DNA from: an uncultured bacterium
Lineage (GTDB): Bacteria; Bacillota_I; Bacilli_A; RFN20; CAG-826
DNA length: 64,000 nucleotides
Direction of reading: 5' to 3'
NCBI GenBank assembly: GCA_949291375.1
Contig: CASEVI010000001.1
Coordinates: forward strand, 132,980-196,979
Positions 1 to 64,000 of this stretch are shown piece after piece; the stretch's first letter is position 1, and each line of letters begins with the position of its first letter. The notes beneath the pieces are model-generated. The model was not told the origin of the DNA, searched no databases, and saw only the letters and a list, made by a program, of their open reading frames with translations. The position numbers and the translations under genes were made by a program.

Positions 1-105
1 TTTGTAAGATTCTTTATTTTAAGCATGATTTATTATTGCACAAAATAATTTTATTTAAAAATAATTATTTCTATATTCAAAAATTAATTTCTTTTACATT
101 GTAAA

Positions 106-133
106 TAAAAAAGACATTTTCTTCGAAAATTAT
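106..133 (-). terminator. Possible terminator after tadA
   Basis: Read on the minus strand, a short inverted repeat (ATTTTC / GAAAAT, 3-base loop) is followed by GTC and a run of six T. It lies about 20 bases past the tadA stop. The stem is short and AT-rich, so this is a weak call. The rest of 1-153 shows no gene. Confidence 0.35.
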
Positions 134-153
134 CGAGTTCTATATTTAAAAAA

Positions 154-609
154 TTATCTCTTTTTATTAAAAAAATCGTTTAAAATTTGTTTACAATTTT
201 CTTCCCTAATTCCTTTTATAATTTCAATTTTATTATCAAAATATAAATCATTAATAAGTGTATTTTCGTTATTATTTAATTTATCGTCACTACATCCAAT
301 AACTACTTTTTTAATTCTTGAAGCAATAATTGCTCCTAAACACATTAAACAAGGCGATAAAGTAACAATCAAAGTTAAATTATCTAATCTCCAATTATCT
401 AGTTTATTATTAGCTTTTTTTATAGCAATAATTTCTGCATGTTTAGTTACATCATTATCTTTCTCTTTTTTATTAAATCCTTTTGAAATTATATTTCCTT
501 TTTCATCAATTAAAATTGCTCCAACCGGAACATCATCGTTTTTATATGCTTTTTTTGCTTCTTTTAAAGCAATATCCATGTATTTTTCATAATAATTATC
601 TTTATACAT
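154..609 (-). CDS. tadA: tRNA-specific adenosine-34 deaminase TadA
   Basis: Deaminates wobble adenosine to inosine in tRNA-Arg(ACG). The 151-residue length fits the family. The zinc/catalytic signature is complete: HAE at residues 57-59 (zinc His and proton-shuttle Glu) and PCLMC at 86-90 (two zinc Cys). Start ATG at 609 has no clear Shine-Dalgarno; Met11 is an alternative start. It lies just downstream of the SRP RNA and serS on the same strand, matching the serS-tadA-scr order of Bacillus, where dnaX would follow outside this window. In this family the enzyme is a cytoplasmic homodimer, and it is normally essential. Confidence 0.96.
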   Translation of the reverse strand: MYKDNYYEKYMDIALKEAKKAYKNDDVPVGAILIDEKGNIISKGFNKKEKDNDVTKHAEIIAIKKANNKLDNWRLDNLTLIVTLSPCLMCLGAIIASRIKKVVIGCSDDKLNNNENTLINDLYFDNKIEIIKGIREENCKQILNDFFNKKR

Positions 610-629
610 ACTTAAATTAAACCATTAAA

Positions 630-713
630 AAAACCGTTACACAATTAAAGGTTTTCTTAAGGCTGCTATGTTCCCATCCTGACCTGGTTCGAAAGATTAA
701 TTTGTAACGGCTT
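630..713 (-). ncRNA. ffs: Signal recognition particle RNA, small bacterial type (4.5S)
   Basis: On the minus strand the conserved SRP helix-8 core is visible: GGTCAGGATGGGAACATAGC followed by AGCCTTAAG, the asymmetric/symmetric loop region that binds Ffh. The ends pair (GCCGTTACA near 711 with TGTAACGG near 635) to form the long hairpin, and a T-run follows at about 634-628, giving an intrinsic terminator. Size is about 80 nt, the short form lacking an Alu domain. It sits between serS and tadA as expected in Bacilli. The exact 5' end is inferred from the pairing. Confidence 0.93.
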
Positions 714-723
714 AAAAATTATA

Positions 724-2004
724 CTATTTTTTAATTGGTTTTAAAACTGTTAATCCACCCATGAATGGACGTAAAACTTCTGGAATTGTTACTGAACCAT
801 CTTCGTTTTGATATTGTTCAAGTAATGCAGGGAAGACTCTAGAAGTTGCAAGTCCACTACCATTTAAGGTGTGCATGTAATGCATTTTCCCATCTTCGTC
901 TTTATATCTCATCATACCTCTTCTTGCTTGATAACTTCTAGCATTGGAAACTGATGAAACTTCTTTATAAATATTAAGCGAAGGGAAATAAATTTCAATA
1001 TCATATGTTCTTGCCATTGAATGAGAACAATCTCCAGCAGCAAGTTTGGAAATTCTAAAATGTAAACCTAATTTTTCAACTAAAGTTTTAGCTTTATTAA
1101 CTAATTCTTCAAACGCTCTATCTGAGTCATTATCAGCGGTATATTCAACCATTTCGACTTTATTGAATTGATATCCTCTAATCATGCCTCTTTCTTCCGC
1201 TCTATTTGTACCAGCTTCTTTTCTATAGCAAGGAGTATATGCAAAGAATTTTTTAGGTAAATCTTTTTCATTTAAGATTTCATTACGGTAATAATTTACT
1301 AAAGCTGTTTCAGCTGTAGGAAGCATAAATTTAAATTGATCAGGTAAATCAAGTTTAAAAATATCATTTTCAAATTTAGGGAATTGTCCTGCAGTAAATC
1401 CACTTTCATAATTTAAAATATGTGGAGGAAGCATAAAAGTAAATCCATCTTTTAAATGTTCACTAATAAAGAAATTAATTAAAGCCCATTCAAGTTGAGC
1501 ACCTAGACCAGTATAAAACCAAGTACCAGCGCCACTAACTTTTGCTCCTCTTTCATAATCAATTAAGCCTAAAGATTCAGCAAGTTCAACGTGATCTTTA
1601 ATTTTAAAAGAGAAAGATGGTTTATCTTTATAAAAATAAATAGGTTTATTATTTTCTTTTTCACCTGGAAGTAAATCTTCATCAGGAAGATTAGGTAAAG
1701 CAATTAAAACAGTATTAATTTCTTTTTCTAATACTTCTAATTTTTCTTCTTTTTCTTTATTTAAAGCTGCTAAATTTTTAACTTCTTCAAATATTTTTGT
1801 AACATCTCCACCTTCTTTTTTAACTTGTGGAACACTCTTAGATAATTTATTTTGTTCGGCTTTATTTTGTTCAACTTCTCTTTGAATTTTTCTTTTTTCT
1901 AAGATTTGATTACATAAAGTATCAATATCAGCTTCGTAATTTTTCCTTTTTAAAAGTTCTTTAACTTTTTCTTTATTTTCTATAATGTAATTAATATCTA
2001 GCAT
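724..2004 (-). CDS. serS: Seryl-tRNA synthetase
   Basis: Class II aminoacyl-tRNA synthetase charging tRNA-Ser. The 426 residues comprise an N-terminal antiparallel coiled coil (about residues 1-110, starting MLDINYIIENKEKVKELL, rich in K/E) and the class II catalytic core. The motif 2 region (YRKEAGTNRAEERGMIRGYQ, around 260-280) and motif 3 region (NGSGLATSRVFPALLEQYQ, near 380-400) are both clear. A GGAGG ribosome site precedes ATG 2004 and lies at the end of the upstream glycosyltransferase gene, so the two are probably co-transcribed. No T-box leader is visible. Confidence 0.98.
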   Translation of the reverse strand: MLDINYIIENKEKVKELLKRKNYEADIDTLCNQILEKRKIQREVEQNKAEQNKLSKSVPQVKKEGGDVTKIFEEVKNLAALNKEKEEKLEVLEKEINTVLIALPNLPDEDLLPGEKENNKPIYFYKDKPSFSFKIKDHVELAESLGLIDYERGAKVSGAGTWFYTGLGAQLEWALINFFISEHLKDGFTFMLPPHILNYESGFTAGQFPKFENDIFKLDLPDQFKFMLPTAETALVNYYRNEILNEKDLPKKFFAYTPCYRKEAGTNRAEERGMIRGYQFNKVEMVEYTADNDSDRAFEELVNKAKTLVEKLGLHFRISKLAAGDCSHSMARTYDIEIYFPSLNIYKEVSSVSNARSYQARRGMMRYKDEDGKMHYMHTLNGSGLATSRVFPALLEQYQNEDGSVTIPEVLRPFMGGLTVLKPIKK

Positions 2005-2006
2005 CT

Positions 2007-3017
2007 TTATTCCTCCAAAATACTTTTATATATATCAATTAATTTTTCCCCTACTTTATTAACATTTGCTTCTTTTGAAAATTCATAAGCTTTTTTAGTA
2101 GTTGATTCGATTAAACCAGATAAATATTCATTTATACCTGATTTTAATAAATCAAGACTATTATAGTTATACGATGTTTCTTTATCAATTGCGATATCAC
2201 AAAAAGATGAATAATTTAATGTAAAAATTTGAGTTTTAGAAGCCATAGCATCGAAAAGTTCTATAACATTTCCATAAGAAGAGGAAATATTTATATACAT
2301 TGATGAATTAAAAAATAGCGAACAATAAATATCATCATTTAAATTTGAAGCAAAAATTATATTATTTATTCTTTCTTTAAATAATTTTTTAGTTTTTAAA
2401 GCAAAAGATTTAAAAGGATCAGTTTCAGTTAAAACAATAAATTTAATTTTAGGGAAAGCTAAAGCTAATTCTTTTACCTTTTTAAATGCTTCGTAATCTT
2501 TAAAATAAAGAGAAACTGTTGCGATAATCGAAGATTCTTCTATTTGAAAATAACGATAAACTACACTTTTTAAAACATTGTTCTCTAAATTAAATTTAAT
2601 ATGTCTTAAAGGATAATAAAGAGTTTCTACTTTACTTTTAACATCAAATGATAATAAATATTTTTTTGCCTCTATCGTAGGAACAAAAATTGAGTCAAGC
2701 TTATTTAAAATTTCTACATCATTAGGTTTTATAACATATAAATTTTCTTTTTTACTTTCCTCTAATATTCTTCCACGATAATCTTCTTCACAATAAAATA
2801 AACTTATTACTTTTTTAACACTCTTTTTAACAGAATTTGAATAATAAGCTACGTCTTCTAAATTTAAAAAATGAATAATATCATATGTTTCATCCAAAAT
2901 CGATGAAACATATGATGCATTTCTAATTTCTAAAGAATTAACTAAGGCTTTTTTTAATTTAGAAGTTTCAAAATTGTCATTTTTTGTTGTTTGTTTATAA
3001 AATATTAAAGGATTCAT
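2007..3017 (-). CDS. Putative GT-B fold glycosyltransferase (family 4-like)
   Basis: A 336-residue protein without signal peptide or membrane segment. The C-terminal half resembles the nucleotide-sugar binding half of GT4 enzymes: a beta strand IIATVSLYFKDYEAF (about 168-182), then YGNVIELFDAMASKTQIFTL (about 252-271), which corresponds to the family E-x-FG-x-x-x-x-EAMA-x-G-x-P block but has Asp in place of the second Glu. Substrate cannot be told. In wall-poor Firmicutes such enzymes often make glycolipids, but that is only a suggestion. It is inserted between gyrA and serS with 2-7 base gaps, so it is probably in the same transcript. Confidence 0.6.
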   Translation of the reverse strand: MNPLIFYKQTTKNDNFETSKLKKALVNSLEIRNASYVSSILDETYDIIHFLNLEDVAYYSNSVKKSVKKVISLFYCEEDYRGRILEESKKENLYVIKPNDVEILNKLDSIFVPTIEAKKYLLSFDVKSKVETLYYPLRHIKFNLENNVLKSVVYRYFQIEESSIIATVSLYFKDYEAFKKVKELALAFPKIKFIVLTETDPFKSFALKTKKLFKERINNIIFASNLNDDIYCSLFFNSSMYINISSSYGNVIELFDAMASKTQIFTLNYSSFCDIAIDKETSYNYNSLDLLKSGINEYLSGLIESTTKKAYEFSKEANVNKVGEKLIDIYKSILEE

Positions 3018-3024
3018 TATAAAT

Positions 3025-5550
3025 TTACTTTACTTCTACTTCTTTATTTTCACTATTTAAATTAGTTTCATCCTCTATAATGTTATTTTCTTCAATATTT
3101 GTTTCTTCATGAGGAAGAATAGTAATAGAAGAAATATGATCATTTTCATTTTTCATATTCATTAAAATAACACCTTGAGAATTTCTACCACATCTTCTAA
3201 CTTGGGAAAGTGGTGAACGAATAATAATTCCACTATTAGTTATTGCAAGATAATCTTCATCACCTTTAACAACTTTCATGGCACATAATTTACCAGTTTT
3301 TTCAGTAATTTTTATAGTTTTAACACCTTTTGAATTACGGTGTGTTTCTCTATAATCTTCCATTTCTGATAATTTACCTAACCCATTTTCACTAATAACG
3401 AATACTAAATTACCTTCATTTGATGTTGCAAGTGAAACTAAATGAGCTTTATTAAGTTTCATACCTCCAACACCTTTAGCAGTTCTGCCCATTGCTCTAA
3501 CTTGAGTTTCATCAAATAAAGCGAGTTGTCCTTCATCACTTGCTAAAAGTATTTTGGCATGACCATCTGTAACTTTTACATCAAGTAAATTATCATCATC
3601 ATTAAACTTAATTGCATATTTACCATTTGTATTAATTCTTACAAATTCTTCAAGTTTAACACGTTTCACTAATCCTTTTCTTGTTGCAAAGAAAAGATAT
3701 TTATTTTCATAATCATCCGCTGCAATAATTGAAACAATTTTTTCATCTTTATCTAAATTTAAAAGATTTCCAATATGTGTTCCTTTTGCAATACGACTTC
3801 CTTCAGAAATTTCATAGCCTCTTTTTCTATAAACCCTTCCAAAATTAGAGAAGAATAATATATCAGTATGGGTTTTACTATAAATTAATTTATCAACTTC
3901 ATCATCTTCATAAGTTGTCATGCCCTTAATTCCTTTTCCACCTCTATTTTGAGCCTTAAATTCATTAGTAGGCATTCTTTTGATATATCCTTTTTCAGTA
4001 AGAGTAATAACAATTTCTTCTTCAGGAATTAAATCTTCATCTTCAATTGAAATAAATTCATTAGAAATAACTGTTCTTCTATCATCACCAAATTTTGTTT
4101 TAATTTCTTCTAATTCATTTAATACAACATCTCTCATATTTTCACGTGAGGATAAAATAAAGTGATATTTTTCGATATTTTTTTCTAATTGTGCTTTTTC
4201 ATTTAATAATTTATTATTTTCAAGATGAGTTAATCTACCAAGTTGTAAAGTAATAATTGCGTTAGCTTGAACTTCGCTAAATTGGAATCTTGAAGCCATT
4301 GCTTTTTGAACAAAATCTTGGTTATTTTCACTATCTTTAACCATTTGAACAATCTCATCAATATTATCTCTACAAATTAATAACCCTTCGATAATATGTT
4401 TTCTTTTTTCGTCTTTATCAAGCAAAAAAACAGTTCTTCTTCTGACTACTTCAATTTGAAAATCTAAATAATTTTGAAGTAACTCTTTTAAAGATAAAAC
4501 TTTTGGAACTCCATTAACGATTGCTAAATTAATAACACCATATGAAGTTTCAAGTTGGGTATTTTTAAATAATTGGTTTAAAACAACCGATGGAACTGCA
4601 TCTTTTTTACATTCAATTTCAATATGAACATTAGTTTTTGAGAAATCTTTAATTGATGTAATTCCCTCAATCTTTTTATCTCTATACAATTCACCAACTT
4701 TAGCAACGATACTAGCTTTATTTGTTTGATATGGAATTTCAGTAATAATTATTTTACTTTTTCCATTACTTTCTTCAACAATTTGAGTTTTTGATCTTAA
4801 AATAAAGGTTCCTCTGCCGGTAGCATAATAATCTCTAATACCGTTTAGGCCATAAACAATTCCACCAGTAGGAAAATCAGGACCTTTCATAATGCCCATC
4901 AATTCTTCAACGCTAATATCAGGATTTTTTGCATATGCTTGAATAGCAGAAATTACTTCTTTTAAATTATGTGGAGGCATTTTAGTAGCCATACCAACAG
5001 CAATACCATCACTTCCATTAACTAAAAGATTTGGAAAATGAGAAGGTAAAACATTAGGTTCTTCTAAATTTCCATCATAATTTGGTGAAAAATCAACAGT
5101 GTTTAAATTTATATCTCTAACCATTTCTAAAGCTAGTTTTTCCATTCTAGCTTCTGTATAACGATAAGCTGCAGGATCATCACCATCCATAGTACCAAAG
5201 TTACCATGTCCATCAACAAGTGGATAACGCATCGAGAAATCTTGAGCTAAACGGACCATTGCCATATAAATTGATGAATCGCCATGTGGGTGATATTTAC
5301 CCATAACATCACCAACGACTTTGGCACATTTAACAAATGGTTTATCTGGAGTAAAACCACTTTCATCCATACAAAAAATTATTCTTCTTGTAACTGGTTT
5401 TAAACCATCTCTTACATCTGGTAAAGCACGTGAAATAATAACACTCATTGCATAATCAAGAAATGAGGATTTAACTTCATCAACAATTTCAGCGTCTTTT
5501 AAAGATGGAACTATTCCACTTTCAATTTCAACTTTATTTTCATCTGCCAT
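3025..5550 (-). CDS. gyrA: DNA gyrase subunit A
   Basis: Breakage-reunion subunit of gyrase, acting with GyrB to introduce negative supercoils. I choose ATG 5550 ([10 protein letters not shown]), preceded by GAGG at good spacing; the open frame extends 31 codons upstream without family similarity. This gives 841 residues. Visible features: [22 protein letters not shown] at about 32-53, the QRDR with GDSSIYM at 90-96, the active-site Tyr in RYTEARM (131), the GyrA-box [10 protein letters not shown] in the C-terminal domain, and an acidic tail. The residue equivalent to E. coli Asp87 is Met96 (codon ATG), while Ser83 is kept as Ser92. It follows gyrB by 22 bases. Confidence 0.98.
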
Positions 5551-5572
5551 AAATTTTTTCCTCACTTTTTGA

Positions 5573-7693
5573 TTAAATATCAAGATTTTTGACAAATTGA
5601 GCATTATCTTTAATAAATTCGGTTCTTGGAGCAACATCTTCACCCATTAAATCATTAAAGATTTGATCAGCAGTAATTGCATCATCTACAGTTACTCTTA
5701 GCATTTTTCTAACTTCGGGATTCATTGTTGTTTCTTCAAGTTGCTCAGGATCCATTTCACCTAAACCTTTATATCTTTGGAAAGGATAACCACTCTTTAA
5801 ATTTAATTGCTTTCTAATAACATTTAATTGTTCATCAGAATAGGCATAATATGCTTTACCTTTATATTCAACTTTATATAAAGGAGGTTGAGCAATATAA
5901 ACATAACCTTTTTCAATTAAAGGTCTCATAAATCTATTAAAGAATGTTAAAAGTAAAATACGAATATGGGAGCCGTCAACATCAGCATCGGTCATAATAA
6001 CGATTTTATGGTATCTAATTTTATTTACATCGAATTTTTCTCCGTATCCACCGCCGATAGCTGTAATCATATTGCCAATTTCAGCATTATCCATAATTTT
6101 ATGTTCTTGAGCTTTTTGGACGTTTAAAATTTTACCTCTTAAAGGTAAGATAGCTTGAATTCGAGGATCTCTACCTTGTTTAGCACTACCTCCAGCTGAA
6201 TTACCTTCAACAATAAATAATTCACATTCTTCTGGATTATTTGAACTACAATCAGCTAATTTGCCAGGAAGTGTAGCTAAATCTAAACCGTTTTTCTTTT
6301 CAAGATTCTTTTTATATGATTCGATTTTTAATCTTCTTTCATAAGCTTCATAAATCTTTTTCATGATTAATAAAGCTTTGTTTTTATTTTCTTCTAAATA
6401 TCTTCCTAAAGCTTGTCCTAAAATATTTGAAACAATCTTTTTAACTTCAGGATTTCCTAATTTTCCTTTAGTTTGACCTTCATATTGAGGATTTGGGTGT
6501 TTAATAGAAATAATTGCAGTTAAACCTTTTTTCCAATCTTCAGAATTAAAATTTTCTTTATCATTTTTCTTTAAAATATTGTTATCACGTGCGTAATTAT
6601 TTAAAACTCTTGTCATTGCAAGTCCAAAACCTTCAACGTGAGTACCGCCATTCCCAGTAGAAACATTATTACAAAAAGAATAAATATTATTTGTATTATC
6701 ACCATCAATATATTGCATTGCTACTTCAACAACAATAGTTTCTTCTTTATCATTAATATCTTTAAATTTTTGAATACCTTCACAATAAAAAATATCATCA
6801 ACTAAAGGAATTGAAGTTTTATTTAAGAATTGAACATATTCTTTTAATCCACCTTCATAATAGAATGATTCTTCTTTTGCAGGATCAACTCTATAATCAG
6901 TTAAATTAATTCTGACTTTTTTATTTAAAAAAGCCATTTGTCTTAAACGATTTTTGATAGTTTCAAAATTAAATTCAGTTGTTTCAGTAAAAATTAATGG
7001 ATCAGGTTTAAAAGTAACGGTTGTACCATGTTTTGTTGTATTTCCAACTCTTTCAAGATGTTTAACGATATGTCCTCCGTTTTCAAAACGAATAAAATAT
7101 TCTCCACCATCTTTATCAACAACTACTTCGAGCCATGAAGAAAGAGCATTAACAACAGAAGCACCTACACCGTGTAAACCACCAGAAACTTTATAACCTT
7201 CATTATCTCCAAATTTACCACCAGCATGTAAAACAGTAAAAACTGTTTCAACACCACTTAATCCAGTTTTAGCAACTTTATCTACTGGAATACCTCTACC
7301 ATTATCTGAAACAGTGATTGTTCCATCACGATTGATAAAAACATTAATAGTATCGCAATATCCAGCTAAAGCTTCATCAATACCATTATCTACAATTTCC
7401 CAAACGAGGTGATGTAAGCCAGTTGAGGATGTTGAACCAATATACATGCCAGGTCTAATTCTTACTGCTTCAAGACCATCTAAAACAGTTAAATTTTCAC
7501 TTGTATAACTTTCACTACCTTTTTCTAAAGCTTTTTCATCAACATTAACAATAATATCTTTAGAAATACGTTTATCTAAATTCTTTTCTGTATCAGTAAA
7601 TCCAGCATCTTCATCAATAGTGAAAACTTCATTTTCATTATTTAAAGAATCTTCTTCATTTACAGTTTCTTTTTCGAGTTTATCTTCCTTCAT
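5573..7693 (-). CDS. gyrB: DNA gyrase subunit B
   Basis: ATPase subunit of gyrase. Start at 7693 is fixed by a perfect AGGAGGG ribosome site 5-6 bases upstream; an upstream in-frame ATG at 7714 lacks one. Domains: GHKL ATPase ([38 protein letters not shown]), transducer, TOPRIM ([14 protein letters not shown] and [10 protein letters not shown]) and the GyrB C-terminus ([12 protein letters not shown]). The N-terminus carries an acidic extension of about 60 residues before the usual start ([20 protein letters not shown]). The gene overlaps the end of recF by 14 bases, implying coupled translation. Confidence 0.98.
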
Positions 7694-8771
7694 AACTTCC
7701 CTCCTTTGAGACATTGTTATTTGAAATAAAATAATTAGTTATGTTTTCTTTATTAATTTTCTTCGTTGATGTAATAAATACTTGCTCAAATATTTTTAAA
7801 AAATTAAGTAAATTCATTTTGTTATTATCATCAAGTTCACTTAATACGTCATCCAAAATGACAATCGGTTTATTTTCTTTTTCATTAATTAAGAAATATG
7901 GAACCAATTTTAAAGATAATACAGCCATACGATTCTCACCTTGAGAACCATATAGAGTAATATTTTTATTATCCAAAAGAATAAAAAAGTCTTCTAAATG
8001 AATTCCTATAGTCGTTCTTTTAAGTTTTAAATCATTTTCTAAAGCATCTTTATATTTTTTCTTAGCAATATCTTTAAAATTATTTAAATCATTAATAAAT
8101 GGCAAATAAATTAATTTTATTAAAGATTTTTTTAGTGAAATTTTTTGATATATTTCAGGTAAAAAAATGTTCAACTTGTTAAAATATTCCTTTCGATATT
8201 GAAAAATCTTTATAGAATACGAAATTAATTGATCAGCATAAACATCTAATAAAGTTAAATCACGATGTTCTTCTTTTAAAATTTCATTGCGTAATTTCAA
8301 AACTTTTTCATAGTCATTTAAAAGTCTCAAATATTCACTGAATTGTTTAGATAAAGAAATATTTAAAAAATTTCTTCTAATTTTAGGTGATTCTTTAAAA
8401 AGATTTACGTCTCGAGGTAAAAAATAAATCACATTAACTTCCTGAGATAAAAGTGAGATACGATTTATATTTTTATCATCAATAGAAATTTTTTTACCAT
8501 CCTTAGAAATATAAATATCTATTTTTTTATAATTTTTTCCTTTTTCGATGTATGAATTTATAAGAGCAAAATCATTAATTCCATTATTAATTAAATCTAA
8601 ATCACTGCTAGTTCGAAACGACTTAGCAAGAGAAAGAAAATAAATAGCTTCAGCTAAATTTGTCTTACCACTTCCATTGTTTCCATAAAAAATGTTAATA
8701 CCTTTTTCAAACAATAATGAAAGTGACTTATAATTTCTAAAGTTAGTTAATTTAATTTTTTCGATTATCAT
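7680..8771 (-). CDS. recF: DNA replication and repair protein RecF
   Basis: SMC-like ATPase that helps load RecA at single-strand gaps with RecO/RecR. The 363 residues fit the family. The Walker A motif GNNGSGKT is at 30-37; the signature-type segment SQGENRMAVLSLKL (about 292-305) and Walker B VILDDVLSELD follow. Its start overlaps the end of yaaA by 4 bases (ATGA) and its end overlaps gyrB, so the four genes yaaA-recF-gyrB-gyrA form one tightly coupled operon. Confidence 0.97.
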   Translation of the reverse strand: MIIEKIKLTNFRNYKSLSLLFEKGINIFYGNNGSGKTNLAEAIYFLSLAKSFRTSSDLDLINNGINDFALINSYIEKGKNYKKIDIYISKDGKKISIDDKNINRISLLSQEVNVIYFLPRDVNLFKESPKIRRNFLNISLSKQFSEYLRLLNDYEKVLKLRNEILKEEHRDLTLLDVYADQLISYSIKIFQYRKEYFNKLNIFLPEIYQKISLKKSLIKLIYLPFINDLNNFKDIAKKKYKDALENDLKLKRTTIGIHLEDFFILLDNKNITLYGSQGENRMAVLSLKLVPYFLINEKENKPIVILDDVLSELDDNNKMNLLNFLKIFEQVFITSTKKINKENITNYFISNNNVSKEGSYEGR

Positions 8772-8995
8772 TTTGTAATTTCAAAGAACATAGAGTTATC
8801 TATATCAATTAAATCGTTTTCTTTAAGTTTTCTTCCTCTTCTATTTTCTTTTTCATTATTAACTAAAATTTTGTGTTCTAATAAAAAAGATTTTGCTAAA
8901 GAACCACTTTCAATAACATTAGAAAATTTTAAAAATTGACCAAGTGTAATATAATCAGTATCAATTTTAATTTTTTCACGTTTTAATTCGCTCAT
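8768..8995 (-). CDS. yaaA: S4-domain RNA-binding protein YaaA type
   Basis: A 75-residue S4-domain protein of the YaaA/YlmH-like family that lies between dnaN and recF in most Firmicutes. The S4 core is recognisable: ITLGQFLKFSNVIESGSLAK (residues 16-35) and VNNEKENRRGRKLKENDLID. Role in the family is RNA/ribosome binding and is poorly defined. The ribosome site AAAGGAG (about 9003-9009) is part of a perfect 10-bp inverted repeat, which may control translation of this first gene of the yaaA-recF-gyrBA operon. Confidence 0.92.
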   Translation of the reverse strand: MSELKREKIKIDTDYITLGQFLKFSNVIESGSLAKSFLLEHKILVNNEKENRRGRKLKENDLIDIDNSMFFEITK

Positions 8996-9004
8996 ATAAA
9001 AACT

Positions 9005-9027
9005 CCTTTAATATTATATATTAAAGG
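9005..9027 (-). promoter_or_regulatory. Hairpin overlapping the yaaA ribosome binding site
   Basis: Perfect inverted repeat with arms CCTTTAATAT and ATATTAAAGG and a 3-base centre. On the minus-strand transcript its 3' arm contains the AAAGG of the Shine-Dalgarno for yaaA, so the folded form would hide the site. Whether it is an RNA hairpin or a protein operator cannot be told from sequence. Confidence 0.5.
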
Positions 9028-9096
9028 AAGACAAAAATCTACTTTTTAAATATCGAACGAAGTAACTAACTTTTAATTATATTTTCCTCAAAAAAA

Positions 9097-9112
9097 GTTT
9101 TCACGTGAAAAT
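9097..9112. promoter_or_regulatory. parS-like site (near perfect palindrome)
   Basis: GTTTTCACGTGAAAAT, in the dnaN-yaaA intergenic gap. The inner 12 bases TTTCACGTGAAA match the ParB/Spo0J site core TTNCACGTGAAA of Bacillus exactly; the outer G and C of the Bacillus consensus are replaced by T/A. It lies 2-3 kb from the origin. Confidence 0.72.
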
Positions 9113-10233
9113 TAATAAGTTCTAACTGGGGTTATTAATTGAATAACTTTATCATCGTCTTTTCTTGTAACTGTAAATGGTTTCATTTCGCCTAAAAAAG
9201 ATAAAACAACATCATCACTTCTTAATGCTCTAATAGCCGCAGAAACATATTCAACGTTAAAAGAAATTTGTAATCTCTCACCATTATATTTGAATAATTG
9301 TAAACTTTCTTTTGCATCACCAACTTGTTGAGAACGGGATGAAACAGTTACTTCTTCTTCATTCATAGTTAATTTAACTATGTTTTCTCTGTCAATTGAA
9401 AAAAGTACGATTCTATCAAGAGTTTTTAAGAATTCATTTGAATTAACCTCGAGTCTATAGAAATAGTTATGAGGTATAATGTTTTTTGTATTTGGATAAT
9501 CGCCAACAACGATTGTTGATGTAATTATACAATCATCAAGTTTAAACAAAACTTTCTTTTCAGAAATAAACAAAACTATTTCTTTTTCATCAATTAATGA
9601 TTTAACTACTTCATTCAATGATTTAGCAGGAATATTAACAGAAAATCTATTTTCTAACGTTAAATCAACTTCTCTTCTAGCTAATCTAGCGCCATCTGTT
9701 GCTGTAAAATGAATTGATTGACCATCAGATTCAATATTTACACATTGTAAAATAGGTCTATTATCTTTTGTTGAAGCCGAAAATGAAGTTTGAGAGATGC
9801 AATTAACAAATTCGTCTTTTGATAAAGTAACTTTTTCTCCGTTTTCTTCAAAATCAAGTTCACGATATTCTTCAGGCCTAATAACATTTAAATTAAAATT
9901 AGATTTTAAAGTTTGAATTTTAGCAGTTGAATTATCTTCTACTGCAAAATTAATTTCATCAGAATCCAGTTTTCTAACAATTTCTGTTATCATTTTTGCA
10001 TTAATTAAAATGCTACCTGGTGTTAAATCACGAATTAATGTTTTATCATTTTTATATTTATAAACTATACTTTTAATTGAAATTTCACCATTTGAACCTA
10101 TTAACTCAAGTCTATCTTCATAAAGATCGATTTTAACATTATTCAAAATTGGATCTGAATTTTTCCCTAAAATAATCTTTGAAGTGTTTAATAGTGCTTT
10201 TAAAAATTCTTCTCTAATAATAGTAAATTTCAT
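9112..10233 (-). CDS. dnaN: DNA polymerase III beta subunit (sliding clamp)
   Basis: Ring-shaped processivity clamp that tethers Pol III and other partners to DNA. The 373 residues match the family length, with the three repeated clamp domains: MKFTIIREEFLKALLNTSKI at the N-terminus, TFSASTKDNRPILQCV-type domain 2 start at about 150, and the C-terminal FLGEMKPFTVTRKD...LITPVRTY, ending in the typical M/TPV(R) segment of the hydrophobic cleft. AGGAG precedes ATG 10233. The gap to dnaA holds part of the origin. Confidence 0.98.
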   Translation of the reverse strand: MKFTIIREEFLKALLNTSKIILGKNSDPILNNVKIDLYEDRLELIGSNGEISIKSIVYKYKNDKTLIRDLTPGSILINAKMITEIVRKLDSDEINFAVEDNSTAKIQTLKSNFNLNVIRPEEYRELDFEENGEKVTLSKDEFVNCISQTSFSASTKDNRPILQCVNIESDGQSIHFTATDGARLARREVDLTLENRFSVNIPAKSLNEVVKSLIDEKEIVLFISEKKVLFKLDDCIITSTIVVGDYPNTKNIIPHNYFYRLEVNSNEFLKTLDRIVLFSIDRENIVKLTMNEEEVTVSSRSQQVGDAKESLQLFKYNGERLQISFNVEYVSAAIRALRSDDVVLSFLGEMKPFTVTRKDDDKVIQLITPVRTY

Positions 10234-10280
10234 GTGTATTCTCCTAAAAATATAATTTAAATAATTATAAACTTTTTTAT

Positions 10281-10328
10281 TTATATATTAATAATAATAT
10301 ATGTGGAAAGTGTTGAAATTGTGGAAAT
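10281..10328 (-). other. oriC, dnaA-dnaN part: three tandem DnaA boxes and AT-rich unwinding tract
   Basis: Three DnaA-box-like 9-mers lie head to tail without spacing: TGTGGAAAG 10302-10310, TGTTGAAAT 10311-10319, TGTGGAAAT 10320-10328 (plus strand as written). On the minus strand they read TTTCCACA or TTTCAACA and run directly into TATATTATTATTAATATATA. TTA triplets after the last box fit the DnaA-trio pattern (3'-[G/A]A[T/A]-5') described next to DnaA boxes in the B. subtilis unwinding region. This is the likely site of initial strand opening. Confidence 0.72.
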
Positions 10329-10347
10329 GTATAAAATATGCATAGTT

Positions 10348-11709
10348 TTAGGTTAATTTTGCTTTTAAATCGTTAAGTACAGTGTTAAGTTGAACATCAG
10401 TTTTCAACATTTCATCAACTTTAGAAATAGAATGAATGATAGTTGAATGATCTCTATTCGAGAACAATTTACCGATTTCGGTATAAGGAAGATCTAAAAT
10501 TATTCGAATAAGATATATAGCCACTTGTCTAGCTAGTGAAACTTGATATTTTCTAGCAGTACCAGTTAATTGTTCAGCGGAAATTGAATAATAATCAGCA
10601 ACGGTATTAATTATTTTAGAAGAATCTGCTTTGCGTTTTTTGTCAATCTTAACATCTTTAACATTTAAAGCATCAAAGACAACATTTAAATCTATTTTTT
10701 GGATATTGTTTATTGTTGTAAAGAATGTTAGACGTGTTAAAATTCCCTCTAATTGCCTAATTGATGAAGAATAATTCTCGGCAATATAATCAATTGCATC
10801 TTCACTAATAAAATCTTTATCCAACTGAGAAAATTCGATTTTTTTCATTAAAATTTGTTTACACGTGGAAAAATCAGGCTTTGAAATAGAAACTGTTAAA
10901 CCTTGTAAAAAACGAGTTATCAATCTATTAGGGATACCTGCCAATTCGTTTTGAGGTCTATCACTTGTTAAAACAACTTGACGATTATTATTTATAAAAT
11001 ATTGATAAATATCAAAAAAATAATCTAATGTTTTTTCTTTTCCTTTAAGTTGTTGAATATCGTCAATTAAAAGAACGTCAAATGATTTTAAATAATCTGT
11101 TAAGTTTAAATCATTTGTTGCATTTTTTGCAAAGTTAATATATTCATCAAAGAAATTTTGAGAAGAAATACAAAGAACTTTCTTTTCGGGAAAATTTTCC
11201 CTAATGAAATGAGCAATAGCATGAAGTAAATGTGTTTTACCCAATCCAGAATCACCTTGAATATAAAATGGGTTATACATTTTACCTAGATTAGATGCAA
11301 CTAATAAAGCACCTTGTCTAGCTTGTGTATTACAAGGACCCTCAACGAATCTTTCAAACGTAAAATCAGGATTAATATAACAACCTTTAAAAAATTTAGG
11401 TTCATTTTCCTTAATTATATCATCTTTAGATTTTACGCTTAACTCAGCTAATGGAACAAAAACTATATCAAAGTTAGTTCCAGTTACTGTAGAAACATTA
11501 GCTAAAAAAAGATCTTTAAAATTATTTTTTAAAACATTAGCAGTGGTTTCATTTTCACACCCAACAATTATTTTGTTTCCTTGAACTGTATGAATAAAAG
11601 TTTTGTTAAAAAAAGTGGAAGCACCACGAGGTGTTTTTCCATTTTTATCAATCGCTTTTAAAACTTTGTCCCAAATTTCTCTTTGTGTGTTTAAATTACT
11701 AATATCCAT
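10348..11709 (-). CDS. dnaA: Chromosomal replication initiator DnaA
   Basis: AAA+ initiator that binds DnaA boxes and opens oriC. I choose ATG 11709 (MDISNLNTQREIWDKVL), which matches the domain I start of the family; the open frame reaches 11787 but the extra 26 residues look like spurious hydrophobic sequence. This gives 453 residues. Walker A GDSGLGKT is at 152-159, Walker B DVLLIDDIQQL follows, and domain IV ends with NRDHSTIIHS, the DnaA box-recognition helix. No strong Shine-Dalgarno is seen at either start. DnaA-box clusters on both sides suggest autoregulation. A weak parS-like site lies inside the gene (10862). Confidence 0.98.
   Translation of the reverse strand: MDISNLNTQREIWDKVLKAIDKNGKTPRGASTFFNKTFIHTVQGNKIIVGCENETTANVLKNNFKDLFLANVSTVTGTNFDIVFVPLAELSVKSKDDIIKENEPKFFKGCYINPDFTFERFVEGPCNTQARQGALLVASNLGKMYNPFYIQGDSGLGKTHLLHAIAHFIRENFPEKKVLCISSQNFFDEYINFAKNATNDLNLTDYLKSFDVLLIDDIQQLKGKEKTLDYFFDIYQYFINNNRQVVLTSDRPQNELAGIPNRLITRFLQGLTVSISKPDFSTCKQILMKKIEFSQLDKDFISEDAIDYIAENYSSSIRQLEGILTRLTFFTTINNIQKIDLNVVFDALNVKDVKIDKKRKADSSKIINTVADYYSISAEQLTGTARKYQVSLARQVAIYLIRIILDLPYTEIGKLFSNRDHSTIIHSISKVDEMLKTDVQLNTVLNDLKAKLT
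10859..10870. promoter_or_regulatory. Weak parS-like site inside dnaA
   Basis: TTACACGTGGAA; one mismatch to the TTTCACGTGGAA core seen at the better sites. Call rests on being part of the local cluster. Confidence 0.35.
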
Positions 11710-11777
11710 AAATCTTATTGTTCTTAATTTTATCACTTTAATTTTAATTTTAAATAAGAAGATATATAAAGAAAAAG

Positions 11778-12013
11778 TTTTCAACATAAGTTATATAAAA
11801 TTAAATCGTATTTAATCGATTTTTAATGGTTTTAAACAAAATAAAATGTGGAAAACTTGTTGAAAAATTATTGTATTTACTTTTCAACATTTTAAATTGT
11901 GGAAAGTTTTCAACATTACAAAACTTTTCAACAAAGATTTTTAAGTTATTTGTCGAATTTCTTTAAATTTTTAACATTCAAAATACATTAGTTATAAACA
12001 TATTTGTGGAAAT
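11778..12013. other. oriC, dnaA-rpmH part: cluster of eight DnaA-box-like sites
   Basis: Within 236 bases eight 9-mers of the form TTTTC(C/A)ACA or its complement occur: forward at 11778-11786, 11881-11889, 11907-11915, 11925-11933; reverse at 11847-11855, 11858-11866, 11898-11906, 12005-12013. None is the classical TTATCCACA; the local consensus is TTTTCAACA or TTTTCCACA. The gap between dnaA and rpmH (11710-12150) contains no gene besides this cluster, the ends of divergent leaders and the rpmH promoter. Together with the dnaA-dnaN cluster it forms a bipartite origin like that of Bacillus. Gene orientation switches from minus to plus here, as expected at an origin. Confidence 0.85.
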
Positions 12014-12089
12014 TAAAAATTACTTTAAATTTTAAAAAAATGTTTTTTTTAGAACCTTCTTAAAATTTGTTGTAAAATATCAAATGAAT

Positions 12090-12119
12090 TTGACATATAT
12101 GTATTTATACATATATAAT
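12090..12119 (+). promoter_or_regulatory. Promoter of rpmH operon
   Basis: TTGACA (12090-12095) and TATAAT (12114-12119) separated by 18 bases. The spacer contains a near palindrome (TATATGTAT, 2 bases, ATACATATA at 12096-12115), which could be an operator. It is the only TTGACA/TATAAT pair noticed with full consensus hexamers, fitting a ribosomal protein gene. Confidence 0.8.
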
Positions 12120-12150
12120 TCATAATGCTTGAAAAGGAGACGTAAACGAT

Positions 12151-12297
12151 ATGAAAAGAACTTATCAACCTAGTAAATTACATAAAATGAGAACACATGG
12201 TTTTAGAGCAAGAATGTCAACCGCTAATGGAAGAAAAGTTTTAGCAGCTAGAAGAAAAAAAGGAAGAAAACAATTAGTCGTTTCTTTATATAACTAA
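12151..12297 (+). CDS. rpmH: 50S ribosomal protein L34
   Basis: A 48-residue basic protein beginning [18 protein letters not shown] and containing [20 protein letters not shown], the full L34 signature. Ribosome site AAAAGGAGA lies 10-16 bases before the ATG. It is the first gene rightward of the origin and is divergent from dnaA, as in nearly all bacteria of this group. Confidence 0.98.
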
Positions 12298-12312
12298 TTT
12301 TTTGCTGTTTTA

Positions 12313-12633
12313 ATGAAGAAAAAAAATATTATAAAAAAATATCTCGAATATAAAGAAATATTAAATCTTAGAAAATTTAAACGAAACGCACTTTTCATTA
12401 TATATTTTCGAAAAAATGATTATGGATATACCAGGATTGGTTTATTAGTTAGCAAAAAAAATGGAAATGCTGTAATTAGAAATAAAATAAAAAGACAGAT
12501 AAGAAGTATGATTGATCAATTGACTGATTATACAAAAAATATAGATTTAATTATTTTAATATCAAAAAATTATGATATTTCTAAATACAACGAAAATTTT
12601 GAAATATTTAAAAATATATTTAGAGATATTTAA
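12313..12633 (+). CDS. rnpA: Ribonuclease P protein component
   Basis: Protein subunit of RNase P, assisting 5' maturation of tRNA. The 106 residues include the family RNR signature NAVIRNKIKRQIR (about 56-68) and RIGLLVSKKNGN before it. It is 15 bases after rpmH with no Shine-Dalgarno, so translation probably depends on coupling to rpmH. Sequence is very AT-rich with Lys/Ile/Asn bias. Confidence 0.95.
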   Translation: MKKKNIIKKYLEYKEILNLRKFKRNALFIIYFRKNDYGYTRIGLLVSKKNGNAVIRNKIKRQIRSMIDQLTDYTKNIDLIILISKNYDISKYNENFEIFKNIFRDI

Positions 12634-12644
12634 GGGGAAATTAA

Positions 12645-14456
12645 ATGAAAAAAAGTTTAAGAAATACACTTGCAATATCAGGAGGAGTTGGAGTCGCTTT
12701 AATTTTAGCTTCCTGTAATTCTTTTTGTAGTGTAACTGATACTTCAAATTTTAGATATGCATATGACCCTATTAATACAACTTTTTATTCTGCATCTAGC
12801 GATGTAGAAGATTTTGCTATTAATGAATTATTAGTTGATTTTCAATCATCAACTGGAGTAAGTAGTGATTTATTAACAATAGAAGAGCTAGAATTTGTTG
12901 ATGATGATGGAAAAGTTACATATTCAGATGATAGCAAAGAGTTTAAAAATAGATTATTTAAATCTTATAATGAAAATCTAATTTCTGTTAATGCAGGTGA
13001 ATTAAGAGCTAGTTTTAAAACAAATGAAGAAGATGAAAATGAAACAACATATACAATGTATGTTGGTTTAAACGATTTAACTGTTCAACTATTTAATAAT
13101 GCAACGAATAATGGTTATATTGTTCCTTCTTATAGTTTTTATAATGAATTAGATCAAAAAACATTAACTTTGCTTGTTAATACTGCTAATTCTCAAATGA
13201 GTATCATTGATACGATGATTTATACTGATTTTTCTAACTTAACTTTCTCTGCATTATATGGATATAGTGAAGCTGAATTAGAAAGATATAAAGGATTAGA
13301 AAATGGTGATGAAAAAAATAAATTGTTAGAAACAATGCGCCAAGAAAGAGAAGAAAAATCTATTTTAGCTAATTATGGATATTTAAAACATTATGGTTTA
13401 TCAACTGATGAAAATGGTAATGAAACTATTGATTATTATAAGAATATAAATAATTGGAATAACGAAATTGCAAATAGTGAAGTTGGTGTTAATGGTGTAA
13501 TGACTGTTAACTTTGCTAAAGCGTATAAAAATTTACTCGATCAAAAAGTAATGAACGTTAAGACATGTATTACAGTTGATGATGGTTTCTATGGAAATTT
13601 AACTAATGATCCACTTAATAATACTGTCAAAATCGAAGGTAAGGCTCTCGATTTTTGGCAAGGATGGGGTGAAGCTTTCTCTAAGCATGGGTTCTTAGAA
13701 GGATTACTTGTTTATCCTATTGGTGTAGGTGTTGAAAACTTATCTCATGCTTTTGGTATGAATGGTTGGGGTCAAGTTGGGGCTGTTTTATTAATGACTC
13801 TTATTGTTAGATTCTTATTTATGGCAGTCACTTTCCCATCAACATTATCGCAACAAAAAATGTCATATTTACAACCAGAAATTGCAAAATTACAACAAAA
13901 ATATCCAAATTCTAATACAAATGATTACGATAAACAAAGATTTGCTCAAGCTCAAGCAGCTCTTTATAAAAAACATAAAGTTCATCCATTTATGTCGATG
14001 CTCGTAATTATTATTCAATTCCCATTATTTATTTGTGTTTGGAATGCATTACAAGGAAGTGCGTCTTTAGCTACAGATGCTGTTTTAGGTTTAAATCTTT
14101 CAGATTCAATTTGGAGTGCTTTAACTAACTTTAGTGGTTGGCCATCTCAAGGTGGTTGGTGGACCGCTTTAGTATTAATTGTTTTAATGAGTGCTTCTCA
14201 AATTATTTCTATGCTTTTACCACAATGGTTAAATAAAAAAAGAAATAAGAATGTTGCTAAAACAGTTAATTCTGACGCAATGAATAAGAGCCAAAGAACT
14301 ATGAAAATTACCCAATGGGTTATGACAATTTTCATCATTATTATGGGCTTTAATCTTCCTGCAGCTATGGGTGTTTATTGGTTTGCTGGTGCAATATTCT
14401 CAATTTTACAAAGTTTAATTTTACATTTTGTATTTGTTAAAAGAGGAGTTAAATAA
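12645..14456 (+). CDS. yidC: Membrane protein insertase YidC/OxaA, lipoprotein form with large ectodomain
   Basis: Inserts and folds membrane proteins with or without SecYEG. The N-terminus is a lipoprotein signal ending LASC (Cys at about 24). The conserved C-terminal core starts near residue 336 and has about five membrane segments, including IVRFLF with the functional Arg in the hydrophilic groove (about residue 388), IQFPLFICVWNAL and FNLPAAMGVYWFAGAI. At 603 residues it is more than twice the Bacillus SpoIIIJ length because roughly 310 extra residues lie between the lipobox and the core; that part has no recognised fold here. A GGGG ribosome site precedes the ATG. Followed by jag with a 2-base gap. 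Confidence 0.95.
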   Translation: MKKSLRNTLAISGGVGVALILASCNSFCSVTDTSNFRYAYDPINTTFYSASSDVEDFAINELLVDFQSSTGVSSDLLTIEELEFVDDDGKVTYSDDSKEFKNRLFKSYNENLISVNAGELRASFKTNEEDENETTYTMYVGLNDLTVQLFNNATNNGYIVPSYSFYNELDQKTLTLLVNTANSQMSIIDTMIYTDFSNLTFSALYGYSEAELERYKGLENGDEKNKLLETMRQEREEKSILANYGYLKHYGLSTDENGNETIDYYKNINNWNNEIANSEVGVNGVMTVNFAKAYKNLLDQKVMNVKTCITVDDGFYGNLTNDPLNNTVKIEGKALDFWQGWGEAFSKHGFLEGLLVYPIGVGVENLSHAFGMNGWGQVGAVLLMTLIVRFLFMAVTFPSTLSQQKMSYLQPEIAKLQQKYPNSNTNDYDKQRFAQAQAALYKKHKVHPFMSMLVIIIQFPLFICVWNALQGSASLATDAVLGLNLSDSIWSALTNFSGWPSQGGWWTALVLIVLMSASQIISMLLPQWLNKKRNKNVAKTVNSDAMNKSQRTMKITQWVMTIFIIIMGFNLPAAMGVYWFAGAIFSILQSLILHFVFVKRGVK

Positions 14457-14458
14457 AA

Positions 14459-15127
14459 ATGAAAAGATTTAGTGCAAAAACTGTAGAAGATGCTTTAAAA
14501 AGTGCTACTGCAGAGTTAAATCTTCCTGTTGAAGAATTACTTTACGAAGTAGAGGAAGAGAAAAAAGGCTTATTTTCAAAAAAAGCTGTTATAGTTATTT
14601 ATGACACTGCTGATGTTATTGAATATGCTCAAAATTATATTCAAGGTGTTATAAAAGATGGTTTAGGAATTGATGTTTCATTAAAAGCATTCTTTAGAAA
14701 CGGATTAATTAAAATTTTAATCGAATCAGATAGAAATTCATTATTAATTGGTAAAAATGGTCAAACATTACAATCATTAAATGAATTAACTAAACTCGCT
14801 GTTTCTTCAAAATTTAAAAGAAAATTTAGAATTTTATTAGATATTGGTGATTATAAAGATAAAAAATATGCTCGTGTTGTTGCAATTGCAAAAAGAGCAG
14901 CAAAAGAGGTTTCAAGAACTCATGTAGATATTAAACTTGAACCAATGACTCCTGATGAAAGAAAAAAAGTTCATAATGCTTTAACAACATGGAAAAATAT
15001 TAAAACTGAATCAATCGGAGACGGAAAAGATAGAGCAATTGTCGTTAAATATATCGGTGGAAATGCTCCAACAACAAATATCCATATTGATGAAGTTGAA
15101 CAAGGAGAAGAAAAAAAGGAGAATTAA
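14459..15127 (+). CDS. jag: RNA-binding protein Jag (KhpB/EloR)
   Basis: RNA-binding regulator usually encoded after yidC. Three domains are visible in 222 residues: Jag-N (MKRFSAKTVEDALKSATAEL, 1-50), KH (LLIGKNGQTLQSLNELTKLA, about 98-118) and R3H (REVSRTHVDIKLEPMTPDERKKVHNAL region, about 140-175). In streptococci the family affects cell elongation and envelope gene expression. The last codons form half of a terminator palindrome. Confidence 0.95.
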   Translation: MKRFSAKTVEDALKSATAELNLPVEELLYEVEEEKKGLFSKKAVIVIYDTADVIEYAQNYIQGVIKDGLGIDVSLKAFFRNGLIKILIESDRNSLLIGKNGQTLQSLNELTKLAVSSKFKRKFRILLDIGDYKDKKYARVVAIAKRAAKEVSRTHVDIKLEPMTPDERKKVHNALTTWKNIKTESIGDGKDRAIVVKYIGGNAPTTNIHIDEVEQGEEKKEN

Positions 15128-15140
15128 TTCTCCTTTTTTA
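15112..15140 (+). terminator. Intrinsic terminator overlapping the jag stop
   Basis: AAAAAGGAGAATT / AATTCTCCTTTTTT is a near perfect palindrome followed directly by T residues. It includes the last two jag codons and stop (15125-15127). The -10 for mnmE starts two bases later. Confidence 0.8.
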
Positions 15141-15141
15141 A

Positions 15142-15147
15142 TATAAT
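15142..15147 (+). promoter_or_regulatory. -10 element of mnmE, placed for a leaderless mRNA
   Basis: TATAAT ends 6 bases before the ATG at 15154, so position +1 (7 bases past the hexamer end) is the A of the start codon. No Shine-Dalgarno is available except the terminator stem. The -35 is not clear. Confidence 0.55.
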
Positions 15148-15153
15148 CAATAT

Positions 15154-16476
15154 ATGTTAGAAACTATTGTCGCACTCGCAACTCCTCCAATGAGAAGTGC
15201 TTTAGCTATTATTCGTTTAAGTGGTGAAGATTGTTTTAAGATTTGTTCATCATTCTTTTCTAAAGAAATAAATGTTGATAAATCTACTATTATGTATGGA
15301 TATATATTAGATAATAATGAAAAAGTAGATGAAGTTGTTCTTTTAGCTTATAAAGGACCTAAATCTTTTACAGGCGAAGATAGCGTTGAAATTATTTCTC
15401 ATGGATCACCTATAATTTTTAATCAAATCATTGAATTAGCTTTAAAAAATGGTGCTAGATTAGCTAATGGTGGTGAATTTACTTCTAGAGCCTATATGAA
15501 TGGAAAAATGGATTTAATTCAAGCTGAATCAATCAATGATTTAATTAATGCTGCATCAAAAGAATCTAAAAAAATCGCTTTAATGTCTTTAGATGGTTCA
15601 ACCTCTAAATTAATCGATCCAATAAAAAAAGATTTAGGAGATTTATTAAGTTTAATTGAAGTTAATATTGATTATCCTGAATATGAAGATATAGAAGAAG
15701 TTAATAAAGAAAAAATAAATGAAATAATGGATAAAAATATTAAATATATAGAAGAATTAATTAAAAACGGTAGCAAAGGCAATATTATTAGAGATGGAAT
15801 TAATGTTGCAATTGTAGGAAAACCAAATGTAGGAAAATCTTCAATTTTAAATGCTTTATTAAATGAAGATAAAGCAATAGTTAGTGATATTAAAGGAACG
15901 ACTCGTGATGTTGTTGAAGGAAAATTTATTCTTAATGGAGTAGTTATTAATCTTTTTGATACTGCTGGAATTAGGGAAAGCGATGATTTAATAGAAGGTA
16001 TTGGTATTAATAAAAGTATTAAAAAACTAAATGATGCCGATTTAGTTATAGCAGTTTTTGATAATTCTACATTTGATGATGAAGATAAGGAAATATTGTC
16101 TTTAATTAAAGATAAAAAATATATCATTGTAAACAATAAAGCTGATTTAATTAGTAAAAAAGACGATAATCATTTATATATTTCTGCCTTAAATAATGAA
16201 ATCGATAATCTTAAAAAAGCAATTTTGAAAGAATTAAATTTATCAAAAGAAAACTATATTAATCCATCTATTTCTAATGTTAGAGAATTAGGAATTTTAA
16301 AAAACGTCTTAGAAATGATGAAAAAAGTTAAAAACGATAATGAAAAAGGAATTTCGATTGATTTATTAAGTGCTGATATTAAAGATATGTATCTTTCAAT
16401 TTTATCTTTAACTGGTGAAGATTATGATTTTGATATTGCTAAAGAGATTTTTTCACGTTTTTGCGTAGGTAAATAA
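15154..16476 (+). CDS. mnmE: tRNA-modifying GTPase MnmE
   Basis: With MnmG it forms the (c)mnm5 modification of U34 in several tRNAs. The 440 residues start METIVALATPP-like (MLETIVALATPPMRSALAII), the formyl-THF-binding domain. The G domain shows GKPNVGKSS (about 225-233), DTAGIRESDD and NNKAD, and the protein ends in the catalytic FCVGK motif. In Bacillus mnmE is followed by mnmG-rsmG-noc-parA-parB; here tatD follows at 1 base, so those genes are elsewhere. Confidence 0.97.
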   Translation: MLETIVALATPPMRSALAIIRLSGEDCFKICSSFFSKEINVDKSTIMYGYILDNNEKVDEVVLLAYKGPKSFTGEDSVEIISHGSPIIFNQIIELALKNGARLANGGEFTSRAYMNGKMDLIQAESINDLINAASKESKKIALMSLDGSTSKLIDPIKKDLGDLLSLIEVNIDYPEYEDIEEVNKEKINEIMDKNIKYIEELIKNGSKGNIIRDGINVAIVGKPNVGKSSILNALLNEDKAIVSDIKGTTRDVVEGKFILNGVVINLFDTAGIRESDDLIEGIGINKSIKKLNDADLVIAVFDNSTFDDEDKEILSLIKDKKYIIVNNKADLISKKDDNHLYISALNNEIDNLKKAILKELNLSKENYINPSISNVRELGILKNVLEMMKKVKNDNEKGISIDLLSADIKDMYLSILSLTGEDYDFDIAKEIFSRFCVGK

Positions 16477-16477
16477 T

Positions 16478-17269
16478 ATGATTTTTGATACACATATACA
16501 TTTAAATGAACCAAGATTATTAGAAAATCTCGATTTTTATTTAAAAGAAGCAAAAGAAAGTGGAATAAATAAATTTTTATGTGTCGGTTGGGACTATGAG
16601 TCTTCTAAAAAAGCTGTTGAGTTAGCAAATAAATATGAAGAAATTTATGCGGCTATAGCAATTATGCCAACTGAACATAAATCATTTAATAATGAAAATT
16701 TCAAAAAAATAGAAGAATTATTGAAAACTTCTAAAAAAATAATAGCTATAGGAGAAATTGGATTAGATTATTATTGGGAAAAAGATACTAAAATAAAAGA
16801 AAAGCAAAAGGAAATCTTTATTAAGCATATTAATTTAGCTAACAAATATAATTTACCTGTTTCAATTCATTGTCGAGATGCTATCCAAGATACTTTTGAT
16901 ATTTTAAAAGCAAATCCTGTTAAAAAAACTGGCGTAATGCACTGTTTTTCCGGAAGTGTAGAAATGGCTAAAGAATTTATAAAAATTGGTTATAAAATTG
17001 CTTTTGGTGGTGTTTTAACTTTTAAAAATAGTATTACAACAAAACAAGTATTAACTTCTATACCTTTAGATGATGTCGTTTTGGAAACAGATGCTCCTTA
17101 TTTAGCTCCAATGCCATATAGAGGAAAATTAAATGAACCAAAATTTATTAAAAATGTAGCGATTTTTGCAAGTAATTTACTAAATATGGATTTAGATAAA
17201 TTTGAAGAAAAAGTATATTATAACTCTTTAAAAATTTTTCACGTGGAAACAAATGAAAACAAAAATTAA
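16478..17269 (+). CDS. tatD: TatD family metal-dependent hydrolase (DNase)
   Basis: Amidohydrolase-fold enzyme of 263 residues. Metal ligands are visible in order: FDTHIHL (3-9), GEIGLDYYW (about 91-99), PVSIHCRDA (about 127-135), MHCFSG (about 154-159) and LETDAPYLAP (about 203-212). Family members have 3'-5' exonuclease activity, but a housekeeping role is not certain. It is 1 base after mnmE and overlaps rnmV by 17 bases; this arrangement next to rnmV and rsmA is usual in Firmicutes. Confidence 0.94.
   Translation: MIFDTHIHLNEPRLLENLDFYLKEAKESGINKFLCVGWDYESSKKAVELANKYEEIYAAIAIMPTEHKSFNNENFKKIEELLKTSKKIIAIGEIGLDYYWEKDTKIKEKQKEIFIKHINLANKYNLPVSIHCRDAIQDTFDILKANPVKKTGVMHCFSGSVEMAKEFIKIGYKIAFGGVLTFKNSITTKQVLTSIPLDDVVLETDAPYLAPMPYRGKLNEPKFIKNVAIFASNLLNMDLDKFEEKVYYNSLKIFHVETNENKN
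17235..17250. promoter_or_regulatory. parS-like site at the tatD end
   Basis: TTTTTCACGTGGAAAC; on the other strand GTTTCCACGTGAAAAA. The core TTCCACGTGAAA matches the Bacillus parS core TTNCACGTGAAA without mismatch. A second site lies 158 bases further. Confidence 0.72.
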
Positions 17270-17795
17270 TGCTTTAATAGTTGTTGAAGGAAAAACAGAT
17301 ATTGATTTTTTATCATCGTTTATTGACGCTGATTTTTATTCTGTTAATGGCTCATCCGTAAGTAAAAAAGACTTTGATTTCATTAATAATTATCTTTCAC
17401 GTGGAAAAGTAATTGTTTTAACTGACCCTGATTTCCCTGGCATTCAAATAAGAAATAAGATAAATTTAAATTGCAAAGGTGTTTTAAATTCTTTCGTAAG
17501 AAAAGAAGTTTCAATCAAACACAATAAAGTAGGAGTAGCTGAATCTAACAAAGAAGAAATATTATCTGCATTAAAAAATTCTCAAAAATTTGATGAATTA
17601 AATAAAGGTAATTTAACTAATTATGATTTATTTGAATTAGGATTGAATGGAAATGATGATTCATTTAAAAAAAGAAAATATTTAACAGAATATTTTCATC
17701 TTGGATTTGCTAATTCAAAAACTTTATTAAAAAGATTGAACATGCTTAATATAAGTAAAGAAGAGATAATGGAGGTAATTAAAAATGTTAAATAA
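17253..17795 (+). CDS. rnmV: Ribonuclease M5
   Basis: Toprim nuclease that matures 5S rRNA in Firmicutes. The 180 residues contain the Toprim Glu in VVEGKTD (about 10-16) and the Asp pair in TDPDFPG (about 57-63), and end in the family C-terminal part KRLNMLNISKEEIMEVI. It overlaps tatD and rsmA on either side. A perfect-core parS-like site lies inside at 17398. Confidence 0.93.
   Translation: MKTKINALIVVEGKTDIDFLSSFIDADFYSVNGSSVSKKDFDFINNYLSRGKVIVLTDPDFPGIQIRNKINLNCKGVLNSFVRKEVSIKHNKVGVAESNKEEILSALKNSQKFDELNKGNLTNYDLFELGLNGNDDSFKKRKYLTEYFHLGFANSKTLLKRLNMLNISKEEIMEVIKNVK
17393..17408. promoter_or_regulatory. parS-like site inside rnmV
   Basis: TCTTTCACGTGGAAAA; core TTTCACGTGGAA is identical to the sites at 17235 and 29811. 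Confidence 0.68.
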
Positions 17796-18609
17796 AGATG
17801 AAATTAAAGATTTTTTTGAGTTAGAATTTTCCCATGCTAAAAAAGAGTTAGGACAAAATTTCTTAATTGATCAAAAAATAATTACTGATATTGTTAATTC
17901 TTTATCTATCAATGAAAATGACAATATTTTAGAAATAGGGCCAGGTCTTGGTGCTTTAACTGGTGAATTATTAACTAAAAATATTCATTTAACAGTTGTT
18001 GAATATGATCAAAAATTCGTAAATTTTTTGAATAATTGCTATTCAAAAAATACTAATTTAACTGTTATAAAAGGAAATTTTCTAACATATAAAGATTATT
18101 CTTTTACAAAATTAATTGGCAATTTACCTTATTATATAACGACCGAAATAATTGAACATATTTTAAAAGACTTCTATAATTTTAAAGAAGGCGTATTTAT
18201 GGTTCAAAGCGAAGCTTTGAACAGATTACTTTCTTTAAAAGGAAAAGATTATAATGCTTTAAATTTAATGATTAATTATGGATTCGATGTAAAAAAGCTA
18301 TTTTTAGTATCTAAAAATTCATTTTTCCCAATGCCAAATGTCGATTCAATTGTTTTTAAGATTGTTAAAAAAGAAAATAGTGACCATAAATTTAATTTAG
18401 CATTATTAAAGGTCGCTAAAACGCTTTTTAAATTTAGAAGAAAAACAATTTATAATAATTTAAAAACGATTATAAATGATGAAAGTTTAATAAAAACTGT
18501 TATAAATAATGTGTTTTTAAAAGAGAATATGAGAGCTGAAGAATTAAGTGTTAATGATTTTACAAATTTAACTAAAGAATTGTTGAAACTTAATATAATT
18601 TCATTATAA
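17785..18609 (+). CDS. rsmA: 16S rRNA dimethyladenosine transferase RsmA (KsgA)
   Basis: Methylates the two adjacent adenosines near the 3' end of 16S rRNA. 274 residues; LGQNFLIDQ (about 22-30), the SAM motif LEIGPGLGALTGEL (about 46-59) and the catalytic NLPYYITTEII (about 112-122) are all present. GGAGG lies before ATG 17785 within the end of rnmV (11-base overlap). Confidence 0.96.
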   Translation: MLNKDEIKDFFELEFSHAKKELGQNFLIDQKIITDIVNSLSINENDNILEIGPGLGALTGELLTKNIHLTVVEYDQKFVNFLNNCYSKNTNLTVIKGNFLTYKDYSFTKLIGNLPYYITTEIIEHILKDFYNFKEGVFMVQSEALNRLLSLKGKDYNALNLMINYGFDVKKLFLVSKNSFFPMPNVDSIVFKIVKKENSDHKFNLALLKVAKTLFKFRRKTIYNNLKTIINDESLIKTVINNVFLKENMRAEELSVNDFTNLTKELLKLNIISL

Positions 18610-18619
18610 TTATTTCGAT

Positions 18620-19471
18620 ATGATAGAAAAAGCGCATGCCAAAATTAATCTTTCTCTTAATTGTTTAGGATTAAGAGAAGATGGATATCACGATATTGAA
18701 TCAATTGTTTTACCAATTGAACTTCATGATACTTTAGTAATCTCTTTATTGCCTAAAACAACACCAGATGATTTTGTTGTTTGTGATGATTTTTCTCTTA
18801 AAATTTCAAAATATAATCTTGTTCATAAAATGATTGATATTTGTCGAGAAAAATGGAAATTTAGTCAACATTTAAGTATTGAAATACATAAAAATATATT
18901 CCTTCAAGCTGGACTTGGAGGAGGAAGCGCTGATGCTGCCGCTGCTTTAAGAGGTATCATTCGACTTTTTAAACTTTCACCTAGCGAAGAAGAAATAAAA
19001 GAAATATGTAATTTAGCAGGAAGCGATGTTCTTGTTCAATTTTTTAATAGACCAGCTATTGTAAAAGGAAGAGGGGATAATATCACTTTTATTGAAGTTC
19101 CTAAAGCTTATTATGTTTTACTTGTTAAATCAATTTATGGTTCTTCCACGCAACAAGTTTTTGAAGAAGCTAATAATAATGATTTAATTCATGGTGATAT
19201 TAATAACGTTTTAAAATTATTTTTAGAAGAAGATTTAATTACTTTAGGGAAAAATGTTTTTAATTCATTATATAAACCAGCTTCAATATTACAAGAAAAG
19301 ATTATTGATACATATAATGATGTTAATAAATATGGATTTGAGGTAGTCTCAATGACTGGTAGTGGTTCCACAATTTTTGCAATTTCTAATGATATTAAAT
19401 TATTAAAAAAAGCTGAAAAAGAATTATATTTTAAAGGATATCATACCGAATTAACTAAACTTATTAAATAA
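18620..19471 (+). CDS. ispE: 4-diphosphocytidyl-2-C-methyl-D-erythritol kinase
   Basis: GHMP kinase of the MEP isoprenoid pathway; shows that isoprenoids are made from pyruvate and glyceraldehyde phosphate. 283 residues; KAHAKINLSLN (3-13), the ATP loop GLGGGSADAAAAL (about 97-109) and MTGSGSTIF near 244. No Shine-Dalgarno precedes the ATG, but TATAAT ends 9 bases upstream (18605-18610), so a very short leader mRNA is possible besides read-through from rsmA. Confidence 0.95.
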   Translation: MIEKAHAKINLSLNCLGLREDGYHDIESIVLPIELHDTLVISLLPKTTPDDFVVCDDFSLKISKYNLVHKMIDICREKWKFSQHLSIEIHKNIFLQAGLGGGSADAAAALRGIIRLFKLSPSEEEIKEICNLAGSDVLVQFFNRPAIVKGRGDNITFIEVPKAYYVLLVKSIYGSSTQQVFEEANNNDLIHGDINNVLKLFLEEDLITLGKNVFNSLYKPASILQEKIIDTYNDVNKYGFEVVSMTGSGSTIFAISNDIKLLKKAEKELYFKGYHTELTKLIK

Positions 19472-19473
19472 AT

Positions 19474-19503
19474 AAAAATGTCGAATTAAATCGACATTTT
19501 TAT
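19474..19503. terminator. Bidirectional terminator after ispE
   Basis: AAAAATGTCGA, 6-base loop, TCGACATTTTT. It serves ispE on the plus strand and the convergent zinc-ribbon gene on the minus strand. Confidence 0.85.
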
Positions 19504-19508
19504 TTATT

Positions 19509-19925
19509 TTATAAACTTAGTATATATCCTAATATATTAACAATTAGTAAGATTATTGCTATGACAAGGAAAATAATTATTCCTATAGCGTTAAGTGATT
19601 TATATTTACCATTTTTTGAAACTAATAAACCAATAATTCCTAAAATTAATCCAATAGGAGAAGAAATAAGAAGTAAAGAAAAAACAATTGACAAAATACC
19701 TAATATTAAACTAGCTTTTCCATTATTATTTTCTTTATTATTCATTAAAGAAGTAGTAATATCACTACCATCATTTAAACCAACTGCTTCGTTATATTCA
19801 TTTTGATTATCTTTATTATCATCTACAGATTTAATTTCATCTAAAAAAGGTTGTTTTTTACCACAACTAGGACAAAATTTTGCATCATCTTCAAGTTTAT
19901 ATCCGCATTCCACGCAATATTTCAT
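19509..19925 (-). CDS. Zinc-ribbon membrane protein (DUF4190-like)
   Basis: 138 residues. An N-terminal zinc ribbon with CVEC (4-7) and CPSC (18-21), then an acidic linker, then two hydrophobic segments (about 70-103 and 108-137): ASLILGILSIVFSLLLISS...GLILGIIGLLVS resembles DUF4190/DUF4870-type membrane regions. Function unknown. It is a single-gene unit convergent with ispE. Confidence 0.75.
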   Translation of the reverse strand: MKYCVECGYKLEDDAKFCPSCGKKQPFLDEIKSVDDNKDNQNEYNEAVGLNDGSDITTSLMNNKENNNGKASLILGILSIVFSLLLISSPIGLILGIIGLLVSKNGKYKSLNAIGIIIFLVIAIILLIVNILGYILSL

Positions 19926-19977
19926 TTTAATTACCCTACCTTTATTTATAAATTATAAAGATTTAACAATTAAATTA

Positions 19978-20005
19978 AAAGAGACTAACAAAATGTTAGT
20001 CTCTA
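19978..20005 (-). terminator. Terminator after ppdK
   Basis: GAGACTAACA, loop AAA, TGTTAGTCTC; on the minus strand it is followed by TTTTAATTT. It lies about 35 bases past the ppdK stop. Confidence 0.8.
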
Positions 20006-20036
20006 TTTATGGTCTTTTTAGAATAAATAAATTTAA

Positions 20037-22694
20037 TTATTTACCTTCTTTTTTAAGTAAGATTTCAGCTTGTGCAGCTGCAAGTCTTGCAATTGGGACT
20101 CTATATGGAGAACATGAGACATAGTCTAATCCGACTCTATTGAAGAATTCAATACTTCTTGGATCACCACCGTGTTCACCACAAACACCAGTTAAGAGAT
20201 TAGGACGTGTTTCTCTACCATCTTTAACTGCCATTTTGATTAATTTACCAACACCTTTTTGGTCGACAGTTTGGAATGGATCAAATTCTAAGATCTTATT
20301 GCTATAGTAATCTGGTAAGAATTTAGAAGCATCATCTCTTGAGAAACCAAATGTCATTTGTGTTAAGTCGTTAGTACCGAATGAATAGAATTCAGCTTCA
20401 CTTGCGATTTCTCCAGAAAGTAATGCAGCACGTGGAATTTCAATCATTGTACCAACGTGGTAATGTAAGTGAGAATTATGTTCTGCTAAGACTTTATCAG
20501 CTTCATCACAAATAACTTTCTTAACGAATTTGAATTCTTTAAGATCAAGAGTTAATGGAATCATGATTTCTGGTTGAATATCACGTTTTAATTCTTCACT
20601 AGCTTTAATTGCTGCTTCAATAATAGCTCTTGCTTGCATTCTACCAATTTCTGGATAGGAGACATCTAATCTACATCCTCTATGACCCATCATTGGGTTG
20701 AATTCATGTAAGTAAGCAATTCTATCTTTAATTTCTTGGACAGTTTTATTTAAAGCTTTTGCTAATTCTTCAATCTTATCTTCTTCTTGTGGTAAGAATT
20801 CATGGAGAGGTGGGTCAAGTAATCTAATGTTAACATTGATTTCTTTTAAGTCTTTCATGGACATATATAATCCATAGAAGTCATCTCTTTGATATGGAAG
20901 AAGTTCTGCTAAAGCTGCTTCTCTTTCTTCGACAGTGTCAGAAAGAATCATTTTTCTCATATGGAAGATTCTATCTTTATCGAAGAACATATGTTCTGTT
21001 CTACAAAGACCAATACCTTCAGCACCGAATTTAGCTGCTTGGAGAGCATCACGTGGAGTATCAGCGTTTGTTCTAATTGATAATCTCTTATATTTATTAG
21101 CTAAGGTCATTAATCTACCAAAGTTACCTGATGATGTATCGGCTTCGACGAGTTTAAGTGCGCCTTCATAAACATCACCTGTTGAACCATTGAGGGAGAT
21201 AGTATCTTTATCTGTATAAACTTTACCATTGATTGTGAGAGTTCTGTTTTCTTCATCAACGATAGCAGCACTACAACCAGTGATACAGCATTTACCCATA
21301 CCTCTAGCGACAACAGCTGCGTGAGAAGTCATACCTCCTCTCATTGTTAAGATACCTTCAGCTGCAACCATACCTTCGATATCTTCTGGAGATGTTTCAG
21401 CTCTAACTAAGACAACTTTTTCACCATTTGCGTGTCTTTCTTCAGCTTCTTTAGCATCGAAAGCGAGTTTACCAACGCCTGCACCTGGAGATGCTGGGTT
21501 ACCTGAAGCGACTGGTGTATGAGCTTTTAAATCGTCCTTATCGAATGTTGGGTGTAAGAGAGAATCTAATAATTGTGGTTCGATTCTGCAAACTGCTGTT
21601 TCTTCATCAATAACGCCTTCGTCTAATAAATCGAATGCGATTTGTAATGAAGCTTGAGCTGTTCTCTTACCGTTTCTTGTTTGTAAGAAATAGAGTTTTC
21701 CGTTCTCAACGGTATATTCCATATCTTGCATATCTTTATAGTGAGCTTCCATTTGTTTAATTGTTTTTGCAAATTGTTCATAAACTTCTGGCATTCTCTT
21801 CTTTAATTCATCGATATGCATTGGAGTTCTAATACCTGCAACAACGTCTTCACCTTGAGCGCATGGTAAATATTCAGCATAGATTTCTTTTTTACCAGTA
21901 GATGGGTCTCTTGAGAAAGCAACACCTGTACCGGAATTGTCATTTAAGTTACCGAAGACCATTGATTGAACGTTAACTGCAGTACCCCATTCATAAGGAA
22001 TGCCATTCATCTTACGATATACGTTTGCTCTATCGTTATCCCATGATCTAAAGACAGCTGTGACTGCTTCGTGTAATTGGACATATGGATCACTTGGGAA
22101 GTCTTCGCCAAATGTATCATGATAGTATTGTTTATATTTTTTAACTAATTCTTTTAAATCTTCTGCTGGGACATCGCTATCGAGTTTGTAACCTTTTGAT
22201 GTTTTTAAATCATCTAACATTTTATCCATGTTAGTTCTTGGATGACCTTTAGCAATGTTTGTGAACATTAAGATAAATCTACGATATGAATCGTAAGCAA
22301 ATCTTTCGTTTCCACTAGCTTTTGCTAATAATTCGACAGAAGTATCGTTTAAACCTAAGTTTAAGATTGTATCCATCATACCTGGCATTGAAACTCTAGC
22401 ACCTGAACGGACTGAGACAAGTAAAGGCATTTTTGTTGGATCGATACCACCAAATGATTTTCCTGATTCTTTTTCAACATCTCTAATTCCTTCATCGATT
22501 TGAGCGATTAAATAATCAGGCATTGTTTTATTACTTTGATAATAAAGAGTACAAGCTTCAGTTGTAATTGTGAAACCTTGTGGAATTGGTACTCCAATGT
22601 AGGTCATTTCAGCAAGACCTGCACCTTTTCCGCCTAAAAGTTCTTTACCTAAGCCATGTGCATCTTTAAAAAGGTAAACATATTGTTTTGCCAT
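20037..22694 (-). CDS. ppdK: Pyruvate, phosphate dikinase
   Basis: Interconverts pyruvate + ATP + Pi and PEP + AMP + PPi; in anaerobes it often runs toward ATP formation in glycolysis. The 885 residues show the N-terminal ATP-grasp part (GGKGAGLAEM, 18-27), the phosphohistidine loop GGMTSHAAVVARGMGKCC (about 453-470) and the C-terminal PEP/pyruvate barrel with CGEHGGDP (about 833-840) carrying the catalytic Cys. AGGAGG precedes the ATG. Codons are visibly richer in G and C than in neighbours, as for a highly expressed gene. Confidence 0.98.
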   Translation of the reverse strand: MAKQYVYLFKDAHGLGKELLGGKGAGLAEMTYIGVPIPQGFTITTEACTLYYQSNKTMPDYLIAQIDEGIRDVEKESGKSFGGIDPTKMPLLVSVRSGARVSMPGMMDTILNLGLNDTSVELLAKASGNERFAYDSYRRFILMFTNIAKGHPRTNMDKMLDDLKTSKGYKLDSDVPAEDLKELVKKYKQYYHDTFGEDFPSDPYVQLHEAVTAVFRSWDNDRANVYRKMNGIPYEWGTAVNVQSMVFGNLNDNSGTGVAFSRDPSTGKKEIYAEYLPCAQGEDVVAGIRTPMHIDELKKRMPEVYEQFAKTIKQMEAHYKDMQDMEYTVENGKLYFLQTRNGKRTAQASLQIAFDLLDEGVIDEETAVCRIEPQLLDSLLHPTFDKDDLKAHTPVASGNPASPGAGVGKLAFDAKEAEERHANGEKVVLVRAETSPEDIEGMVAAEGILTMRGGMTSHAAVVARGMGKCCITGCSAAIVDEENRTLTINGKVYTDKDTISLNGSTGDVYEGALKLVEADTSSGNFGRLMTLANKYKRLSIRTNADTPRDALQAAKFGAEGIGLCRTEHMFFDKDRIFHMRKMILSDTVEEREAALAELLPYQRDDFYGLYMSMKDLKEINVNIRLLDPPLHEFLPQEEDKIEELAKALNKTVQEIKDRIAYLHEFNPMMGHRGCRLDVSYPEIGRMQARAIIEAAIKASEELKRDIQPEIMIPLTLDLKEFKFVKKVICDEADKVLAEHNSHLHYHVGTMIEIPRAALLSGEIASEAEFYSFGTNDLTQMTFGFSRDDASKFLPDYYSNKILEFDPFQTVDQKGVGKLIKMAVKDGRETRPNLLTGVCGEHGGDPRSIEFFNRVGLDYVSCSPYRVPIARLAAAQAEILLKKEGK

Positions 22695-22790
22695 TTTTCT
22701 ATATTTCCTCCTAAAAAAATGTTTGGTTCAAAACCTTACGTCGAGATTATAACATTTTTAAAACTAATTTGATATAAATATCAAAAAGAA

Positions 22791-22796
22791 TATAAT
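22791..22796 (+). promoter_or_regulatory. -10 element of the FGGY kinase gene
   Basis: TATAAT ends 10 bases before ATG 22807, predicting a leader of about 4 nt; TTTGAT lies 17 bases upstream as a possible -35. No Shine-Dalgarno. Confidence 0.5.
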
Positions 22797-22806
22797 AAAT
22801 GTATTT

Positions 22807-24372
22807 ATGAGTTGTGTTATAAGTATTGATTATGGAACTCAATCTGTAAGAGTTTCTGTTATAAATGATAAGGGCGATTTTCTCGCTTTCGAACAAGAAA
22901 AATATAATCCACCTTACTTTTCAATTAAGCCAGGGTATTGTGAACAAAATGCTGATTATTACTACGATATGATGTGTAAAGCAGCTAAAAGATTGGTTAG
23001 AAAAAACAAAGATTTAATTAATCAATGTTCTTCGATTTCTTCAACTTGTTTTAGGGATACTTATGTCTTATTAGACAAAGATTTTAAACCAATTAGACCA
23101 GCAATTATTTGGTTAGATCAAAGGAAAGCTAAGCTTGAAAAGAAAATACCTTTAGTTTATTCACTTGCCTTCTGGATTGTTGGAATGAGTGAAACAATAA
23201 TTTTAAATAGAAAAAGAACACCTGCATTATGGATTCAAGAAAATGAAAAAGATAATTGGGCAAAAACTAGATATTATGCTCCATTAAATTCATATTTGAA
23301 TTATCGTATGTTAGGAATTTTAGGAGATAGTGCATCAAATATGATTGGCCATGCTCCTATTTGTTTTAAAACTGGGAAACCTTATGGGAAAAGCAGTTTA
23401 AAAGGAATTATTTATGGGATAGATCCAAAAATGCTTCCAAAGATTTTTTCTGTAGGTGAAGAGATAGGAAAAATAACAGAAAGTTGTCACGTGGAAACTG
23501 GTCTTCCTGAAGGATTAGCATATATTGGTACTGGAAATGATAAGAGTTGTGAAGCACTTGGAGCTGGTGCTATCGAGCCATATAGTGCCCATGCAAGTTT
23601 TGGAACAAGTTGTTCAATTTCGATGACTAGCAAGAAATATTTTGAACCAATTCATTTTTTACCTTCTTATATTAGTGCTTATCCAGGTTTTTATAATGGA
23701 GAAGTTCAAATTTATAGAGGAGCATGGATGTTGACTTGGTTTTCAAAAGAATTTGCAAAAGAAGAAGTTAATGAAGCCGAAATTGAAAAAATTGCCCCTG
23801 AGGAATTATTAAATCAAAAAATTTTAGATGTACCTCCTGGAAGTAATGGTCTTGTTGTTCAACCATATTGGGGACCTCAACTTGATAAACCTTTAGGAAA
23901 AGGTTCGATGATTGGTTTTTATGATGATGTTCATACAAAATATCATATTTATAGAGCAATTATTGAAGGTCTTGGATATGCTTTAAAAGAAGGGCTTATT
24001 TCAATTCAAAAAAGAAGTCATCAAAAATGTAAATATGTAACAATTAGTGGTGGAGGTTCAAAATCTGATGCAATATGTCAAATTACTGCTGATATTTTAA
24101 ATCTCCCAGTTTATAAACCACGCAATTATGAAGCCTCTTCTTTAGGCTGTGCAATGTCTCAATTTATCTCATTAAAAGTTTTTGAATGCGTTAATGATGC
24201 TAAAAAATCAATGATAAAATACGATAAAATTTTTAAACCAAACAAAGTTGATAGCGAAAAATATTCTTATCTTTATAAAAAAGTATATTCAACTATTTAT
24301 CCTCAACTTAAAAAAACATATTCTTCTTTATCTGATTATTTAGAAAAAAATAATGAAGGAACAATAAAATAA
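22807..24372 (+). CDS. FGGY-family carbohydrate kinase (xylulokinase-like)
   Basis: Sugar kinase of the hexokinase/actin fold, 521 residues. The phosphate-1 motif is IDYGTQSVRVSV (6-17), followed by PAIIWLDQRKAK (about 98-109), AHASFGTSCSISMTS (about 259-273) and the FGGY signature part TISGGGSKSDAICQITADI (about 414-432). The sugar cannot be assigned; FGGY members act on xylulose, glycerol, ribulose and others. It stands alone, divergent from ppdK, and is followed by a lipoprotein gene. It carries a weaker parS-like motif at 23488. Confidence 0.88.
   Translation: MSCVISIDYGTQSVRVSVINDKGDFLAFEQEKYNPPYFSIKPGYCEQNADYYYDMMCKAAKRLVRKNKDLINQCSSISSTCFRDTYVLLDKDFKPIRPAIIWLDQRKAKLEKKIPLVYSLAFWIVGMSETIILNRKRTPALWIQENEKDNWAKTRYYAPLNSYLNYRMLGILGDSASNMIGHAPICFKTGKPYGKSSLKGIIYGIDPKMLPKIFSVGEEIGKITESCHVETGLPEGLAYIGTGNDKSCEALGAGAIEPYSAHASFGTSCSISMTSKKYFEPIHFLPSYISAYPGFYNGEVQIYRGAWMLTWFSKEFAKEEVNEAEIEKIAPEELLNQKILDVPPGSNGLVVQPYWGPQLDKPLGKGSMIGFYDDVHTKYHIYRAIIEGLGYALKEGLISIQKRSHQKCKYVTISGGGSKSDAICQITADILNLPVYKPRNYEASSLGCAMSQFISLKVFECVNDAKKSMIKYDKIFKPNKVDSEKYSYLYKKVYSTIYPQLKKTYSSLSDYLEKNNEGTIK
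23485..23496. promoter_or_regulatory. Weak parS-like site inside the FGGY kinase gene
   Basis: TGTCACGTGGAA: one mismatch to the core TTTCACGTGGAA. Confidence 0.35.
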
Positions 24373-24421
24373 TTGCACCTTTTTATGTTTTTATTAATCT
24401 TAATAAATAAGAGGTTAAAAA

Positions 24422-24979
24422 ATGAAAAAATATTTATTTAAAATATTGTTATTATTTTCTTCTCTATGTATTTCTTTAACTAGTTGTAATATAAAAAATC
24501 TTTTAAAAAGACCGAAAGATTGGAACGAAGAATTTTGGTTTCTTGATAAAATTGAAGGAAATATCGATTTAAATAAGTATTTTTTTTATACTGATCCTTT
24601 TTGTTTTGGATGTAGTCCAAACTATTATTTAAAAAATTACGGTGAATTTTATTATGATGAAAATGGAAATATAAATAAACCTTTAAAAATCGTTCTTTAT
24701 ACAATTGATAATTATCCAGATTTATCATCAAAAGAAAAACATGTTATTAGTTTATATATAAGTGATGAAAATGTAAGTTTTTATAATTTAACAGTGAATT
24801 CATCAATTAATGAATTTAAAACTACAATGTTAGGTTTTGATTTTTCAATAAAAGAAGAAAAGACAAATTATATTTATTTAAAAAAAGATAATATTAATGC
24901 AATATTTGATAAAAGAAGCGAAATAAATAATGTTACTTTTTTTAGTGAAAGAACTAATAAAGAAGGAATAGTTTATTAA
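24422..24979 (+). CDS. Putative lipoprotein of unknown function
   Basis: 185 residues. Signal peptide with lipobox LTSC (Cys at about 22), so the protein should be anchored on the outer face of the membrane. The mature part has a CFGC pair (about 60-63) but no thioredoxin-like context is evident. No family recognised. AGAGG ribosome site. Position between the FGGY kinase and a terminator gives no clear functional hint. Confidence 0.75.
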   Translation: MKKYLFKILLLFSSLCISLTSCNIKNLLKRPKDWNEEFWFLDKIEGNIDLNKYFFYTDPFCFGCSPNYYLKNYGEFYYDENGNINKPLKIVLYTIDNYPDLSSKEKHVISLYISDENVSFYNLTVNSSINEFKTTMLGFDFSIKEEKTNYIYLKKDNINAIFDKRSEINNVTFFSERTNKEGIVY

Positions 24980-24989
24980 TTTATATATT

Positions 24990-25029
24990 AAAAGCACTGA
25001 TATTTTTGATTATATCAGTGCTTTTTTTC
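24990..25029. terminator. Bidirectional terminator
   Basis: AAAGCACTGATAT, 7-base loop, ATATCAGTGCTTTTTTT; ends the lipoprotein gene (plus) and the ABC exporter operon (minus). Confidence 0.9.
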
Positions 25030-25049
25030 TTATTTTAAAATAAATAATA

Positions 25050-26882
25050 TTAACTTTCTAATACACTATTTTCTTCTTTGGCCATAGGATTAATTCCAGA
25101 GAATTGAGAATTATAAAGTTCAGCATAGAAACCATTTTTAGCAAGTAATTCTTGATGGCTTCCAGTTTCAACAATATGTCCTTTTTTCATGACAATAATA
25201 GTTTTAGCATTTTTAATTGTTGATAAACGGTGAGCGATAACAAAAGAGGTTCTTCCTTTCATAATGTTATCTAATGCATCTTGAATTAATTGTTCAGTAC
25301 GAGTATCAACTGAAGAAGTAGCTTCATCTAAAATTAAGATTTTTGGTTTAGATAGAATTGCCCTAGCAATTGTTAAAAGTTGTCTTTGACCTTGAGAAAT
25401 ATTATTTCCGTCTTCATTTAACATATAATTATATCCACCGGGTAAAGTTTCGATAAAGTGATGAATATGAGCATCTTTGCAAGCTTCAATAATTTCTTCA
25501 TTTGTAGCTTCTTGGTTACCATAAAGTAAATTTTCTTTAATAGTTCCTTTAAATAACCAAGTATCTTGTAAAACCATACCAATTGATCCTCTTAAACAGT
25601 TTTTAGTATAGTCTTTAGTTGAAATATTATCGAGTTTTATAGTTCCAGAATTGATTTCATAGAATCTCATAATTAAATTAACTAAAGTAGTTTTTCCAGC
25701 ACCAGTAGGACCAACAATAGCAATCATATCGCCAGCATTAACATGTAAATTCATATCTTCGATTAATGGTTTATCTACAGAATAAGAGAAATCTACATGT
25801 TCAAAATCAAACATACCTTTGATATTTTCCTCACTAGTTATAGCATTTTCACTATCTTTAACTTCTTCATTTTCTTCTAAAAGGGAATAAATTCTTTCTC
25901 CACTAGCTACAACCGATTGGATAATATTAGCAATTTGTCCAATTTGTTGGAGTGGTCTAGTGAAAAGATTTAAATAAAGGAAGAAAGAAATCATTGTTCC
26001 AGCTGTAGAAACAATTCCAGCAACAACAGCAATTCCTACATAACAAAGATTATTAACAAAGAAAGTAGTTGGGAAAATCAAACCAGATAAAAATTGAGAA
26101 TAACGATCGCTTTTTTCCATTGAAATATTAGTTTTTTCAAATGATTCTTCAACATCTTTTTCTTTATTAAATAATTTTATAATTTTATATCCAGCGTAAG
26201 TTTCTTCGATTTTTCCGTTTAATTCACCTAAATCTTTTCTATATTTTGTGAATAATTTTCCTGAGAAAACAGAAATAAATATAATAAAAACAAAAGATAA
26301 AGGTAAGGAAACGAAAGCAACTAAAGCAATTCTCCAATCAATTATTAACATTGCAATTAAGGAACCGAAGAAAAGTGTAATTCCAGAGAAAATTTGTGTA
26401 ATAATTGATTGTAAGTTTCTTGAAATATTATCAACATCGTTAGTTCCTACTGATAAAGTATCTCCATAAGGCACTCTGTCGAAGTATGAAAGTGGCAATT
26501 TATCTAATTTATTTTGAATTTTAACTCTCATATCATATGAATAACGTGCGCTTACAGAAACGGCAGTAAATTCACTTAACCATGATAATAAAGCGGCAAT
26601 TGCATATAATCCTAATAAAAGTCCAAAATTAGATAAGAATATATCCCATTTGATTGTAACTGTTAATTCAAGCTCATTTATAGTAAACATGTTTGAAGCA
26701 TTATCTAATATTGTCCTTAAAAGGCTAGGAGTGATAACGGTTAAAATAGCACTTCCAATTGCCAGAATCACAATAAAAAGTATTAAATGCCATTGATTTG
26801 CAAAATCTTTTAGCATTTTTCTAAAGGTCTTTTTAAATTCTTTTGGTTTTTCGTTTTGACCCATTCTTCCTCTTGGTGGCAT
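25050..26882 (-). CDS. ABC exporter subunit with consensus catalytic residues
   Basis: 610 residues: an N-terminal six-helix exporter membrane domain (about 30-330) and an ATPase domain. Walker A GPTGAGKTT is at about 393-401, Walker B ILILDEATSSVD has the catalytic Glu, but the signature is ISQGQ rather than LSGGQ. Its start overlaps the stop of the 730-residue partner by one base (TAATG). The pair forms a heterodimeric exporter with one degenerate site. Substrate is unknown; homologues export drugs, peptides or lipids. Confidence 0.93.
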   Translation of the reverse strand: MPPRGRMGQNEKPKEFKKTFRKMLKDFANQWHLILFIVILAIGSAILTVITPSLLRTILDNASNMFTINELELTVTIKWDIFLSNFGLLLGLYAIAALLSWLSEFTAVSVSARYSYDMRVKIQNKLDKLPLSYFDRVPYGDTLSVGTNDVDNISRNLQSIITQIFSGITLFFGSLIAMLIIDWRIALVAFVSLPLSFVFIIFISVFSGKLFTKYRKDLGELNGKIEETYAGYKIIKLFNKEKDVEESFEKTNISMEKSDRYSQFLSGLIFPTTFFVNNLCYVGIAVVAGIVSTAGTMISFFLYLNLFTRPLQQIGQIANIIQSVVASGERIYSLLEENEEVKDSENAITSEENIKGMFDFEHVDFSYSVDKPLIEDMNLHVNAGDMIAIVGPTGAGKTTLVNLIMRFYEINSGTIKLDNISTKDYTKNCLRGSIGMVLQDTWLFKGTIKENLLYGNQEATNEEIIEACKDAHIHHFIETLPGGYNYMLNEDGNNISQGQRQLLTIARAILSKPKILILDEATSSVDTRTEQLIQDALDNIMKGRTSFVIAHRLSTIKNAKTIIVMKKGHIVETGSHQELLAKNGFYAELYNSQFSGINPMAKEENSVLES

Positions 26883-29074
26883 TAGTTATTACCTCCTTCC
26901 ATTGCGGCTTGTTTATTTAATTTAATAGTTTTTTCAACTTCTTCAGGATCAAGTTGAGATCTAACTATATCTTGATAAACTGGGCAAGTTTTTAATAATT
27001 CGGCATGGGTACCTTGTCCAACACATTTACCTTCGTTTAAAACGATAATATTGTCTGCATCTAAAATTGATGAAACTCTTTGAGCGACAACAATAACAGA
27101 AGCATCTTTTGTATAATTTTTTAAAGCAGCTCTAAGTTGAGCATCAGTTTTAAAGTCTAAAGCCGAGAAAGAATCATCAAAAACATAAATTTCAGGTTTT
27201 CTAACTAAACATCTAGCAATAGATAATCTTTGTTTTTGTCCTCCAGAGAAGTTTTTACCGCCTTGAGAGACAAATGTTTCTAATTGATCAGGAAGTTTTG
27301 AAACAAAGTTTGATGCTTGAGCAACGCTTAATGCTTCTTTAACTTCTTCATCTGTTGCATCATTTTTACCATAACAAATGTTTTCTTTAATTGTTCCAGT
27401 AAAAAGTACTGCACTTTGAGGGACAAAACCAACGTGATCTCTTAATATTTTTTGCGGAATCTTTTTAATATCTACTCCATCAAATAAAACTTGACCTGAA
27501 GTAGCATCATAGAAACGAGGAATTAAATTAATTAAAGTTGATTTTCCACTTCCTGTCGAGCCAATAATTGCAGTAGTTGAACCTGGTTTTGTTTTAAATG
27601 AAATGTTCATGACTGTAGGTGTATTTGCATCAGGATATTGGAAAGTTACATCTTTAAATTCGATGACTCCATGTTGTTCCAATTTATTGAAATCTTTACC
27701 GATGATATTTATATATTCATCTGAAGTTTCATCTTTTAATGATTTGATAATATTTTCTCTATCTTTTCTAATATTAGTATATTCAATAAAGTCTTTATAT
27801 TGAGGATCATTTTCTTTTTCTTCTTCATTCATTTTTTCATATTTGTCTTTTAATAAAGAGTAAGAAAATACATTCCCATTATGCTTTTCTTTATATATTT
27901 CTTTAAATCTAAATTCTAAACGTTGAAGATGAAGTTCATATTGCTCAACCGCATATTCTCTAGCTTCCCTATCATTAATTGAAGTTTTTGTATTAATTAT
28001 TTCGTAAACTCTTTTATATGAAGCAGCAGCTTGAGGAATCATAGCAATGATCATTGCAAGCATTAAGAATGAGTTCATAATTTGCATTGAATATTGAGCA
28101 ACAACAGCAATAATTGAAACTTGAGTGCTAATCGTTAAAGTGAAGTCGTTGAGATTACTTCCTTGAATTTCTGTTAATAAGTAGAAACCAAATGCATAAA
28201 TACAAATAAATGCAAAGTTGAAAATAATTTGAATAAATGGGTTAGCAACTGACATGATTCTACCAGATTTAACAATAATATTTTTTAAATTTGTGTTAAC
28301 TTTATCAAATTTTTCTGTTTCAGTTTCTTGTTGATTATAAGCTCTAATAACTCTAATTCCAGTTAAATTTTCTCTTAAAACAACAGTAACATCATCAATG
28401 CGTGATTGCATTTGTTTGAATAAAGGCATTGCAAAAACGAAAATAATAATCATTATTGCAAGAATAATTGGGATTGTAATTGCAAGAACAATTGATAATT
28501 TTGGTCCTGGGTCTTGTAATGATAATGTCTTAATTAATGCGATTATCATATAGGTAGGAGACATAACAATCATTCTAATGAACATAATTACATAGTTTTT
28601 AATTTGTTCAATATCATTAGTTGTTCTTGTTATTAAAGTTGCTGTGCCAAATTTATTGTAGTCAGCCAAAGAAAGAGTGTTAACTTTTGAATAAATTTCT
28701 CTTCTTAATTCTTTTCCAACGTAAGCTCCGACTGTTGAAGCTCCATAAAATTGGCAAAATGCACAGAATAAAATAATTACACAGCATAAAATCATCCATC
28801 CACCTTGGCCTAAAATTAATGAAATTAATTCATCTTGCGAAAGATAATGAGTAATTTCAACAATTTGGTTGCTTAAGGGATTAGATAAAGTAACTGGAAT
28901 TGGTAAAATTTGACCAACTAATTCTGGTAGGTTTGGTTTATATGTAATGATAGTTTGAATGTTGCCCATGAATTCAGGTAAATTTAATTGAAACCAACAT
29001 TGACATATAATAGCAACTACAGCGAGAAGTAAGAAATACCATCTTTTTCCAACAATTTTAAAAAGTTTGACCAT
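26882..29074 (-). CDS. ABC exporter subunit with degenerate Walker B and an extra linker
   Basis: 730 residues. Membrane domain (about 1-350), then about 100 highly charged residues (about 370-475) between membrane domain and ATPase that most exporters lack, then the ATPase with Walker A GSTGSGKST, signature FSGGQKQ and Walker B IYVFDDSFSALD, in which Asp replaces the catalytic Glu. This is the classical partner pattern for the 610-residue subunit. The N-terminal loop between the first two helices (about 30-85) is also long. Start and stop overlap the neighbours by one base each, showing an operon tetR-ABC-ABC. Confidence 0.93.
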   Translation of the reverse strand: MVKLFKIVGKRWYFLLLAVVAIICQCWFQLNLPEFMGNIQTIITYKPNLPELVGQILPIPVTLSNPLSNQIVEITHYLSQDELISLILGQGGWMILCCVIILFCAFCQFYGASTVGAYVGKELRREIYSKVNTLSLADYNKFGTATLITRTTNDIEQIKNYVIMFIRMIVMSPTYMIIALIKTLSLQDPGPKLSIVLAITIPIILAIMIIIFVFAMPLFKQMQSRIDDVTVVLRENLTGIRVIRAYNQQETETEKFDKVNTNLKNIIVKSGRIMSVANPFIQIIFNFAFICIYAFGFYLLTEIQGSNLNDFTLTISTQVSIIAVVAQYSMQIMNSFLMLAMIIAMIPQAAASYKRVYEIINTKTSINDREAREYAVEQYELHLQRLEFRFKEIYKEKHNGNVFSYSLLKDKYEKMNEEEKENDPQYKDFIEYTNIRKDRENIIKSLKDETSDEYINIIGKDFNKLEQHGVIEFKDVTFQYPDANTPTVMNISFKTKPGSTTAIIGSTGSGKSTLINLIPRFYDATSGQVLFDGVDIKKIPQKILRDHVGFVPQSAVLFTGTIKENICYGKNDATDEEVKEALSVAQASNFVSKLPDQLETFVSQGGKNFSGGQKQRLSIARCLVRKPEIYVFDDSFSALDFKTDAQLRAALKNYTKDASVIVVAQRVSSILDADNIIVLNEGKCVGQGTHAELLKTCPVYQDIVRSQLDPEEVEKTIKLNKQAAMEGGNN

Positions 29075-29667
29075 TATTTGATACTCCTTTTAAATAAATT
29101 TAATACTACTTCAGCTGAAGGAATTGTATTTTTATTATTTGAATAAATTGCTGACATTGTTATTGATTTTAATAAGAAAAAGTAACAAATTAAGTATTCT
29201 TTTGGACTACCTTTTTCATATTTTTCTTCGTTTTGTGCAATTTTAAAATTATTTTCTAACTCTTTAAAATAAGAAGTGGATCCAAAATCTTCATAAAGAG
29301 TAGGCGAGATTTTAAAATTCAAATATAAAGCTATGTAGTAAGAATATTCACCGCCTAAACTAACTGCAGAAATAATAAATTCAGTAAAGTTTTGAAAAAA
29401 ATCCGCACCTTTTAATGTTTTGATATGATCAAGGTCAAAAATTTGATTAAACTTTTGACGGCTTTCATTAATCAATTCAGAAAGAATGTCAGTCTTTTTA
29501 CTGAAATAGTGATAAATAAGACCATGAGATACTTTTGCTTCTTTTGAAATTCGATCCATCGTTACATTTTCATAGCCTTGAAGACAAAAAAGTTTTAAGG
29601 CAGCGAGAAGTATTTCTTTTTTTCTTTTATCTTTAACATATTGATTTGCTTCAGGTGTTCTTGGCAT
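29074..29667 (-). CDS. TetR-family regulator of the ABC exporter
   Basis: 197 residues. The N-terminal HTH is standard for TetR: ILLAALKLFCLQGYENVTMDRISKEAKVSHGLIYHYFSKKTDIL (in the 18-62 region). The C-terminal ligand domain is not assignable. GGAGG lies before the ATG. The first gene of the operon, preceded by a promoter that overlaps a perfect inverted repeat, so it most likely represses its own operon. Confidence 0.93.
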   Translation of the reverse strand: MPRTPEANQYVKDKRKKEILLAALKLFCLQGYENVTMDRISKEAKVSHGLIYHYFSKKTDILSELINESRQKFNQIFDLDHIKTLKGADFFQNFTEFIISAVSLGGEYSYYIALYLNFKISPTLYEDFGSTSYFKELENNFKIAQNEEKYEKGSPKEYLICYFFLLKSITMSAIYSNNKNTIPSAEVVLNLFKRSIK

Positions 29668-29690
29668 AGTTTTCCTCCAGATAAATTAAA

Positions 29691-29720
29691 ATAATAATAG
29701 GCATTGACCATTTAGTCAAT
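29691..29720 (-). promoter_or_regulatory. Promoter and TetR operator of the exporter operon
   Basis: On the minus strand: TTGACT (29719-29714), 17 bases, TATTAT (29696-29691). The palindrome ATTGAC-N6-GTCAAT (29703-29720) covers the -35 and part of the spacer, an ideal position for repression. A further half site AGTCAAT is at 29744-29750. Confidence 0.82.
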
Positions 29721-29809
29721 TTATTTTTTATTCTAAAATTAGTAGTCAATTTTTCAAAGAAAAAAGTATTTATTTTTAAATGATTTTAATAAAAAATTAT
29801 AAGTAGGAT

Positions 29810-29825
29810 ATTTTCACGTGGAAAC
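29810..29825. promoter_or_regulatory. parS-like site upstream of pth
   Basis: ATTTTCACGTGGAAAC, in the tetR-pth intergenic gap. The core TTCCACGTGAAA on the other strand matches parS exactly. Confidence 0.72.
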
Positions 29826-29886
29826 TAATTAATTAAAGAAAACATTTGTTTTTCATTTATCTTTATTTTTTAATAAAAAAATGTAA

Positions 29887-29892
29887 TATATT
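29887..29892 (+). promoter_or_regulatory. -10 element of pth, placed for a leaderless mRNA
   Basis: TATATT ends 6 bases before ATG 29899, predicting +1 at the start codon. No Shine-Dalgarno is seen before the ATG. Confidence 0.45.
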
Positions 29893-29898
29893 AGCGTT

Positions 29899-30453
29899 AT
29901 GAAACTTATTGTCGGATTAGGAAATTTTGGAAAAGATTATGAACATACTCGTCACAACATGGGTTTTGATGTTGTAGATAAATTTGCTGAAACTCTAGGA
30001 GAAGATATTACAAAATCAGGGTTTCATTCTTTATATTTAAGAACTAAATATATGGGAGAAGATATTATTTTATTAAAACCACAAACCTATATGAATAATA
30101 GCGGCATTGCTATTAAAGAAATTATGGACTATTTTGATATTGATGTAGATGATTTAATAGTTATTTATGATGACATGGATATTAAAGTCGGACATTTAAA
30201 GCTTAAATTTGAAGGAAGTAGTGGCGGACATAATGGAATAAAATCAATTATAAGTAATATTGGAACTCAAGAATTTAAAAGAATTCGCGTTGGAATAGGG
30301 ACTCCAACTTATAATAATATTGATTTTGTATTATCTAAACCTTCAAAAGAAGAAAAAGAACTAATCGAAGAAGCTCAAAATAATGCTGTAGACGCTTTAA
30401 AAATAGCTATTAAAGAAAGTTTTAATAAAGCGATGAGTTTATATAATAAATAA
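29899..30453 (+). CDS. pth: Peptidyl-tRNA hydrolase
   Basis: Recycles peptidyl-tRNA released from the ribosome. 184 residues; MKLIVGLGNFGKDYEHTRHNMGFD (N10, catalytic His20), LLKPQTYMNNSG (about 57-68) and the DDMDIKVGHLKLKFEGSSGGHNG block (about 93-115) are all present. Leads the pth-mfd-rqcP-tilS-ftsH-dusB block. Confidence 0.97.
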   Translation: MKLIVGLGNFGKDYEHTRHNMGFDVVDKFAETLGEDITKSGFHSLYLRTKYMGEDIILLKPQTYMNNSGIAIKEIMDYFDIDVDDLIVIYDDMDIKVGHLKLKFEGSSGGHNGIKSIISNIGTQEFKRIRVGIGTPTYNNIDFVLSKPSKEEKELIEEAQNNAVDALKIAIKESFNKAMSLYNK

Positions 30454-30470
30454 AGGAGATATTATAAAAA

Positions 30471-33400
30471 TTGATTAATTATTTAAAAGATTTACTTAAT
30501 TATTTTACCCCCTCCAAAAATGAAAAGGAGGCTTTTTTTGGTGTTGATGAAATAATTGGTGGAACTTTTTTAACTTATAAGAAATATTTAGAAAACTATA
30601 ATAAAAATATAGTTTTAATTTGTTCATCTACCTATAAAGCTAATAAATTATATTCTTCAATTGCTAATTTAATTAATAAAGACGATATTATTTTATTTTT
30701 AGAAAATGAAATGATTAGGGTTGAATATATTTCTGAAAGTAAGGATATTTTAGCCAATAAAATATATGCTTTATATAAAATGGTTAATTCAAACCATAAA
30801 ATATTTATTTTTACACCTTCTTCGTTTTTTAGATTTTATCCTAAAAAAGAAGAGTTTTTGGACTCAATTGTCTCTTTAAAAGTTAATGAAAGTTATAATT
30901 TTAATAAATTAATTAAGAAATTAAGCGAACTTGGTTATTATAAAGTTCCAAAAATAGATCAATCTCTTCAATTCGCCTCAAGAGGGGATGTTATTGATAT
31001 TTTTACAATGAATTACGATAATCCAATAAGAATTGAATTTTTTGATGATACTATTGAATCGATTCGTTTTTTTGATATTGCAACTCAATCTTCAATTTCA
31101 ATAATTGATAAAATCGATATTTTACCTGCTACAACATTAATTTTTAATGAAGAAGAAAGACTAAATATCGAAAAAAAGATGAGTTTTAGAAAAGAGGAAG
31201 ATTTAAAAAGAATTAGAAGTGATTTAAAAGATATTTTTGATGCTCAAATTAATGAAGATATTGAAAATTTAATAAATAATAATTATCAATCAACTTTATA
31301 TAAATATTATGGATTTTTAAAAAATAGTTATGATTCTATTCTTTCATATTTAGATCAATATATCGAAATAATTTTAGAAGAAAACGATGTTTTAGAATCA
31401 AAAAAACAACTTTATTTAGAATCTCATGAGTTATTAATGGATTTATTTGATAGTGGAAAAAGTTTAAGTCATCTTGAATATTTTAATAATAATTTAGGAT
31501 TAAGTGATGATGGAGCGATAGAAATTTCTTATGTTTCATCTTTTGATTTAACTCATAAAAATATGATTGATATTCCTTTATCTGCTCCTATTTTCGAAGC
31601 GAAAAAAGGAATCGAGTATCAAAAAATAATTGATTTATATTTAAATGAATTTAATAAAGTATTATTCGTTGTTAAAAATAAAGAAGAATTCTCATCTTTG
31701 ACTGATTATTTAAAGTTTTTACATAGAGATTTTAATATTTTAGATAAAATTGAGGACAAATTTAGTGAATCAATCAATATAATTATTTCAGATTTTAATA
31801 TAGCTATCGAAGATAAAAATGACAGTTTTGCTTTAGTAACTTCAAAATTATTATTTAATACTAGACATACAAGTTTAACCTATTCTTCTAAATTTAAAGA
31901 AGGAGTAATTTTAGGAAGTTACCAAGAGTTAGAAAAAGGAGATTATGTAGTTCATGAAACGTATGGAATAGGCCAATATATCGGCCTAAGTCAAATGGAA
32001 CTTCAAGGAAAAAAAGAAGATTATCTTGAAATAAAATTTGCCGGAAATGATGAATTATTTGTTCCTTTATATTCATTCAATTTAATTAGAAAATATGCTG
32101 GTCAAGAAGGGAGAATCCCTAAATTATCGTCTTTACATAGTGACACGTGGAAAAAAACGAAGAAAAGAATTAAAGATAAAGTTAATGACTTAGCTGATAA
32201 ACTCTTGGTTTTATATAAAAACAGAGCCTTAATTAAAGGAATTAGATTTGAAGATGATGATGAACTTCAAGCCGAGTTTGAGGCTGAATTTAAACACGAG
32301 TTAACTGATGATCAAAAGAAATCTTTAAAGGAAATAAAAGAAGACATGGAAAAAGAACAACCAATGGATCGCCTTTTATGTGGTGATGTTGGTTTTGGCA
32401 AAACTGAAATTGCTTTCTGCGCTGCTTTTAAAGCTATTTTAAGTAATAAACAAGTCTTACTTTTAGCTCCAACAACACTTTTGGCAAAGCAACATTATGA
32501 AGTTGCACTCGATAGATTTAGAAAATTTGATGCAAACATTAAACTTTTAACAAGAAATCAAACCCCAAAAGAGGCAAAAATGATTTTGAATGATTTAGAA
32601 AATGGAAAAATAAATTTTTTAATTGGAACTCATAAAACTTTATCAAGCAAAGTAAAGTTTAAAGATTTGGGTCTTTTAATTATTGATGAAGAGCAAAGAT
32701 TTGGTGTTGAACAAAAAGAAAAAATTAAATTAAATACTGAAAATATTGATGTTTTAACATTATCTGCTACTCCAATTCCTAGAACTTTACAATCTTCATT
32801 AGTAGGATTAAAAAGTGTTTCTACTATTCAAACGCCACCAAAAGAAAGACTTCCTATTCAACTTTATGTTATTCAAAAAGATGACAAAGTTGTAAAAGAA
32901 ATTGTTGAAAGAGAACTTGCAAGAGGTGGACAAGTTTATTTTGTTCATAACAATATTTCTGATATTTATGAAATTGCTACTAAAATTCAAAAAATGATTC
33001 CAGAAATTAGGGTTGGAGTTGTCCATGGAAAAATGGATAAAAACGATGTTAATACTGTAATGGCTGATTTTTATTTAAACGATATTGATTTATTGTTGGC
33101 AACTTCAATTATTGAGAATGGAATTGATGTTAGAAATGCTAACTTAATAATTGTTGATGATGCTGATAGATTCGGTCTTTCCCAGCTTTATCAAATAAAA
33201 GGTAGAGTTGGAAGAGGTGACAGAATGGCTTATTGTTATCTTTTAATTGATAAAAATAAAAAGTTAAATGATGAAGCTAGAAAAAGACTTAAAGCATTAC
33301 AAGATTTTACTGAACTAGGAAGTGGCTTTAAAATTGCTCAAAGAGATCTTCTTATTAGAGGAGCCGGAGAAATTTTAGGTAGAGAACAAGCTGGATTTAT

Positions 33401-33956
33401 TGATGATGTTGGAATTGATTTATATTTAAAATTACTAAATGAAGCTTTAAAAGAGAAAAAAGATGGACAAATTATCAAAGAAAATGAAGTTAAAACTTCT
33501 CCAACAGTAATAGAAAATGCTTATATTCCTTCTACTTTTGCTTCCGATAATGAAAAAATCGAACTTTATCAAAAAATAAGTGAAGCGGATACTTTTGATA
33601 AACTTAAAAATTTATCTAAACATATTAAAGATGTTTTTGGAGGAGAAATCCCTGTTTCATTTACTAATATTTTAAAACAAAGAGAAATTGATATTTATTT
33701 ATCTTTTAAAGAATTTAAAGAATTAAAAAATACTCAAAGTTCAATTAATTTAATATTATCAAATGAATTTTCTTCAATAAATGCTATTGGAACAACTATA
33801 TTTATGAAATTAATTAATTATATAAATAGATTAAAATTAACTTATCATAATAAATGTATTGAAATAATTATTTCAAAAAAGGATGATTATGATAAGTTAT
33901 TGTTAGAAGTATTAAAAGTTATCCATGGTGAGGCGATAAATAATGAGATTAGATAA
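30471..33956 (+). CDS. mfd: Transcription-repair coupling factor Mfd
   Basis: Removes RNA polymerase stalled at lesions and recruits UvrA. 1161 residues: UvrB-like N-terminal part, RNA polymerase-interaction domain with KGDYVVHETYGIGQYIGL (about 488-505), helicase motifs GDVGFGKTEIAF (about 637-648), DEEQRFG, LSATPIPRTLQ, and the RG(V)GRGD(R) motif VI (GRVGRGDRMAYCYLL). Start is TTG 30471, placed after AAAGGAG; no in-frame ATG fits the N-terminus. A GC-rich hairpin with T7 lies within codons 14-23 (see findings). A weak parS-like site is at 32144. Confidence 0.97.
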   Translation: MINYLKDLLNYFTPSKNEKEAFFGVDEIIGGTFLTYKKYLENYNKNIVLICSSTYKANKLYSSIANLINKDDIILFLENEMIRVEYISESKDILANKIYALYKMVNSNHKIFIFTPSSFFRFYPKKEEFLDSIVSLKVNESYNFNKLIKKLSELGYYKVPKIDQSLQFASRGDVIDIFTMNYDNPIRIEFFDDTIESIRFFDIATQSSISIIDKIDILPATTLIFNEEERLNIEKKMSFRKEEDLKRIRSDLKDIFDAQINEDIENLINNNYQSTLYKYYGFLKNSYDSILSYLDQYIEIILEENDVLESKKQLYLESHELLMDLFDSGKSLSHLEYFNNNLGLSDDGAIEISYVSSFDLTHKNMIDIPLSAPIFEAKKGIEYQKIIDLYLNEFNKVLFVVKNKEEFSSLTDYLKFLHRDFNILDKIEDKFSESINIIISDFNIAIEDKNDSFALVTSKLLFNTRHTSLTYSSKFKEGVILGSYQELEKGDYVVHETYGIGQYIGLSQMELQGKKEDYLEIKFAGNDELFVPLYSFNLIRKYAGQEGRIPKLSSLHSDTWKKTKKRIKDKVNDLADKLLVLYKNRALIKGIRFEDDDELQAEFEAEFKHELTDDQKKSLKEIKEDMEKEQPMDRLLCGDVGFGKTEIAFCAAFKAILSNKQVLLLAPTTLLAKQHYEVALDRFRKFDANIKLLTRNQTPKEAKMILNDLENGKINFLIGTHKTLSSKVKFKDLGLLIIDEEQRFGVEQKEKIKLNTENIDVLTLSATPIPRTLQSSLVGLKSVSTIQTPPKERLPIQLYVIQKDDKVVKEIVERELARGGQVYFVHNNISDIYEIATKIQKMIPEIRVGVVHGKMDKNDVNTVMADFYLNDIDLLLATSIIENGIDVRNANLIIVDDADRFGLSQLYQIKGRVGRGDRMAYCYLLIDKNKKLNDEARKRLKALQDFTELGSGFKIAQRDLLIRGAGEILGREQAGFIDDVGIDLYLKLLNEALKEKKDGQIIKENEVKTSPTVIENAYIPSTFASDNEKIELYQKISEADTFDKLKNLSKHIKDVFGGEIPVSFTNILKQREIDIYLSFKEFKELKNTQSSINLILSNEFSSINAIGTTIFMKLINYINRLKLTYHNKCIEIIISKKDDYDKLLLEVLKVIHGEAINNEIR
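30511..30539 (+). terminator. Terminator-like hairpin inside the 5' end of mfd
   Basis: CCTCC, 11-base loop AAAAATGAAAA, GGAGG, C and seven T. It has the form of an intrinsic terminator but lies 40 bases inside the mfd reading frame. It may terminate pth transcripts or attenuate mfd. Confidence 0.5.
32141..32152. promoter_or_regulatory. Very weak parS-like site inside mfd
   Basis: TGACACGTGGAA; two mismatches to the core. Listed only as part of the set. Confidence 0.22.
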
Positions 33957-34215
33957 ATTTTTAAAAGTAAGTAGATTAATAAAAAGAAGAAGTGTTGCTA
34001 AAGAATTAGTTTCTAGAGATATATTTTTACTTAATAATCATCCTTGTAAACCTTCTAGTGAAGTAAAAGAAGGAGATATTTTAGATTTAACTTTAGGAAG
34101 ACATCATTTAATTGTTAAAATATTATTTATAAAAGACCACATTTTAAAAGAAGATGCTTTTAAAATGTATGAAGTAATTAAAGATGAAATTAAAGAAGAT
34201 AATAAAGACGAATAA
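33943..34215 (+). CDS. rqcP: S4-domain ribosome quality control protein RqcP-like
   Basis: 90 residues, S4 RNA-binding domain: MRLDKFLKVSRLIKRRSVAK with LNNHPCKPSSEVKEGDILDL. In Bacilli the YabO/RqcP protein acts with RqcH on obstructed large subunits; it lies near mfd in many genomes, as here. Overlaps the end of mfd by 14 bases and the start of tilS by 32 bases. The acidic/Lys tail (KDEIKEDNKDE) overlaps tilS. Confidence 0.88.
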   Translation: MRLDKFLKVSRLIKRRSVAKELVSRDIFLLNNHPCKPSSEVKEGDILDLTLGRHHLIVKILFIKDHILKEDAFKMYEVIKDEIKEDNKDE

Positions 34216-35434
34216 AAAATATTTAGTAGGTTGTTCATTTGGACCAGATTCAATGGCCTTAGTTTCTTTATTAATAGAAAATAATATTTCTTTTGATATT
34301 GCATTTATTAATTATCATTTAAGAGACGAAAGCAATTATGAAGAAAAAGAATTACTAAAATTTGCTAAATTACATAATTTAAAGGTATATAAAAAAGAAG
34401 TTTTTTATAAAAAAGAAGATAAAAATATTGAATCGTGGGCTAGAAATATTAGATATGATTTTTTTAAAGAAACTTTTAATTTATCTAAAAATCGTAATAA
34501 AAAAGAACAATATGAAGCTGTTTTAATTGCTCATAATGAAGATGATTTAATTGAAACTTATTTTTTACAAAAAGAAAGAAAATCATATGTAACCTTTTAT
34601 GGTCTTAAAACATTAATTTATAAAGAGGATATCCCTTATATTCGTCCATTACTTTCATATCGAAAAAAAGACTTAGAAATATACTGTATAAAAAATAATA
34701 TCCCCTTTAATATCGATAAATCTAATTTTGATAATAAATATAAACGCAATAAAATTAGAAATGAATATCTTAAAAATTTAAACGATAAAGAAATAAAAAT
34801 TTTATTAGAAGAAATAAAAAAGGAAAATAAAAAGAAAAGAGAAGAAAATAATTCTTTTAAAAAAATGATAAAAAGTAATCGCTTAAAGGTAGAAAAGTGT
34901 AAAAAAATGGATATAAATGACTTTATTAATCTATTTTATTATTATCTTTCTTATTTTCCTTTTTTAAAAAATTTTAGTAAAGAAAAGATAAATGATATTT
35001 ATTTGAAGTTATTTTTAAATAAAAATATTAAAGAAAGAATTATTAATACACCTTATTATATTTTTATTGAATACGGTTATTTAAAAATAGATAAAATCTA
35101 TGAATCTAAATACTATTTTGAAGTTAATAAAAACGGCAATAAATACTTTCGCTTTTTAGTAGATACAAAATATAATGAAATATTTTCAAATTATGATACT
35201 ATAATAATTCATCCGGTTTCTCGTGACGATTTTTATTCTTATAAAGGTAAGAAAAAAAGAGTCTCTAAGATATTTATTGATATGAAATTACCTACTTCAT
35301 ATCGTAAGATTTGGCCGGGTGTCTATTCAAAAAAAGGTGAATTAATTTATCTTCCTCGATATATGGAAAAGGTTAGATATACAAAAAAATCATTTTTAGT
35401 TTTTGATATAGAAAGTTTAATAAAAATAGAGTAA
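34184..35434 (+). CDS. tilS: tRNA(Ile)-lysidine synthase
   Basis: Converts C34 to lysidine in tRNA-Ile(CAU). 416 residues. The N-terminal PP-loop ATPase reads CSFGPDSMAL (17-26), where the usual SGGxDS is SFGPDS. INYHLRDES and ESWARNIRYDFF follow, then the C-terminal TilS domain (HPVSRDD...KVSKIFIDMKLPTSYRKIWPGV). ATG 34184 lies in the rqcP frame overlap and no other start covers the PP-loop. Very AT-rich with Lys-Asn runs. Confidence 0.93.
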   Translation: MKLKKIIKTNKKYLVGCSFGPDSMALVSLLIENNISFDIAFINYHLRDESNYEEKELLKFAKLHNLKVYKKEVFYKKEDKNIESWARNIRYDFFKETFNLSKNRNKKEQYEAVLIAHNEDDLIETYFLQKERKSYVTFYGLKTLIYKEDIPYIRPLLSYRKKDLEIYCIKNNIPFNIDKSNFDNKYKRNKIRNEYLKNLNDKEIKILLEEIKKENKKKREENNSFKKMIKSNRLKVEKCKKMDINDFINLFYYYLSYFPFLKNFSKEKINDIYLKLFLNKNIKERIINTPYYIFIEYGYLKIDKIYESKYYFEVNKNGNKYFRFLVDTKYNEIFSNYDTIIIHPVSRDDFYSYKGKKKRVSKIFIDMKLPTSYRKIWPGVYSKKGELIYLPRYMEKVRYTKKSFLVFDIESLIKIE

Positions 35435-35497
35435 TTCTCTATAAAAAAATGCCATTTTGTATTAAAATTATTTAGGCGTGTAAAAAAAGGAGAAAAC

Positions 35498-37606
35498 ATG
35501 GAGAAAAGAAGATTTAGTTGGTTTAATATCCTTATATATATAATACTCTTCGCTTTTTTAGGATTAATGATTTATTTCCTAATCGGCGTTAACAATCAAC
35601 AATATGCAAGTATTTCGACAGATCAAGGTATTCGTTTAGTTTTAAATGATAAAGACGAATATAAAGTTGAATATGGTGCAGCTGTTGAAAGCGGGGAAGA
35701 AGTTCAAGTTTATATTCAACTTGATAAACCTTATAACAACCAAGAATTCTTTACTTTTACAATGAGTAAAGATGCATTTAATGTTTATCCATATCAATAT
35801 GGAACTGATAGTGATGGCAATGTAAATATTGTTACATTTGCTGAAGCAATGTCTTCACAAATCGTTGAATGCGGTGTCCATCCTGGAATTTATGGATCAA
35901 TTTATACTGAAAATTGGTTTATTTCCTGGTTGCCAACAATTATTTCAACAGTTGTAATGATTGCTATTGCAATATTCTTCTTCCGTTTGCTCATGTCTTC
36001 AGCCGGCGGAAACCAAAAGGCTTTAGATTTTAATAAATCAAGAGCAAGAAAGGTTGATGATTCAAAAGTTAGATTTAGTGATGTTGCTGGGTGTGATAGC
36101 GAAAAAGCTGAATTAGTTGAAGTTGTTGATTATTTAAAAGAACCTAAGAAATATACAAAATATGGAGCAAAATTACCAAAAGGTATTTTACTTGTTGGCC
36201 CTCCAGGAACTGGTAAAACTTTATTAGCAAAAGCTGTTGCTGGTGAAGCGGGCGTTCCATTCTATTCTATTTCAGGTTCTGACTTCGTAGAAATGTTCGT
36301 TGGTGTTGGTGCTGGTAGAGTTAGAGATTTATTTAAGACTGCAAAACAAAATGCTCCTTGTGTCATTTTTATTGATGAAATTGATGCAGTTGGTAGACAA
36401 AGAGGAGCTGGACTTGGTGGCGGAAACGATGAAAGAGAACAAACTCTTAACCAATTATTAGTCGAACTTGATGGTTTCGAAGAAAATAGTGGAATTATTG
36501 TTATCGCTGCTACTAACCGTGATGATGTTCTTGATCCTGCACTTTTAAGAGCAGGAAGATTTGATAGACAAATTACAGTTTCACTTCCTGATAGAGCGGG
36601 AAGAGAAGCAATCTTCAAGGTTCACGCTAAAAATAAAAAGTTAGATCCTAAAATTGATTTCTCTTTCTTAGCAAAAAGAACAGTCGGTTTCTCTGGTGCA
36701 GATATTGCTTCTATCTTAAATGATGCCGCAATCTTAGCAATTAGAGAAAAGAAAGAATTTATCACACTTTCTGATATTGATGAAGCTATCGATAGAAGAA
36801 TTGCTGGACCTGCAAGAAGCTCTAAAGGATTAAGTGAAAAAGAAAGACTTAGAGTTGCATATCATGAAAGTGGCCATGCAATCATTGGTTTAACGCTTCC
36901 AGATGCTGATAAGGTTAGAAAAATTACTATTATTCCTCGTGGAAGAACTGGCGGTCACGTTTTAATGGGACCAGATGAAGATAGATTCTTATTAACAAAA
37001 AAAGAATTAGAAGCAGAAATTTGTGGCTTATTAGGTGGTCGTGTTGCGGAAGAAATTTTCTTTAACGATGTTTCTACAGGAGCAAGTAATGATATTGAAA
37101 GAGCTACTCAAATTGCTAGAAGTATGGTTGTTGAATACGGTATGTCTTCTTTAGGACCTATCCAATATGAAAAACCAAGTGGTAACGTCTTCTTAGGAAG
37201 AGATTATTACAATACTCAAAAAAATTTCTCTGCTGATGTTGCAAATGAAATTGATAGAGAAGTAAGAAAAATTGTTGATGATTCCCATGCTTTAGCTGTT
37301 AAAATTATCACCGAAAGAAAAGATGATATGGAATTAATTGCTAAAACACTCCTTGAAAATGAAACAATTACTGAAGAACAAATTACTTATCTTTTAGAGC
37401 ATCGTTCACTTCCTAGTGATAAAGATCATTTAGAAGAAAATATAAAAGATAGTGATGATAAAACTCCATTAAAAGAAGAAGATAAACCTCACTTTGATGA
37501 AAAGAAGAGTGAAGAATTAGTTAAAGAAGATGAAAAAAATATCGATACTATCGATAAAGAAGAAGAAAAAGAAGGCCTTAATTCAACTGAAGATAAAAAA
37601 GATTAA
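35498..37606 (+). CDS. ftsH: ATP-dependent zinc metalloprotease FtsH
   Basis: Membrane-bound AAA+ protease that degrades unstable membrane and regulatory proteins. 702 residues: TM1 about 8-27, extracytoplasmic loop to about 140, TM2 about 146-167, Walker A GPPGTGKT (about 231-238), Walker [15 protein letters not shown] region, and zinc site HESGH (about 453-457). The last 60 residues are highly acidic/charged. AAAAGGAG ribosome site. Place after tilS is typical for Firmicutes. Confidence 0.98.
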
Positions 37607-37610
37607 TTGA

Positions 37611-38597
37611 ATGGAAAATTTAAGAATTAAAAATCTCGAATTAAAAGGAAAAGTTATTTTAGCCCCAATGGCTGGAATAACTTCTTTTTCTTATAGAAAG
37701 TTTTCTAATAAGTTTGGTTGTGCTATTACTTATAGTGAAATGATTTCAGATTGCGGACTTATTTATAATAATAAAAGAACATTTGAAATGATAAAAAGTG
37801 ATGGAAGTGATAGACCTTTAGCGATTCAACTTTTTGGTGGCAAAAAAGAAACTTTACTTGAAGCTTTAGACATTTTAGAAAAAAGCAATACTAATTATGA
37901 TGTTTTAGATATAAATTTAGCTTGCCCGGTACCAAAAGTTACGAAATCTAACGGAGGAAGCAGTTGGCTAAAAGATATTGATTCAATGAAAAATATGATG
38001 AAAAGTATAGTTGAAAAATCTTCTAAGCCAGTAAGCGCTAAAATTCGTTTAGGTCGGGATGAAAATAATGTTATTGAAATAGCTAAAGCATTAGAAGAAG
38101 CAGGAGTTTCTTTTTTAACAATCCATTGTAGAACTAAAAAAGAACTTTACATTGGTGAAGCCCATTATGAAGCTTTACAAGAATTAAAAAATTATATAAA
38201 AATACCTTATGCAGTGAGTGGAAATATTTTTACACTTAATGATGCAATTGAAGCATTAAAAATTTCTAAAGCTGATGCTATTGCTGTTGCTAGGGGTGGA
38301 ATCGGGAACCCGTTATTAATTAAAAATATTAATCATTATTTAAATAATGAGTTAGATAAAATTGAAGAACCAACAATCGAAGGACAAATCGAATATTTAA
38401 AAGAATTTACAACTCTTTTAAATGAAGAATTTGGTGAACAAAGAGCAGTTTCTATATTAAGAGGTATAGCACCTAAATTTTTTAATATGTTCTCAAATAC
38501 AAAGAAATTAAAAAATGAAATATCTACAACAATTACATCAATCGAATCATTATTTAAGATTGTTAATGATTATTTAAAGACCAATGAAGTTTATTAA
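37611..38597 (+). CDS. dusB: tRNA-dihydrouridine synthase (DusB type)
   Basis: Flavoprotein reducing uridine to dihydrouridine in tRNA. 328 residues; APMAGITSFSYRKF (about 18-31), the active-site segment NLACPVPKVTKSNGGSSWL with catalytic Cys (about 101-119), and AVARGGIGNPLLI (about 224-236). Four bases after ftsH. Synteny with lysS matches Bacillus. Confidence 0.95.
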   Translation: MENLRIKNLELKGKVILAPMAGITSFSYRKFSNKFGCAITYSEMISDCGLIYNNKRTFEMIKSDGSDRPLAIQLFGGKKETLLEALDILEKSNTNYDVLDINLACPVPKVTKSNGGSSWLKDIDSMKNMMKSIVEKSSKPVSAKIRLGRDENNVIEIAKALEEAGVSFLTIHCRTKKELYIGEAHYEALQELKNYIKIPYAVSGNIFTLNDAIEALKISKADAIAVARGGIGNPLLIKNINHYLNNELDKIEEPTIEGQIEYLKEFTTLLNEEFGEQRAVSILRGIAPKFFNMFSNTKKLKNEISTTITSIESLFKIVNDYLKTNEVY

Positions 38598-38682
38598 AAT
38601 CTTGTTTCTTTTATTGTATTTACAGTAGTAAAAAGAAATAACTATGAAACTATGAATTAACAAATATTTTTTTGTTTTAAAA

Positions 38683-38708
38683 ACTTGTTTATTAATTAAT
38701 AAACAAGT
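38683..38708. terminator. Perfect inverted repeat between dusB and lysS
   Basis: Thirteen-base arms beginning ACTTGTTTATTAA with no loop (26-base perfect palindrome). It may end dusB transcription, though only a weak T tract follows, or it may be an operator for lysS. The rest of the 233-base gap holds no gene and no T-box elements. Confidence 0.5.
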
Positions 38709-38830
38709 CTTATAAATTATCAATGATTACCTATTAAAAAAGCGTTTAAAAAGTATTTTACCAATAATATTTTATTTTTGCTTTTTAATTTATTAAAATA
38801 TTAGAGTTTAAAAAAAGAAAGGATTAGATT

Positions 38831-40315
38831 ATGGAAAACAAGTTAACAGACCAAGAATTAGCAAGAAGAGAAAAGTTAAATAAATTAATCGAACTTGGCG
38901 TCAATCCATGGGGTCAAAAATATGATAGAACAGATTCAACTTTAACTTGTAAAGAAAAAGCTGGAGATAAAACAAATGAAGAATTAGAAGCAAATCCTAT
39001 AGAAGTAAAGGTTGCAGGTAGAATTATGCTCCTTAGAAAAATGGGTAAAGCTTCATTTTTAACAATTCAAGATAAAGAAGGAAGACTTCAAGCTTATATT
39101 TCAGTAGAAACCGTAAACGCTGATAATTATGCTATTTTTAAGCTTTGTGATGTTGGTGATATTGTTGGTTTAGGTGGACATTTAATGAAAACAAGAACTG
39201 GCGAATTAACATTAAAAGTAACAGATTTTACATTCTTAACAAAATCCTTAAGACCATTACCAGAAAAATTCCATGGTTTAACCGATGTTGAAGAAAGATA
39301 TAGACATAGATATGTTGACTTAATAATGAATGATGAAGCAAAACAAGTTGCTCTTTTAAGACCAAAAATTATTAGATGTATGCAACATTATTTTGATTCA
39401 TTAGGTTTTATTGAAGTTGAAACTAGTGTTCTCTCTCCAATTTTAGGAGGAGCAAATGCTAGACCATTTATTACACACCATAATGCATTAAATAAAGATT
39501 TCTATTTAAGAATTGCTACTGAATTACCATTAAAAAAATTAATTGTCGGTGGATTAGAAAAAGTTTATGAATTTGGTAGATTGTTTAGAAATGAAGGAAT
39601 GGATACTAGACACAATCCAGAATTTACTACTGTTGAATTATATCAAGCATATGGTGATTTATCTTCAATGAGACAATTAAGTGAAGATGTTATTAGATAC
39701 GTTTTAAAAAACGTTATTAAAACTGAAGTTTTAAATTATCAAGGAAAAGAAATTGATTTTAGACCTGAATTTAGATGGGTTGATATGTCTGATCTTGTCA
39801 AAGAAAAAACGGGAGTTGATTTTAAAGGAGATATTTCTTTAGAAGAAGCTCAAGGATTATGTAAAAAATATAATATTAAGGTTGAAAAACATTGGACTTC
39901 AACAGGATATTATTTAAATGCTTTATTCGAAGAACTTTGTGAAAGCGAACTTATTCAACCTACATTTGTTTGCCATCACCCAATCGAAGTTTCTCCATTA
40001 ACAAAAAAGAGCCCAGATCCAAGATTTACTGAAAGATTTGAGCTTTATATTAATGGATGGGAATTTGCTAATGCTTATAGTGAATTAAATGATCCAATTG
40101 ATCAAAAAGAAAGATTTATTGCTCAACTTAAAGCTAAAGAACTTGGTGATGATGAAGCAAATGAAATGGATTATGATTTCTTAGAGGCTATGGATTATGG
40201 AATGCCTCCTACAGGTGGTATTGGAATTGGTATTGATAGATTAGTAATGTTATTACTTAATCAACCATCAATAAGAGAAGTAATTCTTTTCCCAACAATG
40301 AAAGATCAAAAGTAA
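38831..40315 (+). CDS. lysS: Lysyl-tRNA synthetase, class II
   Basis: Charges tRNA-Lys. 494 residues: OB-fold anticodon-binding domain (VKVAGRIMLLRKMGKASFLTI, about 58-78), class II motif 2 (GRLFRNEGMDTRHNPEFTTVE, about 251-271, written here in part) and motif 3 (GGIGIGIDRLVMLLLN near 465-480). AAAGGA ribosome site. Flanked by a hairpin upstream and a terminator downstream, so it is its own transcription unit. Confidence 0.98.
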   Translation: MENKLTDQELARREKLNKLIELGVNPWGQKYDRTDSTLTCKEKAGDKTNEELEANPIEVKVAGRIMLLRKMGKASFLTIQDKEGRLQAYISVETVNADNYAIFKLCDVGDIVGLGGHLMKTRTGELTLKVTDFTFLTKSLRPLPEKFHGLTDVEERYRHRYVDLIMNDEAKQVALLRPKIIRCMQHYFDSLGFIEVETSVLSPILGGANARPFITHHNALNKDFYLRIATELPLKKLIVGGLEKVYEFGRLFRNEGMDTRHNPEFTTVELYQAYGDLSSMRQLSEDVIRYVLKNVIKTEVLNYQGKEIDFRPEFRWVDMSDLVKEKTGVDFKGDISLEEAQGLCKKYNIKVEKHWTSTGYYLNALFEELCESELIQPTFVCHHPIEVSPLTKKSPDPRFTERFELYINGWEFANAYSELNDPIDQKERFIAQLKAKELGDDEANEMDYDFLEAMDYGMPPTGGIGIGIDRLVMLLLNQPSIREVILFPTMKDQK

Positions 40316-40318
40316 ATT

Positions 40319-40348
40319 AAAAATGGTTTCTTGCAAGAAACCATTTTT
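40319..40348. terminator. Bidirectional terminator between lysS and trxB
   Basis: AAATGGTTTCTTG / CAAGAAACCATTT palindrome with A/T runs on both sides. Confidence 0.9.
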
Positions 40349-40349
40349 A

Positions 40350-41258
40350 CTATTTATTTAAGTCTTTATGCAATGTATGAATTACAATTGCCCCATCATT
40401 AGTAGCTGTAACAATTTGTCTTAATTCTTTTTCAATAACATCGCCAATTCCATAAACGCCTTTAACTTTTGTTCTAAATTCTTTATCAACCTCGATATAT
40501 CCTTTGGAATTTAATACATCTAAGTGATTTAAGAATTTTAATTCTGGTTTTGAACCAATATAAACAAATATTCCGTCAGTTTTAATTGTTGAAACTTTAT
40601 TTCCTTCACTTAAAACTTTAACACCTTCAAGATGATCATCGCCAATTAATTCAGTGATAACTGTATTTGGCAAATATGAAATATTTGAATGTGCTTTTAA
40701 TTTATCAATATTATTTTTCTCACCTCTTAAATTATGACGTGAAATCATTGTAATTGAATGAACAATAGGTGCTAAAAAAGTAGCTTCAGTGATAGCACTA
40801 TCTCCTCCTCCATAAACAATAACATCTTTATCTTTATAAAAAGCTCCATCACAAGTAGCACAAAAAGAAACTCCACGACCTCTAAATTGGTCTTCTTTTG
40901 GTAAATTAAGTTCATTTTCTTTAGTGCCTGTTCCTACAATTATTGATTCACATTGATATTTATTTTTATTTGTCGTTACAAAAAATAAATGGTCATCAAA
41001 TTTTTCAACGCTTAAAACTTCTTCACGTCTAAAATTAATTCCCATATCTTTAACTTGTTTTCTAAAATCTAAAGCTAATTCACTCCCGCCGATTTTACTA
41101 ATTCCAGGATAATTTTCAATTTCAAAAGCGGTAACAACTTTACCCCCAATTGCCCCTTTTTCTAAAAGCAAATAAGATAATCCACTTCTATGTGCATAAA
41201 TTGCAGCAGTTACACCAGCTGGGCCAGCTCCAATAATAATCGTGTCAAATCTTTCCAT
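40350..41258 (-). CDS. trxB: Thioredoxin reductase
   Basis: FAD/NADPH disulfide reductase. 302 residues: FAD-binding GAGPAGVTAAIYAHRSG (8-24), redox-active CATC in SFCATCDGAFY (about 133-143), NADPH-binding GGGDSAITEA (about 152-161) and C-terminal GIYVYGIGDV-like GVYGIGDVIEKELRQI. GAGGA ribosome site. Upstream gap (41259-41489) contains alternative hairpins. Confidence 0.95.
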   Translation of the reverse strand: MERFDTIIIGAGPAGVTAAIYAHRSGLSYLLLEKGAIGGKVVTAFEIENYPGISKIGGSELALDFRKQVKDMGINFRREEVLSVEKFDDHLFFVTTNKNKYQCESIIVGTGTKENELNLPKEDQFRGRGVSFCATCDGAFYKDKDVIVYGGGDSAITEATFLAPIVHSITMISRHNLRGEKNNIDKLKAHSNISYLPNTVITELIGDDHLEGVKVLSEGNKVSTIKTDGIFVYIGSKPELKFLNHLDVLNSKGYIEVDKEFRTKVKGVYGIGDVIEKELRQIVTATNDGAIVIHTLHKDLNK

Positions 41259-41350
41259 AATGTTTCCTCATGTATAAATATTAGTTTATTGCCTAATAAA
41301 AATAAATAATTTTGCTCTAATTTATATTAAATATATACCTATATAAAATA

Positions 41351-41402
41351 TTAAGGGTATAAAGGAATTTCCCAGCCCTTGTATATACAAGAATGCTTTC
41401 AG
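41351..41402. other. Structured intergenic element with competing hairpins
   Basis: Stem A: CTTGTAT/ATACAAG (41378-41391). Stem B: AAGGG (41353-41357) with CCCTT (41376-41380), enclosing a small hairpin GGAATTTCC (41364-41372). Stems A and B share 41378-41380 and cannot form together. It lies in the trxB leader region on the minus strand and before the HTH gene on the plus strand. No known riboswitch recognised. Confidence 0.4.
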
Positions 41403-41477
41403 AGAGAAAAAATATTCACTTTTTTATAAAAAAATGAATGTCAAAATTATTTTCTTATTATTTTTATAAATTACTTG

Positions 41478-41483
41478 TATTAT
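41478..41483 (+). promoter_or_regulatory. -10 element of the HTH gene, placed for a leaderless mRNA
   Basis: TATTAT ends 6 bases before ATG 41490; no Shine-Dalgarno is present. The -35 is unclear. Confidence 0.42.
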
Positions 41484-41489
41484 TAGGAT

Positions 41490-41985
41490 ATGAATGACAT
41501 AGGAAAAAAGATTAAATCATTTAGGAAACACAAAAATATTTCTCAAGAGGAATTTGCTAAATCTATAGGGATTTCTCGCCAATCACTTTCTGGTTATGAA
41601 AATGGAAAGAATGAACCACCTTTTTTTGTTATCTCTAAAATTAGTGAAGTATATACAATAAATATTGATGATTTATATAATGAAAAATTTGAATTTGATC
41701 GAAAGACTAAAATATTTCTGAAAATTAAAGATATTTCATTAATTTTTGTAATATTATTTTTCTTTAATTCGCTGTTTATGGTTTCTTTCGCTGTTTTTTT
41801 GTCCAATTACATTTAATGAAGTAACTTCATTTACATATTGGTTTATATTAAACGACACATTAACAGTTTTATTTAAATCTTTATTTTACTTAAGTCTTTC
41901 TATATTTGTTTTAGCGTTTATTATATTTATAACTTTTTATGTTTTATCAAAAAATAGGAGTAAAGAAAATGGAAGTAGAAAATAA
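41490..41985 (+). pseudogene. XRE-type HTH regulator with membrane segments, split by a frameshift in T7
   Basis: The first frame (41490-41816, 108 residues) has an XRE HTH (KIKSFRKHKNISQEEFAKSIG...RQSLSGYENGKNEP, 7-45) and a membrane segment that stops abruptly. Removing one T from the run at 41794-41800 joins it to a second open segment up to TAA at 41983-41985. That segment starts ITFNEVTSFTYWFIL, contains a further membrane helix (LSLSIFVLAFIIFITFYVL) and a basic tail, and overlaps the next gene by 17 bases as is usual in this genome. Intact length would be about 165 residues. This may be a true frameshift, phase variation, slippage or an assembly error. Confidence 0.75.
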
Positions 41986-42499
41986 TAAAGTTCTTTACAA
42001 TATATTTATCTTAAAAACGCCTTTATTTTTTATATTTTCAATAGTTTTAGGATGTTTTAATATCGTTTTTGCTATTAATGATATTTCTCCTCTATTTTAT
42101 TTTTTAGCTTTATTTTTTGATTTATTTTCCTTTGTGACGTTTTTATATTTAGATTATTTATTTTTCAAAGTTAACAAAAAAGTTAAATCAAATTTAATTA
42201 AAAAAAGATTTCTTATTGTTACGATAATACTACCTTATATTCTCGATATTTTATATATTCTTTTTTGCATTTTAATTAAATTTACTGATAATGATGTATA
42301 TTTTCTTTTTATTTTTCTTTTTAATATAGGATTTTTCTTTTATTTTTTATTCATTAATTTTCCTATTTTAATTAATAAATTTCGTAAAGAATTAGGAATT
42401 AAGAAAAATGATAGGAAATTAAATTATTATATCTCTGAAATTATAAATCTTAATAATTTTGATAAAAAAATTAAAAAAAATGCACATTATATTAAATGA
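41969..42499 (+). CDS. Small membrane protein, unknown function
   Basis: 176 residues starting MEVENNKVLYN at ATG 41969, chosen because AGGAG lies 8 bases upstream; an in-frame ATG at 41939 lacks a ribosome site. About four membrane segments (around 15-40, 45-70, 95-115, 120-145) and a basic C-terminus. No family recognised. It follows the HTH regulator with a 17-base overlap if the latter is read through, so the HTH protein and the two membrane proteins probably form one unit. Confidence 0.65.
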   Translation: MEVENNKVLYNIFILKTPLFFIFSIVLGCFNIVFAINDISPLFYFLALFFDLFSFVTFLYLDYLFFKVNKKVKSNLIKKRFLIVTIILPYILDILYILFCILIKFTDNDVYFLFIFLFNIGFFFYFLFINFPILINKFRKELGIKKNDRKLNYYISEIINLNNFDKKIKKNAHYIK

Positions 42500-42929
42500 A
42501 AGTTTGTTTATTCTTCTTTTGTTTATTATTGAATTTTTAATTTATGGAATTCTTATGAGAAATACTTCTTATATTATTGCTGGTTTATCACTTTTTTCTA
42601 TTTATGTGCTTTTTATTACATTATTTTATGGATTTCTTTATCGAAATAAAATTATAAATAAATTTTATTTAATTTTTTCAATTTCTATTCATTTAATGAT
42701 TATTGTTATTTTATATCTTATAAATTTTTATAGAGATAGTTTTCAGGGAATCGATGGTAAAGATATAGAATTATTTTTATCTTTAATAATTTATATATTA
42801 GTGCCCTTTATTTTTGTATTTCCTTATTTAGTTATCTTAGATTTTATGGTTCCATTTGGCTTTGTTAAGCATTTAAGAAAAATGAAAAATAATGAAAAAC
42901 CTACACAAAATAATGATTCTTCTCAATAA
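42480..42929 (+). CDS. Small membrane protein, unknown function
   Basis: 149 residues from ATG 42480 (MHIILNESLFILLL); an in-frame TTG at 42459 is a less likely start. Four hydrophobic segments (about 7-27, 33-53, 63-85, 100-128) and a polar tail. Overlaps the preceding gene by 20 bases without a Shine-Dalgarno, suggesting coupled translation. Function not recognised; the pair resembles membrane partners of HTH-regulated units. Confidence 0.6.
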   Translation: MHIILNESLFILLLFIIEFLIYGILMRNTSYIIAGLSLFSIYVLFITLFYGFLYRNKIINKFYLIFSISIHLMIIVILYLINFYRDSFQGIDGKDIELFLSLIIYILVPFIFVFPYLVILDFMVPFGFVKHLRKMKNNEKPTQNNDSSQ

Positions 42930-42962
42930 ATATTAGTATAATTTATTTACTGAGGTAATTTT

Positions 42963-43508
42963 ATGGATTTAAAGGAAAAGAAATTAAATGGAGAAATAGT
43001 TTTTGATGGACATTTATTAGAAGTTCACAAGGATAAAGTTTTATGTCCAAACAATCATGAATCATATCGTGAATATATTAATAAAGGTCCAGCTGCTTGT
43101 GTGATTGCTAAAACAAAAGATGATAAATTTATCTTAGAAAAACAGTTTCGTTACCCTTATGATGATATAATAATAGAATTTCCAGCTGGGAAAACAGATA
43201 AAAACGAAGATACAAAGCGTACAGCTTTAAGAGAACTAAAAGAAGAGACAGGATATGAAGCCAAAAAGTGTATTTATTTAGGAGAAACTTATCCAAGTGT
43301 TGCTTATACTAATGAAAAAATTTATTTATACTATTGTGAAGATTTAACTTTAAAAGAAACACATTTAGATGAAAATGAGTTTGTTGATGTTATTTATAAA
43401 AGTGAAGATAAAATAAAAGAAATGTTAATAAAAGGAGAAATTTGTGATGCCAAAACAGCTCACGCATTTTTGCTTTATCTTCTAAATAAAGAAAAAGGAA
43501 ATTTATAA
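42963..43508 (+). CDS. NUDIX hydrolase, ADP-ribose pyrophosphatase type
   Basis: 181 residues. NUDIX box GKTDKNEDTKRTALRELKEE followed by TGY (about 74-96) has all conserved residues (G, E, REL-EE-G). The upstream FRYPYDDIIIEFPAGK and downstream YPSVAYTNEKIYLYYC fit the ADP-ribose pyrophosphatase (NudF) subgroup. GAGG ribosome site and a TATAAT at about 42936. It would hydrolyse ADP-ribose to AMP and ribose phosphate, a by-product of NAD breakdown; substrate is inferred by subgroup only. Confidence 0.9.
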   Translation: MDLKEKKLNGEIVFDGHLLEVHKDKVLCPNNHESYREYINKGPAACVIAKTKDDKFILEKQFRYPYDDIIIEFPAGKTDKNEDTKRTALRELKEETGYEAKKCIYLGETYPSVAYTNEKIYLYYCEDLTLKETHLDENEFVDVIYKSEDKIKEMLIKGEICDAKTAHAFLLYLLNKEKGNL

Positions 43509-43509
43509 A

Positions 43510-44022
43510 ATGGGACTTTTCTTTTTTAAGCCTTATAAAGAAAAAATTGCGAATAAACTTTACGATTGTTTCTTTGAAAAAGAAAATTTAATTTATAATT
43601 TCAAAATTTCAAAAGAAGATATTAATGAATATACAATCATTGTAACTTCTTCAGGAATTTTTATATTTTTTATTGGTAATAATGAAGGTGAAATTGCATC
43701 TTTTTTTCATGAAAATGATGATGAATTAAAAATTATAGATAATTATAAAGGGTTAGTTAATTTAAAAAATCCTTATAAAAATTTAAAAGAAGTAGAAGAT
43801 TATTTTAAAGCAAATCTTAAAGGAAATTTTAAGATTGTTTGTTATTTAATCCCTTTATTTAATAATCTTAAAAAGGTAAAAGAAGATGATAAGATTTTTA
43901 CTTTAAAAACGTTCAAAAAGATTTTAAAAAACATTACACAAATATATAATAATAAAGAAGTTGATGAATTAACTTCCTTGATTAAAGAAATTAATAAATA
44001 TGAATATATTAAAGACAATTAA
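43510..44022 (+). CDS. Hypothetical protein, possibly NERD-related
   Basis: 170 residues, no signal peptide. A beta-rich part ITIIVTSSGIFIFFIGNNEGEI-like (residues 35-60) is followed by LVNLKNPYKNLKEVEDYF (about 81-98), which recalls the NERD domain pattern (G..NP..Q....L). The resemblance is short and is not enough for assignment. It follows the NUDIX gene by 1 base and overlaps the next gene by 23 bases. Confidence 0.5.
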   Translation: MGLFFFKPYKEKIANKLYDCFFEKENLIYNFKISKEDINEYTIIVTSSGIFIFFIGNNEGEIASFFHENDDELKIIDNYKGLVNLKNPYKNLKEVEDYFKANLKGNFKIVCYLIPLFNNLKKVKEDDKIFTLKTFKKILKNITQIYNNKEVDELTSLIKEINKYEYIKDN

Positions 44023-44575
44023 AATTATTTTCCCAGGTATTAGATATGGTTTAAATAAACCACTTTTAAAAGAACTCGATGAAGCTATAAAGGGTGAAAC
44101 TTTATATTTAGATTATTCCAACTTTTATAATGAAAAAGATGATAGTTTCAATAAAGACAAAGCTTATGAATTTGTATTATCAAAAATAAATTTTGATTCT
44201 TTAAATGAATATAGTGAAATAATTTTAATTTCTAAGAGTATCGGAACGATTTTTGCAGGAAAAATACGTGAATTAATTAAAGAAAAACATCCTGTTTTAA
44301 TTAGAAAAATAAAATATATTTGTTTAACTCCTTTAGATCAATCTATTCCTTATTTAGAACAAACTGACTATATTGCTTATGGTAGTAATGATAAATATTT
44401 AAGTGAAGAAGAAAGAAATAAATTGAAATATCGCTTTATTAACTTAAATGTTATTAACGGGGGAAATCATCGATTAGAAGTTGAGGGTAATACAAAAGAA
44501 GAAAATGAAAAAATAGTTAAAAATATTGTTTTGGAAGTTTTAACTTATTTAGATTCTTCAAATTATATGGAATAA
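44000..44575 (+). CDS. Small alpha/beta-hydrolase-like protein
   Basis: 191 residues. ILISKSIGTIFAGKIREL (about 74-91) has the nucleophile-elbow form with Ser76/78, and LNVINGGNHRLEVEG (about 153-167) offers the catalytic His. PLDQSIPYL lies between. The elbow lacks the usual first Gly, so activity is uncertain. Operon with NUDIX and 43510 gene upstream and an ABC transporter downstream (4-base gap). Confidence 0.6.
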   Translation: MNILKTIKIIFPGIRYGLNKPLLKELDEAIKGETLYLDYSNFYNEKDDSFNKDKAYEFVLSKINFDSLNEYSEIILISKSIGTIFAGKIRELIKEKHPVLIRKIKYICLTPLDQSIPYLEQTDYIAYGSNDKYLSEEERNKLKYRFINLNVINGGNHRLEVEGNTKEENEKIVKNIVLEVLTYLDSSNYME

Positions 44576-44579
44576 AAAT

Positions 44580-45422
44580 ATGAAAGTGTTAGAAATATCA
44601 AATTTAAATAAACAATATAAAAATTTTGCTTTAGATAATGTTTCTTTTTCTCTTGAAGAAGGAAAAATATGTGGGTTTATTGGCGAAAATGGTGCTGGTA
44701 AGTCTACTACAATGAAAATTTTAGCAGGGATAACTTATTATAAAGAAGGAGTTGTTCATATTTTTAATAAAGAAATAAATAAACTAACTAATAAAGAAAG
44801 AGAAGAGATCTCTTTTATTCTTGATGAATTAAACTTTCCTGAAAATATTAAACTTTTTCAACTTGAAAAAGTTTTAAAAAATATCTTTAAAGGATGGGAA
44901 AGTGATACATTTTATAAATATTTAACTACTTTTGGTTTAGATAAAACAAAAAAATGTCGTGAACTTTCTAAAGGAATGAAAGTTAAACTTAATTTATCAA
45001 TCGCTTTTTCTCATAAGGCTAAATTATTTATTTTAGATGAACCAACTAATGGACTTGATCCTATTGCTAGAGATGAAATATTAGATATACTTAATGAAAT
45101 TAAAAATAATGGCGGAAGTGTTTTAATTTCTTCTCATATTGTAGAAGATTTAGAAAGAATTTGTGATCAAATAGTTTTTATTCATGAAGGTAAAATTATA
45201 TTAGATTCTTCTAAAAATGAACTTTTAAATATGTATGATTATTTTAAAGTTGATAATGTGACATGGGAAAATTTAAATAAAGAATTTGTTATTAAATATA
45301 AAAGATTTAATGAAGACTATATTGAATTTATCACCCTTAAAGATAAATATGATTTAGAAAATAAAAGAAGAGCTAATCTTTCTGAGATTATGATTCTTAT
45401 TATAAGAGGTAAAACATTATGA
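44580..45422 (+). CDS. ABC transporter ATP-binding protein
   Basis: 280 residues, single ATPase domain: Walker A GENGAGKSTT (about 36-45), signature LSKGMKVKLNL (about 129-139), Walker B LFILDEPTNGLD (about 151-162). Sequence type is that of ABC-2 exporters of the YtrB/CcmA kind. Ends in TGA, overlapping the permease start by 4 bases (ATGA). Substrate unknown. Confidence 0.9.
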   Translation: MKVLEISNLNKQYKNFALDNVSFSLEEGKICGFIGENGAGKSTTMKILAGITYYKEGVVHIFNKEINKLTNKEREEISFILDELNFPENIKLFQLEKVLKNIFKGWESDTFYKYLTTFGLDKTKKCRELSKGMKVKLNLSIAFSHKAKLFILDEPTNGLDPIARDEILDILNEIKNNGGSVLISSHIVEDLERICDQIVFIHEGKIILDSSKNELLNMYDYFKVDNVTWENLNKEFVIKYKRFNEDYIEFITLKDKYDLENKRRANLSEIMILIIRGKTL

Positions 45423-46111
45423 AAGGATTGTTATTAAAAGAATTTTATAACTTAAGAATGGTATTTGTTGTCTATCTTTTAGTAGTTGTTTTTATTTCTT
45501 TTATTGCTTTTACTGATGGAAGTGTAATAAGTGAACCAGGAAGTGATGGATCTTTACCAACAAATGAAGAAATGATTCGAAATGGAATTTATTTATTGAT
45601 GCCTTTAATGTTTATTGGTGGATTTTATCCAGGTAATATGCTTGTTTCTTCATATAGCTTTGATGAAAAATCACATTGGACACCTTTTATTCTTTCGGTT
45701 GGTGTTAAAAAAAGTAAAGTTCTATTATCAAAAGTATTAATTCACTTTTTTGCAACACTTATCTTATTAATTCCATTTTTAATCTCACTTTTTATAATGG
45801 ATGCTCCTTTTGATAGTAATATTTATATTGGATTAATTTTAACTTTCTTAGCTTCTTGCTTATTTTCGGGTTCAATTTCTTTATTTATGTGTTCGGCTAT
45901 TGGGAGTAGTAAAGCACTTGTTTTAAGTTCTATTTTTTCATTTTTAACAACTCTTATTCCAATGGGACTTATTTTAATTCCTACTACAATGGAAGGGATG
46001 TTATCTTCTTTATGGATATTTGGAATAATTAACTTTTTTGTTTTTGGAATAGGAGTTTATATTTTATTTTTCTTTTTAGCATTATTAATGTTTAAAAAAA
46101 GAGATTTTTAA
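45419..46111 (+). CDS. ABC-2 type transporter permease
   Basis: 230 residues with about six membrane segments (17-33, 58-76, 98-124, 134-160, 163-188, 196-224). Begins MKGLLLKEFYNLRMVFVVYLL, typical of ABC-2 permeases. Partner of the upstream ATPase by overlap. Confidence 0.85.
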   Translation: MKGLLLKEFYNLRMVFVVYLLVVVFISFIAFTDGSVISEPGSDGSLPTNEEMIRNGIYLLMPLMFIGGFYPGNMLVSSYSFDEKSHWTPFILSVGVKKSKVLLSKVLIHFFATLILLIPFLISLFIMDAPFDSNIYIGLILTFLASCLFSGSISLFMCSAIGSSKALVLSSIFSFLTTLIPMGLILIPTTMEGMLSSLWIFGIINFFVFGIGVYILFFFLALLMFKKRDF

Positions 46112-46133
46112 TAAATATTTATTAAATTTATAT

Positions 46134-46168
46134 TTAAAAAAATAGATGGATTTACCATCTATTTTTTA
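46134..46168. terminator. Bidirectional terminator overlapping the DUF2804 stop
   Basis: AAAAATAGATGG, 5-base loop, CCATCTATTTTTT. Contains the last codons of the minus-strand DUF2804 gene. Confidence 0.85.
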
Positions 46169-47174
46169 CTTTTTCTAAAAAACCAACCGCATCTTTAAAA
46201 ACAATTTCTTTATTATCTTTAGTTTTTATTTTTCCGTTAAATTTACCAAATATTTGATGTTGGAAAGAAGCGATAAATAAAGCGTTAGTATCTTCATGAC
46301 GATCAACTATTGGGGTAAATAATAATTCAATATCTTTAGAAGATGATTCGACTTTGATTGGTCCTAAATAATCTTCTTTTCCGTTTTTCTTAGTAAAATA
46401 AAATTTAACATCATTAAGTTTATAGACATCTTTATTAACAAAAAGCATATTTTCACTAGCTTTAGATGTATCGCCAAATCCATAACCAAGATTAAAGCCT
46501 TTATAAGTATCATTATCTTTTATTGATAAAGAAGCCCAATACCAAGTATTTTTATAAGTCCAAACACCTCTTCCCCAATCTAAAACACCCATACCATCTT
46601 TAATTGAGGTCAATTTATCACCAAGTTTAAAGTAACCATTAGCTATTAAATTATTTATTTTTTGATTATAGTAAAAATGTTTTTTCTTTTTAAAAGGAGT
46701 AGCAATAACCATCGAATTAGAAGTTGTTGGTGAAAGAATAATATCAACATCTAAATCTTTATCGTTAGAAAAATTTTTAACGCTTGCTTTTATTTCTCTA
46801 TTATTTCCATTATTTAAAAAGGTAAGAGAAAAATCTTTTAAAGAATAAACACAATCACCTATTTCACTAGAAGAAGGTAAATTTAATTTTCCAAAAGTAA
46901 AAAATTTTATTTTTGATTTAGTTTTAAATCTTTTTTTTGCAAGATCAATTATAGAAATCGAAACAAGAGAAAATATCGAACAATCGGAAATTGTAAAACA
47001 TATTGCATAATCTTTAATAAATATAGCGTAATAATCCCGTTCTTTTATTCGTGATTTTAAACCAATAATATCTTTTCTTTTATATTTTTTTATTAATGAA
47101 GTAGCATAACCAGCTTCATATAAATTACCTTCGTAATCAAGTAAACGACCTTCTTTTAACTTATTTTGTTCCAT
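46152..47174 (-). CDS. DUF2804 family protein
   Basis: 340 residues, no signal or membrane segment. The pattern of the DUF2804 family is recognisable: LKEGRLLDYEGNLYEAGYAT at the N-terminus, then DYYAIFIKDYAICFTISD, and GVLDWGRGVWTYKNTWYWASL (about 197-217) and GFNLGYGFGD. Function of the family is unknown. It is translated 4 bases after a membrane-anchored Fe-ADH, so the two are probably one transcription unit. Confidence 0.85.
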   Translation of the reverse strand: MEQNKLKEGRLLDYEGNLYEAGYATSLIKKYKRKDIIGLKSRIKERDYYAIFIKDYAICFTISDCSIFSLVSISIIDLAKKRFKTKSKIKFFTFGKLNLPSSSEIGDCVYSLKDFSLTFLNNGNNREIKASVKNFSNDKDLDVDIILSPTTSNSMVIATPFKKKKHFYYNQKINNLIANGYFKLGDKLTSIKDGMGVLDWGRGVWTYKNTWYWASLSIKDNDTYKGFNLGYGFGDTSKASENMLFVNKDVYKLNDVKFYFTKKNGKEDYLGPIKVESSSKDIELLFTPIVDRHEDTNALFIASFQHQIFGKFNGKIKTKDNKEIVFKDAVGFLEKVKNRW

Positions 47175-47178
47175 AACT

Positions 47179-48798
47179 CTATTTATTTTTTATCTCCTTT
47201 TTATAATAACTATATAAATTTAAATACATATAAGAATACATCATTTTTGTATATATAATAGGTGTTCCATATAATGGTATTGCTTCTTTTTTAGCATGTT
47301 TTGCTAAAAAAGAAATATCATCTTTCTTAATTTCTTTTATATTAACATTATAGTGATATTTAATAGATAATTCGTCTAAATATGTAATTAAGGAAGTATT
47401 ATTTAATATATTTTTAGAAATATAATTCATCTTTTTTCTGGCTTTTTTATTATATAGATAAGTTTTTATAACTAAAGGTAAAATAATAGCGTTAGTTTTA
47501 GCATGCGCTAGATTATATTTATAAGATAAAGCATGCGATAAAGCATGAACATTACCTACTCCTTTAATTGAAAAAGCTAATCCGGCTAAAGAAGAAGCTT
47601 TAAATAAGTTCTTTTTTGAAGTCAAATCATTATTATTAATAGCATTATCTAAATTTTCATAGATAAGTTTTATAGCCTTTAAAGCATAATTATCATATTT
47701 TTTATATTTAAATACATTTAAATAACTTTCTAAAGCATGAGTTAAAGCATCCATAACACTATTAACTAATATTTCTTTTGACAAAGTTGAAATTAATTTA
47801 TCACTATAGAAAATATATTCAGGAATAATTTTAGTAGAAATAATTGAAGATTTTTTATCTTTAAAAGTAATAACTGAAGCATAAGACATCTCACTTCCAC
47901 TAGCGGGAGTAGAAGGAATAACTATAAAAGGTGGGAGATGATGCTTAACCTTAAATAAACCAGTAAATTTTTCTAAATCTTTAGAGTTATTTTTAATAAC
48001 TACTTCTAAAGCTTTAGCTAAATCAATTACTGAACCCCCGCCAATAGCTAAAATAGAATCGCAATTATTTTTTAAATAAGCTTTTTTAGCTTCTAAAACT
48101 ATTTCTTCACTTGGATTAGGAATTGATTTATCAAAAACAAAATAAGTAATATCTGACGATTTAAAAATATTGTCAATAAAAGTTAAATTTAAATGGTTAT
48201 ATTTAACAATAAATACTTTTTTTGCACCCATTTCTTTAAATTTTAATGGAATTTCTTCAATATTTTTTATTTCTTTAGGAATTTTATATTTAATAAAACG
48301 TAAGAAAAAACTTTCGAAGAAATTAACAATGCGCACAAAAAATTTTAAAAATAAGTTTTCTTTATCAATAAAGAAATTATGATCTAGTTTAGAAAAAATT
48401 ATTAAAGATGCAATTTTATCTTCTTTTAAATATTTTATTTTTATTTTTTTACCATTTTTAAGATAAATTATAAAAATAGAAGTAGTTAATAAAGAGCTAG
48501 GAATATTGTAAAGAGTAAAAATGTCTTTATAATTTATCTCAATTCTTTTATTAAATTTATAAACAATTATCTCTTTATCTTCAATTTTTATTAATGTTTT
48601 TGGCGTTAATAAAAATTGAACTATTTTATAAAAGAAAAATAATAAGAATAAACCTAAAATTATTTCAATTATTAAATTTAATAAAGAATATTCAATAGTT
48701 AAAGCATATAAATTTAATAAGAAAAAAACTAAAATAAGTAAAAAGAATAAAAGAGGAATAAATATTGCTATTTTGGCTTTTTTAAATTCGTTTTGCAT
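47179..48798 (-). CDS. Membrane-anchored iron-containing alcohol dehydrogenase
   Basis: 539 residues, about 150 longer than normal Fe-ADH. Two membrane helices (about 10-34 and 38-64) are followed by a beta-rich domain (about 68-135, IKIEDKEIIVYKFNKRIEIN...KNGKKIKIKYL) that resembles bacterial PH-like domains, then the dehydrogenase (about 160-539). The NAD(P) motif GGGSVIDLAKAL is at 253-264, and the metal ligands are intact: Asp350, His354, His422, His432. It should therefore be an active, membrane-tethered NAD(P)-dependent oxidoreductase. Substrate unknown. Confidence 0.85.
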   Translation of the reverse strand: MQNEFKKAKIAIFIPLLFFLLILVFFLLNLYALTIEYSLLNLIIEIILGLFLLFFFYKIVQFLLTPKTLIKIEDKEIIVYKFNKRIEINYKDIFTLYNIPSSLLTTSIFIIYLKNGKKIKIKYLKEDKIASLIIFSKLDHNFFIDKENLFLKFFVRIVNFFESFFLRFIKYKIPKEIKNIEEIPLKFKEMGAKKVFIVKYNHLNLTFIDNIFKSSDITYFVFDKSIPNPSEEIVLEAKKAYLKNNCDSILAIGGGSVIDLAKALEVVIKNNSKDLEKFTGLFKVKHHLPPFIVIPSTPASGSEMSYASVITFKDKKSSIISTKIIPEYIFYSDKLISTLSKEILVNSVMDALTHALESYLNVFKYKKYDNYALKAIKLIYENLDNAINNNDLTSKKNLFKASSLAGLAFSIKGVGNVHALSHALSYKYNLAHAKTNAIILPLVIKTYLYNKKARKKMNYISKNILNNTSLITYLDELSIKYHYNVNIKEIKKDDISFLAKHAKKEAIPLYGTPIIYTKMMYSYMYLNLYSYYKKEIKNK

Positions 48799-48912
48799 AA
48801 ATAAAGTATATCAAAATAATGTAATTTATTTTATATGTTTATAAATAGTTTTAGTATAATTATTAAGACTTATTTATTTTATTTAATAAGTTAAAAAGAA
48901 ATTACTATTTAT

Positions 48913-49842
48913 ATGAAAAAAATTTTTAAAGGTTTTATATTATTTATTTTATTATTTTTAACTTCTTGTAATTCTATACCGACTTTTGAGATAGATCCAT
49001 CTTTAGATTATTCTTCTTTTAATGAATATTATTTAGATAATATTAATAATTTTTATCTTCAAAAAGAAGAAACTTATGGAATTTATTTATATCGAGTTGA
49101 TTGCGAAAGTTGTAATGAGAATAAAAATGCTATTTTAAATCATTTAAATGAATATAAAAAAGGAAATAAGCATTTTAAAGTTTATATTTATAATACTATT
49201 AGATTAAAAGAAGAAAATGCAGTTTATACTTCTAATCCTTCTTTAAGTATTGAAGAAAGTAAAAATATAATGGTAAATAATAAAGTTTCTAGCTTAAAAG
49301 ATACAATTATTAATTTAGTTCCTTCTTTATATATCGTAAATAACGGTGTTATTTACGATTATATTGCTGGAGGAGTTGAAGTTGCTAAATATTTAATATC
49401 GACTAGTTTAGATAGTAGAAGTTATAGTGATATTAATGGGGCGATTTTAAATAATTTAGAAGATTTTTATACTTTGGATTATAAAAAATATTATATTTAT
49501 TTATATTTTGTTACATGTCCACACTGCTTTAAAGTTAAACCTAGTTTATTAAAATATTTAACTTCCTTAAAAAATAAAGAAGAACCTATTTTTGTATTTA
49601 ATATTTATTCATCTATAAGTGAAGAAGGAATAGAAATTAGAAATAAGTTTAAAATTCCTTATGACGTTAATAATGTTGATGATTTTAAAAATAAATATGT
49701 AAAAGAAAATATCGAGAATAAAGTTAATAAATTAGAGGACACTTATTTTAAATATGTTCCAGTATTATTTGAAATAAGTGATAATCACTATTCAGCTTGC
49801 TATATTGGTGAAGATGAAATTATAGAAAAAATATCTTTTTAA
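48913..49842 (+). CDS. Lipoprotein with two tandem thioredoxin-like domains
   Basis: 309 residues. Lipobox LTSC (Cys19). Two repeats follow: the first has IYLYRVDCESC (57-67, CxxC at 64/67) and a cis-Pro-type VPS at 136-138; the second has IYLYFVTCPHC (195-205, CPHC at 202/205) and VPV at 282-284. The spacing from CxxC to VP is about 70-77 in both. It should act on thiols or disulfides outside the membrane. No known family matched as a whole. It precedes the NAD cassette but with a gap of about 80 bases. Confidence 0.78.
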   Translation: MKKIFKGFILFILLFLTSCNSIPTFEIDPSLDYSSFNEYYLDNINNFYLQKEETYGIYLYRVDCESCNENKNAILNHLNEYKKGNKHFKVYIYNTIRLKEENAVYTSNPSLSIEESKNIMVNNKVSSLKDTIINLVPSLYIVNNGVIYDYIAGGVEVAKYLISTSLDSRSYSDINGAILNNLEDFYTLDYKKYYIYLYFVTCPHCFKVKPSLLKYLTSLKNKEEPIFVFNIYSSISEEGIEIRNKFKIPYDVNNVDDFKNKYVKENIENKVNKLEDTYFKYVPVLFEISDNHYSACYIGEDEIIEKISF

Positions 49843-49922
49843 GATTAAAATTATTACTTGGAAAAAGATAAATATTTTGAATATTTAATAATAGATCTAA
49901 AAAAGTATGAGGAAGAATGCTT

Positions 49923-51368
49923 ATGGAAAGTTTTAAAAGAAATATTTCTTTATTAATGGATTTTTATGAACTGACGATGTCAAATGGTTATTTTGTTGAA
50001 AATAAGAAAGATAAAATCGCTGTTTTTGATTTATTTTATCGAAATAATCCAGATGATGCAGCTTATTCAATATTTTGTGGTTTAGAAGATGCAATTAATT
50101 ATGTTAAAAATTTTCATTTTGATGAAAATGATATTAAATATTTAAGATCATTGAATATATTTAATGATAAATTTTTGAATTTCTTAGAAAATTTTAAATT
50201 TAAAGGTGATATATATTCTTTTGAGGAGGGTAGTATCATTTATCCTAACGAACCATTAATAACCATTGTTGGGCCATTAATTGATTGTCAATTATTAGAA
50301 ACTGCTCTTCTTGCAATTGTTAATCACGAAACTTTAATTGCCACAAAAGCAAATAGAATTGTTTTAGCTAGTAAGGGAAGGAATGTTTCTGATTTTGGAG
50401 CTAGAAGAGCTCATAATATAGATAGTGCCTTATATGGAGCAAAAGCCGCATATATTGGAGGTGTAAACTCTACCGCAACAACATTAGCTGGAGAACTTTT
50501 TAAAATACCAGTTAGTGGTACAATGGCTCATTCTTGGATAATGTCTTTTGATAATGAGTATGATGCATTTTTAAGTTATGCAAAGCTTTATCCTAATAAT
50601 TCGGTATTTTTAATTGATACATATGATGTCATCCATTCGGGATTAGCTAATGCAATTAAAGTTACTAAAGATTTTTTAATTCCGAATGGTTATAAATTAA
50701 AAGGTGTTCGTATTGATTCTGGAGATTTAGCATATTTATCAAAAAAATGTCGTAAAATATTAGATCAAAACGGCCTTATAGATACAAAAATTGTTGCTTC
50801 GAATTCTTTAGATGAATATAAGATCACTTCATTAATTGAGCAAGGCGCTCAAATTGATTCTTTCGGTGTAGGTGAAAATTTAATTACTTCAAAATCAAAT
50901 CCAGTATTTGGGGGAGTTTATAAACTTGTTGGAATTTATGAAAATGGCGTATTGATTCCGAAAATAAAGATCAGTGAAACTTTAGAGAAAATAACTAATC
51001 CATCTTTTAAAGATGTTTACCGTGTTTTTAACAAAGAAAATCGTGCCATTGCTGATTTATTAACTTTACATAATGAAAAGATTGATCAACCATTATGTGT
51101 AATCGATCCTTCAAAACCTTGGAAAAATATTATTTTTGAAGATTTTACAATAAAAAATATGCGCGTGAAAATTTTTGAAAAAGGAGAACTGATTTATAAA
51201 ATTCCAGATATTGAATCAAGACGTAATTATGTTAGATATCAAATTGAAAATTTAATTTGGGATGAAGAAAAAAGATTTGTAATGCCTCACATACATTATC
51301 TTGATTTTAGTAAAGATTTATATGATTTAAAGATTAGATTAATTAAAGATAATAAATATGACAAGTAA
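49923..51368 (+). CDS. pncB: Nicotinate phosphoribosyltransferase
   Basis: Makes nicotinate mononucleotide from nicotinate and PRPP. 481 residues from ATG 49923 (MESFKRNISLLMDFYELTMS), which has GAGGA at 9 bases; the ATG two codons upstream is too close to it. Family blocks: LMDFYELTMSNGYF (11-24), FGARRAHNIDSALYGAKAAYIGG with the phosphorylated His region (about 157-179), GTMAHSWIMS, and KGVRIDSGDLAYLSKK. First gene of a pncB-nadD-nadE cassette. Confidence 0.96.
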   Translation: MESFKRNISLLMDFYELTMSNGYFVENKKDKIAVFDLFYRNNPDDAAYSIFCGLEDAINYVKNFHFDENDIKYLRSLNIFNDKFLNFLENFKFKGDIYSFEEGSIIYPNEPLITIVGPLIDCQLLETALLAIVNHETLIATKANRIVLASKGRNVSDFGARRAHNIDSALYGAKAAYIGGVNSTATTLAGELFKIPVSGTMAHSWIMSFDNEYDAFLSYAKLYPNNSVFLIDTYDVIHSGLANAIKVTKDFLIPNGYKLKGVRIDSGDLAYLSKKCRKILDQNGLIDTKIVASNSLDEYKITSLIEQGAQIDSFGVGENLITSKSNPVFGGVYKLVGIYENGVLIPKIKISETLEKITNPSFKDVYRVFNKENRAIADLLTLHNEKIDQPLCVIDPSKPWKNIIFEDFTIKNMRVKIFEKGELIYKIPDIESRRNYVRYQIENLIWDEEKRFVMPHIHYLDFSKDLYDLKIRLIKDNKYDK

Positions 51369-51984
51369 TAAAATTGTTGTTTTAGGTGGAACTTTTAATC
51401 CTTTATCTAAAGCACATGGAGAATTGATTAACTATTTAGTAAATTATTTTGATGCCTTTAAAGGTATTCTTTTGCCAACAAATATAACTTTTTTTCATTC
51501 GTGGAAACATTTTAACGATAAAAGCATTCTCCCTACATCTTTAAGATTAGAAATATTAGAAGAATTCGTTAAAAGAAACAAGAACATCGAAATTGATTTA
51601 ATTGAAGTTGAAGGCAAAAGTCTAAAAACTTATACATCATTAATGTATTTAAAAGAAAAATATAAAGATAAAGAAATTTTATTTGCGTTTGGAAGTGAAA
51701 AAGTTGATGAGCTTGAAAGATGGTATAGAATAGAGGATATTCTTTCAAATTTTAAAATTATATTATTAAGGAGAAATCATGATAATTTTAATGATTTATT
51801 CAACAGTAATATTTTTTTAAAAAAATATAGAAGTTCATTTATCTTGGTTAACTCTTCTGAAGATCTACAAGATGTTTCTTCTACTAAAATAAGGGAATAT
51901 TTAAAAAATAAAAATGAAGAAGGTTTAAGAAAATTAACTTATAATTATGTTATAGATATATTAAAGAAAGAAGGGTATTTATGA
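51358..51984 (+). CDS. nadD: Nicotinate-nucleotide adenylyltransferase
   Basis: Adenylates nicotinate mononucleotide. 208 residues; the nucleotidyltransferase motif VLGGTFNPLSKAHGELI (8-24) and the C-terminal SSTKIREYL (about 175-183) are present. NAD context decides between nadD and other members of the fold. Overlaps pncB by 11 bases and nadE by 4 bases; ends in TGA. Confidence 0.92.
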   Translation: MTSNKIVVLGGTFNPLSKAHGELINYLVNYFDAFKGILLPTNITFFHSWKHFNDKSILPTSLRLEILEEFVKRNKNIEIDLIEVEGKSLKTYTSLMYLKEKYKDKEILFAFGSEKVDELERWYRIEDILSNFKIILLRRNHDNFNDLFNSNIFLKKYRSSFILVNSSEDLQDVSSTKIREYLKNKNEEGLRKLTYNYVIDILKKEGYL

Positions 51985-53879
51985 ACTCAAAATATGGATT
52001 TTATAAAATAGCTAGCGGTAATTTTATCACTCATGTGGGTGAAGTTAATAAGAATAAAGAAGAAATAATTTCTTTGATTAATGAAGCAAAAGAGAAAAAT
52101 ATAAATGTCTTATCTTTTAGTGAACTTTCTTTAATCGGCTATACAGCTCAGGATCTATTTTTTCATAAAGAATTAATTGATGATGAGTTTAACTCTTTCT
52201 TAGAAGTTTTAAAAATAGTCCCTTCTTCAATGATAGTGGTTATCGGAGGAATATTCTCATATCTCGATAAATTATATGATGTAGCTTTTATATTAGGAAA
52301 AGAAAAGATTTTAGGAATTGTTCCTAAGTCCTTTTTACCAAATTATAACGAATTTTATGAAAAAAGACGGTTTACATCAGGAAAAAATATTAAAAACACG
52401 AATGTCATAATAAACGATGAAGAAGTACCTTTTGGTAGCGACTTAATTTTTTCTTTAGGAGAATTAAAAATTGGAATTGAAATTTGTGAAGATTTATGGG
52501 TTATAGACCCTCCATCTAATTCTTTGTGTTTAAATGGTGCGAATTTGATTATAAATTTATCTGCTTCAAATGAATATATAGGAAAAAAAGAATATCGAAG
52601 AGATCTTGTGAAGCTTCAATCTGCAAAAAATTATTGCGCTTATTTATACACTTCATCTGGTTTTGGGGAATCAACTCAAGATTTAGTATTCTCAGGTCAT
52701 CAAATAATCTCAACGTGCGGATATATAGTTAGTGAAAAGTACGATGAAATTGGATTAAACCAAGGTATTATCGATTTAAATAAAATTACAAATGATCGAT
52801 TAAAATTTAAAAGTGCATTTGAATGCAAAAATGATAAAAACTATAGATATATAAATGTAGTTTCTCCTTGTAATATCGACTTATTACCTAATTTTGTAGA
52901 TTCCCACCCATTCATTTTAAGTAATGTTGAGGAAAGAAGAAAAAGATCCTTAGAAATTATTTCTTTACAAGCAAAAGGACTTGCCTCAAGACTATACAAT
53001 TCCCATTTTAAAGATGTTGTAATTGGTATAAGTGGAGGGTTAGATTCAACTTTAGCTTTACTCGTAATTGTTGAGGCATACAAGTTGCTTAATTTAGATT
53101 TTTCTAAAATCCATGTTTTAACGCTACCTGGTTTTGCGACTAGCAAAATAACTTTTAAAAATGTGAAAAATTTATTAAAAGCTTTAAATTTATCTTATGA
53201 AAAAATTAATATTAAAGAATTGGCAAAAAGACATTTATATGATTTAAAACATCCTCTAGATAAGTATGATGTAGCTTATGAAAATACTCAAGCTAGAATT
53301 AGAACTTTATATTTGATGGATTATGCAAATATGGTTAACGGACTTGTTATTGGAACAGGTGATTTAAGTGAACTTGCTTTAGGTTTTTCTACCTATAACG
53401 GAGATCATATGTCTATGTATGGAGTAAACGGAAGCGTTCCAAAAACATTAATTAAAACATTATTGACTGATTATAGTTATAAATATAAAAATTTAGAAAA
53501 AGTAATTAAAGATATAGTAGATACCCCAATTTCTCCAGAATTAATACCTTCAGCAAACAAAGATATTGCCCAAAAAACAGAACAAATCTTAGGGAAATAT
53601 GATTTGCATGATTTCTTCTTATATCATTTTATTAGAAATTCATTTACTAAAGAAAAAATATATCAATTAGCAAAAATTGCGTTTAAGGATATCGATGAAA
53701 AATATATAAAAGATACTTTAGAAATTTTTATGAAGAGATTTTTTACTCAACAATTTAAAAGAAGTTGTTTACCAGACGGGCCAAAAGTCGGTTCTGTCTC
53801 ACTTTCTCCAAGAGGTGATTTAAGGTTAGCTAGTGATTTAAATTATTTAAATTCTATTAATAAAGACATTAATGAGTGA
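51981..53879 (+). CDS. nadE: NAD+ synthase, glutamine-dependent
   Basis: Final step of NAD synthesis. 632 residues: an N-terminal nitrilase-type glutaminase with catalytic Glu in SFSELSLIGYTAQDLFF, Lys in PKSFLPNYNEFYEKRRF, and Cys in GIEICEDLW (about 163-171), then the synthase with PP-loop GISGGLDSTLAL (about 347-358). Complete, so glutamine can serve as nitrogen donor. Ends in TGA, one base before the stop of a convergent gene. Confidence 0.97.
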   Translation: MNSKYGFYKIASGNFITHVGEVNKNKEEIISLINEAKEKNINVLSFSELSLIGYTAQDLFFHKELIDDEFNSFLEVLKIVPSSMIVVIGGIFSYLDKLYDVAFILGKEKILGIVPKSFLPNYNEFYEKRRFTSGKNIKNTNVIINDEEVPFGSDLIFSLGELKIGIEICEDLWVIDPPSNSLCLNGANLIINLSASNEYIGKKEYRRDLVKLQSAKNYCAYLYTSSGFGESTQDLVFSGHQIISTCGYIVSEKYDEIGLNQGIIDLNKITNDRLKFKSAFECKNDKNYRYINVVSPCNIDLLPNFVDSHPFILSNVEERRKRSLEIISLQAKGLASRLYNSHFKDVVIGISGGLDSTLALLVIVEAYKLLNLDFSKIHVLTLPGFATSKITFKNVKNLLKALNLSYEKINIKELAKRHLYDLKHPLDKYDVAYENTQARIRTLYLMDYANMVNGLVIGTGDLSELALGFSTYNGDHMSMYGVNGSVPKTLIKTLLTDYSYKYKNLEKVIKDIVDTPISPELIPSANKDIAQKTEQILGKYDLHDFFLYHFIRNSFTKEKIYQLAKIAFKDIDEKYIKDTLEIFMKRFFTQQFKRSCLPDGPKVGSVSLSPRGDLRLASDLNYLNSINKDINE

Positions 53880-53880
53880 T

Positions 53881-54834
53881 TTATTTTTCGATTTGTTCTT
53901 TAAAAAAATTTGCTATTTCACTATTAAAATAGATTGAATCGTCTAAATTGGGATATAAAACATTAAATACATGTATAGCTTTTTCGTTATCTAAATTTAT
54001 AAATTTATGTGGGATTGCGTATAAATTGCAATCATCATTCAATAAAATCGATTGAAATGCGTATGATTTATCACCTTTAGATGTAAGAATTAAAATTGGA
54101 GGAAACGGGTTCGAAGTTGGAAAGATATCATTTGGATCTGTTTTTTTATAAATTTTTCTATATTTAAAGAAAGGACCATATAACATTCTTTTGATTCCAT
54201 ATCTACATATTGAAGAGAGGATTTTGTGTTCTGGAAAATCGCCTAAATCTTTTAAATAGCAAGTCGAGTGATTTAAGGCAATGCCTTTTATTTCAATGTT
54301 ATTTTTATTATAAATATTAAAAATATCACTATATTTATAGTTATTTACTATAATTGCAGTATAAAGAAAAACAAGCTGACCACCAGCACTATCACCAGTT
54401 AAAAATAATTTAGACATATCAAGAAAATATTTTTCACTATTTGTAATTAAATGATTAATTAAAAAATGAATTTCTTGTAGTTGGTTTATTAATTTTGCTT
54501 TATAAGCCAATGTATATGATAAAGACACGACATTAAAGCCAAGTTTTGCCAAGTGGTAGCAGAAGTTATCATTTAAATCTTTATCTCCATATCTCCAGCC
54601 TCCACCATGAATATCTATTATTACAGGTTTGTTGGTTATTTTATTATCATAATAAATATTAAATTTTAACTCTTTAGATTTATATTTAATTTTTTTATTA
54701 TTAGGAAAAGGAAGAGAATATTCGTTTTTTATAATTCCTTCAGGTTTTATTTCTTTACTTTTTACTTTTTTGTCGCCTTTATCAGCGTTTTTCCAAATGA
54801 AGTCAAATAATTTTTTAAAAATAAAATAACGCAT
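53881..54834 (-). CDS. Alpha/beta hydrolase (HSL-type esterase)
   Basis: 317 residues. Oxyanion motif DIHGGGWRYGD (about 73-83), nucleophile TGDSAGGQLV (about 145-154), and candidate Asp in TSKGDKSYAF and His in KAIHVFN near the C-terminus. No signal peptide is visible. Substrate unknown. Convergent with nadE (1-base gap, no terminator) and divergent from the SIR2-like gene. Confidence 0.85.
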   Translation of the reverse strand: MRYFIFKKLFDFIWKNADKGDKKVKSKEIKPEGIIKNEYSLPFPNNKKIKYKSKELKFNIYYDNKITNKPVIIDIHGGGWRYGDKDLNDNFCYHLAKLGFNVVSLSYTLAYKAKLINQLQEIHFLINHLITNSEKYFLDMSKLFLTGDSAGGQLVFLYTAIIVNNYKYSDIFNIYNKNNIEIKGIALNHSTCYLKDLGDFPEHKILSSICRYGIKRMLYGPFFKYRKIYKKTDPNDIFPTSNPFPPILILTSKGDKSYAFQSILLNDDCNLYAIPHKFINLDNEKAIHVFNVLYPNLDDSIYFNSEIANFFKEQIEK

Positions 54835-54968
54835 ACAATTATTTTAATTGCCTTCCAGTTTATTTGCTATAAATTTAATAAATTAAAGGTAGAAAAATTT
54901 TAGAACTTTAAAAAATAATAAATTTATTGTTTCGCTTTAAAACATGTTAAAATCTAAAAGGTAATGTT

Positions 54969-56267
54969 ATGAGAAAAAAAGAAAGAGAGAATTACATTTT
55001 TAATAAAAAATGTTTACTTATATTGCTCTATTTATATTATTTAAACGGAGTAAGTTATAGGAAAATTATTTTCAGATCTTTTGGATTTCATTTTGATCCA
55101 AAATGTAATTTCAAAGTAGTAGTTTATTCATCACATGAGCATATTCACAAATATGTTGTTCATATTTATTCTTCTATTTTTAAAGTTAATTTGGAAGAAA
55201 TTGATGTTATGGGTAATGTAAATTTCTTTAAAGTAAAATCTTTAAAAAATTATGATCCTTATATTCCTTTATCCAGCTTAAATATTTATTTTGACGAAGA
55301 CAATTTTTTAGCTGTTGGTTATATCGAAGGAAAAAAAATTAACTATACATTAAAGAAAAAGGACGAATCTTTATTTAAAGATGAACTTTTATATCGTTTA
55401 AATTTAGATAGACAAGAAGAGAATGAAGATTCGTTTATTCTTTATCTTTTAAAACTTTTTACCTATCAACTTGATACTGATCTCATTTTAGGGGCAGGAA
55501 TGAATGTAAATTACGGTGCAAAAGATTGGAAACATTTAATTTCGGCCTTAAATTCTACGTTTTATGAAGGAAATGAAGAAAGAATGGAAGAAATTTCTCA
55601 TTATGTTGGCAATGAACTTTTTGTTTCTTCTAAAATCTTAAAAACAAATGGATTTAATACATATAAAGAATTAAATAAAGAATTATATCTTTTTAAAGAT
55701 AATATTGATTTTGATGACCCTAATTCTACTTTATATGAATTAACTAATTTTATTGAACGACATAATAAAACGACGGTCATTACTTATAATTACGATACAA
55801 ATTTAGAATATATTCTAAAAAGAAGAGGTATTTTATATAACACGGTTTATGATGATAATGCTTTTTTAACCAAAGATGCAAAGGTCGATATTTATCATGT
55901 ACATGGATTACTCCCTTTTGATAAATATAATGAAGAAAAATTTACTGATTCTTTAATTTTTAATGAATCTGAATATTTTTATCTATATAACAATCCATAT
56001 TCATGGAATATTGCTAAGCAATTTCATGATTTTATGTTTAAAACATCAATATTTATTGGTATATCATTAACCGATCCAAATATGAAAAGATTATTGGAGC
56101 TAGCTTCTAATTTTTTAAAGTTTAATTTCATTTTCATGAAAAAAGAAAATAATTTTGATGAAAAAACGTTTAGAGACGTTACAAATTATTTTTTTTCATA
56201 TGATTTAATTACTATTTGGATTGATGATTATGATGAGATAGGTAGTTGGTTAAAAAAGATAGATTAA
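54969..56267 (+). CDS. SIR2-like domain protein
   Basis: 432 residues. Residues 1-165 are an unassigned domain. From about 170 the sequence follows the bacterial SIR2-like (SIR2_2) pattern: LILGAGMNVNYG with GAG at 175-177, TYNYD at 272-276 (Asn274), YHVHG at 309-313 (His312), and FIGISLTDPN at 362-371, ending with a WIDDYDEIGSWL segment. The Asn and His that catalyse NAD cleavage in ThsA/DSR-type proteins appear intact, so NAD hydrolysis is plausible. TAAAAT and AAGG lie before the ATG. It sits about 1 kb after the NAD synthesis cassette. Confidence 0.82.
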   Translation: MRKKERENYIFNKKCLLILLYLYYLNGVSYRKIIFRSFGFHFDPKCNFKVVVYSSHEHIHKYVVHIYSSIFKVNLEEIDVMGNVNFFKVKSLKNYDPYIPLSSLNIYFDEDNFLAVGYIEGKKINYTLKKKDESLFKDELLYRLNLDRQEENEDSFILYLLKLFTYQLDTDLILGAGMNVNYGAKDWKHLISALNSTFYEGNEERMEEISHYVGNELFVSSKILKTNGFNTYKELNKELYLFKDNIDFDDPNSTLYELTNFIERHNKTTVITYNYDTNLEYILKRRGILYNTVYDDNAFLTKDAKVDIYHVHGLLPFDKYNEEKFTDSLIFNESEYFYLYNNPYSWNIAKQFHDFMFKTSIFIGISLTDPNMKRLLELASNFLKFNFIFMKKENNFDEKTFRDVTNYFFSYDLITIWIDDYDEIGSWLKKID

Positions 56268-56321
56268 TTTAAATGAAACATTAAAGAAATTTAAAATACT
56301 TTAAAGTAATTTTTAAATACT

Positions 56322-57464
56322 ATGGAAGAAATAAAAAAAGAAAAGAAAATTATTGAAATATATCCAACAAAACTAAGCAGAAGAGTTTTATGTTTTTTTT
56401 CTGATATTTTTTTAAACCTTATTTTATCGGTAATTATTTTTGAACTTGTTGTTTTTCAAATATCTAGACCAATAACTAAATTTGATTCAAAAGTTAATCA
56501 AAACGAAACATATCAAAAAAATATATATGATTTATTATATGAACATGAAATTTTATATTTTGATAAAGATGAAGATGGATCTTTATCAAAATATAATCTT
56601 TCAAATGCTTTAGAAGATACTTATTATCATTTTGTTAATTTTTTAGTTGATGATGACAATGAAGAATTAGTTAAGTATGAAATATTTTATAAATATTTTG
56701 TAGAAATAAAAGAAAATGGAAGCGTTAATGAATTAAATAAATTATATGATAATTATGCTTCAAACTATTTTAATAAAGATCAATTAACAATTTTAGGAAC
56801 ATATTCTTTAAAAGAAGAGTATAAGGATGAATTTAAACATAATTATATAGAAGATGATGAGATGTCTATAAAAGGCTATGAAGATTATAATAATTTTTTG
56901 AATAATAGTTTTTTAAATCTTTATAACGAAATTTTTAATGATATAAAAGAAAATGATTTATATTCTTTAAATGGAAATTTATCTTATTCATTTTTAAGAG
57001 GTGAAATTAATAAATTGGATAATGAAATAAATAATAATTATATAGTTTGTTCCTATGTTTCTTTTCTATTATCTAATATTATTTTATTTTTTATTTATCC
57101 ATTATTTAATCCAAAAAGAAACACTATATCTGAAAGAGTTTTAAAACTTGAAAGGATCAATAAACATACAATGGAATATATTAAAAGAAGCATGGTCACA
57201 AATATATTTTTATTAAAAATGATAGATTCTTTATGTTTGTTATTTTTAATTCCAGTTTTAAGAGTTGGTTTTTCTTATATTTTTGCTCTTCCAATTTTAT
57301 ATTTACCTTCTTTAATTGGAATCCTTATCGCGTTAATTAATTTAATAATTACAGGTTTTTCAAAACTAAATACATCTTTAAAGGAAATAACTACTGATTC
57401 AATCGTTGTTAATGAGGATTCTTTAAATAATTATTATGAAGAGATAAGTACTTATGGAAAATGA
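56322..57464 (+). CDS. RDD-like membrane protein with extracytoplasmic insertion
   Basis: 380 residues. TM1 (about 24-47, preceded by KLSRRVLCFFSDIF, the RDD-type R..D start), then about 190 polar acidic residues probably outside the cell, then TM2 (about 241-262), a conserved-looking cytoplasmic part (NTISERVLKLERIN) and two or three C-terminal helices. Function unknown. It overlaps the next, related gene by 11 bases and lies 54 bases after the SIR2-like gene. Confidence 0.65.
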   Translation: MEEIKKEKKIIEIYPTKLSRRVLCFFSDIFLNLILSVIIFELVVFQISRPITKFDSKVNQNETYQKNIYDLLYEHEILYFDKDEDGSLSKYNLSNALEDTYYHFVNFLVDDDNEELVKYEIFYKYFVEIKENGSVNELNKLYDNYASNYFNKDQLTILGTYSLKEEYKDEFKHNYIEDDEMSIKGYEDYNNFLNNSFLNLYNEIFNDIKENDLYSLNGNLSYSFLRGEINKLDNEINNNYIVCSYVSFLLSNIILFFIYPLFNPKRNTISERVLKLERINKHTMEYIKRSMVTNIFLLKMIDSLCLLFLIPVLRVGFSYIFALPILYLPSLIGILIALINLIITGFSKLNTSLKEITTDSIVVNEDSLNNYYEEISTYGK

Positions 57465-58467
57465 TGTTTATAATATAAAAAAAGAAGATATTTCTAAAAA
57501 AAAGAAAATAGAAGTTAGTTATTATGAGGCTCGTTTTACTCAAAAATGTGGAGCAATTCTTTTAGATTGTGTTTTATTTGTTCTTTTAGCTCTTGCGATA
57601 TTTATTGGTGTGAAATCAATTGTTGAGATAACACCTTATTTTATTGAAATTAATGAAAAATTTGACGAAGCGAGATTATCTTCGAATTTATTTGTTTATA
57701 ATAAAAATGTAGAAAGAGTAGAAGATATTGTCACATATTTAAATAGAGATGAAAAAATGTCTTCTAGTGAGCAAGAAATTTATTTAACTGAACATATTTA
57801 TGCTTTTTTTGATTCACTTCCTCTTTATAAAGAAGAATTAACTAAAGAATATGAAGAATATTTATTATCAAGTGATCTTAAATATGAGGGAAACCCTTAT
57901 TTTATTAATGATGAAAGTGGTGAAATTGTTAAAAATGAAGCAATAAATATTCCAATTAGTGCTTATGTAGAGAATGTTTATAAAAATTATATAGATACAA
58001 TTGCTCAAGCTGAGTTTTTAATTAAAACCCCAAATGTTTTGTCTTATCAAAGATATCAATCAAACATGCTTCTTTTTGTTGAAATTCCAAGTGGAGTAAT
58101 TTTAAGTTCTATTATTATTTGGTATATAATTCCTATTTGTTTTTCAAGAGGCAAAAAATCTTTAGGAAGATTGGCTTTTAGAATAGGTTTACTTGGCAAG
58201 GATAATTTATCTTTAAAAGCTGGAAGGTTCACCGTTAGATTTTTAATATTTTTGTTTTTAGAACTTATTTTAAGTGTTTTTACTTTATGTATTCCGATAT
58301 TAATTTCTATTTCTATGTCTGCTTTTAGTAAAAAGAAACAAAATTTTCATGACTATATGTTAGGAATTAGAGAAGTAGATACTTATGGGACAAAAATTTA
58401 TAAAGATTATTTTGAAATAAAAAAAGAATTAGGAAATGATAAGCATACCGAATTTAAATTACGTTAA
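57454..58467 (+). CDS. RDD family membrane protein with extracytoplasmic insertion
   Basis: 337 residues. TM1 about 33-54 (RFTQKCGAILLDCVLFVLL), an outside segment of about 150 residues, TM2 about 206-228, then the clear RDD motif RGKKSLGRLAFRIGLLGKD, TM3 about 265-290 and the C-terminal KKKQNFHDYMLGIREVDT. The architecture matches the preceding protein, so the pair is likely a duplication or a heteromer. RDD proteins are poorly characterised; some are involved in ion antiport. Confidence 0.75.
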   Translation: MENDVYNIKKEDISKKKKIEVSYYEARFTQKCGAILLDCVLFVLLALAIFIGVKSIVEITPYFIEINEKFDEARLSSNLFVYNKNVERVEDIVTYLNRDEKMSSSEQEIYLTEHIYAFFDSLPLYKEELTKEYEEYLLSSDLKYEGNPYFINDESGEIVKNEAINIPISAYVENVYKNYIDTIAQAEFLIKTPNVLSYQRYQSNMLLFVEIPSGVILSSIIIWYIIPICFSRGKKSLGRLAFRIGLLGKDNLSLKAGRFTVRFLIFLFLELILSVFTLCIPILISISMSAFSKKKQNFHDYMLGIREVDTYGTKIYKDYFEIKKELGNDKHTEFKLR

Positions 58468-58498
58468 TATTTAACTTTTTTAGATATTTTTATAAAAT

Positions 58499-58514
58499 TA
58501 CGATAATTATCGTA
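58499..58514. promoter_or_regulatory. Perfect 16-bp palindrome upstream of the sugar ABC operon
   Basis: TACGATAATTATCGTA, about 90 bases before the 58604 gene. Size and symmetry fit an operator. Regulator unknown; not in this window. Confidence 0.5.
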
Positions 58515-58568
58515 TATTTAAAATTTGAATAAGTATTTATAAAGGGACAAAGAATAATAAAAGTTATG

Positions 58569-58597
58569 TTGTTTTTAGACTTTATAATTTATATAAT
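58569..58597 (+). promoter_or_regulatory. Promoter of the sugar ABC operon, leaderless
   Basis: TTGTTT, 17 bases, TATAAT, 6 bases, ATG. Transcription is predicted to start at the A of the start codon. No Shine-Dalgarno before this ATG. Confidence 0.65.
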
Positions 58598-58603
58598 ATT
58601 CGC

Positions 58604-60133
58604 ATGAAACCAAAAAACGTATTGATGAGTATTGCTGTTCTTATCCTTGGATTAGGTATCACATCATTTAGACCTATTCAAAGCGGTGCAATTAATAATT
58701 ATAATGAAACCAAAAAAGTCGAAGCTTTTAGTGTTGATAAATCTTCATTTGGAGAATTAAACCAAGATTTAGAGTTCCAAGTAAGAAACATGGCTAAAAC
58801 AGATTTGACAACATCTTTACAACTTTTAATTGATTTTTCTGATTCAGCAAATCTTTCCAATAACTATTATGTTGGTATTTGGGGAGAAGGAGATAATTAT
58901 TTACCTGCTTCTTTATCTTTTAGTGTTAAAACTAGCGACGGAACAGTTGAACAAAGAACTCAAGAAATCAATAAAGTTTATACAAATAATATTTACGATG
59001 GAGTAGGTACTTCTTTAGGTTCTGAATCTTTAACTACTTATTGTGATATTCCCTTGGCAGTTGGAGAAGAACTCTTAATCAATGAAGAAATCCGTCTTTT
59101 TAATGTTTTTTATTATGATAGCGAAACCAAAACTGTTGATACTAATAATAAATCTTATTGTGTTGGAAGCGTTGATAGAGTTATAGCTAATGCTTATCCT
59201 GCAAATTATGATATTTCTAACTTTTTAAAATTGACTTATGTTGGAGGTAGCGATTATCAAGGATATACCGCTTTTGAATTTAGTGTTGAAAATTTTGGAA
59301 CTGAGTTATATCCAACTTTATCTACAACAACAGCTAGAGCTGTTTCAACATATGAAAAAGAATTAGCAAGTGGCGATTTCTATATTAAGACAGATTTTTC
59401 ATTCGGCGGAAATACGAAATTCCTTGTTACTTTAAATAATGACGAGATCGTTACTTTTGATTCGATTGCAAAAACACACGAAATAACAAACGGTGGAAAT
59501 ATCATCCTTTTATTTGAAGGGATTAGCGCCAGCGATGTCAAAGATGTCATTATTTATGATTTCTATTACAATATGTCAATTTATAGTACTGTAAATAGAA
59601 GATCTATGGCTAGAACCCAATTCACTCAAAGATTCGGTGAATGTTATACTGGAATGGTTGATTTATACGATTCCAACGGAAATGTTGTAGTAAGTAAAAT
59701 TCAAGATTCATATTTCGTTGATTATAATATTATTATTATTTTATTATTTACGCTTTCTACAGCAATATTCTTAGTAGTTGTGATTCCCTCATATTTCTAT
59801 TTAAAAAAGAAAAATCGTAATGATGAATTTAAAAGAATGAATACAAAGAGCTATGTTTCCACATCTATAATGGGATATATATGTATCGAATCTGTATTAT
59901 TATTAATTGCTTATATAATTCTTCGTTGGACTGTTTTTGATAATTCACTTGCAGTATTTAATCCATCTGATGCTTATATAATTGTTTTAGGTGTTGTTTC
60001 TATTATCATGATTGGTTATTTTATAAGATATTTTGTTATTTTAATTAAAAATAATATCGAAAAGAGAAAAAGAGATAAACTTAAAATCAATCAAGATGTT
60101 ATTGATGATGGTACATTAATTATTAGAAAGTAG
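58604..60133 (+). CDS. Secreted/membrane protein preceding the sugar ABC genes, unknown
   Basis: 509 residues. N-terminal signal or anchor (about 5-22), a large beta-rich extracytoplasmic domain (about 30-375), then three membrane helices (about 378-402, 423-445, 454-478) and a basic cytoplasmic tail. The domain has no recognised family. As first gene of an operon with a carbohydrate importer it might sense or bind a ligand, but it does not look like a standard solute-binding protein. Confidence 0.65.
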   Translation: MKPKNVLMSIAVLILGLGITSFRPIQSGAINNYNETKKVEAFSVDKSSFGELNQDLEFQVRNMAKTDLTTSLQLLIDFSDSANLSNNYYVGIWGEGDNYLPASLSFSVKTSDGTVEQRTQEINKVYTNNIYDGVGTSLGSESLTTYCDIPLAVGEELLINEEIRLFNVFYYDSETKTVDTNNKSYCVGSVDRVIANAYPANYDISNFLKLTYVGGSDYQGYTAFEFSVENFGTELYPTLSTTTARAVSTYEKELASGDFYIKTDFSFGGNTKFLVTLNNDEIVTFDSIAKTHEITNGGNIILLFEGISASDVKDVIIYDFYYNMSIYSTVNRRSMARTQFTQRFGECYTGMVDLYDSNGNVVVSKIQDSYFVDYNIIIILLFTLSTAIFLVVVIPSYFYLKKKNRNDEFKRMNTKSYVSTSIMGYICIESVLLLIAYIILRWTVFDNSLAVFNPSDAYIIVLGVVSIIMIGYFIRYFVILIKNNIEKRKRDKLKINQDVIDDGTLIIRK

Positions 60134-60152
60134 GGAATGAGGAGCAAGAGTT

Positions 60153-62057
60153 ATGGAAATTAGATTAAAAGGTATTACAAAGATTTTCCCAGGTAATCCA
60201 AAAAAACATATTAAAGATACCGTTGCTGTTGATAGTTTTGATTTAACAGTTCCAGATGGAGAACTCGTTGGTTTATTAGGCCCATCAGGTTGTGGCAAAT
60301 CAACAACTTTATATATGATTTCTGGTCTTCAAACTCCAACTTCTGGCGAAGTTTGGTTTGGCGAAGAAGAGGTTACTAATCTTTCGCCTGAAAAAAGAGG
60401 TATCGGTTTAGTTTTCCAAAACTATGCACTTTATCCTCACATGACTATTTATAAAAATGTCGAATTTCCTTTAGTAAACTTAAGAGTTGAAGTTCCATTA
60501 GTTACTTTCTTTGATTACCACATCGTTTATACATATGAAATGAGTGAAAAAGATCATTTAGAAGGTATTTTACGCTCCGTAAAAACATTGATGGGTAAAA
60601 TAGGTATTTCTAAAAAAGATTTTAAAGTTAATGGAAGTGTTTCTAACAATCTTTTGACTTTAATTATTGATTTAAAGAATGCAAATCCTAAAAATAAAGA
60701 TTTGTTTGTTGAAAATTTCCCAAGAATTATTAATTCTAAAAGTATGGAAATTAGGGAAAAACAAACTAGTGAAGCTTTATACGATGCTAAAATTCGTTAT
60801 GGTATTGAACTTCCTAACGAAAGAAAGATTGTTGTTGGTTCCTTTGTTTTTGAACTTAATGTTAAAAAAGAAGAAAGCGGAATTTTAGTTGCTGATCTTT
60901 TAGATTTTGTTAGAAGCAAAAAAATCAAAGTTACTTATTCACCAACATATGAAAATGCTGGCAAAACTATTCTTTTAGTTTCTTTAATTAATGTTCCTTA
61001 TAGTCATGCTGAAGAAGTATTAAAAGAAGTAGAGACTAAATTTAACTGTAAAGGTTCTATAAGAATTGATACTGTTAATACAAAAGAAGTTAAAAATAGA
61101 ATATATAAAGCACTTGGTAAATATTTTAAAAACATTAAAGAGATAAGTGCTTATGATGATAATGGCGAAACAAAAATATATTTTATAGTTAAAAAAGTAA
61201 AAGAAACTGAATTAAAAGAAATTCAAGAGTTAATTAAAAAAGAATTTACCGTTTTAAGTGAAGATGTTAAAACAAGTGTTGCTTTAAGTTATAGAAAATT
61301 AACTGCAAACGAAAGAAAAGATATAGTTTATGAAACTGCAAAACTTGTTCAAATTGAAGAATATTTAGAAAGAAAACCAGCACAGCTTTCTGGTGGGCAA
61401 CAACAAAGAGTTGCTATTGCTAGAGCTTTAGTTAAAAAACCAAAAGTTTTACTTTTAGATGAGCCTCTTTCTAATCTTGATGCTCGTTTAAGATTACAAA
61501 CAAGAGAAGAAATTAGAAGGATTCAAAAAAATACAGGAATTACAACAGTTTTCGTTACTCACGACCAAGAAGAAGCAATGTCAATATGTGATAAGATTGT
61601 TGTTATGAAAGCTGGTGTTTCTCAACAAATTGATTCACCTCAAAACGTTTTTAATAATCCTAAAAATTTATTCGTTGCTCAATTCTTAGGTAACCCACCT
61701 ATTAATGTTTTTAGTGGCAAAATAAAAGATAAAGGCATTTATATTGGAGATGATTTAATTTATAAAACAAGTAGTGATGTAAAAGATCAAGAAGTTTATG
61801 TTGCTATTAGACCTGAGGGATTTAAAGTAGCTTCTCAAAAAGGTGAGAATACATTAAATGCTAATGCTGAAATGGTGCAAGTTTTAGGTAGAGATATTTC
61901 AATCATTGCTCATAACCCAAATTGTTTACAACCATCTTTTAAAGTTATTATTCAAAATGAAAATACTAATTTTATTGGGGAAATTAATTTAGAGGTTGTC
62001 AAAAACAAAATGTTTGTTTTTGACATTAATACTGAGGAACGTATTTATATTGATTAA
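60153..62057 (+). CDS. Carbohydrate ABC importer ATPase (MsmK/UgpC type) with a ~270-residue insertion
   Basis: 634 residues. Walker A GPSGCGKSTT (43-52), Q-loop VFQNYALYPHMTIYKNVEFP (87-106), then an insertion of about 270 residues (about 110-383; nucleotides about 60480-61300), then the normal continuation: signature LSGGQQQ (412-418), Walker B LLLDEPLSNLDARLR and the H-loop VTHDQEEAMSICD, followed by a MalK-like regulatory OB-type C-terminus. Mycoplasma UgpC-type ATPases are also longer than normal at this place. All catalytic motifs are intact. AGGAGC-type ribosome site. Confidence 0.93.
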   Translation: MEIRLKGITKIFPGNPKKHIKDTVAVDSFDLTVPDGELVGLLGPSGCGKSTTLYMISGLQTPTSGEVWFGEEEVTNLSPEKRGIGLVFQNYALYPHMTIYKNVEFPLVNLRVEVPLVTFFDYHIVYTYEMSEKDHLEGILRSVKTLMGKIGISKKDFKVNGSVSNNLLTLIIDLKNANPKNKDLFVENFPRIINSKSMEIREKQTSEALYDAKIRYGIELPNERKIVVGSFVFELNVKKEESGILVADLLDFVRSKKIKVTYSPTYENAGKTILLVSLINVPYSHAEEVLKEVETKFNCKGSIRIDTVNTKEVKNRIYKALGKYFKNIKEISAYDDNGETKIYFIVKKVKETELKEIQELIKKEFTVLSEDVKTSVALSYRKLTANERKDIVYETAKLVQIEEYLERKPAQLSGGQQQRVAIARALVKKPKVLLLDEPLSNLDARLRLQTREEIRRIQKNTGITTVFVTHDQEEAMSICDKIVVMKAGVSQQIDSPQNVFNNPKNLFVAQFLGNPPINVFSGKIKDKGIYIGDDLIYKTSSDVKDQEVYVAIRPEGFKVASQKGENTLNANAEMVQVLGRDISIIAHNPNCLQPSFKVIIQNENTNFIGEINLEVVKNKMFVFDINTEERIYID

Positions 62058-62077
62058 TTTACGTAAAGGTTAAGAAT

Positions 62078-63133
62078 ATGACAGAAAATGAAGCAAGAAC
62101 AACATTACTAAATGAAAATATTCTTGATAACTCAGTTACTTTTGCCCCTCGTTATAATGAAAGTGACGATGTTATCGTTCATTTTGTATCGCATAAAAAG
62201 ATTAATAACAAATTTAAAGTTGGCGGTGTTTTGGATAACGAACAAAAAAATAACTGGAAAGCTTGGCTTTATTTAGCACCAGTTTTAGTATTGATTGCAA
62301 TTTTCTTAATTTATCCATTAATTAATACGATTGCAATCTCATTCATGAGCAATTATAACTACGTTACTGGAAGTTATGATGGATTTACTTTAGATAATTT
62401 TGGTGCGATTTTAGGGTTAAGCGAAATAAATGGCGTTAGAGATAATCGTTTATTAGATTATGGTTTTGCTAATACATTTATAATTACTTTTGTAACTGTT
62501 CCATTATCATTAATTATCGCTTTATTGATAAGCGTTTTACTTAATTCATTGAAGTGGTTACAAAAAGTTTATCAAATTGTTTTCTTCCTTCCATATGTTA
62601 CTAACACAATTGCTATCGGTATGGTTTTCTCAGTTTTATTCGATAGACAAGGCGTTATTAACTATATTTTTGGAAGTGATATTACTTGGATTTATGGCGC
62701 AGATAGATGGGTGGCTATGGTTCCACTTTGCTTATACATTATTTGGGGTAGTTTACCATTTAAGATTTTAATTCTTTTAAGTGGTTTACAAGGTGTTGAT
62801 AAACAATATTATCAAGCAGCAAAAATTGATTCTACACCAAAATGGAGAGTTTTGTTGAGAATTACAGTTCCTGCATTATCACCTCAAATTCTTTATTTAA
62901 TGGTTACAAGTTTTATTGGGGCTTTTAAAGAATATTCATCGATTGTTGGTTTATTCAATGGCCCAGGAACTTCGACTGGTAGCTATAATATGTATACTAT
63001 CGTTTATTATATTTATGATAATTTAAATACAAATACTTCATTAGCGGCTGCTGCAGCTGTTGTATTATTCGTTATTATTCTTCTTTTTACCTTCTTACAA
63101 CTTTGGATTTCAAAGAAGAGAGTTTATTATTAA
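62078..63133 (+). CDS. Carbohydrate ABC importer permease 1 (UgpA/MalF type)
   Basis: 351 residues. About 55-60 polar residues precede six membrane segments starting near AWLYLAPVLVLIAIFLIYPLI (about 67-87). The EAA loop that contacts the ATPase reads QYYQAAKIDSTPKWRVLLRI (about 244-263). The N-terminal cytoplasmic extension is longer than usual. 20 bases after the ATPase. Confidence 0.93.
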   Translation: MTENEARTTLLNENILDNSVTFAPRYNESDDVIVHFVSHKKINNKFKVGGVLDNEQKNNWKAWLYLAPVLVLIAIFLIYPLINTIAISFMSNYNYVTGSYDGFTLDNFGAILGLSEINGVRDNRLLDYGFANTFIITFVTVPLSLIIALLISVLLNSLKWLQKVYQIVFFLPYVTNTIAIGMVFSVLFDRQGVINYIFGSDITWIYGADRWVAMVPLCLYIIWGSLPFKILILLSGLQGVDKQYYQAAKIDSTPKWRVLLRITVPALSPQILYLMVTSFIGAFKEYSSIVGLFNGPGTSTGSYNMYTIVYYIYDNLNTNTSLAAAAAVVLFVIILLFTFLQLWISKKRVYY

Positions 63134-63146
63134 TGGAGGGTTATCT

Positions 63147-64000
63147 ATGGCAAGTAAAGATTTAAATTTAAAACAATATATAGATTTCTCTCAAGATAAT
63201 GAATTTGATACTGATATTGCAATAGTTATCAAAGAAGGAAATAGAAGTGTTGATTCAATTAAACACAGAGAAAAAATTACACGTATTATATTTACTATTA
63301 TTCTTTATATTGTAGTTACATTCTTAGCATTCTTAATGGTTTTTCCATTTTATTGGATGATTATTACTTCTTTAAAGAATAATAGTGAAATTATTAGTGC
63401 TCAACAAACTTTCTTCCCAACGATTGTTATGTGGAGCAACTATGTTTATGTTTTTAATCACTTCAAATTTGTTACATATATGACAAATACTATTGTTGTT
63501 GCTGTTTTCTCAACAATCGGTACATTAATTACAACTGTGTTTGGAGCTTTTGCCTTTGCTAGATTAAATTTCAAAGGAAGAGAAGCTTTATTTATGGTTT
63601 TTTTAATGACAATGATGATTCCTGGCGAGATGATGGTTATTTCTAACTATATTACTGTCGCTGCATTCGGATGGATTGGAGAAAATGCAACTTTAACCGA
63701 TGCTTATTTAGCAATGATTGTTCCTTTCTGGGTAAGTGTCTTTTATATTTACTTGCTTAGACAAAATTTTAAGCAGGTCCCAAATGAACTATATTTAGCT
63801 GCTAAGGTTGATGGAAAGAGTGACTGGTCATTCTTATGGAAGGTAATGGTCCCTCTTGCAGCACCTACGCTAATTTCTATAACCATTTTAAAATTCATGG
63901 GTACATGGAACTCTTATGTTTGGCCAAATTTAGTTGCTAACAAAGATGAATTCCGTCTAATTTCTAATGGTTTAAGAGGAAGTAGTTTCGTTGATCCAGA
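63147..64000 (+). CDS. Carbohydrate ABC importer permease 2 (UgpE/MalG type), partial
   Basis: Starts at ATG 63147 after GGAGGG and stays open to the window end (284 codons). First 48 residues are polar; membrane segments begin at IIFTIILYIVVTFLAFLMVF. The EAA loop ELYLAAKVDGKSDWSFLWKV and the MalG-type FGAFAFARLNFKGRE segment are present. The 3' end and any solute-binding protein gene are outside. Confidence 0.93.
   Translation, partial: MASKDLNLKQYIDFSQDNEFDTDIAIVIKEGNRSVDSIKHREKITRIIFTIILYIVVTFLAFLMVFPFYWMIITSLKNNSEIISAQQTFFPTIVMWSNYVYVFNHFKFVTYMTNTIVVAVFSTIGTLITTVFGAFAFARLNFKGREALFMVFLMTMMIPGEMMVISNYITVAAFGWIGENATLTDAYLAMIVPFWVSVFYIYLLRQNFKQVPNELYLAAKVDGKSDWSFLWKVMVPLAAPTLISITILKFMGTWNSYVWPNLVANKDEFRLISNGLRGSSFVDP

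Follow-up and report, generated by a model that had tools for sequence, protein, structure and literature searches.

What would an iron-dependent alcohol dehydrogenase (Fe-ADH) act on if it were held at the membrane? The question is raised by one gene of the window (the whole stretch of 64,000 nucleotides analysed here), in which a small-genome bacterium has an alcohol dehydrogenase of the soluble type joined in a single chain to a hairpin of membrane helices and a PH-like domain. The Fe-ADH, the PH superfold and the transmembrane (TM) hairpin are all of known kinds; what is new, within the literature searched, is their order. An earlier note, made from the sequence alone, had named no described protein with this domain order, and we likewise found no description of a TM-PH-Fe-ADH architecture in the literature searched, which covered few subscription journals.

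Architecture of the fused protein

The gene (47179..48798, minus strand) is a single intact reading frame of 539 codons, running from ATG to stop with zero internal stops. Its 539 aa product combines TM hairpin, PH-like domain and Fe-ADH according to the reading frame, Pfam, hydropathy and AF2 modelling. The same in-frame fusion recurs in 11 of the 26 genomes of the genus, at 34-91% identity. Between near relatives, dN/dS ranges from 0.11 to 0.26 for the TM and PH parts and from 0.13 to 0.25 for the ADH part (0.29-0.58 for one more distant pair), which indicates purifying selection on the parts of the fused protein. Since the fusion is in frame in 11 genomes and dN/dS is well below 1, a frameshift or assembly artefact is ruled out, and with it the possibility, raised earlier, that the N-terminal part belongs to a separate gene.

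A search of the remaining order and of a sample of the class turned up no second lineage with a TM-PH-ADH fusion; the weaker TM-PH matches there lie mostly within short frames. A profile search of the genome collection with the fused alignment returned, among the matches listed, free-standing or YhhN-fused ADHs only and no TM-PH fusion. A search of viral contigs yielded distant ADHs only.

The first 64 residues contain two strongly hydrophobic blocks. Two transmembrane helices are located here (residues about 8-64; 48607..48777, minus strand), separated by a short loop. Hydropathy peaks at residues 10-28 and 42-60, and the AF2 model of the whole protein (alignment of ten fused homologues, mean pLDDT 84.7) has helices at 2-35 and 39-64, then strands at 70-122, a helix at 127-137, a linker helix at 149-166 and the ADH fold. 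The two helices that had been read from the sequence are borne out by both methods. A KK pair at residues 6-7, a K-rich stretch after the second helix and zero K or R in the loop (residues 34-44) support, by the positive-inside rule, the predicted placement of the Fe-ADH on the cytoplasmic side of the membrane, in agreement with the earlier proposal of a cytoplasm-facing site.

The PH-like domain (residues 70-137; 48388..48591, minus strand) consists of six strands and a C-terminal helix. It was silent in the VIA structure search with the full model because ADH chains fill the list, so the strand-rich part, residues 63-150, was folded separately with 22 homologues (pLDDT 77.9). The best VIA match of this model has a Z of 9.6 and an rmsd of 2.9 A over 78 residues, and the PDB rows listed for it are all PH-superfold chains (PH, PTB, FERM-F3, GRAM and bacterial PHb). 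Foldseek E-values were weak, the best being 1.5e-3, so the assignment, which agrees with the earlier reading, is a fold match and not a sequence match. Bacterial PH domains (3dcx, 3hsa; PHb family, PMC2817789) share the superfold at Z 8.5-8.6, whereas the window domain shares its chain with a TM hairpin and an enzyme and has no sequence family match above cut-off. Pfam reports zero families above cut-off for residues 1-150. Matches to DUF6585, SUR7 and 2TM were all sub-threshold and were not accepted as a family name; the best DUF6585 (PF20226) score, obtained with one homologue, was 24.8 bits against a cut-off of 27.7, and the window protein itself scored 12.6.

An amphipathic aromatic linker helix (residues 149-166; 48301..48354, minus strand) leads into the enzyme. 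Its hydrophobic moment is 0.52-0.64, equally high in 0.6-1.4% of shuffles. In the alignment it is the counterpart of the N-terminal extension of free-standing ADH homologues, an aromatic amphipathic segment such as MNIFKKAYCRIYQGVFRLLLPVLPYK. Because the free-standing members keep this segment, most of the closest homologues listed from the genome collection align from about residue 148 onwards.

The Fe-ADH fold covers residues 164-539 (47182..48309, minus strand), with the complete enzyme domain at about 164-532. Both of its Pfam halves are well above their gathering scores: PF00465 at residues 179-330 (E 4e-32, 111.5 bits vs 31.3) and PF25137, the ADH_Fe_C domain, at 345-508 (E 5e-31, 108.5 bits vs 27). 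The ADH part superposes on 3bfj with a VIA Z of 41 (rmsd 2.0 A over 360 residues). By alignment the iron ligands are D350, H354, H418 and H432, identical in all 110 Fe-ADH rows. The earlier list was right for D350, H354 and H432; H422, given there as the third ligand, is a conserved neighbouring histidine (107 of 110 rows), and its place belongs to H418. The 14-residue spacing of H418 and H432 equals that of H263 and H277 in FucO, which we take to be the iron-ligand pair of that enzyme. The GGGS nucleotide motif is intact at residues 253-256, and with four ligands kept the domain can be called active-looking, as the earlier note had it. Fold, ligands and motif are those of group III Fe-ADHs (FucO, DhaT and B. 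methanolicus MDH; PF00465/PF25137), which are themselves soluble, whereas in the window protein the enzyme is preceded by a membrane hairpin plus a PH-like domain, about 160 residues in all.

NCBIfam equivalogs (lactaldehyde reductase, ErcA, choline or 4-hydroxybutyrate dehydrogenase) all score far under cut-off. The best of them is ErcA (E 3e-58, 198 bits vs 550), and the FucO-type model reaches 182 against 523. ErcA is an ADH-like regulatory protein, and by analogy the window protein could be regulatory or structural, with the Fe-ADH domain sensing NADH or aldehyde and the PH domain signalling or oligomerising. We consider this very improbable: the ErcA score lies far below its cut-off, all catalytic residues are kept, and members of the same ADH clade adjoin an aldehyde dehydrogenase gene, as enzymes do.

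Gene neighbourhood in the genus

A DUF2804 gene (46152..47174, minus strand; Pfam E 9e-107) begins 4 bp past the ADH stop codon, with a Shine-Dalgarno-like AAGGAGA inside the end of the ADH gene. A terminator-like hairpin (46137..46167, no strand assigned; consensus scan only) follows DUF2804 and also the convergent ABC permease gene. This arrangement is consistent with a putative two-gene ADH-DUF2804 operon. DUF2804 is located behind every complete fused copy. We found no sequence match for DUF2804 in the PDB. One DUF2804 protein, PA3342 of P. aeruginosa, shares its induction by GliR with glycerolipid genes (PMC8151288).

TM-PH is a gene of its own (163-176 aa) in six other genomes of the genus (G001, G011, G012, G013, G016 and G041). 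In five of them it lies just upstream of DUF2804, overlapping or abutting it; in G012 the contig ends there. As far as the contigs extend, these loci are flanked by rex/adhE at one end and by a Nudix gene at the other. The ADH is free-standing in three other genomes of the genus. G007 and G019 carry glf, a free-standing ADH (406-410 aa), ABC genes and Nudix, with neither TM-PH nor DUF2804, and G009 and G014 have glf, the TM-PH-ADH fusion, DUF2804 and Nudix at the same locus. Since they occur in differing combinations across the genus, TM-PH, ADH and DUF2804 are separable units joined at one locus, and the window protein is, judging from these gene orders, a true fusion of two genes. The standalone TM-PH genes (loci L053, L054, L055, L056, L057 and L058) encode small membrane proteins with two TM helices and a PH-like domain, an unnamed family below all Pfam cut-offs.

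The recurrence of glf (UDP-galactopyranose mutase, GLF E 5e-73) suggests another role for the protein, namely synthesis or remodelling of an envelope glycolipid, in which the enzyme would oxidise or reduce, at the membrane, a sugar or glycerol unit linked to a lipid. The glf gene directly precedes the ADH gene in both free-standing (G007, G019) and fused (G009, G014) contexts, and in the latter two genomes it overlaps the fused gene by 8 bp. However, the locus lacks it both in the window genome and in most of the relatives with a fused gene, and the wider ADH clade has links to YhhN and ALDH3 instead of glf. We think such a role improbable.

Several other genes surround the locus in the window. 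A divergent gene (48913-49842, plus strand), which adjoins the fused ADH in most relatives, codes for a lipoprotein with two CxxC motifs (CESC and CPHC) and sub-threshold family matches only. It is followed by genes resembling NAD salvage and synthesis genes by sequence (49917-53879, plus strand; nicotinate phosphoribosyltransferase-, NadD- and NadE-like), whose position beside an NAD-dependent ADH locus is possibly a coincidence. A SIR2-like domain protein (54969-56267, plus strand; PF13289, E 2e-13) is kept near the locus in relatives. Farther along, a sugar-type ABC ATPase of 634 aa (60153-62057, plus strand) has an insertion of about 250 residues between the Q-loop and the LSGGQ signature; a relative in G015 is equally long (L081:8133-10034).

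Relatives of the dehydrogenase and a possible link to plasmalogens

In the ADH tree, the proteins of the genus cluster together (SH-aLRT 99) within a clade of 46 rows (99), which also takes in YhhN fusions and ADH+ALDH loci. The tree was made by a quick method without bootstrap, and branching inside the clade is only partly resolved; the tree does not separate one from two origins of the TM-PH fusion.

Chains of YhhN (PF07947), Fe-ADH and Aldedh, 1055-1091 aa long, are encoded in three Clostridia MAGs (L083:5329-8604, L084:5323-8574 and L086:3453-6617), and a fourth (L092:5338-7245) encodes a YhhN-FeADH protein of 635 aa. Pfam E-values range from 3e-24 to 8e-23 for YhhN and from 1e-91 to 5e-89 for Aldedh. 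L083 and L084 are close relatives, so the four fusions amount to about three separate observations. No description of a YhhN-FeADH-ALDH3 chain was found in the literature searched. A MarR-type gene is located upstream of the fusion in L086, and a MarR-like gene lies nearby in L083.

These proteins belong to the same ADH clade as the window protein and are likewise fused to a membrane part at the N-terminus, with the difference that their anchor is an 8-TM domain of the lysoplasmalogenase family and that ALDH3 is attached in three of the four. Membrane anchoring in the clade is seen in two unrelated forms, TM-PH and YhhN. The earlier view of iron-ADHs as normally soluble is too simple for a clade in which free-standing members have an aromatic amphipathic N-terminus and a separate branch is fused to YhhN.

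The ADH gene is located immediately upstream of the same ALDH gene in at least 17 Bacilli genomes, according to the listed coordinates, and the pair is also present in L020, L082, L088, L089 and L090. The partner belongs to the ALDH3 group; its best PDB matches are 6k0z (ALDH3A1) and 4qgk (human fatty aldehyde dehydrogenase, E 2e-116). The aldehyde-oxidising ALDH3A2 (4qgk) resembles this partner of the clade, not the window protein, and ALDH3 is absent from the window genome, where AdhE is the sole Aldedh protein.

Proteins of the YhhN/TMEM86 type act as lysoplasmalogenases, hydrolysing lysoplasmalogen to give a fatty aldehyde, and a published assay couples YhhN to ADH and NADH (PMC9052158). 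Eight residues were proposed to be catalytic in the TMEM86 lysoplasmalogenase, nearly all of them shown to be necessary for activity (PMC11994398); by alignment, all eight (K, G, D, H, G, S, D, Y) are kept in the fused YhhN domains. The YhhN-FeADH-ALDH3 and YhhN-FeADH fusions can be considered candidate self-contained enzymes leading from lysoplasmalogen to fatty acid or alcohol. The window genome has YhhN as a separate gene elsewhere, not as part of the fused chain (G000:C5:57342-57866; 60 bits vs cut-off 25.6), with all eight catalytic residues present; its product is the proposed upstream, fatty-aldehyde-giving step for the window ADH.

Co-occurrence data are mixed. A DUF2229 (PlsA-type) protein is found in seven of the eight genomes with a YhhN-fused or ALDH-paired ADH; as proteins other than PlsA also contain DUF2229, we take this as no more than supporting. 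No PlsA-type plasmalogen synthase match was found in the window genome or in any of the 11 fused-gene genomes, so an own source of plasmalogens is not evident there. Within the genus YhhN does not follow the ADH (9 of 14 genomes with ADH, 6 of 12 without; Fisher p 0.69), and most free-standing ADH-clade loci examined have no YhhN neighbour. YhhN was more frequent in genomes with TM-PH, fused or standalone (13 of 17 vs 2 of 9, p 0.014), an association that we dropped as evidence because it was found post hoc, among several tables tried, and with no correction for kinship. One ADH-clade gene is overlapped at its end by a gene for a membrane protein (L021:750-1457, minus strand) that matches YhhN at E 0.007; we treat this match as weak, since it is below cut-off and the catalytic His and Asp are lost.

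The lack of ALDH3 and of a PlsA-type gene in the window genome would also suit a fermentative short-chain ADH that recycles NADH and is tethered merely by fusion with TM-PH, its neighbour in the operon, without any lipid substrate. In fold and motif the window ADH matches ordinary group III enzymes (FucO, propanediol and methanol dehydrogenases), and the locus adjoins rex and adhE in several relatives. Yet the genome already has AdhE, the constant partner of the fused form is DUF2804, and the partners of the clade are YhhN and ALDH3, not fermentation genes; moreover, free-standing members too have the aromatic amphipathic segment ahead of the ADH. We regard the fermentative role as rather unlikely.

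Proposed role as a membrane-tethered enzyme

We give about an even chance to the window protein being a membrane-tethered, iron-dependent, NAD(P)-linked fatty aldehyde/alcohol oxidoreductase, the substrate and direction being our inference. Fatty aldehydes from membrane lipids are the likeliest substrate because relatives of the same clade are fused to a YhhN domain and a fatty-aldehyde-type dehydrogenase. The lipid-derived carbonyl or alcohol substrate suggested earlier thus gains indirect support from the fusions and neighbours of the clade, while its identity is still inferred. As the YhhN fusions sit in another branch, 32-34% identical to the window ADH, the substrate of the latter may have changed.

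The TM hairpin would fix the enzyme to the cytoplasmic leaflet, and the PH-like domain together with the aromatic amphipathic linker helix may hold the active site near the bilayer. A hydrophobic aldehyde, e.g., from lysoplasmalogen cleavage by a YhhN-type enzyme, would move out of the membrane to reach the Fe/NADH site. The aldehyde could alternatively come from the host, the diet, other bacteria or another lipid reaction. Hydride transfer by the Fe-ADH would reduce the aldehyde to fatty alcohol, or the reverse. DUF2804, encoded alongside, probably handles the same lipid.

For the clade as a whole we tentatively propose, with somewhat less than even confidence, an Fe-ADH family dedicated to fatty aldehydes of plasmalogen turnover, membrane-fused at least twice independently, with the Clostridia chain uniting lysoplasmalogenase, ADH and ALDH.

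The enzymes that make plasmalogens in anaerobic bacteria are known (PlsA/PlsR). In a recent review of bacterial plasmalogens (PMC9702350), the words degradation, turnover and lysoplasmalogenase do not occur. The fusions found here are concrete, expressible candidates for the fate of the released plasmalogen aldehydes, the YhhN-FeADH-ALDH3 chain being the more striking by-product of the analysis. To these the window protein adds an anchored form from Bacilli with tiny genomes, and it offers a hint to the function of DUF2804 and of the 2TM-PH family, which passes no Pfam cut-off. If the proposal is true, a dedicated Fe-ADH family would fill in the enzyme set that has been missing for what becomes of plasmalogen aldehydes in bacteria.
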